A stretch of DNA of 20,363 nucleotides. It comes from a virus. Below the pieces are notes generated by a model. The model had not been told where the DNA came from. It saw only the letters and a program-made list of their open reading frames with translations, and searched no databases. A program made the position numbers and the translations under genes. The stretch lies in the IMG/VR virus record IMGVR_UViG_3300030102_000166, positions 1-20,363 of that record; one strand, 5' to 3'. This document shows positions 1-20,363 of the stretch, in pieces (position 1 is the first letter of the stretch; each line of letters opens with the position of its first letter).

Positions 1-147
1 GACAAGGACTTGTTCACCTTGTTCGCCGATACGGTGAAGGGTCATAACGATACAGTGATGACCGAGCATCGCGGTGCAGTGAAAGCTATGGCCTCTGAAG
101 AGGACGTAGACTTGGCTGCGGAGTTCGGTGATGCTGACGCTGCTTAA
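1..147 (+). CDS. C-terminal end of an unknown phage protein (5' partial)
   Basis: An open frame enters from the left edge and ends at TAA 145-147, giving 48 residues. The last stretch is acidic (SEEDVDLAAEFGDADAA). It overlaps the start of the downstream nuclease gene, as expected within a translationally coupled phage operon. Acidic C-terminal tails are known in phage single-stranded DNA-binding proteins such as T7 gp2.5, and the position just ahead of an exonuclease would suit such a protein. However, there is too little sequence to recognise a family, so this is only a suggestion. The start lies outside the window. Confidence 0.6.
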   Translation, partial: DKDLFTLFADTVKGHNDTVMTEHRGAVKAMASEEDVDLAAEFGDADAA

Positions 148-1024
148 CATCCAAGACTTTATGTCTAGGGCGCTGCGGGGGGACACTGATGTTCCCCCGT
201 CAGTTCTTCAAGAGTTTGCAGAAGACTGTCGGGCCTCGACAGAAACCCAACTCTCTCGTAAGAGGGGGGAGTGGCGTATTCGTATGTCGGGACTAGGCCG
301 ACCTATCTGTCAACAGATACTTGACAAGCAAGGCATCGAAGAGTCGATGTCTTACAATACTCTTTTCAGATTTCTGTTCGGTGACATCACCGAGAGCATC
401 ATCATGCTCATTATGAAAGAGGCAGGGGTAAACATCGTTGACTATCAGCGACCTGTCGAGCTTGATCTTGATGGCATTGTAATCAAGGGCACTCTAGACG
501 TCATCATACGCGACGAGAGTGGCATAGAGAAGGTGTGGGATATCAAGTCTGCCAGTGACTACGCATACAAGTCTAAGTTCACTGGTTATGAGGGCTACGA
601 GGGTATCAAGAAGGACGATCCCTTCGGCTATGTGATGCAGGGCTTTTTATATTCGGAAGCTGCCGGTATGCCCTTCGGTGGCTGGATTGTGGTCAACAAG
701 TCCAGTGGCGAAGTGGCTGTCGTAGAGGTTCCGGATTGGTGTCAAGAAGACAAAGAAGAATACCTCGCAGAAGCCAAGCGTCGTGTCAAACTTTTGACAG
801 ACCCCAATGTCAAATTTTCGAAGCCCTTCCCCGACACGTTCGAAACCTATCGCCGTAAGGGCGAGATCATCCGCACCGGAAACAAGGTGCTGGCAAAAGA
901 GTGCAATCTCTGCGGCTACAGGCATCACTGTTGGCCGGACGCACAGTTGCACGATAAAGTAACCTCTGCAGCTAAGAACCCCCCGAAAGTTTGGTATACC
1001 CGTCTCAAGAACAAGGAGATGTAA
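131..1024 (+). CDS. Cas4/RecB-like PD-(D/E)XK exonuclease with probable iron-sulfur cysteines
   Basis: A 297-residue protein with the layout of Cas4/AddB-type nucleases of the PD-(D/E)XK superfamily. From the ATG at 131, the visible motifs are Glu88, GTLD with Asp123, the core WDIKSAS with Asp137 and Lys139, and QGFLY with Gln170 and Tyr174 (the QxxxY motif of the RecB/Cas4 group). Cys60 plus a C-terminal cluster Cys258-x2-Cys261-x5-Cys267 matches the one-plus-three cysteine pattern that binds a 4Fe-4S cluster in Cas4 and AddB. The likely job is DNA end resection, either degrading host DNA for nucleotides or in recombination. A GTG at 128 directly precedes the chosen ATG, and either overlaps the upstream gene by 17-20 bases. 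There are no cas genes around it, so this is a phage exonuclease rather than part of a CRISPR system. Family call is firm; exact substrate is inferred. Confidence 0.85.
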   Translation: MLTLLNIQDFMSRALRGDTDVPPSVLQEFAEDCRASTETQLSRKRGEWRIRMSGLGRPICQQILDKQGIEESMSYNTLFRFLFGDITESIIMLIMKEAGVNIVDYQRPVELDLDGIVIKGTLDVIIRDESGIEKVWDIKSASDYAYKSKFTGYEGYEGIKKDDPFGYVMQGFLYSEAAGMPFGGWIVVNKSSGEVAVVEVPDWCQEDKEEYLAEAKRRVKLLTDPNVKFSKPFPDTFETYRRKGEIIRTGNKVLAKECNLCGYRHHCWPDAQLHDKVTSAAKNPPKVWYTRLKNKEM

Positions 1025-1025
1025 T

Positions 1026-1406
1026 GTGCCGTTCGTATTTATCCGGGATTACTCCGAAGAGCTACTAGAGCTAAACGACAATCTACATCACGTACTTATA
1101 GAGTCCGTCAAGAAGATTGGCGGTGGCAGGAAGGTTGTGCGTCTACGTCAAGATCACAGGAGCCTGCCTTTGACCTTGCTGAACGACTACACTGAATTCG
1201 GTCACTTCGATGCCGAAACAGAGAAGCGTGATATACTGCAAGTAGAAAACGAAATACAGACAATCAGCCGACTTTCACAATCCGGAGCTATTATATGCGT
1301 TCCTCTGAAGCCTTTGACAGACGAACTGAGTTACCTCGAAAAACTGTCCCCAAGGGTAGCGGGGTACGTGCTAAAACGTCTAGGATCAATAGGAATGCGT
1401 CTGTGA
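1026..1406 (+). CDS. Hypothetical protein, 126 residues
   Basis: Starts at GTG 1026 after a clear ribosome binding site (aaggagat, 1013-1020), one base after the stop of the nuclease gene. The ATG at 1024 is in another frame and stops after 14 codons, so GTG is the real start. The protein is mixed charged and hydrophobic, with no signal peptide or membrane span, and I recognise no domain. It sits between the Cas4-like nuclease and endonuclease I and ends in a 4-base GTGA overlap with the latter, so a role in DNA processing is plausible from context only. Confidence 0.75.
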   Translation: MPFVFIRDYSEELLELNDNLHHVLIESVKKIGGGRKVVRLRQDHRSLPLTLLNDYTEFGHFDAETEKRDILQVENEIQTISRLSQSGAIICVPLKPLTDELSYLEKLSPRVAGYVLKRLGSIGMRL

Positions 1407-1789
1407 GAAAGTCGTCGGCGAAGAAGGCAGGGTTTCGCTCTAACTTTGAACTAGGCGTTGCTAGGTCTTTGGCTAATAAGAAGGTGCCGTATGAGTACGA
1501 GAGCGTCAAGCTGACATACGTGCCTAAACCTAGAACCTACACGCCCGACTTCTACCTGCCGGAACAGAAGATGTTTATCGAAGTGAAGGGGTACTTCGAC
1601 AAAGGGGACAGGGTGAAGATGCAGCTTATCAAAGAGCAATATCCGGATCACGATATTCGAATAGTGTTTCTCAATGCTAAGAACAAGATATATAAAGGAA
1701 GCAAAACAACATACGGTGCATGGGCAGACAGGCACGGATTTAAGTGGGCTGAAGGTTCGATACCGGAGGAGTGGTACAAAGATGACTGA
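1403..1789 (+). CDS. T7-type endonuclease I (Holliday junction resolvase)
   Basis: The product matches the T7 gp3 endonuclease I family, which cleaves four-way and other branched DNA during phage replication and host DNA breakdown. With the start at GTG 1403 (128 residues) the catalytic set is Glu16 (FRSNFE), Asp49 (TPDFYLP), Glu60 and Lys62 (FIEVKG). The T7 enzyme uses Glu20, Asp55, Glu65 and Lys67, so spacing and distance from the N terminus agree well. The GTG forms a GTGA overlap with the upstream stop, with a purine-rich tagga just ahead. The frame is open further up to ATG 1295 (164 residues), but that would overlap the upstream gene by 112 bases and add a basic 36-residue extension that T7 lacks. 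The family usually acts as a domain-swapped dimer. The family call is strong; the start is inferred. Confidence 0.88.
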   Translation: MRKSSAKKAGFRSNFELGVARSLANKKVPYEYESVKLTYVPKPRTYTPDFYLPEQKMFIEVKGYFDKGDRVKMQLIKEQYPDHDIRIVFLNAKNKIYKGSKTTYGAWADRHGFKWAEGSIPEEWYKDD

Positions 1790-2126
1790 AGATTTCGAAA
1801 CAACCCTAGAGAGGGCCAGCCTGTTACAGGACAGGTATTACATTGTAATTCGAGACGGGGACGAAGAAGGCACAGTCAGAATGACAGCCTACGACACTAC
1901 ACCGGAAGATGAAGACGATGAATACATCCCGGCTGGTGCAATCATGTTATCCGGCATGATGGAACTTCTAGAGAATGACTTCGAACGTGTTATGAGTGCA
2001 GGCTTGGCTCGTATGAAATTTCAAGCTACACAAGCTGCCTTTATAGAAGAAGCAGACAATGAGGCTACAGTAGAGCATATGCCCGACTCTAATATCGTCA
2101 AGATTGATTTTGGGAAACTACAATGA
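1782..2126 (+). CDS. Hypothetical acidic protein, 114 residues
   Basis: ATG 1782 lies 11 bases after a strong ggagga (1765-1770) and overlaps the endonuclease stop by 8 bases. The frame is open further upstream, but that would bury the start inside the endonuclease gene. The protein is strongly acidic (for example PEDEDDEY at residues 41-48), has a hydrophobic helix-like middle (AGAIMLSGMMELLEN) and no visible catalytic motif. Its stop overlaps the MazG-like gene in an ATGA. It may be a small regulatory or inhibitor protein, but no family is recognised. Confidence 0.75.
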   Translation: MTEDFETTLERASLLQDRYYIVIRDGDEEGTVRMTAYDTTPEDEDDEYIPAGAIMLSGMMELLENDFERVMSAGLARMKFQATQAAFIEEADNEATVEHMPDSNIVKIDFGKLQ

Positions 2127-2467
2127 TCAGAGAGAACTGGAACCTAAACAACTATCAGATGCAAGCTCGTAAGTTTGCCATGTATCCACAACGAGCTAAC
2201 ATTACGTATCCGGCGTTGGGTCTTGCCGGTGAAGCTGGCGAGGTGGCTGACAAGGTAAAGCGCATTCACCGTGGCGACTATGCGGATCGGGATGACACAC
2301 GCTTCAAGGCAGAGATTGCAAAAGAGATAGGCGACGTCCTGTGGTACTGCGCTAACCTTGCGGAAGACTTGGGCTACACCCTGCAGCAAATTGCAGAGAT
2401 GAACATCTACAAGTTGCAATGTCGAAAGACTAAGGGTACGATTGTGGGCAGTGGAGATGATCGTTGA
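2123..2467 (+). CDS. MazG-like nucleotide pyrophosphohydrolase
   Basis: A 114-residue all-alpha MazG-type protein. The magnesium-binding signature is visible as Glu37-x2-Glu40 (GEAGEVADKVK) and Glu68-x2-Asp71 (KEIGDVLWY). Members hydrolyse (d)NTPs to the monophosphate plus pyrophosphate. In marine phages they are common near ribonucleotide reductase and have been proposed to adjust nucleotide or ppGpp pools. The length fits single-domain phage MazG proteins. The start forms a 4-base ATGA overlap with the gene before, and the end overlaps the TTG start of the DUF3310 gene by 4 bases. The fold and motif are clear; the true substrate is not known from sequence. Confidence 0.88.
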   Translation: MIRENWNLNNYQMQARKFAMYPQRANITYPALGLAGEAGEVADKVKRIHRGDYADRDDTRFKAEIAKEIGDVLWYCANLAEDLGYTLQQIAEMNIYKLQCRKTKGTIVGSGDDR

Positions 2468-2802
2468 GACACGAGGCGTACATGAAGATGAAAGCAGAAG
2501 AAGAGAGCATGGCTAGCCTGCAAGGCAAAGCAAATGCTGCTTGGGCGGCTGATGAAGAGAAACTGCTAGACAGCTATTACAAAGAACAGATGGACATGGT
2601 GAACAGTCCGCCGCACTACAATCAAGCAGGGATTGAGTGCATAGATGCTATCCGCGCTGCTACAGGCGACGGGTACGAATATTACCTGCAAGGAAACATC
2701 ATCAAATACCTGTGGCGGTATCGTTACAAGAACGGCGTACAGGATTTGAAAAAGGCACAGTGGTATTTAGACAGGCTTATTGAGGAGAAAGAAGATGAAT
2801 AA
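2464..2802 (+). CDS. DUF3310 (SaV-like) phage protein
   Basis: Residues about 46-107 carry the typical DUF3310 pattern: VNSPPHYNQAGIECIDAI, then NIIKYLWRYRYKNG and DLKKAQWYLDRLIEE. This small domain is widespread in phages, often next to nucleotide-metabolism genes, and has no established biochemical role. The N-terminal 45 residues are a charged helical extension. I chose TTG 2464 because it forms a 4-base overlap with the MazG stop, like other joins in this operon, and has ggag 7 bases upstream. ATG 2482, preceded by gagg, is a reasonable alternative. The end overlaps the reductase start by 8 bases. Confidence 0.85.
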   Translation: MRHEAYMKMKAEEESMASLQGKANAAWAADEEKLLDSYYKEQMDMVNSPPHYNQAGIECIDAIRAATGDGYEYYLQGNIIKYLWRYRYKNGVQDLKKAQWYLDRLIEEKEDE

Positions 2803-4723
2803 TATGCTGCCCACACCCTATCAACAATTCATACACAAGTCTCGCTACGCACGTTGGCTTGATGACGAACAGCGCCGCGAGAATTGGGATGAAACAGTGT
2901 CCCGCTACACTAACTTCATGCGTGATCATCTCAAGGACAAGCACGACTACAGCATGAACGACAGCGACCTTGCAGAGATTGAGAATGCTATTCTTGATCT
3001 TGAAGTTATGCCTTCTATGAGGGCTATGATGACTGCAGGAGATGCGCTAGCTCGTGACAATATTTGTGGATACAACTGCAGCTACATCCCTGTAGATCAT
3101 CCTCGTGCTTTTGACGAGTGCATGTACATCCTCATGTGCGGCACTGGCGTGGGCTTCTCTGTCGAGCGTGAGAACGTGGACAAGCTGCCGGTAATTAGTG
3201 ACGGTATGCACGACACAGACACAGTGATCAAAGTTGGTGACTCCAAGCCGGGGTGGGCCAAGTCGTTACGTGAACTCATTGGTCTTCTTTACGTTGGTCA
3301 AATACCAAAGTGGGACTTGTCGTCGGTACGTGCGTCGGGTGAACGCTTGAAGACTATGGGTGGACGAGCTTCCGGTCCCGGACCACTGAATGACCTCTTT
3401 GTATTTGCAGTAGAGATGTTCAAAAAGGCGCAGGGCCGTCGCTTGTTCCCGATTGAGTGTCACGATCTCATGTGTAAGATCGGTGAGATTGTAGTTGTAG
3501 GCGGCGTACGTCGCTCTGCCTTGATCTCCTTGTCTAACCTCAATGACGATCAGATGGCACACGCCAAGTCCGGTGCATGGTGGGAGAATGAAGGCCAACG
3601 TGCGCTGGCTAACAACTCTGTTGCTTACAAAGGCAAACCGGAGATGGGTACATTTATGCGCGAATGGCTGGCTCTGTACGACTCTAAGTCGGGAGAGCGG
3701 GGTATGTTCAACCGAGATGCTGCCGACAAGCAGGTAGCCCGTAACGGACGTCGTGAAACAGGACACATGTGGGGCACCAACCCTTGCAGTGAGATTATCC
3801 TGCGTCCGTATCAGTTCTGCAATTTGTCAGAGGTTGTAGTACGAGAGGCAGATAGCCTAGAAGACCTCAAGCGCAAGGTTCGTGTCGCTACTATCCTCGG
3901 CACGATACAATCTACTCTCACTGATTTCAAGTATCTGAGGAAGGTATGGAAGACAAACACAGAAGAAGAACGCTTGTTGGGCGTATCCTTAACTGGTATC
4001 ATGGATCATCCCGTGCTTTCAAAAACAATAGACTCGGTTCGTTGGTTAGAAGAAATGCGCGAAGTAGCCGTACAGGTGAACAAGGATTTTGCAAAACTCC
4101 TTGGAATCCCACAGTCGGCTGCTATCACTTGTGTAAAACCGTCGGGCACTGTGTCTCAACTGGTGGACGCCGCAAGCGGAATTCACGCTCGTCATAATGA
4201 TTACTACATCCGTACGGTTCGTGGTGATAACAAAGACCCCTTGACACAGTTCCTCAAAGAACAGGGCGTGTACAGCGAGGCTTGCGTGATGAAGCCGGAT
4301 TCGACCACTGTGTTCTCTTTTGCCATGCAGTCTCCGGAAGGTGCGGTAACAAGAACACAGATGACAGCTATCCAACAGCTAGAGTTGTGGAAGGTATATG
4401 CCGTACACTGGTGTGAACACAAGCCTTCTGTCACGATCAGCGTCAAGGAAGACGAGTGGATGGGTGTAGGTTCTTGGGTGTATGACAACTTCGAAATCGC
4501 ATCCGGCGTATCCTTCTTGCCTCACTCGGATCACACGTATCAACAGGCTCCGTATCAAGACATAGAGGCTGACGACTACGTAGAGTGGCAGCTAGAGAGA
4601 GGCGGAATACAAGTTGATTGGGATATTCTTTCGGAGTATGAGAAAGAAGACAACACTACGGGATCACGCGAACTAGCGTGTACTGCAGGGGTGTGTGAAG
4701 TAGTTGACTTGAATGCAGCATAA
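2795..4723 (+). CDS. nrdJ: Class II (adenosylcobalamin-dependent) ribonucleotide reductase
   Basis: A 642-residue reductase that makes deoxyribonucleotides using a cobalamin-generated thiyl radical, so it works with or without oxygen. From ATG 2795 the key residues are Cys95 (YNCSYI), radical Cys331 and Glu333 in NPCSEI, Cys342 (FCNLSEV), and a C-terminal redox pair Cys629/Cys634 (ACTAGVCEV). This is the arrangement of the monomeric Lactobacillus leichmannii triphosphate reductase (Cys119, 408, 419, 731, 736). The PSGT motif (449-452) is also present. It is about 100 residues shorter than the 739-residue L. leichmannii enzyme. ATG 2795 follows ggagaaag closely; the upstream TTG 2780 is less likely. 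No small subunit or activase gene is nearby, as expected for class II. The host or environment must supply cobalamin. Confidence 0.93.
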   Translation: MNNMLPTPYQQFIHKSRYARWLDDEQRRENWDETVSRYTNFMRDHLKDKHDYSMNDSDLAEIENAILDLEVMPSMRAMMTAGDALARDNICGYNCSYIPVDHPRAFDECMYILMCGTGVGFSVERENVDKLPVISDGMHDTDTVIKVGDSKPGWAKSLRELIGLLYVGQIPKWDLSSVRASGERLKTMGGRASGPGPLNDLFVFAVEMFKKAQGRRLFPIECHDLMCKIGEIVVVGGVRRSALISLSNLNDDQMAHAKSGAWWENEGQRALANNSVAYKGKPEMGTFMREWLALYDSKSGERGMFNRDAADKQVARNGRRETGHMWGTNPCSEIILRPYQFCNLSEVVVREADSLEDLKRKVRVATILGTIQSTLTDFKYLRKVWKTNTEEERLLGVSLTGIMDHPVLSKTIDSVRWLEEMREVAVQVNKDFAKLLGIPQSAAITCVKPSGTVSQLVDAASGIHARHNDYYIRTVRGDNKDPLTQFLKEQGVYSEACVMKPDSTTVFSFAMQSPEGAVTRTQMTAIQQLELWKVYAVHWCEHKPSVTISVKEDEWMGVGSWVYDNFEIASGVSFLPHSDHTYQQAPYQDIEADDYVEWQLERGGIQVDWDILSEYEKEDNTTGSRELACTAGVCEVVDLNAA

Positions 4724-4734
4724 AGGAGATCGCC

Positions 4735-5334
4735 GTGGCGGTACTGAATGACTACAAAGAAATTCAAACAATAGACAACTTCCTTTCAAAAGAAGATTGT
4801 CAAGCAGCAATCCAGCACATAGATCGTCTGATAGAAGGTGGATTCGCTCTTGAGGTGAACGCAAACCCTGACAGAGAGGACGAGTGCATTCATTTCACAT
4901 CGGCTCATGTAACAAATGCCAGTGGGATGTTAATATGGCATAGTTTTATGCACAAGTTCTACAACGAAGCTCTACAAGACTACATGTCTAGATTCCCAAT
5001 ACTAAAGATCAAGCGATTGGGTATATTAGAGGGTAAGGCGCAGAGGACAAAAGCGGGTGGCGGTTTTCATAACTGGCATTACGAATCGTTTGATAATACA
5101 ACCTCTGAAAGAATCCTAGCGTGGACGGTGTACTTGAATGATGACTTTGAGGGCGGTGAAACAGAATTTCTAAATCAGAATATGAGAGTCCAACCTGTTG
5201 CAGGTAGGTTCTCTATGTTTCCTACTAGCTTTTTACACACTCACAGAGGTAACCCCCCTATCTCCGGAACTAAGTATATACTGACAGGATGGGTGGTTGA
5301 CCTTGATCCATATGCAAGTATGATGTCCTCATGA
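4735..5334 (+). CDS. 2-oxoglutarate/Fe(II)-dependent oxygenase, prolyl-4-hydroxylase-like
   Basis: A 199-residue double-stranded beta-helix oxygenase. The probable iron ligands are His115 and Glu117 (FHNWHYESF) and distal His170 (HTHRGNPP). Lys180 (SGTKYI), ten residues on, should bind 2-oxoglutarate, the same spacing as His483/Lys493 in human collagen prolyl hydroxylase. The middle motif FEGGETEF is typical of the phage and prolyl-4-hydroxylase branch. The first facial motif is HxE rather than the usual HxD. GTG 4735 is well placed 6 bases after aaaggag (4722-4728), 11 bases after the reductase stop. These enzymes are frequent in marine phages. The target, whether a protein side chain or modified DNA base, cannot be read from the sequence. 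Its stop overlaps a small ORF in an ATGA. Confidence 0.9.
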   Translation: MAVLNDYKEIQTIDNFLSKEDCQAAIQHIDRLIEGGFALEVNANPDREDECIHFTSAHVTNASGMLIWHSFMHKFYNEALQDYMSRFPILKIKRLGILEGKAQRTKAGGGFHNWHYESFDNTTSERILAWTVYLNDDFEGGETEFLNQNMRVQPVAGRFSMFPTSFLHTHRGNPPISGTKYILTGWVVDLDPYASMMSS

Positions 5335-5480
5335 AGAAGACAAATAAAAAGCCACCCCTCGCATGGAAGCGGGGGGATGGCTGGATTCAATTCACTCCCC
5401 CTCGCCATCATCCTTGTTATAAGGAATGGCAACAGAAGAAGGAAAAAGAAGAGTATGATTCCAGTAAAGATCACAGATGA
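5331..5480 (+). CDS. Small hypothetical protein, 49 residues
   Basis: ATG 5331 forms an ATGA overlap with the oxygenase stop, and the frame runs 49 codons to TGA 5478-5480, overlapping the next gene by 26 bases. The product is Lys-rich at both ends with an aromatic core (WKRGDGWIQFTPPRHHP), which looks like real protein rather than random translation. It would fill the otherwise empty 120 bases between its neighbours. A leftward terminator hairpin lies within its first third, so the region would have two uses if the gene is real. Function unknown. Confidence 0.5.
   Translation: MKKTNKKPPLAWKRGDGWIQFTPPRHHPCYKEWQQKKEKEEYDSSKDHR
5342..5382 (-). terminator. Rho-independent terminator for the leftward (late) transcript
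   Basis: Read on the - strand, a GC-rich stem (arms 5369-5382 and 5350-5362, 13-14 bases, one A/C mismatch, one G-T pair and one bulged base) closes a 6-base loop. It is followed at once by TTTTTATTTG. This is a textbook intrinsic terminator for transcription coming from the right. The + strand side has no T-run after the hairpin, so it should not stop the rightward operon. It sits inside the rightward operon, about 0.93 kb past the end of the last leftward gene (6314). Confidence 0.78.
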
Positions 5481-6009
5481 AATGTTCTTGAAGGCCCGTC
5501 AGAAAAACAGTGAGATGGGACTTCTACGTAACTCTATCATCAAAGGCAACGGCAGCATTGCAGGGTTTCTCGGTGAACAGATTGTACTGCAAGTTCTTGG
5601 GGGAGAGTGGGCTAATACCTACGAATACGATGTCGTTTTAGAAAACGGCTTGAAGGTAGAAGTCAAAACAAAGCAGACCACTGTCGTGCCAAAGCCGGAC
5701 TACTCATGCTCTATATCAAACTTCAACACGCATCAGCAATGCGATATCTACGCATTTACGCGAGTGATGAAGGACTATTCAGTGGGATGGTATCTTGGAT
5801 ACTGCACACCCAAGGAGTATTTCGACAAAGCCACTTTCGTGAAGAAGGGTGACTTCGATCCTTCTAACAACTGGACGTCTCATGCTGACTGCTACAACCT
5901 ACCTATAGAGGAGTTGCACAATGTTCAAGGCGTTGGTAATGCTATGCTCTCTTCAAGTGCCGGACTTGTGTCTGACGTTCGAGGACACGATAAGGCTGCG
6001 AGAGACTGA
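5455..6009 (+). CDS. PD-(D/E)XK nuclease-like protein of unknown role
   Basis: A 184-residue protein whose N-terminal half has the order expected of a restriction-endonuclease-like fold: GFLGEQI with Glu41, then YEYDVVLENG with Asp59, then VEVKTKQ with Glu69 and Lys71. A Cys-containing C-terminal half (SCSISN, GYCTPKEYF, ADCYNLP) follows. It could be an active nuclease or a DNA-binding relative. I chose ATG 5455; the frame is open up to ATG 5377, but that adds a 26-residue Arg/Lys-rich stretch lying over the terminator and the small upstream ORF. Its last 89 bases overlap the next gene in another frame, an unusually long overlap for this phage. The fold is inferred from motif spacing only. 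Confidence 0.72.
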   Translation: MIPVKITDEMFLKARQKNSEMGLLRNSIIKGNGSIAGFLGEQIVLQVLGGEWANTYEYDVVLENGLKVEVKTKQTTVVPKPDYSCSISNFNTHQQCDIYAFTRVMKDYSVGWYLGYCTPKEYFDKATFVKKGDFDPSNNWTSHADCYNLPIEELHNVQGVGNAMLSSSAGLVSDVRGHDKAARD

Positions 6010-6124
6010 AGAAGAATGTAAAGAGAGGGCTATGGAAATGGTGAGGGCCATAGTGACTGTGCGTGTGCCTGTTCCACCACCCTACACGCTGCACTATAAG
6101 TGCGAACAGGAACCATCAATATGA
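5921..6124 (+). CDS. Small Cys-containing hypothetical protein, 67 residues
   Basis: ATG 5921 follows gaggag (5908-5913) by 7 bases, a strong binding site, which supports a real gene despite the 89-base overlap with its upstream neighbour. The protein has a hydrophobic start (MFKALVMLCSLQVP), four cysteines (9, 17, 33, 61), an acidic middle with TEEEC, and a Pro-rich segment before YTLHYKC. Similar short proteins (short hydrophobic N terminus, TEEEC-like motif, terminal YxxxC) occur in marine phages as far as I recall, with no known function. The N terminus could be a weak signal or membrane-associating segment. It ends in an ATGA overlap with the next gene. Confidence 0.65.
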   Translation: MFKALVMLCSLQVPDLCLTFEDTIRLRETEEECKERAMEMVRAIVTVRVPVPPPYTLHYKCEQEPSI

Positions 6125-6333
6125 AGGCAAATCTGTTTTCTTTCCATGTGTACCTACGACAGGATGGTAACATAGAACTACAGAAAGAGTCCGTTCGTCC
6201 CGACGAACTACAAAAAGAAATGGACGCGGGAGTGCCCGATTATGACGGCGCACACTCCATCGCGTCCCTTCTTAGATACGTTAATTCAGTGACTGACGAG
6301 ATGATAGATAAGTCTAGGCAGTACGTCTCTTAG
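6121..6333 (+). CDS. Hypothetical protein, 70 residues; last gene of the rightward operon
   Basis: ATG 6121 overlaps the preceding stop by 4 bases. The protein begins MKANLFSFHVYLRQDGNI, suggesting a short beta-rich start, then turns acidic and helical toward the C terminus. No motif is recognised. The last 20 bases overlap the convergent 55-residue gene on the - strand, so the two operons meet with no spacer. I saw no terminator after it on the + strand. Confidence 0.68.
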   Translation: MKANLFSFHVYLRQDGNIELQKESVRPDELQKEMDAGVPDYDGAHSIASLLRYVNSVTDEMIDKSRQYVS

Positions 6334-6481
6334 CCATAGCCTCTTCGATCTTCTTACCTCGTGCTATCTCGTAAGATGACAGCGTACCGTCATTGTCGAG
6401 GTCAGCCTTCTCTTTGTTCTTTATCTCCGCAGAATCACCTTCTGCCTTGCGTACTTCTGCGCCTTTAGCGTACATCTTCAT
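6314..6481 (-). CDS. 55-residue protein with a single EF-hand-like calcium-binding loop
   Basis: An ORF from ATG 6481 to TAG 6314, with ggaga 6 bases ahead and a 14-base gap after the stop of the 1790-residue gene. Residues 27-38 read DLDNDGTLSSYE, a complete EF-hand loop: Asp at 1, 3 and 5, Gly at 6, Leu at 8, Ser at 9, Glu at 12. The rest is Lys/Glu-rich helix (KNKEKA before, IARGKKIEEAMAKRR after), so the loop is flanked by two helical segments like a lone EF-hand or dockerin-like half. It is the last gene of the structural operon, so it could be a small virion or assembly protein. Calcium binding is inferred from the loop; function is unknown. Confidence 0.78.
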   Translation of the reverse strand: MKMYAKGAEVRKAEGDSAEIKNKEKADLDNDGTLSSYEIARGKKIEEAMAKRRTA

Positions 6482-6495
6482 TGTTATCTCCTACT

Positions 6496-9400
6496 CTACA
6501 TCGGGAAGACTATCTCGCCTACATCGACAGGCTGCATAACGCCTAGATTGATGTAGTATTCTTCTAGGTAAGCGTTCGACTCTACATCGGCGTCCAGTAC
6601 ACCACGCGGAATCTCGTCTGCTACGTACTTCATAAGCTGTGTAGCGAAGTAGTACGCATCTTCGTCAGCCACTAGCGTTTCATCTTCTAGAAGCTGCTTC
6701 ACAATGCTTGCAGATTTTGGATCACTAAGAAGGAAGTCGAGAGACTTGCCTTTAGCCAATGCTGCGTATCTGATTGCAACCTCTGCCATGACGTATTCTT
6801 TACTGACCATGCCCCTAGCAAGGTTGAATGCCTTCGACAGAGCGTTGTCTAGTGTGAAGCCCTTCGTGACGCTTGTCAGCTTTCCGTCGGCGTTACGTGC
6901 AAGCAGATCAGATTGATTGATACGAACAGACATGCGGAACAAAGAGTGCAGGGTTTCAAGCTGTTCCGGCTGTATGCCTGCAGCATCTGCTAATCTCTTG
7001 AGTGCTACACCCTCTTTACTGCCCCCTACCAGTGCGTCGTCCAGTATGGAAAACACTTCTGCAGGATTATTATACGCGCCTGTCACAACAGTGCTGCCGT
7101 CAAACAAACGGACGGATCGATTGCTAGGCCCGTAACCGCCAAGAGTCTTGATCGTGTCTACAAACAAGGACTGCATAGCTTGGTTCTGTTGTTCCGGAGA
7201 CATGGACCGGAATGCTTTCGATGTCTGCAGTTGCTGCAGGAATACGCGGGATTGATCGGGAGCATCGCTTCCCAAGACATTCTTCAAAAAACCCTGTCCA
7301 CTGAAAGAGTCCGGCAGTTTCGCCTCTACCTTTGCCAGTTGATCCGCGCCTGCTTGTATTCTTCCTTGTGCAGTCGCTAGGTCTTCCTGTGCGTTACTTG
7401 CGATTTTGAGCAAGCCTTTATGAGCTTCCCTAAACTCCGGAATAGAGTTGACAACAACATCGATCTGACGATCTGCCATTATCAAGTCTTCCATGTCTAA
7501 GAGCTTCATCTGCTTCGGACCATCAGCCGTCTGCACCGTGATGATAGAGGCTTCTTCCATGTCGCGAAGATATCTGCGTACGTCTCCTTGATACTCCGCT
7601 GGAACTTTGATACGCTTCGGAGCGTCCCCTTCGACAAGTCCGGGTATCTGACCGTTGTCAAGAGCGTAGCGTATTCTAGACATATCGCTTGACCCGTAGA
7701 ATGAATTTCTCACTGCATTTCCTAGCAGACCTTTCATAGTTTCAAAAGTGTCTAGGTCTACGGTTCTCGTTACCATAGCTGCAATTTCTTCATCTGTGGG
7801 TGCTATAATCTTACCGTCCGGTCCTACATTTTTGACCAATCGCTGTTCCATCAAAGAGTGACTAACTGGTGCGATAGTGTTCACGATCTTGTCTATCTCG
7901 GTCTTTACCTTTGATATCGATCCTTGTCCGGGAGAGGTTACAGCCTGCACGAAGGGGTTCAGAATAAATCCTAAGTCTCGGCTGGTTGCAACATCTCCTG
8001 TCAGTTGAGCCGAAGTATCCACGGACTCTACAGTACCACCAAAGGTAGCCTTCCCTTCGAAGCGGAGTTGTTCTGCACGATACACTGTACGAGCAATAAC
8101 GACTTGATTGTACTCTTCCACACTTCCTGTTGATGTGGCCCAATTCTCGAATGCACGATCTACTTCTTGCCGTAGCTGTGAGCCTAAAGCCTGTTTGGCA
8201 GGATCATTACTACCCATCATCTTGTTGGCAGATTGACGGAAAGTCTCCAGTTCCATAGGGTTGGTCACCATTTGCAAGTCTTGTGCTGATACCTTCAGCT
8301 TGTTGTTAGGCTGCGCCATATAGTAAGCAAGCTGTAAGTCCGATATCTGTGTCGGATCAGTGACATTTAGCTCTTTTGCTGCTTTCGGATCAGACTTTAT
8401 AATTTGCTCTTTCATAAACTCTCGGAAGGATGCACCGTCTTCAAAGACTCGTCCGAATCTCTTAAACTTGGTATTGATTGCTTCTGATTTAGGACCAAAC
8501 CACATGTCGATGCTTCGTGCTGCGGCACTGTCCAAGTCGGTGAAGAGGCGTTCCCCCGTCCTTCCCCCCAACGCTTTAAGAGTGCTAGGATTGACAAACG
8601 AAAGGAAGGATGCGTTCTTATCTTCCGCGTATGTCCGGAACATCCTGTCTAGGCTGTTTCCGAAAGATACAATCGGGATGGTAATGTCGGTAGACACGCC
8701 CTTGTAAGCGTCCTCAATTATGAGATCACTGTTTGTGCGCTCTAGTTTGACAACTTGTTGAATCATTTTGCTTTGATTTGCAGACACTTGGGTGGCAGTC
8801 TGTGTAGGACGACCTTTATCCAGTGCTTTTACAGACGCATCGCGGATCATAGCTACTGCCGCTGAAAGTCTGTCTTCTACAACTTCGATCTTTCTGCGAT
8901 CAGCAAGCTGTTTAGATGTAAGCTCCACAAAGTCAGAAGCCTTTTCTGCAGGTGTATCGGCCACGCCTGCACCTTCTCGTGCAGCACTCTGCGCCCTACG
9001 TTCTGAAAGGGCAATCCTAGAAAGCAGTAAGTCGAGTTCGCCCGATACAAATGCTTGGTCGAGAAACTTCGCATTTTCCGGCTGGGTCAAATCATCAATA
9101 GTTTGTGCAGCGTCTCTCGCGTCCGCAGTAAGCAGTTCATCAAGCTGTCTGCGTCCCTCTGTAGCAGCTTTTCTAAACTGACCAGCAAAAGTGTCTAGGT
9201 TCTCTATTGCCACCTGCCTAGCCAGCTTCTCGCCTTCAGACAGCATACTCAAATCTTCCGATTTCAACTGCATGATCTGTGCATCTAGAAGTTCAGATGC
9301 TGCAGCCATGCCTGCTACTTGCTTTTCGCTGGACTTCTGAATCTTTATGCCTTCTGATACCTTCCTCTTGAAGTTCATCAGTGCGCCCATAAGGACGCCG

Positions 9401-11868
9401 CTATTTTGTGCTTGTTGCTGTCTTTGAACAGAAAGCAAGAAGCCCATCCCCGAAAGCTGTCCGAGGTTCAAGGACATGTTCACTTCTAGCTCTCTGATTT
9501 GAGCATCAGAGAAAACACGATTGCCTTTAGAATCTGTCAGAGTGTAGAACGGCTTCAAGACATTCTGAAGATCGGCCATGCCTTCGTCCATGTCTAGAAG
9601 AAGTGCATTTCTGTCGTCCGGTGCCAAGCCACGGAACATGCCAGTAGAGAAGTTCTGAAGCATACGCCGTGTAGCTACGGGTAACTTTTCCACTTCGTCG
9701 GGCGACATAGCAAGAAGATTACGGAGTCCCGGAGGCGTCAGCGTGCCGTACGCCCGTGCTGCACCTGCTTCCCGTATGGCGTCCTGTGCATCGGTGCTTA
9801 GACCTCTGCCTGTACGCATAGCAGCTAGATTACCAAACACGTACGCTGCGGCGTCTTCAGTAACAGTCTTTACATTGTACATGCCTGTAGCAGCCATAGA
9901 GCTTACAAATGGTATGCCGCCCCGAATATCAAATCCGCGTTTGATGGTGAGTGCGCCCATGACCGCTGTCGCGGCATAGAAGTCAGAGATGGGTCCAGTT
10001 TCCGGAGACACTTCTCTATACAGAGCCTGTGACAGGGCTATGGCAGTATCGAAGCCGGGAGAAAAACCAAAGTCTCTCGCCCCGTTTATAGCTGTGCGAG
10101 TGATTGCCCAATTTTGTCGGGCACGGGCTGTACGCAGATCGAAGGCTGCGTTGATAATCCCTGCGTTATCCCCTTCATCAATTGCCTTAAAAAGACGATC
10201 TTTGGCAGTACTAACGCCTTTAGATGCGGTTTCTGCGGCTTCCTTGAGAGCAGCCTTGCCTTGACCTGCTTCAGCTACAGCCGTCAAACGTCCCCCTCTC
10301 ATAGGGCCGGTTCCAACCAGTGTTCCAATAGTGGAGTTGATAAGCAGGCTCTCTGCACGTGTTTGCCTCTGCAGTTGCCTTGCGGCTGTAGTGAATGGAA
10401 TGCCACGGAATTTGGCGTATTGCTCTGTGTACTTAACGAGAGTAGGAGTGTCCATGTACTGCGCCGCATACGGCAGTGTCATATATTCGCCTTCACCAAG
10501 TTCATCTGCCTGCGCCTTTGATATGATTTTGCCATCCTTACTGATGAACCTAGGTGCAGTGCCCAAAGCTCCGCGAGAAAGGAAGGGAACGTCTGCAGCA
10601 GCACGTGCGGTCGTACGTACGGCTGTTCCTGCCACAGCGAAGGGGGCACGGATGGCGTATCCCGCTCCTACGTTCTCCAGTACAAAGATTGCCATCTTGT
10701 CGAGCATACTCTTACTGTTTAGGGCTGCTTCGAAGAACTGTTCTGCGAAACTTTCAGAAACAAAGTTGTGTCGATATTCTTCTTTCGTTACAGTCTTACC
10801 GTCCGCTGTCTCGTACGTCACTTCGTCCTTGATGGCATAAATAGATTCGTTGAATGCTTCTTCGCCTACGATGTCGCGTACTTGCTTGCGAAGCAGATCG
10901 TTGAGAACTGCGCCCCTATCAGCGAACGTACTTAACGCACGTACCTGTGCTAAGTCTGCAGCAACATCCTCGTCTGTGAGATAGTTTTCTGCAGAGAGAA
11001 GACCGAAAGTGTTTTCAGTGGTGAGATTGTAGTTCGTAGCCCAATGGGTCAAGCGCGGAAGATAGTGTTCTACACCTTCTTCTGTTATATCCGCAAGATT
11101 GTACATACGTTCGGCGAGTATGCCAAACAAGTCGGCGTTTATGACTTGATCTAGTGCTTTGCGAATTACAGGGTCACGAGGAGTCTGTATGTTATCAGAC
11201 AGGAAAGTCTGAAGCTCTAGGGATTGTTCAGAACGCTCCCGTGCTTCGATGCGATTGTAATTCAGTCCGTTGGGAATGATATTGCCAAGGAGAGGGATGC
11301 TCTCTATAAAGTTGGTTCCGGGAATGTTTTCGGGAACGTCGTCAACACCAACAGTGCCTACGATAGGCAGTTGCAGTTGCATAGCCTTGACTTCGTCGGG
11401 AAGCACAATTTCGCCCGTCATCAAGTTCTGTGGAAACCCGCCAGTTTCGAGGAAGCCTCGTTGTAAGACCCCTGTGGGATCATTACCGGACAGTCTAGCA
11501 ATGCGCTGCATGATAGGCCCGTCGGGGTCACGCACCCGTGCTAGAAGGTCTATGTCATCCTGTGTGGCAGTTCCGTCTTGCTCTCTCTTGTATGCTTCCT
11601 TGGCAGCATCGTATTCTCCCGGCTGCAGAAACACAGGAGAGCTAGGACCAAAATAATTGTCGAGGTTTACTGGACCTTCATACTTGTCGTATGTTTCACC
11701 GGACAAACCAAACTCTAGGAACCGAGAACGTACTCCGGGCAGAATACTTGCCTTCAGTTCATCCATCGCACCGCTTTGTTCTTGTGCTGCTAGATATTCT
11801 TCGTATGTAGTCCCACCGGGAAAAGTCTGTTCACTTAGCGTGGAACGTGAGAATACTGTGTCGAGCAT
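6496..11868 (-). CDS. Giant virion protein, probable internal/ejection protein (1790 residues)
   Basis: A single uninterrupted frame of 1790 codons starting at ATG 11868, three bases after the stop of the 1000-residue gene, with gagga upstream. It is rich in Ala, Glu, Gln and Arg and mostly predicted helical by eye, with long charged stretches. A hydrophobic or amphipathic segment lies at about residues 392-417 (MAIFVLENVGAGYAIRAPF and onward). I see no lytic transglycosylase or protease motif. Size, position next to another very large protein, and late-operon context match the internal core proteins that podoviruses eject into the cell (T7 gp15 and gp16 are 747 and 1318 residues). The role is inferred from size and context; a very large structural protein of another kind cannot be excluded. 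Confidence 0.8.
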   Translation of the reverse strand: MLDTVFSRSTLSEQTFPGGTTYEEYLAAQEQSGAMDELKASILPGVRSRFLEFGLSGETYDKYEGPVNLDNYFGPSSPVFLQPGEYDAAKEAYKREQDGTATQDDIDLLARVRDPDGPIMQRIARLSGNDPTGVLQRGFLETGGFPQNLMTGEIVLPDEVKAMQLQLPIVGTVGVDDVPENIPGTNFIESIPLLGNIIPNGLNYNRIEARERSEQSLELQTFLSDNIQTPRDPVIRKALDQVINADLFGILAERMYNLADITEEGVEHYLPRLTHWATNYNLTTENTFGLLSAENYLTDEDVAADLAQVRALSTFADRGAVLNDLLRKQVRDIVGEEAFNESIYAIKDEVTYETADGKTVTKEEYRHNFVSESFAEQFFEAALNSKSMLDKMAIFVLENVGAGYAIRAPFAVAGTAVRTTARAAADVPFLSRGALGTAPRFISKDGKIISKAQADELGEGEYMTLPYAAQYMDTPTLVKYTEQYAKFRGIPFTTAARQLQRQTRAESLLINSTIGTLVGTGPMRGGRLTAVAEAGQGKAALKEAAETASKGVSTAKDRLFKAIDEGDNAGIINAAFDLRTARARQNWAITRTAINGARDFGFSPGFDTAIALSQALYREVSPETGPISDFYAATAVMGALTIKRGFDIRGGIPFVSSMAATGMYNVKTVTEDAAAYVFGNLAAMRTGRGLSTDAQDAIREAGAARAYGTLTPPGLRNLLAMSPDEVEKLPVATRRMLQNFSTGMFRGLAPDDRNALLLDMDEGMADLQNVLKPFYTLTDSKGNRVFSDAQIRELEVNMSLNLGQLSGMGFLLSVQRQQQAQNSGVLMGALMNFKRKVSEGIKIQKSSEKQVAGMAAASELLDAQIMQLKSEDLSMLSEGEKLARQVAIENLDTFAGQFRKAATEGRRQLDELLTADARDAAQTIDDLTQPENAKFLDQAFVSGELDLLLSRIALSERRAQSAAREGAGVADTPAEKASDFVELTSKQLADRRKIEVVEDRLSAAVAMIRDASVKALDKGRPTQTATQVSANQSKMIQQVVKLERTNSDLIIEDAYKGVSTDITIPIVSFGNSLDRMFRTYAEDKNASFLSFVNPSTLKALGGRTGERLFTDLDSAAARSIDMWFGPKSEAINTKFKRFGRVFEDGASFREFMKEQIIKSDPKAAKELNVTDPTQISDLQLAYYMAQPNNKLKVSAQDLQMVTNPMELETFRQSANKMMGSNDPAKQALGSQLRQEVDRAFENWATSTGSVEEYNQVVIARTVYRAEQLRFEGKATFGGTVESVDTSAQLTGDVATSRDLGFILNPFVQAVTSPGQGSISKVKTEIDKIVNTIAPVSHSLMEQRLVKNVGPDGKIIAPTDEEIAAMVTRTVDLDTFETMKGLLGNAVRNSFYGSSDMSRIRYALDNGQIPGLVEGDAPKRIKVPAEYQGDVRRYLRDMEEASIITVQTADGPKQMKLLDMEDLIMADRQIDVVVNSIPEFREAHKGLLKIASNAQEDLATAQGRIQAGADQLAKVEAKLPDSFSGQGFLKNVLGSDAPDQSRVFLQQLQTSKAFRSMSPEQQNQAMQSLFVDTIKTLGGYGPSNRSVRLFDGSTVVTGAYNNPAEVFSILDDALVGGSKEGVALKRLADAAGIQPEQLETLHSLFRMSVRINQSDLLARNADGKLTSVTKGFTLDNALSKAFNLARGMVSKEYVMAEVAIRYAALAKGKSLDFLLSDPKSASIVKQLLEDETLVADEDAYYFATQLMKYVADEIPRGVLDADVESNAYLEEYYINLGVMQPVDVGEIVFPM

Positions 11869-11871
11869 GTC

Positions 11872-14800
11872 TTAGATTCCTCGTCCTGTGATCTGTCTTA
11901 TTCTAGCGTTGGATACGATCTTGCCCGTTGTTGTGTCGATGAATATAGGAACATCTACAAGCGGATTTTTGGCTTGACTTGGACGAGGACCGAGCTTCAA
12001 GATGCCAAGATTATTAGCTTCAGCGATAGAGAATCTTTGCCCCGCTGCGTTCGTACCAAATCCCAAACGAGCCTCGGCGTCTGCAATACTAATAGAGAAT
12101 TCCGCTGCCATACCGGCGTTTGCAAATAAACCGTTGCTGTCAAATACAGGTCCATCGACACTGTCTAGCAATCTCTTATATCTCTTAACATCTTGCATAC
12201 CACGAGAGGCGCGAAGAAGTGGACGATAGTGTGTCAGAGCCTGCATACGCTGCAGGTGAGGCTTACTGAGACGATAACGAGTGTTGTTGCCCGTTCCAGT
12301 AGATTTGATCCTAAACACCTTCTGATTGTAAACAAGCTCGTTGTTAGACTTGCGAATAATGTCTCGGATCAAACTTAGTCGAGCGCCTACGTTTGCGTTT
12401 CTCTTTCCTTGCACTGCTTGCAACGCAGCTTGGAAGTCACGCTCCGAGATTCGACCGCTCGGGTCCATAGTTTTTGCATAGTTATAGGCCAGTGTAACGA
12501 GTGCTGCGCCGAGCTTGGCTTGATTGTTTGCAAAGTTCTGCTTTACAAAATCGTTCGACATTTCAATAATACGTGCCCTAGAGGCTTGTGCGTTTCCGCC
12601 GGGATCGATACGGATGTCATCTATGTTAAACAGTGTGTCATTGTCCTTAAATGCAAAGTCTCTGATCCTACTTCCGATAGTGGCGATTACAGAATCGTTC
12701 AAGCCGAAGACGTTAAGAATATCCAAGCTCAAATCGTCAGTGAATTGGCTTGAAATACCCGCAGTCATAAGTAACCTTTCGACTTCTTCTGCTTGCGTTA
12801 CAAAATTCGAGTGATTTGTAATTGCCTTCGACACGTCTTCGAAGTTTACATCGTGACCTAACGTCGTCCTAATTACAGAATTTAGCTGGGCTAGAGTGAA
12901 GCCTGTAGAAAATTGATCGACTTCCATACCTTCGGGTAGCTTCGGATCAAGGATAGAAGCAGCCATGATATCGATTTGCGTTCCTGTATCAAACTGCCCA
13001 TTCTGCGCCATAGTGACAACTACATTCCTTGCCTGCGCGTTGGTCATAGGCACACCGGCTTCCATAGTAAAGATGCCACTTTGTTGCAGAGTGTTCACCG
13101 CATCGAACGCTCTCAAAGGCTGTGCCTCTCCGGGCTTGACGAGAGCGTAAGCCACACTGTTTGTGAGGAACATAGCTTGAGGGCTTTTGCCGTAAGCGGC
13201 TGCTACCTTCTGCACTGAATCTGTAGCAGTGAAAGAGTATTGTGCGTTTAGAGCAAAAGTGTTCGTGTCGGCAGGTTGTTCGTAGTTTGTGGTCTTCATG
13301 CCGGTGGTAGTTTCACCTGCCATCGGGAAGCCCCTGTTCTTTAAAAGATCAGCAAATCCGGGAATCTCGGCAAACAGATGATTTGCAAATTGATCGATAG
13401 CTAGGTCGGGTCGAGCTTCTTTCGACTCGTTGTCTTCTCCGCCGGAAGTGCCGACTAGGATCAAGGATATCATCTCTTCAGCGCGATTTAGAAATTCTAC
13501 CTTAGAACCCGGACCTGTGTCGGGAAGATTTCTGTAGAATTCTCCCACGTTGGGGATCGCATTCATCTCCGCTAGGGCTTCTAGCGGGTTCTTCTCGTCC
13601 ATGTCGAAGGTGACTTGTCTTTCTTTGTCGCCTGCACCGGAAGTGAAAACCTTCTCGTTTCTAGCTACTTCTTCTAAAGCGTCAGAGAAGTTTAGAAGCT
13701 CCTCGTAATTAGATACGATCTGTATAGACTTTTCGTCAGTCTTGTTCAGATAATCTTGGATATCAAAACCGCCCGACTTTAGCGTGTTTATCTTATCTGC
13801 CGCATCCGCAGCTTTAGCTTTCAATCCTCCCGCTCCTGTACCGACGCCCATTTCACTGACGTCTTGCGTCATCTTCTCTAGAATGCCTAGCCAATCAGTC
13901 TCTGCCATCTGTTCTAGATTGTCACCGTAGACGCCCGAAATAATCTGTTGTTCTAGCCTGTCAAGTGCAACGTACTCGTTCACAGCTTCCGGGAAGAGTT
14001 CGAATTGAAACTTTGCTTCGTAATTACTTGTGTCAGCTTCATCATCTTCCACGTAATCCGGGTCGAGTGCAAACGGTCCTATGTTAGCTTTTAATGTGCG
14101 TATCTGACTTAGGAGAGGGATTAGGGAAGGTTCGCGTTCGTCATCTTTGGCGGTAGTAAGTTCGTTTTTAATAGCATCTTCAATACGTGAGACAGTGTCT
14201 CCAATAGACTTATACTCCCGCTCCGGCTTGATTGCTCCTAAGTTGGTAATCAAACGATCAATGTAATCTCCGGCAGGAGTACCAGTGGGATAGATAACTT
14301 TTTGAGAATTATAATACGCTAGTTGAACGGGTACATCCGCACCTTTTGGTGCGTTATTGATGATGGCTTGTTCTTGTTGAGACAACGGCTGTGCAGCGTA
14401 AGCAGTGAGAGATGCGAAGGCGCTGGGAAAAGCCTTCACCTTTCTACCGTCGGGCATTTCATAGCTAGTGTTGAACATCTCAATTACGTTCTGATCACTT
14501 GCAAGGGATCGGGCTGCTTCTACGCTTGTAGCTGCCTGCGTCAAAATCCCTTGAATTTGATCGGGCAGATGACCCATAGCAGAGGTCTGTATCTGCGCTC
14601 TTTGATACGGGCCTAGTGAGAACATCATCGCATGTGCTGCAGAACCCGGAATACTTGCGGAGTGATACCACGCTGCGGCTGCGTGTCTGTTTTCTTTTTT
14701 AGACATGTGTGCCACAAAATTCGTCTGATTTGTGTACAGGTTCTCTGCTTGTTTTTCCGCTTTTTTGGCCGCCTCTTCGGCTTGTTTCTTTTCTAGCTCG

Positions 14801-14874
14801 TCACGTGCATCGAAGCCCCCTAGGATGTTTTCAAGTATCCCCCCGACGACGGCATAAGTAAGATCACTGCCCAT
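11872..14874 (-). CDS. Large virion protein, probable internal/ejection protein (1000 residues)
   Basis: A 1000-residue frame starting at ATG 14874, inside the end of the upstream gene (11-base overlap), with gaggag ahead. The N terminus has a short hydrophobic stretch (YAVVGGILENILGG), then a charged coiled-coil-like helix (DELEKKQAEEAAKKAEKQAE, residues about 25-44). The rest is soluble, Asn/Ala-rich and without recognised motifs. It sits directly before the 1790-residue gene, and the pair resembles the two large internal core proteins of T7-like phages that form a conduit for DNA entry. No enzyme motif was seen. Function inferred from context. Confidence 0.78.
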   Translation of the reverse strand: MGSDLTYAVVGGILENILGGFDARDELEKKQAEEAAKKAEKQAENLYTNQTNFVAHMSKKENRHAAAAWYHSASIPGSAAHAMMFSLGPYQRAQIQTSAMGHLPDQIQGILTQAATSVEAARSLASDQNVIEMFNTSYEMPDGRKVKAFPSAFASLTAYAAQPLSQQEQAIINNAPKGADVPVQLAYYNSQKVIYPTGTPAGDYIDRLITNLGAIKPEREYKSIGDTVSRIEDAIKNELTTAKDDEREPSLIPLLSQIRTLKANIGPFALDPDYVEDDEADTSNYEAKFQFELFPEAVNEYVALDRLEQQIISGVYGDNLEQMAETDWLGILEKMTQDVSEMGVGTGAGGLKAKAADAADKINTLKSGGFDIQDYLNKTDEKSIQIVSNYEELLNFSDALEEVARNEKVFTSGAGDKERQVTFDMDEKNPLEALAEMNAIPNVGEFYRNLPDTGPGSKVEFLNRAEEMISLILVGTSGGEDNESKEARPDLAIDQFANHLFAEIPGFADLLKNRGFPMAGETTTGMKTTNYEQPADTNTFALNAQYSFTATDSVQKVAAAYGKSPQAMFLTNSVAYALVKPGEAQPLRAFDAVNTLQQSGIFTMEAGVPMTNAQARNVVVTMAQNGQFDTGTQIDIMAASILDPKLPEGMEVDQFSTGFTLAQLNSVIRTTLGHDVNFEDVSKAITNHSNFVTQAEEVERLLMTAGISSQFTDDLSLDILNVFGLNDSVIATIGSRIRDFAFKDNDTLFNIDDIRIDPGGNAQASRARIIEMSNDFVKQNFANNQAKLGAALVTLAYNYAKTMDPSGRISERDFQAALQAVQGKRNANVGARLSLIRDIIRKSNNELVYNQKVFRIKSTGTGNNTRYRLSKPHLQRMQALTHYRPLLRASRGMQDVKRYKRLLDSVDGPVFDSNGLFANAGMAAEFSISIADAEARLGFGTNAAGQRFSIAEANNLGILKLGPRPSQAKNPLVDVPIFIDTTTGKIVSNARIRQITGRGI

Positions 14875-15478
14875 CTTCTGTCTCCTCTGTATTCATAAAG
14901 CCTCTTTCTTGGGCGGGGGGAGCAACAGGAGCGTTATCCGGCGGCACTTGAATGCCCGGACCTGCGTCTTTTCCACCTCGTCTCAAGGTCTTGTTGACCT
15001 CTTCTCTCATGGCAGCAAACATGCGAGGATTGTTAGTTTTAAGAAGTTGTAGATATTCTATATCATCAAGCCTCTCGTCAGCCGTAGGATCGTCTTGTTC
15101 AAACATGCGGTAAGGAATACCTTCTTGATCTGCAAGATACGCAACGTAAACAGCAAGTGGACCCTTTGCGATAAGACCTACGTCGAGAGTGAATTGGCCG
15201 CTTTCAAATCCGGACATGACCCACGCCTCTACGATATGTTCGATAGAGATGCCTGCAATAAGCAGCTTGAACATCTCGCCACGAAACACCTCGTCAGAGT
15301 CTAGTTTACCTGTCGCCTCTTCTAAGACCTCGTCTACGTCCACATGCTTGGGCGGATTACCCCACGGCCAGTGTTCGTTCTCTACAGTCAGAGAGATGCC
15401 CGGAGGTGCCGAAGCAAAGGGATCGCGGGTTTCAACGTCTCCGCGTCGAGGTTCAGCGGGTTTTTGTCCTACAAACAT
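14864..15478 (-). CDS. Probable structural protein, 204 residues
   Basis: ATG 15478 is preceded by aggaaaga. The protein has a Pro-rich N terminus (PGISLTVENEHWPWGNPP), a helical middle with a hydrophobic stretch (FKLLIAGISIEHIVEAWVM) and an acidic Pro-rich tail. It resembles small structural or assembly proteins placed just ahead of the internal proteins in marine podoviruses, but I cannot name a family. The C terminus overlaps the start of the 1000-residue gene, so translation is probably coupled. Confidence 0.7.
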   Translation of the reverse strand: MFVGQKPAEPRRGDVETRDPFASAPPGISLTVENEHWPWGNPPKHVDVDEVLEEATGKLDSDEVFRGEMFKLLIAGISIEHIVEAWVMSGFESGQFTLDVGLIAKGPLAVYVAYLADQEGIPYRMFEQDDPTADERLDDIEYLQLLKTNNPRMFAAMREEVNKTLRRGGKDAGPGIQVPPDNAPVAPPAQERGFMNTEETEDGQ

Positions 15479-15489
15479 GTGTATCTTTC

Positions 15490-15927
15490 CTAGCTCTGCA
15501 AATGGGTTCTAAATCGTGCGCGTCCTACGCGATTGGAACGTGCGCTTCCCACCCCCGCAGTGCCGAATCCTCCGGCAGCAAAGTTAGGGTTGACGTTCTG
15601 ACGTTTCCTAGTCATACCTGCTTTATAGTTTTTAGCTACGACACTCGCTAGGTTTACATCCCTAGCAGTCTTGTCGGCAAAGTAGCGAAAAGCATCCTGT
15701 AGATTAGGTGCCCTCAACCCAATAGGTGCTTGCATCAGTTGAGGAGTGGGACGAGCAGATCGTAGGTTAGAATCAAAATTGTACCTGCGCCGTGGGATAA
15801 AGTTGTCGTCTTCTTTTCTCTCATTCGGTAGTACAGCATCGGCAACCTGCGCTCCGAGTTTGAACAATTCGTATGCTTCTGAAAAGGATTTGCCTATAGA
15901 TTTAGCAAGTTTAAAATCGCCTAGCAT
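15490..15927 (-). CDS. Hypothetical basic protein of the structural operon, 145 residues
   Basis: Starts at ATG 15927, three bases after the stop of the upstream gene, with ggagatagg overlapping that stop as binding site. The N-terminal third is helical (FKLAKSIGKSFSEAYELFK); the rest is Arg/Asn-rich, ending GGFGTAGVGSARSNRVGRARFRT. The high basic content and glycine-rich tail suggest a virion component that may contact DNA or other proteins. No family is recognised. Confidence 0.7.
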   Translation of the reverse strand: MLGDFKLAKSIGKSFSEAYELFKLGAQVADAVLPNERKEDDNFIPRRRYNFDSNLRSARPTPQLMQAPIGLRAPNLQDAFRYFADKTARDVNLASVVAKNYKAGMTRKRQNVNPNFAAGGFGTAGVGSARSNRVGRARFRTHLQS

Positions 15928-15930
15928 TAC

Positions 15931-17310
15931 CTATCTCCATTTGCCTATAACCTTGACAAGGTTCTTAGCAATTTGATTTCTTTGTTCTTTATCATACAGC
16001 TTTTCTGTAGCAGATACCTCTAGAGACTTCAGCATAGTCTCGTGGGTTCTCTGTTTTTCACTCTCCGCAGCCGTGAAGTTGAATGTCGCATTGTCACGGT
16101 ACATCTGCCACAACTGGTTCATAGCTGTCTGTGTAGCATTGTACACGTTCTGTGCATTGATCCTGTTGACTTCGTTTTGCGTGGCTGTGTTTGCGGTATT
16201 CACAGATCGACGCCACTGTGCGTTAGACTGATCGATTGCGAATTTCATATTGGCGTTGAATTTCTCCCGCTGATCTTGCATAGATGCGTTGAATTCTTTG
16301 TACGCATTTTCTTGATTGATGTTAAACTGTTCAATCGCTATACCACGGTTGATATTGGCAGTGTCGATCTGAACGCCCAATTCAGTGAAAAACTCTTCGA
16401 TCTGCAAATCACTCTTAGCATTGAATTGCTTGCGCGCGTTCTCCGCCGCAGCATCAGTCAAAGCAGCCTGCGTAGCGGCGCTGTACTTGAGAGTGTTTGC
16501 CTGTTGTTGATTGTCGAGGTTCTTCAGATCAACAGATAACAGGGCTTGTGCATTCGAGATAGCAGCCTTTGTACGGGCGTCAGCATTTTGACGATCCATC
16601 GTAGCAACTTGCAGCGCGTTCTGAAGAGCGGCTTGCTGCCTGTTGTCTAGGTTTTTAAGCTGGATGGCACCGTACATCTGTGCATCTTGTGACGCTACAG
16701 AGATGCCGGACTCCATGATAGACTGCGTAATTGCTGCAGCGGCCAAAGAAGAAGCCCCTAGCCCCCGTTGCTGCATGATTGCCACAACCTTACGTGCTTG
16801 TGGAGATGCCCAAGGGGGAAGAGGCTTGCCGTCTTCGATTCCTGCAAATAGCTCACTAAGCTGATAGCTTACTGTGGCGCGCTTGTCCAATTCGGCTGTC
16901 TGTGCTTCAGCAAATGCTCCTTCAGACAGTCTCTGCGAAGAGATGTCGTCTAGGTCGATTAGATCATCAAAGTCAGACCGCGCTGCGTCTAGGCTGATCT
17001 GCTTGGTACGATCTACTGCACTGTCGATAGTATCAACTTGACCCAAATCTTTAGAAGGAGTGACACTACCCACATCGTATTGGGACATGTCTGCCACATT
17101 CATAAGGCTAGGATCAACAGTAGGCATCGTGGCATCTGTAGAAACTTGTCCAGTATCAGCGGAAACAAGTTCCGTGTCTTTGACAGTCTGTGTAACAGCC
17201 GCAGGTTTAGTGTCTTCACCACCAACCTTCGCAGCCATTTCTTCCGTCTTCTTTTCGAATTCGGTGCGCGGGTCTTTTTGCTGTTCTTTTGTGGTGTTAT
17301 CTTCTGACAT
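15931..17310 (-). CDS. Helical virion-operon protein with 11-residue repeats (459 residues)
   Basis: Starts at ATG 17310 in a one-base TAATG overlap with the small membrane-protein gene. Residues 1-140 are Thr/Asp-rich and probably disordered (DLIDLDDISSQRLSEG near 116-131). Residues about 145-205 are helical and Ala-rich. Residues 207-415 consist of nineteen 11-residue units in register, with Asn at the third position in 14 of them and often Phe before it (QFNAK, EFNAS, KFNAN). This predicts a very long hendecad helix or coiled coil. The tail ends VKVIGKWR. Related sequences with the NTANTATQNEVNRINAQN stretch are, as I recall, common in marine podoviruses as unknown proteins near the internal proteins. 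A rod or tube role in the internal core or tail is plausible but not shown. Confidence 0.82.
   Translation of the reverse strand: MSEDNTTKEQQKDPRTEFEKKTEEMAAKVGGEDTKPAAVTQTVKDTELVSADTGQVSTDATMPTVDPSLMNVADMSQYDVGSVTPSKDLGQVDTIDSAVDRTKQISLDAARSDFDDLIDLDDISSQRLSEGAFAEAQTAELDKRATVSYQLSELFAGIEDGKPLPPWASPQARKVVAIMQQRGLGASSLAAAAITQSIMESGISVASQDAQMYGAIQLKNLDNRQQAALQNALQVATMDRQNADARTKAAISNAQALLSVDLKNLDNQQQANTLKYSAATQAALTDAAAENARKQFNAKSDLQIEEFFTELGVQIDTANINRGIAIEQFNINQENAYKEFNASMQDQREKFNANMKFAIDQSNAQWRRSVNTANTATQNEVNRINAQNVYNATQTAMNQLWQMYRDNATFNFTAAESEKQRTHETMLKSLEVSATEKLYDKEQRNQIAKNLVKVIGKWR
16066..16692 (-). repeat. Nineteen 11-residue (33-base) repeats inside the 459-residue protein
   Basis: Split into 11-residue blocks from residue 207, the units stay in register to residue 415 without insertion or deletion. 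Position 3 is Asn in 14 of 19 and Asp in 2. Position 2 is Phe in five units (295, 306, 328, 339, 350), and position 4 is usually Ala. At DNA level the copies have diverged, so this is a protein-level repeat. The best preserved pair is LKNLDN at residues 218 and 262. Confidence 0.85.
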
Positions 17311-17510
17311 TACCTAATCCCCATAAATACAGAGACGACCATAGCCACCACCAAAACAGTGCTTCCCATAATCATAGCCTCTAGACGCCACATACGCTTG
17401 TCTAGGCTGTCAAGTTTCTCTTGCACAGCCGCATAGCGTATGGCGCACTCTTTTTCGTGTGCCTCAAGTTCCATCTGTGTCTTGAGAACGGGTTCCATAG
17501 CCAGCTTCAT
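17310..17510 (-). CDS. Small membrane protein, possible XhlA-type holin/lysis protein
   Basis: A 66-residue protein with a charged helical N-terminal domain (residues 8-42, with EKLDSLDKRMWRLE looking like a short coiled coil) and one C-terminal membrane span (about 45-64, MIMGSTVLVVAMVVSVFMG), ending GIR. This matches the layout of XhlA-type haemolysin/holin-associated proteins: cytoplasmic coiled coil followed by one span. Its place beside the tail-fibre genes is also typical for lysis genes in phages. The start at ATG 17510 has a weak binding site but is two bases past the previous stop, so coupling is likely. No endolysin is visible in the window, so a lysis role remains unproven; it could also be a membrane-anchored accessory protein. 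Confidence 0.72.
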   Translation of the reverse strand: MKLAMEPVLKTQMELEAHEKECAIRYAAVQEKLDSLDKRMWRLEAMIMGSTVLVVAMVVSVFMGIR

Positions 17511-17512
17511 TC

Positions 17513-17890
17513 TTACGACTTAGGATTGTCTGCTTTGATCTGCGCTACCTTAGTCTGCCACGCTTCCAGCCCGTTTTCTGTGATGTATTCGATTTGCTCC
17601 GGCAGACCACCGTAGGCTGTTTGCCGTGCTTTCATCCAATCCGGCCTGTCATCCGTTGGTGCGGACGTAGTCACGGTTTCCGCTGGCTTTGCTGCGGCTG
17701 TTCTAGTCGTTCCTGCAGAAGCGAAGCTGGGTTTAGAGCCTGTCTTTAGATTGGGGGGAATGGCCCGGAAGACAGCGTCATCAAACTCTGCCTCTGTCAT
17801 TTCTGAAGTCATTTCAACATATGACCACGACCCATCACTCCAAACTACTTTGGCGATTCCGTTGTTGATTTCTGATAGTGTGTACTGCAT
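17513..17890 (-). CDS. Probable tail-fibre assembly/chaperone protein, 125 residues
   Basis: ATG 17890 overlaps the stop of the adhesin gene (TAATG) with ggagga 8 bases upstream. Residues 1-45 form a small domain (ISEINNGIAKVVWSDGSWSY-like, beginning MQYTLSEINNG). A Ser/Thr/Ala linker follows, then a C-terminal segment RPDWMKARQTAYGGLPEQIE with YITENGLEAWQTKVAQIK. The pattern R..AY..L.EQ....TEN....W......IK is like the C-terminal motif of XkdW and other small proteins encoded next to tail fibres. Position right after the adhesin supports an assembly role. It may act like T4 gp38/gp57A-type helpers, but no direct family match can be claimed. Confidence 0.68.
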   Translation of the reverse strand: MQYTLSEINNGIAKVVWSDGSWSYVEMTSEMTEAEFDDAVFRAIPPNLKTGSKPSFASAGTTRTAAAKPAETVTTSAPTDDRPDWMKARQTAYGGLPEQIEYITENGLEAWQTKVAQIKADNPKS

Positions 17891-19239
17891 TATACTGTTC
17901 CTCCTTGAACAGTGCCGTTTTGTGTGAGTGTGACGTTGGATAGACCACGTATGTAGTTACCGGCTGCGCCACCGCTACTGCCACCGGAACCAGACGAGCC
18001 GCCTGCACCATTGGTGTAGTTGCCATTAGCGCCCGTTGAACCAGTGGCTCCAGTATTTCCGCTGGAACCTGCGCTACCGTAGCTCCCGCCAGCGCCGCCT
18101 GTGCCACCTGTTCCGCCCGTGCCACCGGAGCCAGCGTTTGTACCGCCCCCGGAGCCGCCCGATCCACTAGCACCCCCCGATCCGGAAGCTGCCGACTGAC
18201 CATAGCCTTGGCCTACGCCACCACTGCCACCGGAGCCACCAGCACCGCCAGCACCGCCGTTGAAGTAATTGTAACCAGTGCCGACTGAACGACGTTTAGT
18301 CCATATGGCGGCGTAGCCATAACCCCCACCGGCAGTACCGGCAGCGGCGGAGATAGCATTTTGACCTTGGTTGAATGTAGAATTGGTTGCAGTGCCTGTT
18401 CCGCTGTCACCACTTTGCCATGTTGGGCCTTTTGCCCAATAGTTAATATCAACAGTATTGATATTACCGGAAGCGAGATAAGTGTTACCATTTCGGAAGT
18501 TAAAAGCACCAACGCCAGCGTATCTATTTCCGCCCCCATCAACGGCAAAGACACGACTTCTAATTGTACTGTCTTCGCTAGTTACTGAGTATGACACACT
18601 GGCTGTACCGGGATTGTACACAGTGCTTTGTGATCTAAGCGTTTCACTGCCGAGATTTCCATAAGTCGTGTATGAGGTACGACCTTGACCGCCGGTTCCC
18701 CCGGCACCACCAGCGCCGCCAGCACCACCGCCGCCACCGCCAGCACGGATAGTGCCGTTGTTGACAAGTGTGCAGGCTACATCTGCTTGAAAGGCATCGC
18801 CCCCCGCAGCGCCTGCTGCGCCCCCTGCGCCTGTAAGCGTACCGTTGTTGGTGATGGTCATCGTGCCGGACAGACCGCTGTCGATCTGAAGTGCTTCCTG
18901 CGAGGTGCTGGTTGCACCTAACTCCACACTGGAGTTGATGACAATCTCCTTCGGGTAGTCTACGCCATAATCATCGCCAAAAATAGTAGATGCGTCTTGA
19001 TTAGTAGCGCCGGACGAAAAGGTCTTACGAAAACCCTTTGCTTGACTGTAAAAATCAGCTATTTGTATTTCGCCACTAGCAGGCACGTTTGCAGCTAGAT
19101 TCGTAGTCGAATTATTACCTGCGTTTGCGCGAACTAGAGAGCCACCCCGGTACAAGTCAGAAAACTTCACCTGCCCGGAGCCGCCAAATTCGTCCCGCAT
19201 CTGCGAGAATTTAAGTTCTCCACTACCCGTTAGCGCCAT
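17890..19239 (-). CDS. Glycine-rich tail-fibre adhesin (receptor-binding protein)
   Basis: A 449-residue protein starting at ATG 19239, well placed after aaaggag and overlapping the S74 fibre gene by 17 bases. The N terminus holds three related short motifs (ELKFSQMRDEF, QVKFSDLYRGG, EIQIADFYSQA; residues 8-67), a module common at the base of phage fibre and adhesin proteins. Two Gly-rich blocks (about 137-187 and 326-427, Gly-Gly-x and Gly-Gly-x-Gly runs) flank a non-repetitive section (188-325) rich in Tyr, Asn and Thr. It ends GLSNVTLTQNGTVQGGTV. This resembles the polyglycine-helix adhesins at fibre tips of T2- and S16-type phages (gp38), where loops between glycine helices contact the receptor. 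Local GC is higher here because of glycine codons. Receptor unknown. Confidence 0.85.
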   Translation of the reverse strand: MALTGSGELKFSQMRDEFGGSGQVKFSDLYRGGSLVRANAGNNSTTNLAANVPASGEIQIADFYSQAKGFRKTFSSGATNQDASTIFGDDYGVDYPKEIVINSSVELGATSTSQEALQIDSGLSGTMTITNNGTLTGAGGAAGAAGGDAFQADVACTLVNNGTIRAGGGGGGAGGAGGAGGTGGQGRTSYTTYGNLGSETLRSQSTVYNPGTASVSYSVTSEDSTIRSRVFAVDGGGNRYAGVGAFNFRNGNTYLASGNINTVDINYWAKGPTWQSGDSGTGTATNSTFNQGQNAISAAAGTAGGGYGYAAIWTKRRSVGTGYNYFNGGAGGAGGSGGSGGVGQGYGQSAASGSGGASGSGGSGGGTNAGSGGTGGTGGTGGAGGSYGSAGSSGNTGATGSTGANGNYTNGAGGSSGSGGSSGGAAGNYIRGLSNVTLTQNGTVQGGTV

Positions 19240-20363
19240 CTTCTAGCTCCTTTACCCGTGCCGACAGTTCTTTTACAGCTTCGATAAGAAGAGCATGAAG
19301 CTGATCGTAGGCAACTACATCGTACTCTGTTTCTTCGTCTCCTGTCTTCAAGGGAAGGGCTTTGCGGGTGACTGCAGAAGGTAGCACCTGTGCTACATCA
19401 GTAGACATTACACCGGCAGATGCTCCGCCGTGCTTGTAGTCGAAAGTGTAACCAGTAAGCTGTTCTACTTTTGACAGCGCGTCTGTGACCGGCTCTACGT
19501 TTTCCTTGAGTCGCGGATCAGATGCGATAGTCGTGGAGAAACCAACAACGTCGCCCTCAACGTGCAAGTCTCCGTCGCTCTCAAGACGCATGTCATTTGC
19601 GCCGTTGACGTAAAAGTCTAGCTGCGTGTTATTAGTCCACGCGATATAGTCAGTGCTGTCTAGTCCAATGTTGCCGCTAGCATACATTGTTCCTGTGACA
19701 TCCACACCACCGGAAGCGGTAGCGAGTTTTGCAGAGTCATTGTGGAACAGAGTGACTGCGCCACCGTCGGCAAAGGTTGCCATTTCGTGACCGTCTGCGC
19801 CATCGATGTTTAGGGTGCCCAAAACAGTGATATGACCATCCGTGCCATCCCAATATACAGAGACATCATCGCCTGCACCAAACTTCAGACGCTCTACTTC
19901 TGCGCCTGACGAGTCACCAAACTCAATGTTGTTGCCGTTGGTATCAAGAACGCCACCGAGTTGAGGAGTAGAGTCGTTGGACAAGTCAGTATTGACCGTT
20001 GCAAAAGCAAGCTGACCGCTACCGTCTGTCTTTATAAATTGACCTGCACTGCCGTCAGCCTGCGGATAGTTGAGGCCATCAATAACAACATCACCTGTGC
20101 CGTTCGGCGTGATGGTAATATTGCCGTTTGCAGCATCCGCAATTACAATCGATCCGGAGTTTGTACCGGCGTTGGTATTCAGTGTAAGATCACCTGTACC
20201 GTTTGTTGTAATCGTCGCATTAGCATTACTGTCACCGACACGGACAGTATCAGCATCAAGCTGCACGTCTCCTGTACCGTTCGGTGCGATTACCACGTTG
20301 CCGTTTGAAGCAGATGTAATCGAATTGCCGTTGACATCAAGATTGCCACCGAGTTGTGGGGAC
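19223..20363 (-). CDS. Tail fibre with S74 intramolecular chaperone domain (5' partial)
   Basis: The frame is open to the right edge, so the start lies outside; at least 379 C-terminal residues are present. GTG 20296 is internal, since coding runs on upstream (SPQLGGNLDVNGNSI). Counting from that GTG, residues 1-75 carry NGTGD-type repeats (ITPNGTGDVVIDG) typical of beta-rich fibre shafts. Residues about 109-130 repeat the PQLGG module, and 259-357 form a peptidase S74 chaperone: SDPRLKENVEPV, SAGVMSTDVAQVLP, YDQLHALLIEAVKELSARV. This domain trimerises the fibre and then usually cuts itself off just before the SD pair (Ser259). It ends in a coiled coil (LSARVKELED). The adhesin gene follows directly, so the fibre tip may be capped by that protein after chaperone release. 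Confidence 0.9.
   Translation of the reverse strand, partial: SPQLGGNLDVNGNSITSASNGNVVIAPNGTGDVQLDADTVRVGDSNANATITTNGTGDLTLNTNAGTNSGSIVIADAANGNITITPNGTGDVVIDGLNYPQADGSAGQFIKTDGSGQLAFATVNTDLSNDSTPQLGGVLDTNGNNIEFGDSSGAEVERLKFGAGDDVSVYWDGTDGHITVLGTLNIDGADGHEMATFADGGAVTLFHNDSAKLATASGGVDVTGTMYASGNIGLDSTDYIAWTNNTQLDFYVNGANDMRLESDGDLHVEGDVVGFSTTIASDPRLKENVEPVTDALSKVEQLTGYTFDYKHGGASAGVMSTDVAQVLPSAVTRKALPLKTGDEETEYDVVAYDQLHALLIEAVKELSARVKELEDGANG
19931..20360 (-). repeat. Pair of 37-base direct repeats in the fibre gene
   Basis: Bases 19931-19967 and 20324-20360 match at 30 of 37 positions by eye and lie 393 bases (131 codons) apart in the same frame. Both encode a PQLGG-x-LD-x-NGN module, so one fibre segment has been duplicated. 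A crossover between them would remove 131 residues without a frameshift. Confidence 0.75.
20090..20281 (-). repeat. NGTGD shaft repeats in the tail fibre
   Basis: Three copies of an NGTGD(V/L) motif are encoded at 20267-20281, 20189-20203 and 20090-20104, each following an alternating beta segment (VVIAP, ATITT, ITITP). Spacings are 78 and 99 bases (26 and 33 residues). The matching DNA (cacctgt-accgtt type) is well conserved and could recombine. Confidence 0.8.

Follow-up and report, generated by a model that had tools for sequence, protein, structure and literature searches.

TransTermHP extends its terminator search 500 nt into the neighbouring convergent gene (PMC1852404), and overlapping convergent transcripts are already known (PMC7154746). 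HMO-2011-type phages are placed among the most abundant viral groups in the sea (PMC9038755); we found no description of terminators in these phages, and the word is absent from the main genome paper (PMC9038755). We scored terminators with a measure of the d'Aubenton-Carafa type (d), which combines fold energy per base with a decaying sum over the T-run and was calibrated on E. coli, from which the phage's host may differ. By this measure, five HMO-2011-type records of approximately 50 kb each (HMO-2011, MW202701, CRP-2, CRP-603 and CRP-207; L228-L232) carry a terminator on both strands in the gap between their convergent genes (d 25.6-64.9), with zero to two other matches of d > 12 per strand. 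The gap is thus the expected end of the leftward operon, since the scan places a terminator there in all five records and almost none elsewhere. An extra leftward terminator (- strand) was noted midway through the structural block, close to the gene for the coat protein, in three of the five (L228 30799, L229 27870 and L232 35108).

The window considered here, that is, the whole stretch of 20,363 nucleotides analysed (part of the 24.9 kb of IMG/VR record IMGVR_UViG_3300030102_000166), derives from a virus of this type. Its B12-dependent ribonucleotide reductase (RNR) and the HMO-2011 enzyme share 69.5% identity, and the window also has endonuclease I, MazG and the same convergent layout, in which replication genes on one strand converge on a leftward structural block. 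A DNA search of phage records returned a single matching region, the 2OG-oxygenase gene, in Synechococcus phages, while the small ORF and the last + strand gene discussed below had no match among named phage records.

At the junction itself (Table 1) the convergent gene ends overlap by 20 nt, and there is therefore no terminator-sized gap; the window scan gave no terminator match at 6314-6333. No rightward (+ strand) terminator was found between 6251 and 9500, where the best d was -1.8. Near the junction, + strand terminators with d ≥ 20 were also lacking in L070-L077; in several other gapless relatives they are embedded in the last leftward gene. In the window that gene (6314-6481) had no Pfam or PHROGs match; its DLDNDGTLSSYE resembles an EF-hand or dockerin calcium loop. 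Neither Pfam nor PHROG matched the nuclease-like gene (5455-6009).

Table 1. Features of the convergent region, in window coordinates.
Feature	Position	Strand	Remarks
B12-dependent RNR gene	2780-4723	+	phrog_367; 69.5% identical to phage HMO-2011
2OG-Fe(II) oxygenase gene	4735-5334	+	PF13640, E = 6e-15
Conserved small protein gene, 49 aa	5331-5480	+	WKRGDGW..P...HPCY.EW; early codons KPPLA...KRGDG form the stem
U-tract TTTTTATTT after distal stem	5342-5350	-	Read on the + strand as the Lys-codon run of the small ORF
Distal embedded leftward terminator stem-loop, putative	5351-5381	-	11 bp, 6-nt loop; d = 42.5
Nuclease-like gene, 184 aa	5455-6009	+	Function by inference only; 36 related viral loci
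Small gene, 67 aa	5921-6124	+	Weak phrog_29498 match, E = 4e-4
Last + strand gene, 70 aa	6121-6333	+	Proximal terminator host; codon identity 0.76 at stem codons, 0.45 upstream
U-tract TTTCTTTTT of proximal candidate	6212-6220	-	CAA AAA GAA codons almost invariant
Proximal embedded leftward terminator stem, candidate	6222-6267	-	d = 24.9; 47 nt past last leftward stop codon
Convergent junction	6314-6333		Stop codons end at 6333 (last + gene) and 6314 (last - gene); 20-nt overlap of the two genes
Last leftward gene, 55 aa	6314-6481	-	Also in L112 and L116; 50 aa in L119

The distal hairpin and its host gene

Within the + strand operon, the - strand forms a G+C-rich stem of 11 pairs with a 6-nt loop (RNA GCCAUCCCCCCGCUUCCAUGCGAGGGGUGGC; the strand reads GCCATCCCCCCGCTTCCATGCGAGGGGTGGC from 5381 to 5351, then TTTTTATTTGTCTTC), and TTTTTATTT stands directly 3' of this stem at 5350-5342. 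The 61-nt stretch containing it folds at -21.5 kcal/mol on the - strand (z = -4.0 for fold energy). When both strands of the whole window were scored, this site gave the highest d of either strand. Dinucleotide shuffling gave no d above 22.5 in 26 strands of 20.4 kb, and a d of 20 was reached at 0.19 sites per strand; the hairpin is a real signal, far above chance, because its own d is 42.5. Only two - strand sites in 20 kb have d > 0 (42.5 and 24.9), and both lie within approximately 1 kb past the last leftward gene. A simpler scanner, which returned 24 terminator-like sites against 17.4 expected and in which the 5352-5372 stem was unremarkable, was replaced by the fold-energy and T-run score. 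An Rfam search of 4200-7000 gave no family at E ≤ 1.

The initial annotation had read the hairpin at 5342-5382 as the stop of the structural operon, lying about 0.93 kb past that operon's last gene and inside the + strand operon. The position is borne out, the hairpin starting 933 nt from the last leftward stop codon (6314) and falling within the ORF at 5331-5480, and it is very probably a leftward terminator for the structural operon. It had also been called the only clear intrinsic terminator, a description which has to be withdrawn because the - strand has another candidate at 6222-6267, with d = 24.9 and a distance of just 47 nt from the stop codon at 6314. We consider it likely that the 5351 hairpin is a leftward intrinsic terminator carried in the codons of a + strand gene, and that in a tandem pair it is the distal one and acts as a fail-safe.

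As had been proposed, the stem is also read, in frame, as codons of the 49-residue ORF. A scan of viral contigs confirmed relatives of the small protein at 295 viral loci, with 16 invariant columns and the family pattern W-K-x-x-x-G-W-x-Q...P...H-P-C-Y-x-E-W; to judge by this conservation, the 49-codon ORF is a genuine conserved phage protein gene. Its Lys codons, read on the opposite strand, give the T-run, and its PPLA and KRGDG codons supply the two stem arms; the bases therefore serve two uses.

Conservation was followed among relatives whose small protein has the N-terminus KKKPPL or one close to it (the KKKPPL clade), which share ancestry, so that the conservation and recoding tests are not independent. 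The distal stem and T-run are present in every clade member examined (d 24.8-52.3), and AAAAA precedes the stem on the + strand in all members listed. Paired changes preserve the stem in L074, where an A-U pair has become G-C at two synonymous sites, and in L077, where C-G has become U-A. Four further members (L079, L080, L096 and L190) pair through a register shifted along the other arm, with 9-10 pairs on the - strand versus 7-8 on the + strand. The initial annotation's suggestion that relatives be checked for the stem, its paired changes and the T-run thus has a mixed answer, affirmative across the clade but negative in more distant relatives, which have the same small protein without the KKKPPL N-terminus and without the hairpin.

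That restriction may be read differently. A Lys-rich N-terminus yields a T-run on the opposite strand, and the C- and G-rich codons of PPL and KRGDGW might pair by chance, leaving termination unselected. The protein sequence does itself favour a hairpin, with d ≥ 20 in 9-21% of synonymous codings, and only the KKKPPL clade has the stem. However, the actual codings fall in the top 0.25-9% in each of nine members, the extremes being the window (1/400, 0.25%) and L190 (36/400, 9%), and the stem outlasts both register shift and paired changes. The antisense background is also low, no + strand site with d ≥ 20 occurring inside the leftward structural region of the five HMO-2011-type stretches of approximately 50 kb, and the pattern recurs in unrelated genes whose protein does not favour a hairpin. 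We regard a coincidence of coding as unlikely.

The proximal hairpin and the junctions of relatives

The stem of the proximal candidate is followed on the - strand by a one-base spacer and then by TTTCTTTTT. This hairpin also occurs in many relatives without the 5351 stem and is more widely kept than the distal one. In an alignment of 27 distinct homologues of its host, the last + strand gene, identity at degenerate codons is 0.45 over codons 1-27, rises to 0.76 over codons 34-49, which form the stem, and is 0.58 thereafter. Several codons are frozen, namely GCG (27/27), GCA (25/25), GAC (27/27), GTG (24/24), CAA (27/27) and GAA (27/27); the A-run codons CAA, AAA and GAA are found in 27/27, 20/22 and 27/27, respectively, while several codons of the bulge and loop are variable. 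The hairpin's score was matched by none of 400 synonymous recodings in each of four lineages. On these codon comparisons, the proximal stem appears as a clear block of synonymous constraint.

We surveyed the convergent junctions of 46 lineage clusters of metagenomic viral contigs, applying a gap cut-off of 24 nt; gene calls were automatic, and one missed or spurious small ORF alters a gap length. Where the gap measured at least 24 nt, a terminator was located in it in 17 of 21 clusters. Embedded terminators occurred in 21 of the 25 clusters with gaps below 24 nt, whose stops abut or overlap, versus 5 of the 21 with a gap (Fisher P = 7e-5, for cluster sequences that are related and so not independent, and with the embedded half of the 2x2 test carrying the argument, as the in-gap half is partly definitional, an absent gap being unable to host a hairpin). 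On the - strand, hairpins thin out with distance, ten distinct ones lying 0.5-1 kb past the junction versus one at 2-4 kb, and the distance of the embedded terminator varies by lineage from 71 to 1119 nt.

Dual coding is also found in three or more further families embedded on the - strand and in one on the + strand, whose scores were matched by 0-14 of 400 recodings (top 0-3.5%). Their hosts are a nuclease paralogue, other + strand genes and, for the + strand terminators, the Lys-rich last leftward gene. In the nuclease paralogue, the terminator in RAKKKAATVGN codons was matched by 0-1 of 400 synonymous codings. On such figures, the codons at embedded terminators are chosen well beyond the protein's needs.

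Two of these arrangements may be described further. In L133 (approximately 3100-3140), L132, L147, L181 and L190, the - strand terminator within the RAKKKAATVGN codons of the nuclease paralogue takes the form GCTGCCCTGTAGAT..CTACAGTGGCAGC TTTCTTTTT. In L079, L081-L084, L132-L136, L147 and L190, + strand terminators of the CCCCGC...GCGGGG TTTTTCTTTTTGG type lie at a depth of 160-360 nt within the last leftward gene, which is Lys-rich, a mirror image of the embedding seen on the - strand.

Order of use and antisense transcription

Our preferred reading, a tandem pair of embedded leftward terminators, would operate as follows. As the ends of the two operons overlap without a gap, RNA polymerase leaving the leftward structural operon would pass the last stop codon (6314) and enter the opposing operon. 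It would be stopped first at the proximal hairpin (6267-6222), inside the last + strand gene, and any polymerase reading through would be caught at 5381-5342, a little short of the genes for the 2OG oxygenase and RNR, where antisense transcription would end. The analysis itself shows the two structures with their scores, their conservation and dual coding, and the exchange of gap for embedded terminators among relatives; from these we infer that the hairpins terminate transcription in the host, that they are used in this order and that the distal one insulates.

The initial annotation had predicted a long antisense tail on late transcripts, which could switch off metabolic genes late in infection. 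Read-through RNA would indeed oppose the genes at 5455-6009, 5921-6124 and 6121-6333. The long tail would, however, belong to read-through only and not to most late transcripts, because a nearer candidate stop exists at 6222-6267. The metabolic target is not supported: the tail would cover the nuclease-like gene and two small genes, while RNR and the 2OG oxygenase lie upstream of 5342, beyond the distal stop, and would thus be shielded rather than silenced.

An antisense switch could nevertheless be regulated in the manner of an excludon, a far-placed terminator giving late transcripts a tail that represses the last + strand genes late in infection. Convergent overlapping transcripts with mutual repression are known (PMC7154746), and in relatives the embedded - strand terminators are often found 0.4-1.1 kb beyond the junction, farther than ending an operon needs. 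Yet the nearer candidate would cut off most of the tail, the protected side is where the RNR and oxygenase genes sit, and the distance depends on lineage. We think such a switch improbable; regulated silencing of the nuclease-like gene and the two small genes next to it, while conceivable, finds no support of its own here. A broader version, in which the tandem embedded terminators of gapless HMO-2011-type phages would set a chosen late antisense overlap, so that rising structural transcription shuts the last early-block genes as a codon-encoded excludon-type timer, is likewise speculative and in our view doubtful.

Least probable is that the + strand RNA hairpin is the functional element, shielding the RNR-2OG oxygenase message at its 3' end or modulating translation of the small ORF or nuclease: the window's stem is somewhat stronger as + strand RNA (12 pairs versus 11; -25.4 versus -21.5 kcal/mol over 61 nt) and stands just past the oxygenase stop codon, but the window is an exception, the - strand fold being stronger in six of eight distinct family members (up to 10 versus 7 pairs when register-shifted), the - strand T-run, on this account incidental, is always kept, and the hairpin is located within a translated + strand ORF.

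Comparison with known terminators and overlapping transcripts

The exchange of gap for embedded terminators among these phages offers an evolutionary test, in which a compact genome without room for a terminator moves the stop signal into the codons of the opposing gene and synonymous sites pay for it. Terminator prediction confined to intergenic sequence would miss such sites, and codon conservation at them should not be taken as protein constraint alone.

In its parts, the distal hairpin resembles a Rho-independent terminator: it has a G+C-rich stem, a 6-nt loop and an immediate U-tract, lies downstream of an operon and scores well above shuffled sequence. It differs in that its host is a translated gene belonging to the opposing operon, in its distance of 0.93 kb from the last leftward gene, and in having a second embedded candidate before it. 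The bidirectional gap terminators of HMO-2011, CRP-2, CRP-603, CRP-207 and MW202701 serve the same convergent junction in the same phage group, whereas the distal hairpin lies inside 5331-5480 rather than in a gap and is one-directional: the + strand letters after the stem are TGGATTCAATTC, which is no T-run, and no + strand site there has d > 0. Relatives use separate embedded hairpins for the two directions.

The predicted antisense overlap, with no terminator between the convergent genes, recalls excludons and overlapping 3' UTRs (PMC7154746), although here putative terminators inside the opposing genes would limit the overlap. The closest precedent in method is the treatment of tail-to-tail regions by TransTermHP, which already allows for bacterial terminators overlapping an opposing gene (PMC1852404). 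What differs here is that embedding forms a lineage-wide alternative to gap terminators, carries measured synonymous constraint and reaches up to 1.1 kb away, and as far as our literature search reaches, the repeated substitution of terminators written in codons for those in gaps, across a whole lineage, is a new form of a familiar arrangement.
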